Positions 1 to 5,978 of a stretch of DNA of 5,978 nucleotides are shown in pieces. Where the stretch lies: assembly GCA_001871015.1 (NCBI GenBank), contig MNUO01000058.1, positions 1 through 5,978 on the forward strand, given 5' to 3'. The DNA comes from Candidatus Desantisbacteria bacterium CG1_02_38_46 (GTDB taxonomy: Bacteria; Desantisbacteria; UBA1551; UBA1559). The translations under genes and the position numbers were made by a program. The notes under the pieces were generated by a model. The model made no database searches. It was not told the origin of the DNA and was given only the letters and a program-made list of their open reading frames with translations. The first letter of the stretch is position 1, and the number at the start of each line of letters is the position of its first letter.

Positions 1-711
1 AGTGTACTTCTTTCCGGCGTTATCTTGAAGATTGGAATATACGTATTAATAAGGGTGTTCTGGACATTCCCGTATTTGGGAATTGAAAAAATTATTATGT
101 GGCTTGGAATTTTTAGTCTTATGTTCGGCGCACTTATGGCATTAGCTCAAGATGATATCAAAAGATTGCTTGCCTATTCCAGCATCAGTCAGATTGGTTG
201 TATTCTTATAGGCATAGGAATTGGAAGCGAGTCAGGATTGAAAGGTTCTTTATTTCATATACTAAACCATGCAGTTATGAAAGGGTGTCTTTTCTTCTGC
301 GCGGGATTAATTATTTTTTCCACTCAAAAGAGGAAAATATCAGAACTGAAGGGATTCGGGAAGCATAATCCCCTGCTTTCTTTTCTCTTTATCCTGGCCG
401 CATTATCAATTATTGGAATTCCTCCTTTCAATGGGTTTGTAAGCAAATGGATTATCTGTCAAGGAGCAGTGGAATCTGGAAATATCTTTCCTGGTATAAT
501 GATTATTCTTGCCAGTATCATTGCAGTGGCATATTATGGACGCATAATCCAGCTCTTTTTAAGTCCTGGAGAGCCTTTCCAGGAAAGTCCAGATATCGGG
601 TACCTACAATACATAGCACCCTGCGTTTTGAGTATAAGTTGTGTTCTACTTGGTATATTCCCCTTTCTTGGAATAAATCTGGTTGAACATGCAGTGAAAA
701 TGTTTTATTGA
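1..711 (+). CDS. Proton/cation antiporter-like membrane subunit (NuoN/MrpD family), 5' end missing
   Basis: This is the last 236 codons of an integral membrane subunit of the NuoL/M/N-MrpA/D family, which moves protons or Na+ in complex I, Mrp antiporters and membrane-bound hydrogenases. The reading frame is open from base 1, and the first visible residues (SVLLSGVILKIGIY) match the conserved TM8 segment with its buried lysine, here residue 10 of the fragment. Later landmarks are the DDIKRLLAYSSISQIG loop, the HILNH segment with a conserved histidine (TM10), and IPPFNGFVSKW with the lysine of the second half-channel (TM12). The protein ends after one more hydrophobic helix and a short LVEHAVKMFY tail, a normal ending for the family. 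Roughly half of the protein lies upstream of the window. The next gene is a paralogue, so this is the end of a multi-subunit ion-pump operon. Which complex it belongs to (Mrp, Mbh/Hyf-type or other) cannot be decided from what is visible. Confidence 0.9.
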   Translation, partial: SVLLSGVILKIGIYVLIRVFWTFPYLGIEKIIMWLGIFSLMFGALMALAQDDIKRLLAYSSISQIGCILIGIGIGSESGLKGSLFHILNHAVMKGCLFFCAGLIIFSTQKRKISELKGFGKHNPLLSFLFILAALSIIGIPPFNGFVSKWIICQGAVESGNIFPGIMIILASIIAVAYYGRIIQLFLSPGEPFQESPDIGYLQYIAPCVLSISCVLLGIFPFLGINLVEHAVKMFY

Positions 712-715
712 GGAG
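711..715 (+). promoter_or_regulatory. Shine-Dalgarno AGGAG for the second antiporter subunit
   Basis: AGGAG begins with the last base of the preceding TGA stop and lies 5 bases before the ATG at 721. It supports initiation at 721, although the resulting protein starts unusually late for its family. It also argues against readthrough from the upstream gene, which is in the same frame. Confidence 0.75.
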
Positions 716-720
716 AAACT

Positions 721-2235
721 ATGCCACTGGGAATATATTTACACTTTGATGGTCTGAGTTTTATTATGGTCTCTCTTACAGGATTGCTTGGCACAATGGT
801 AGTCCTGTATTCCTTAAAAGATATAAAGGACAATCGCAGAACCTATTATCCTCTTTTAATACTGGCTTTGCTCAGCATGATTCTCACTTTCCTTTCTGCA
901 GATTTATTGAGTTTTTATATCTTTCTGGAAATAGCCACTGTCACCAGTTATTTTCTTATCATCCATGAGAAAACTGAAATTGCATTCAGGGCAGGGATGA
1001 AATACATAATTATGACACTTGCTGGAGCCGGGATGATTCTCTTATCAATCTTTCTGGTATATCATCTCACCGGGAGTTATAAATTCAGTATGCTTGTGAA
1101 ATTGCATTCACTGGAAGATAAGCATCTTTTGTGGACAATTTACTTGCTTTTTCTGGGAGGTTGTGCTGTAAAAGCAGGAATAGCCCCGTTGCACAGCTGG
1201 CTCCCTGAGGCCCATCCAGCTGCACCTTCACCAGTTAGTGCGCTTCTTTCTGGAATCTCTATAAAGATGGGTATATACGGACTTCTGCGATTTTTTTATT
1301 CTGGTGAGCTTTTGTTAGGCGCAAAGAGTATCTCCTCAATAATTCTTGGTCTGGGAGTAATATCAATGCTCATAGGAGTGCTCCTTGCTCTTCTTGCCAC
1401 AGATACAAAGAGAATCCTTGCTTTTTCCAGTATAAGTCAGATGGGATATATTTTGTTAGGGCTGGGAACTGGAACAACTCTGGGGCTCGCTGGAGGAATA
1501 TATCACATAATCAACCATAGCCTATTTAAAGGTTTGCTATTCCTTTGTATCGGAGCAGTGCTCCATAGTACTGGAGAAAGGAATTTAGTTAATTTAGGAG
1601 GGCTGGGAAAGAAAATGCCATTAATTGCTGTTACATCTCTGGTTGCTTCTTTTTCCATTTCAGGTATTCCTCCTTTTAATGGATTTATAAGTAAGGGACT
1701 GCTCTTGAAATCCATCTCTGGTGTTCCCTGGTTGAATTTCGTTTTCACTCTTACCTGTGCTGGAACAATTGCGGTTTTTTTAAAGCTATATTCTCATATT
1801 TTTCTGGGGACTCTTCCAGAAAGATTGTCCAGACAAGTGCAGATAAAAAAAATACCTTTATTGATGCTTATTCCATTGCTGATTTTGTCATTAGTTTGTG
1901 TGCTGCTTGGAGTTCTACCAGGTTTAGTCCTTGGTAAATTGATTTTTCCTACAATTGGCAGGGAAATTCATTTTTTCTCTGGAAAAGAACACTACATAAA
2001 TACAATTATAACAATAATTGCTGGTTTCCTTATTTACCTTTTGAGCGCCAGAACAGGACTATTATTTGGAAAGGAAAGATTGCAATGCCTGACCCTAAAT
2101 AAGTTTTATTCAAGACTGGCTTCAGTGTTTGTAAAAACATCTACAGGAATAAAAATGTTAGACCACCAGGATTTGAGTACCTATCTCTTGTGGGCTCTGA
2201 TTTTTCTTGTTGTATTGCTTGTGATAATATGTTAA
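721..2235 (+). CDS. Proton/cation antiporter-like membrane subunit (MrpD/NuoM family), complete
   Basis: A 504-residue, very hydrophobic paralogue of the preceding gene product. Visible family landmarks are the TM5 glutamate (E70 in SFYIFLE), the TM7 lysine (K151 in GGCAVKAGIAPLHSWLPEAH), the PVSALLSG motif with the TM8 lysine K182, the TDTKRILAFSSISQMG loop, the TM10 histidines (YHIINH, 262-266), and IPPFNGFISK with K325. These residues form the proton path across two inverted five-helix repeats, so the subunit looks active. The protein begins where family members normally have TM3, so the first one or two helices are absent. After the core, residues about 410-504 form an extension with a further helix (428-441), an amphipathic stretch (459-480) and a final helix (487-503), as in MrpD-like proteins. 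The start is supported by AGGAG 5 bases upstream. It overlaps plsY by 7 bases. The parent complex is not determinable here. Confidence 0.92.
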   Translation: MPLGIYLHFDGLSFIMVSLTGLLGTMVVLYSLKDIKDNRRTYYPLLILALLSMILTFLSADLLSFYIFLEIATVTSYFLIIHEKTEIAFRAGMKYIIMTLAGAGMILLSIFLVYHLTGSYKFSMLVKLHSLEDKHLLWTIYLLFLGGCAVKAGIAPLHSWLPEAHPAAPSPVSALLSGISIKMGIYGLLRFFYSGELLLGAKSISSIILGLGVISMLIGVLLALLATDTKRILAFSSISQMGYILLGLGTGTTLGLAGGIYHIINHSLFKGLLFLCIGAVLHSTGERNLVNLGGLGKKMPLIAVTSLVASFSISGIPPFNGFISKGLLLKSISGVPWLNFVFTLTCAGTIAVFLKLYSHIFLGTLPERLSRQVQIKKIPLLMLIPLLILSLVCVLLGVLPGLVLGKLIFPTIGREIHFFSGKEHYINTIITIIAGFLIYLLSARTGLLFGKERLQCLTLNKFYSRLASVFVKTSTGIKMLDHQDLSTYLLWALIFLVVLLVIIC

Positions 2236-2834
2236 CGAATATTTTTCTCATAATATTAGGTTATTTCATTGGAGCAATTCCTTTCGGCTACATTGCGGGG
2301 AAGCTGCGTGGAATTGATGTCCGCAAGGAAGGCAGCGGCAATATAGGTTCAACAAATGTATCAAGGGTGCTTGGAAAGAAAACAGGAAGAATTGTGCAGG
2401 TGCTTGACATAGCAAAGGGAATAATGCCTGTTGTAATAGGAAAAATTCTCATTTGTCATTTGTCAAGACCTGACACCTCTTTCTTTCTTGTAGCAATTGG
2501 CCTGGCTACAATATGCGGACACAACTGGCCTATCTTTCTTGGATTCAAGGGAGGCAAAGGAGTAAATACAAGTTTAGGAGTTGCTCTGGGATTGATGCCG
2601 GTAAATGCAATTCTGTGTTTTGCTGTGTGGGCGTTGGTCGTTTTCGTCTGGAAATACATATCCCTTGGGTCAATTGTCGGAGCAATTACTTTTCCGATTC
2701 TCGCTTTTATATTTAAAGAACCCTGGATATTTCGGATACTTGCAATAATAGTAGCGCTCTTCATTGTCATCAGGCACAAATCCAACATCAAGCGTCTTTT
2801 AAAAGGCGAGGAACCAAAAATGGAGAAAAAATGA
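2229..2834 (+). CDS. plsY: Acyl-phosphate:glycerol-3-phosphate acyltransferase PlsY
   Basis: PlsY is an inner-membrane enzyme that transfers an acyl group from acyl-phosphate to sn-glycerol 3-phosphate, giving lysophosphatidic acid, the first step of phospholipid synthesis. All three family motifs are visible: GSGNIGSTNVSR at 35-46, GHNWPIFLGFKGGKG at 97-111, and RHKSNIKRLLKGEE at 182-195. LDIAKG at 59-64 is also typical. Hydrophobic helices lie between them, and the length of 201 residues is normal. I chose the ATG at 2229 because it puts the first helix (LTNIFLIILGYFIGAIPFGY) at the N-terminus, as in the family; the in-frame GTG at 2190 would add 13 unlikely residues from the end of the antiporter gene. 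No Shine-Dalgarno precedes 2229 and the start overlaps the upstream stop (ATGTTAA), so translation is probably coupled. It ends in an ATGA overlap with gpsA, the source of its substrate. Confidence 0.96.
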   Translation: MLTNIFLIILGYFIGAIPFGYIAGKLRGIDVRKEGSGNIGSTNVSRVLGKKTGRIVQVLDIAKGIMPVVIGKILICHLSRPDTSFFLVAIGLATICGHNWPIFLGFKGGKGVNTSLGVALGLMPVNAILCFAVWALVVFVWKYISLGSIVGAITFPILAFIFKEPWIFRILAIIVALFIVIRHKSNIKRLLKGEEPKMEKK

Positions 2835-3829
2835 AAATAGCAGTCCTGGGAGCTGGAAGCTGGGGAACAACAATTGCACTTCACCTGCATAAGAATGACT
2901 ATGAGGTTGCGCTGTGGGAATTTTTTCCAGAATACGCTGAAGTGTTGCAAGAGAGAAGAGAAAATGCAAAATTTCTCCCGGGCTTCAAAATTCCCGAAGA
3001 TATTCAGATAACATCAGAAATAATAATAGCAATTGCAGAAGCAAAAGTTATTGTTCTTGCAGTTCCGTCTCATATAATGCGCTCGCTGGCAGAACGGCTG
3101 AAACCATTTAATCTGCAAAATGTTCTCCTTGTAAGCGTGGCGAAAGGAATTGAGAACAGAACTCTTTTGCGAATGTCACAGGTTATAGCACAGGAACTGC
3201 CACCAGTAAAAAACAATATCGTCGTCCTATCAGGTCCAAGCCATGCAGAAGAAGTTGTCAGAGATATTCCAACGACTATTGTGGCGGCAAGCCAGGGTTT
3301 GAAAAAAGCAGAACACATTCAGAAAATATTTATGAGCCCATGCCTAAGGGTCTATACTAACACTGATGTCATAGGAGTTGAACTCGGAGGTTCCCTGAAG
3401 AATATAATAGCAATTGCCTGTGGAATAAGCGACGGCCTTGGTTTTGGAGATAATACAAAAGCAGCGCTTATGACCCGCGGAATGCATGAGATTACAAGGT
3501 TGGGCGTGGCTATGGGAGCAAAAAAAGAGACTTTCGCAGGCCTGACAGGAATTGGAGATTTAATCACGACCTGCATAAGTCGCCATAGCCGCAATAGGAA
3601 TTACGGAGAAATGCTGGGCAAGGGCTTGACTCCAGAGCAGGCACTTTCAAAAATGATTATGGTTGTAGAGGGCATCCGAACAACAAAATCTGCTTATATA
3701 TTGGCAAAAAAATATAAAATTGAGATGCCAATCACTGAACAGATTTATGCAGTTTTATTTAAAAGAAAAAAAGCAAAGGATGCAGGCAGGAACCTAATGA
3801 TGCGGGAAGCAAAGCCAGAGCACCGCTAA
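2831..3829 (+). CDS. gpsA: Glycerol-3-phosphate dehydrogenase [NAD(P)+] GpsA
   Basis: Cytosolic enzyme that reduces dihydroxyacetone phosphate to sn-glycerol 3-phosphate, the backbone that PlsY acylates. The 332-residue length is normal. The Rossmann motif GAGSWGTTIA is at 7-16, VAKGIE at 103-108 and SGPSHAEEV at 134-142. The catalytic lysine lies in GGSLKNIIAIACGISDGLG (K190), followed by the NTKAALMTRG helix, GLTGIGDLITTC at 237-248 with D243, and SRNRNYGE (R254, N255). VVEGIRTT at 278-285 and the closing LMMRE complete the pattern. The second beta strand ends in LWEFF, with an acidic residue where NADPH-preferring enzymes often have a neutral or basic one, which hints at NADH use; this is only an inference. 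The ATG overlaps the plsY stop as ATGA, and GGAG stands 5 bases upstream. An HU gene follows after 11 bases. Confidence 0.97.
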   Translation: MKIAVLGAGSWGTTIALHLHKNDYEVALWEFFPEYAEVLQERRENAKFLPGFKIPEDIQITSEIIIAIAEAKVIVLAVPSHIMRSLAERLKPFNLQNVLLVSVAKGIENRTLLRMSQVIAQELPPVKNNIVVLSGPSHAEEVVRDIPTTIVAASQGLKKAEHIQKIFMSPCLRVYTNTDVIGVELGGSLKNIIAIACGISDGLGFGDNTKAALMTRGMHEITRLGVAMGAKKETFAGLTGIGDLITTCISRHSRNRNYGEMLGKGLTPEQALSKMIMVVEGIRTTKSAYILAKKYKIEMPITEQIYAVLFKRKKAKDAGRNLMMREAKPEHR

Positions 3830-3840
3830 AAGGAATTATT

Positions 3841-4113
3841 ATGAATAGAAAAGATATAGTAAAAAGGATAATAGACCTTGGATTGACACGTAACAAGGCA
3901 AAGTTGGCCGTTGAATCAGTGTTGCGCATAATAAATGAAGCGTTGAGCAAGGGAGGCAAAGTTAAAATTGCAGGATTCGGTACATTCTATGTGAAAAATA
4001 AATCTGCGCGGCAGGGAATGAATCCGAAAACCGGAGAGAAAATTCAAATCCCGGCAAAGAAATACGCCGCATTCAAGGCAAGTCCTGAATTGCGGAAAAA
4101 AATCAATAAATGA
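3841..4113 (+). CDS. HU/IHF-family histone-like DNA-binding protein
   Basis: A 90-residue nucleoid protein that dimerises, binds DNA in the minor groove and bends it. The N-terminal helices (about 3-38) are followed by the GGKVKIAGFGTFYVKNKSAR core (38-57) and the DNA-embracing beta arm, GMNPKTGEKIQIPAKKYAAF (59-78). The arm-tip proline that intercalates between base pairs is kept (P62), but the residue two before it is methionine (M60), where arginine is commonest in the GRNP motif. The closing SPELRKKINK is IHF-like. HU and IHF subunits cannot be separated from this sequence alone, so no symbol is given. AGGA lies 6 bases before the ATG. It sits 11 bases after gpsA and 7 bases before merR; an HU/IHF gene followed by a MerR-type gene is an arrangement also seen elsewhere in bacteria. 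Confidence 0.95.
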   Translation: MNRKDIVKRIIDLGLTRNKAKLAVESVLRIINEALSKGGKVKIAGFGTFYVKNKSARQGMNPKTGEKIQIPAKKYAAFKASPELRKKINK

Positions 4114-4120
4114 GGGTAAA

Positions 4121-4471
4121 ATGGAAGAGCAAACACAAAAATTATTTTACACAATTGCTGAGGTTAGCAAGATAACAGGAATAAAATCCTATATCCTTCG
4201 CTACTGGGAATCCGAATTCGCCCAACTGAAACCGGAAAGGGAGAGGGGGAGACGCCGATACAGAAACGAGGACGTCCATATGATACTGCGCATAAGGAAG
4301 CTTCTCTACGAAGAGGGCTATACCATCACCGGCGCCAAATCTAAGTTGAGGGAAGAAAGAAAATCAAAACCTACACCTGAAGATAAACAGAAAATTGTCG
4401 AATTGAAGAAACAACTGCAGGAATTACTAAAAATGGTAAAGAAACAAGAAAAATCAGACCTGAAGGTCTGA
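4121..4471 (+). CDS. Small MerR-type transcriptional regulator
   Basis: A 116-residue regulator with an N-terminal winged helix-turn-helix of the MerR family. FYTIAEVSKITGIKSYILRYWESEF (9-33) is the HTH, LKPERERGRRRYRNEDV (36-52) the arginine-rich wing, and MILRIRKLLYEEGYTITGAKSKL (54-76) the following helices. Residues about 86-112 are rich in Lys, Glu and Leu and look like a short coiled coil for dimerisation. There is no cysteine and no ligand-binding domain, so it is not a metal sensor; its target and signal are unknown. It belongs with the short MerR proteins often encoded next to HU/IHF genes. GAGGG (4112-4116), overlapping the HU stop, is its ribosome binding site. The last five codons and the stop are part of a palindromic repeat unit, so the SDLKV tail may be repeat-derived. 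Confidence 0.93.
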   Translation: MEEQTQKLFYTIAEVSKITGIKSYILRYWESEFAQLKPERERGRRRYRNEDVHMILRIRKLLYEEGYTITGAKSKLREERKSKPTPEDKQKIVELKKQLQELLKMVKKQEKSDLKV

Positions 4472-4528
4472 GTTACGTAACTCAGGACTTTAGTCCTGAC
4501 CTGCTGTAACTCAGGACTTTAGTCCTGA
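4454..4528. repeat. REP/REPIN-like array of three 18-base hairpin units
   Basis: Three near-equal palindromes follow one another. U1 (4454-4471) is TCAGACCTGAAGGTCTGA, a 7-bp stem with a TGAA loop. U2 (4482-4499) and U3 (4511-4528) are identical, TCAGGACTTTAGTCCTGA, a 7-bp stem with a TTTA loop (or 8 bp with a 2-base loop). U2 and U3 each carry GTAAC directly on the left, making a perfect 23-base direct repeat with period 29 (4477-4499 and 4506-4528). U1 carries the complement, GTTAC, on its right, so U1 and U2 are head to head and share an 18-base perfect palindrome (4468-4485, CTGAGTTACGTAACTCAG). A short conserved foot plus hairpin, in inverted pairs, is how REP/REPIN elements mobilised by RAYT transposases are built. 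Assignment to that class is an inference. No U-run follows on the + strand, so it is not a classical terminator for the merR transcript. Confidence 0.8.
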
Positions 4529-4545
4529 AGGTTATGGATAACTTT

Positions 4546-4554
4546 TGGTATAAT
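4546..4554 (+). promoter_or_regulatory. Extended -10 promoter for the AIR-synthase-like gene
   Basis: TGGTATAAT is a perfect extended -10 element (TG, one base, TATAAT at 4549-4554). It lies just after the repeat array and 29 bases before the ATG at 4584. Transcription would start near 4561 and give a short leader of about 23 bases. A -35 box is weak: CTGAAG at 4525-4530, with 18-base spacing and 3 of 6 matches, would overlap the end of repeat U3. Extended -10 promoters often do without a good -35. It is the only clear promoter-like site I noted between genes in the window. Confidence 0.6.
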
Positions 4555-4583
4555 TTCCTTAGCTATCAAGAAATTACAAAAAT

Positions 4584-5630
4584 ATGTTTAAGATAGGTAA
4601 GTTACCCCAGGGTTTTTTGGAATATCTAATCAAGAAATATACCCATAAGAATAGCCGCATTGTCATAGGTCCAGGAATAGGAAAGGATGCAGCGGTCATT
4701 GACATAGGTAATAAATATCTTATTGCAAAAACTGACCCTGTAACGCTTGCAAGTAAAGATGCAGGCTGGTATCTGGTGAACATAAATGCAAATGACATAG
4801 CCTGCATGGGTGCAAAGCCACGGTGGCTTATTGCAACGCTTCTCCTGCCTGAGAAAAATACTACGAATAAACTGATTGAGGAAATTTTTGCTTCTGTTTC
4901 AAAAGCATGTAAAAAACTCGGCATTACTCTTTGCGGCGGGCATTGCGAGATAACTTATGGTATAGACCGTCCTATAATCATAGGCGCAATGTTCGGTGAA
5001 GTAGCAAAAAATAAACTGATTAAAGGCAAAGTGCAAAACGGCAACGACATTATACTTACCAAAGGAATTGCCATTGAAGGAACTGCGATAATCGCAAACG
5101 AGAAAGAGACATTTCTAAAAAAGAAATTTTCTGCTGCTTTTATCAGAAAAGCAAAAGCATATCTGCATAATCCCGGTATAAGCATAGTCAAAGAAGCCCT
5201 CCTTGCCAGCTCGATTGTAAATGTTAACTATATGCACGACCCAACCGAAGGAGGACTTGCAACCGGATTATATGAGGTGACAAAAGCCTGCAACGCTGGA
5301 GTAATTGTTGAAGAAGATAAAATCCCCGTGTTTCCTGAATCAAGAATCCTCTGCAAGGAATTTGGCCTTGAGATTATGGGCACAATTGCATCGGGCGCCC
5401 TGATAATCGTGTGTAACCATAGAGATACACAGAGGATTATCAAAGTTCTTAATAAAAAGGAAATATCGGCAACTATAATTGGAAAAATTGTAGATAAAAA
5501 AACCGGTGCCAAATTAAAGGATGGGAAAGGCCGCCTCCACAATCTGAATCACTTCCCGCAAGACGAAATCACAAAAATTTATCCTAAAATAATGCGTGAA
5601 AAGAGGAGTAAAATACAGGGGGTGTATTAA
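4584..5630 (+). CDS. AIR synthase-related protein (PurM/HypE superfamily, HypE-like)
   Basis: A 348-residue member of the PurM superfamily of ATP-dependent enzymes (PurM, PurL, SelD, ThiL, HypE). The N-terminal ATP-binding half shows GPGIGKDAAVIDIG (29-42), AKTDPVTLA (48-56) and NINANDIACMGAKPRW (66-81), which supply the phosphate- and metal-binding acids D35, D51 and D71. GGHCEITYG (118-126) follows. The C-terminal half has MHDPTEGGLATGLYEV (217-232) and GLEIMGTIASGALII (261-275), closest to HypE. HypE ends in a conserved cysteine that carries the carbamoyl/cyano group for the NiFe-hydrogenase cofactor; this protein ends in SKIQGVY with no cysteine nearby, so it is probably a HypE paralogue with another, unassigned substrate. 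No Shine-Dalgarno stands out before the ATG, but an extended -10 promoter lies 29 bases upstream. The next gene begins one base after its stop. Confidence 0.85.
   Translation: MFKIGKLPQGFLEYLIKKYTHKNSRIVIGPGIGKDAAVIDIGNKYLIAKTDPVTLASKDAGWYLVNINANDIACMGAKPRWLIATLLLPEKNTTNKLIEEIFASVSKACKKLGITLCGGHCEITYGIDRPIIIGAMFGEVAKNKLIKGKVQNGNDIILTKGIAIEGTAIIANEKETFLKKKFSAAFIRKAKAYLHNPGISIVKEALLASSIVNVNYMHDPTEGGLATGLYEVTKACNAGVIVEEDKIPVFPESRILCKEFGLEIMGTIASGALIIVCNHRDTQRIIKVLNKKEISATIIGKIVDKKTGAKLKDGKGRLHNLNHFPQDEITKIYPKIMREKRSKIQGVY
5618..5624 (+). promoter_or_regulatory. Shine-Dalgarno-like GGGGGTG before the last gene
   Basis: AGGGGGTG (5617-5624) differs from the ideal AGGAGGTG by one base. It ends 7 bases before the ATG at 5632 and lies inside the last codons of the preceding gene. 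It fixes the start of the 3'-truncated final gene. Confidence 0.6.
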
Positions 5631-5631
5631 A

Positions 5632-5978
5632 ATGACATCTGATCTTACATTTATTACAAACGAACCAGGACAAAGCCTAAAAGAGAGATTTGAATCTTTA
5701 ATCAAAGATACAAGATTTTTTGATTGTCTTGTTGGATATTTTTACACAAGTGGTTTTTATCTCATTTATAAAGCATTAGAAAATACAGAGAAAATAAGGA
5801 TTCTCATTGGTATAAACACGAGCAAAAAGACCTATGATTTATTAAAAACTGCCGTCCAGGAAGAAAAGCATTCCTTTCAGTTTTCTCATGCAGAGACAAA
5901 GCAGGAAGTTGAAAAATTTGTAGAAAAAGAAATAGAAGATTCCGAAGATAATCAAAAAGTTGAAGAAGGAGTTAGTAA
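5632..5978 (+). CDS. N-terminus of a probable phospholipase-D-like/helicase protein, 3' end missing
   Basis: The frame stays open from the ATG at 5632 to the window edge, giving 115 residues. The segment FITNEPGQSLKERFESLIKD (7-26), followed by TRFFDCLVGYFYTSGFYLIYKALENTEKIRILIGIN (27-62), resembles the start of the PLD-like domain that precedes the SNF2-type helicase in large bacterial proteins of about 1000 residues, often found beside methyltransferase and nuclease genes in restriction or phage-defence loci. Residues 74-115 are charged and probably lead into the second part of the domain. The HxK-type catalytic motif normally comes later and is not visible, so nuclease activity cannot be judged. 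A free-standing PLD-like nuclease or a helicase-less form is also possible. The start is 1 base after the AIR-synthase-like stop, with AGGGGGTG upstream, so it probably shares that promoter. Confidence 0.6.
   Translation, partial: MTSDLTFITNEPGQSLKERFESLIKDTRFFDCLVGYFYTSGFYLIYKALENTEKIRILIGINTSKKTYDLLKTAVQEEKHSFQFSHAETKQEVEKFVEKEIEDSEDNQKVEEGVS

Follow-up and report, generated by a model that had tools for sequence, protein, structure and literature searches.

A GTAAC-tagged REP-family hairpin array in a Candidatus Desantisbacteria genome and the RAYT genes of its relatives

REP sequences of the GTAG superfamily carry a tag of GTAG, with GYAG, GYRG, GTRG, GTMG or GTGG variants (PMC3733652). 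In Escherichia coli, the REP tag is contacted by TnpA residues that include Q95 and R104, which are relatively conserved in group 3 (PMC8266576, PMC6006769). Cutting in the Marinomonas system is guided by the tag, with GTAG leading to CT or CA and GTAC to GA or GT (PMC8266576). The present locus bears on the recognition of the foot tag by a RAYT (REP-associated tyrosine transposase) and on the joint evolution of RAYTs and REP families. Experimental work on RAYT tag reading has, to our knowledge, so far been based on GTAG systems. Here, we report an array in a Desantisbacteria genome that is very probably a REP-family cluster of three units (an inverted REPIN-like pair plus one tandem copy), set in a composite repeat, moved by a RAYT and tagged with GTAAC.

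The window (the whole stretch of 5,978 nucleotides analyzed; positions 1 to 5,978 of contig MNUO01000058.1) was taken from the assembly of Candidatus Desantisbacteria bacterium CG1_02_38_46 (GCA_001871015.1; 1.73 Mb in 133 contigs, 88% complete and fragmented). The array lies in the gap separating two codirectional genes, and its features are as follows.

4121 to 4471, + strand: MerR-family regulator gene (Pfam MerR_1, 7e-20)
4445 to 4453, + strand: CAAGAAAAA, at the left edge of the composite or flanking it, echoed by CAAGAAA past the tail (4567 to 4573)
4454 to 4476, − strand: Unit 1, hairpin TCAGACCTTCAGGTCTGA on the minus strand plus a GTAAC foot (GTTAC at 4472 to 4476 on the plus strand)
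4454 to 4471: Unit 1 hairpin as read on the plus strand, TCAGACCTGAAGGTCTGA
4477 to 4499, + strand: Unit 2, GTAAC foot (4477 to 4481) plus hairpin TCAGGACTTTAGTCCTGA (4482 to 4499)
4500 to 4505, + strand: spacer CCTGCT between Units 2 and 3
4506 to 4528, + strand: Unit 3, Unit 2 in tandem copy, GTAAC foot (4506 to 4510) plus hairpin TCAGGACTTTAGTCCTGA (4511 to 4528)
4529 to 4566, + strand: conserved composite tail AGGTTATGGATAACTTTTGGTATAATTTCCTTAGCTAT (about 25 genome copies)
4584 to 5630, + strand: AIR-synthase/HypE-like gene downstream of the array (Pfam AIRS and AIRS_C; NCBIfam hypE below its cut-off)

An earlier note on this DNA had described three 18-base hairpins separated by 10 and 11 bases, the second and third identical with GTAAC on the left and the first with GTTAC on the right; the coordinates (4454 to 4471, 4482 to 4499, and 4511 to 4528) and the sequences agree. 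The foot of Unit 2 abuts that of Unit 1, giving an inverted pair with feet inside, and the perfect 18-base palindrome around which the note had placed these two units head to head is CTGAGTTACGTAACTCAG at 4468 to 4485. Unit 2 and its spacer form a 29-base period that was also seen in other arrays. Unit 1 is an "ACC" stem variant with a TTCA loop on the foot strand, and its stem (GACC/GGTC versus GGAC/GTCC) is, as the note had suspected, a compensated change, one of several such stems in the family genome-wide. At up to three mismatches, the 18-mer occurred in none of 200 window shuffles, and the folded strand of the array (z = −5.4) was more stable than in all 200; the array is therefore not a chance product.

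The MerR-like gene ends inside Unit 1 (stop codon at 4469 to 4471), which supplies its final codons, TCA GAC CTG AAG GTC TGA (SDLKV-stop). Elsewhere in the window, the plsY reading frame holds another repeat, CATTTGTCATTTGTCAAGACCTGACACCT (2450 to 2478), and stays unbroken; the core of this repeat had 57 matches in the stretches read, paired copies contributing both of their ends.

Copies were counted across the window's genome, the unit-by-unit counts (feet, spacings, and stems) covering 1.38 of its 1.73 Mb. The pattern TCAGGACTNNAGTCCTGA, which is its own reverse complement, matched 207 sites with two mismatches or fewer (control, 10); preceded by GTAAC, it gave 192 matches under the same limit (84 + 108; reversed control, 0), and the wider family pattern GTAACTCANNNCTTYAGNNNTGA gave 250 in the full 1.73 Mb (control, 0). 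A unit confined to this place would have spoken against the REPIN-like reading in the earlier note, and with hundreds of family matches this is not the case. Each unit has a GTAAC foot on the 5′ side of a hairpin, whose stem is 7 bp long and whose loop is TTTA or TTCA. The stems TCAGGAC, TCAAACC, TCAGACC, TCAGGGC, and rarer ones each come with their own complement, positions 4, 5, and 6 being variable and their partners varying to match. Because the loop strand matches the foot strand in every oriented unit, the units are asymmetric despite their near-palindromic hairpins. In the 1.38 Mb, GTAAC stood ahead of a perfect hairpin (7-bp stem, 4-base loop) 212 times versus 14 times for GTAGC and 0 to 3 times for each of six other feet, and we therefore file the family as GTAG-related rather than as a member of the GTAG superfamily. 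Units occur as singlets, as inverted pairs with feet inside (most commonly 10 bases apart; 29 cases in 1.38 Mb) or outside (2 or 5 bases apart; 27 cases), and in tandem arrays, with many tandem pairs. The family thus shows the hallmarks of REPs (a palindromic repeat of 20 to 40 bases in high copy, mainly between genes, with an unpaired, conserved, strand-specific tag 5′ of the hairpin) and of REPINs (frequent inverted pairs at fixed spacing). An Rfam search gave no score near any gathering threshold. The same genome also holds a second hairpin family, whose foot is GTAGTGG and whose stems, GCAGAG/CTCTGC and TCGAG/CTCGA, are compensated (e.g., L153:446 and L150:3487), including about 70 copies of one 18-mer.

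About a hundred unit clusters are scattered across the intergenic gaps. By a simple open reading frame (ORF) call, just 31 of 266 units fall largely within ORFs, so that 88% are mostly outside them though 88% of the DNA is coding, as the placement between genes foreseen in the earlier note would have it. Clusters lie near gene 3′ ends (median distance, 23 bases; 63 of 93 within 60), and the stop of a called gene falls in a cluster or within 5 bases of one in 33 cases. This position and the strength of the hairpins would suit intrinsic terminators or RNA-stabilizing hairpins that selection maintains at gene ends, rather than mobile DNA. A terminator, however, has no need of a fixed unpaired GTAAC foot, of a loop whose sequence follows the foot strand, or of almost the same sequence at hundreds of sites, and the rarity of feet other than GTAAC on perfect hairpins argues against it as well; we regard this explanation as extremely unlikely.

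The window array sits in one of about 25 copies of a composite repeat of roughly 110 bases, ordered as (C/T)AAGAAAAA, the inverted pair with optional extra units, and AGGTTGTGGATAACTTTTGGTATAATTTCCTTAGCTAT; contig C25 (L134) has the identical order, three units and then the tail. Neither this composite nor the departure of the GTAAC foot from the canonical GT[AG]G had been noticed in the earlier note. Other units lie within a second element bearing inverted repeats AGGTGTCAGGTCTTGACA. Either structure could be a classical miniature element (MITE) mobilized by a DDE transposase that duplicates its target, with the hairpins as passengers, and the constant tail, the copy number of the composite, and the CAAG/TTAA sequences that echo at both of its ends are in keeping with this. 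We nevertheless consider a MITE unlikely, since most clusters have neither the tail nor the inverted repeats, the direct-repeat signal at the composite ends is weak (P about 0.04), and it is the units, not the tail, that are common to the three other repeat-bearing genomes (G001, G087, and G171) and flank RAYT genes, the tail not being found in 147 kb of G001. Weak direct repeats would be unusual for Y1 transposition and count against movement by a RAYT, which nonetheless remains the preferred reading.

The tail also bears on a regulatory explanation, in which the array would be a conserved cis-regulatory site or promoter, its hairpins and TATAAT-bearing tail controlling the HypE-like gene. 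An extended −10-like motif, TGGTATAAT, lies in the tail at 4546 to 4554, about 30 bases ahead of the start codon; several composite copies stand directly before a gene in the same direction; and Unit 1 on the minus strand, where TTTTTCTT follows its hairpin, resembles an intrinsic terminator. Against this, a search for a −35 partner of the motif found none, and copies precede many unrelated genes and face either way, about half pointing away from the next gene. At the orthologous MerR locus of G001, the HU and gpsA neighbors are kept and there is no GTAAC unit, but instead a pair of GTAGG-tagged hairpins beyond the gene. The window array is therefore not a fixed regulatory site, and conservation before this one gene, which the earlier note had named as a result that would overturn its reading, does not hold. 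The regulatory explanation is largely refuted and in our view very unlikely. Taken by itself, the tail was likewise rejected as a promoter (orientation about even, no −35 box).

Several DnaA-related features were observed in the genome. In the window, the tail has a near-DnaA box, TTATCCATA, on the minus strand (4531 to 4541, one mismatch), and 12 composite tails have a perfect box, TTATCCACA; this is only a lead, since the box was noticed post hoc and counts differ widely among 9-mers of that composition. One of the Y1 proteins of the genome (L202:6886-7869) carries a DnaA-C domain, and one composite adjoins a cluster of DnaA boxes on contig C72 (L163), which may be the origin.

Among 386 genomes, the family was present in four (the window's genome; G001, 118 matches; G087, 30; and G171, 10) and absent from 382. 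G001 is the only genome of the same order that was compared, G087 and G171 being more distant; many G001 units carry the compensated stem GGGC/GCCC. The exact 18-base palindrome is frequent in Nostocales genomes (L016 to L095), mostly behind GTAG, a sharing whose sequence pattern would fit either common ancestry or convergence on a favored hairpin. Single GTAAC units were also seen in one IMG/VR contig and in contigs assigned to Magasanikbacteria bins (L021, L026, and L096), reflecting either misbinning or transfer. The earlier note had suggested that the family might not yet be described for this lineage; a literature search on Desantisbacteria repeats returned nothing relevant, and no report of REPIN/RAYT systems in Desantisbacteria was found in it.

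Two of the four repeat-bearing genomes hold a RAYT clade. On contig C23 of G001, there are two REP-associated tyrosine transposase frames of 163 codons, 86% identical, with the HUH motif and with H71, H73, and the catalytic Y130 invariant in the alignment (NCBIfam REP_Tyr_transpos NF047646, 94.7 bits against a cut-off of 80; Pfam Y1_Tnp). GTAAC units bracket each of these genes, with 7 and 10 within 600 bases; a G001 RAYT lies on the minus strand at L239:1743-2222. In G087 (L259, G087:C37), a RAYT gene 50% identical to these also has GTAAC units on both sides; it is interrupted by TAG at the conserved Trp94 position, either a broken gene or a wrong base in the assembly. The earlier note had proposed to look for a Y1 (RAYT) gene with the same repeat beside it; G001 has two such pairings, and G087 has one in which the gene is interrupted. 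A cognate RAYT was not found in the fragmented, 88%-complete assembly of the window's genome, a negative of little weight, since part of the genome is missing from it and assemblies tend to break at repeat arrays. With this linkage in G001, the inverted pairs, the copy number, and the intergenic placing, the REPIN-like reading in the note is upheld. The Y1 genes of the window's own genome were rejected as partners, being of other types (one carries a DnaA-C domain, another has a stop within its Y1 region, and one is an IS200 fragment at a contig end) with no units within 2.5 kb. At about 3161 to 3393 of L297 (G001:C49), a decayed RAYT remnant (52% over 33 residues to the GTAAC RAYTs) is flanked by GTAGG-tagged hairpins, a possible sister family within G001.

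Aligned to the E. coli TnpA-REP structure 4er8, the G001 RAYT has its His110 on Q95, keeps W94, H101, and R104, and has Asp for E100. Among 28 homologues, position 95 is His in all three RAYTs adjoining GTAAC units (one of which also has one GTAG-type match nearby) versus Gln in every one of the 18 whose neighboring repeats are all GTAG; of two further His RAYTs, a separate one at L275 (G187) adjoins GATAG-tagged hairpins (plus one GTAGC match), and the other has no recognized tag. The GTAAC RAYTs form one clade (support, 96/90) nested among GTAG RAYTs, and the association of His with GTAAC is therefore probably one event. To judge from these alignments, the association is suggestive, though not proof, that residue 95 may read the foot. 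By analogy with the guide model, an A-A-C guide would predict cutting at GT. We find it evenly balanced whether the RAYT clade exchanged a GTAG guide tag for GTAAC as Q95 became His, the repeats then amplifying to about 250 units in one candidate-phylum genome; this would be a natural retargeting of a single-strand transposase, its cut being predicted to shift from CT or CA to GT.

In the mechanism that we prefer, the units would be nonautonomous single-strand elements, foot and hairpin being recognized on single-stranded DNA by a RAYT (a Y1 HUH transposase) that would cut beside them and move or copy the unit into intergenic gaps. The RAYT of the window's lineage would read GTAAC, not GTAG, and the tag would direct cutting at GT dinucleotides, as in the guide model of the Marinomonas REPtron; mobilization in the window's genome, the cutting site, and the reading of the foot by residue 95 are what we infer. 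Local effects would be secondary: insertion would have given the MerR-like gene its stop codon, and the hairpins and tail may alter transcription locally.

Members of the GTAG superfamily, including cyanobacterial ones (Di Nocera et al. 2013, PMC3733652), are likewise short stem-loops with an unpaired tag at one end and compensated stems, are intergenic as singlets, dimers, or groups, and share the same 18-base palindrome in Nostocales; the window family differs in its tag, and GTAAC is absent from the text of the REP surveys searched, that one included. REPIN/RAYT systems (Bertels and Rainey 2011, PMC3116915) also have inverted pairs, a RAYT with the same repeats, tandem clusters, and compensatory changes. 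The spacings of 71 and 110 bases in P. fluorescens are, however, far wider than those here (10, or 2 to 5), and in the window family the pairs abut at their feet and arrays mix stem variants. TnpA-REP subclasses (Quentin et al. 2018, PMC6006769) share the HUH/Y1 protein, REPs within 1 kb (a REPtron), and W94 and R104 equivalents; canonical REPs have a GT[AG]G foot there, and the sections consulted describe none with GTAAC. REPtron Mb of Marinomonas, with a group 3 TnpA-REP (PMC8266576), has a perfect stem and TTTA loop (T12, T13, and A15 selected in Mb) and conserved D100, H101, and R104 equivalents, as here, and its tag guides the cutting site, as predicted for the window family; unlike it, the Desantisbacteria RAYT has His at the Q95 equivalent, and the tag is GTAAC. 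REPIN/RAYT systems are hereby extended to the Desantisbacteria lineage, and the guide model can be tested directly on a non-GTAG clade that has intact RAYT genes and a matching change in a contact residue. By most tests, the window repeat is of a known kind, a RAYT-associated REP/REPIN; its novelty is the GTAAC tag, and it is of value chiefly as a naturally occurring test of tag reading by RAYTs.
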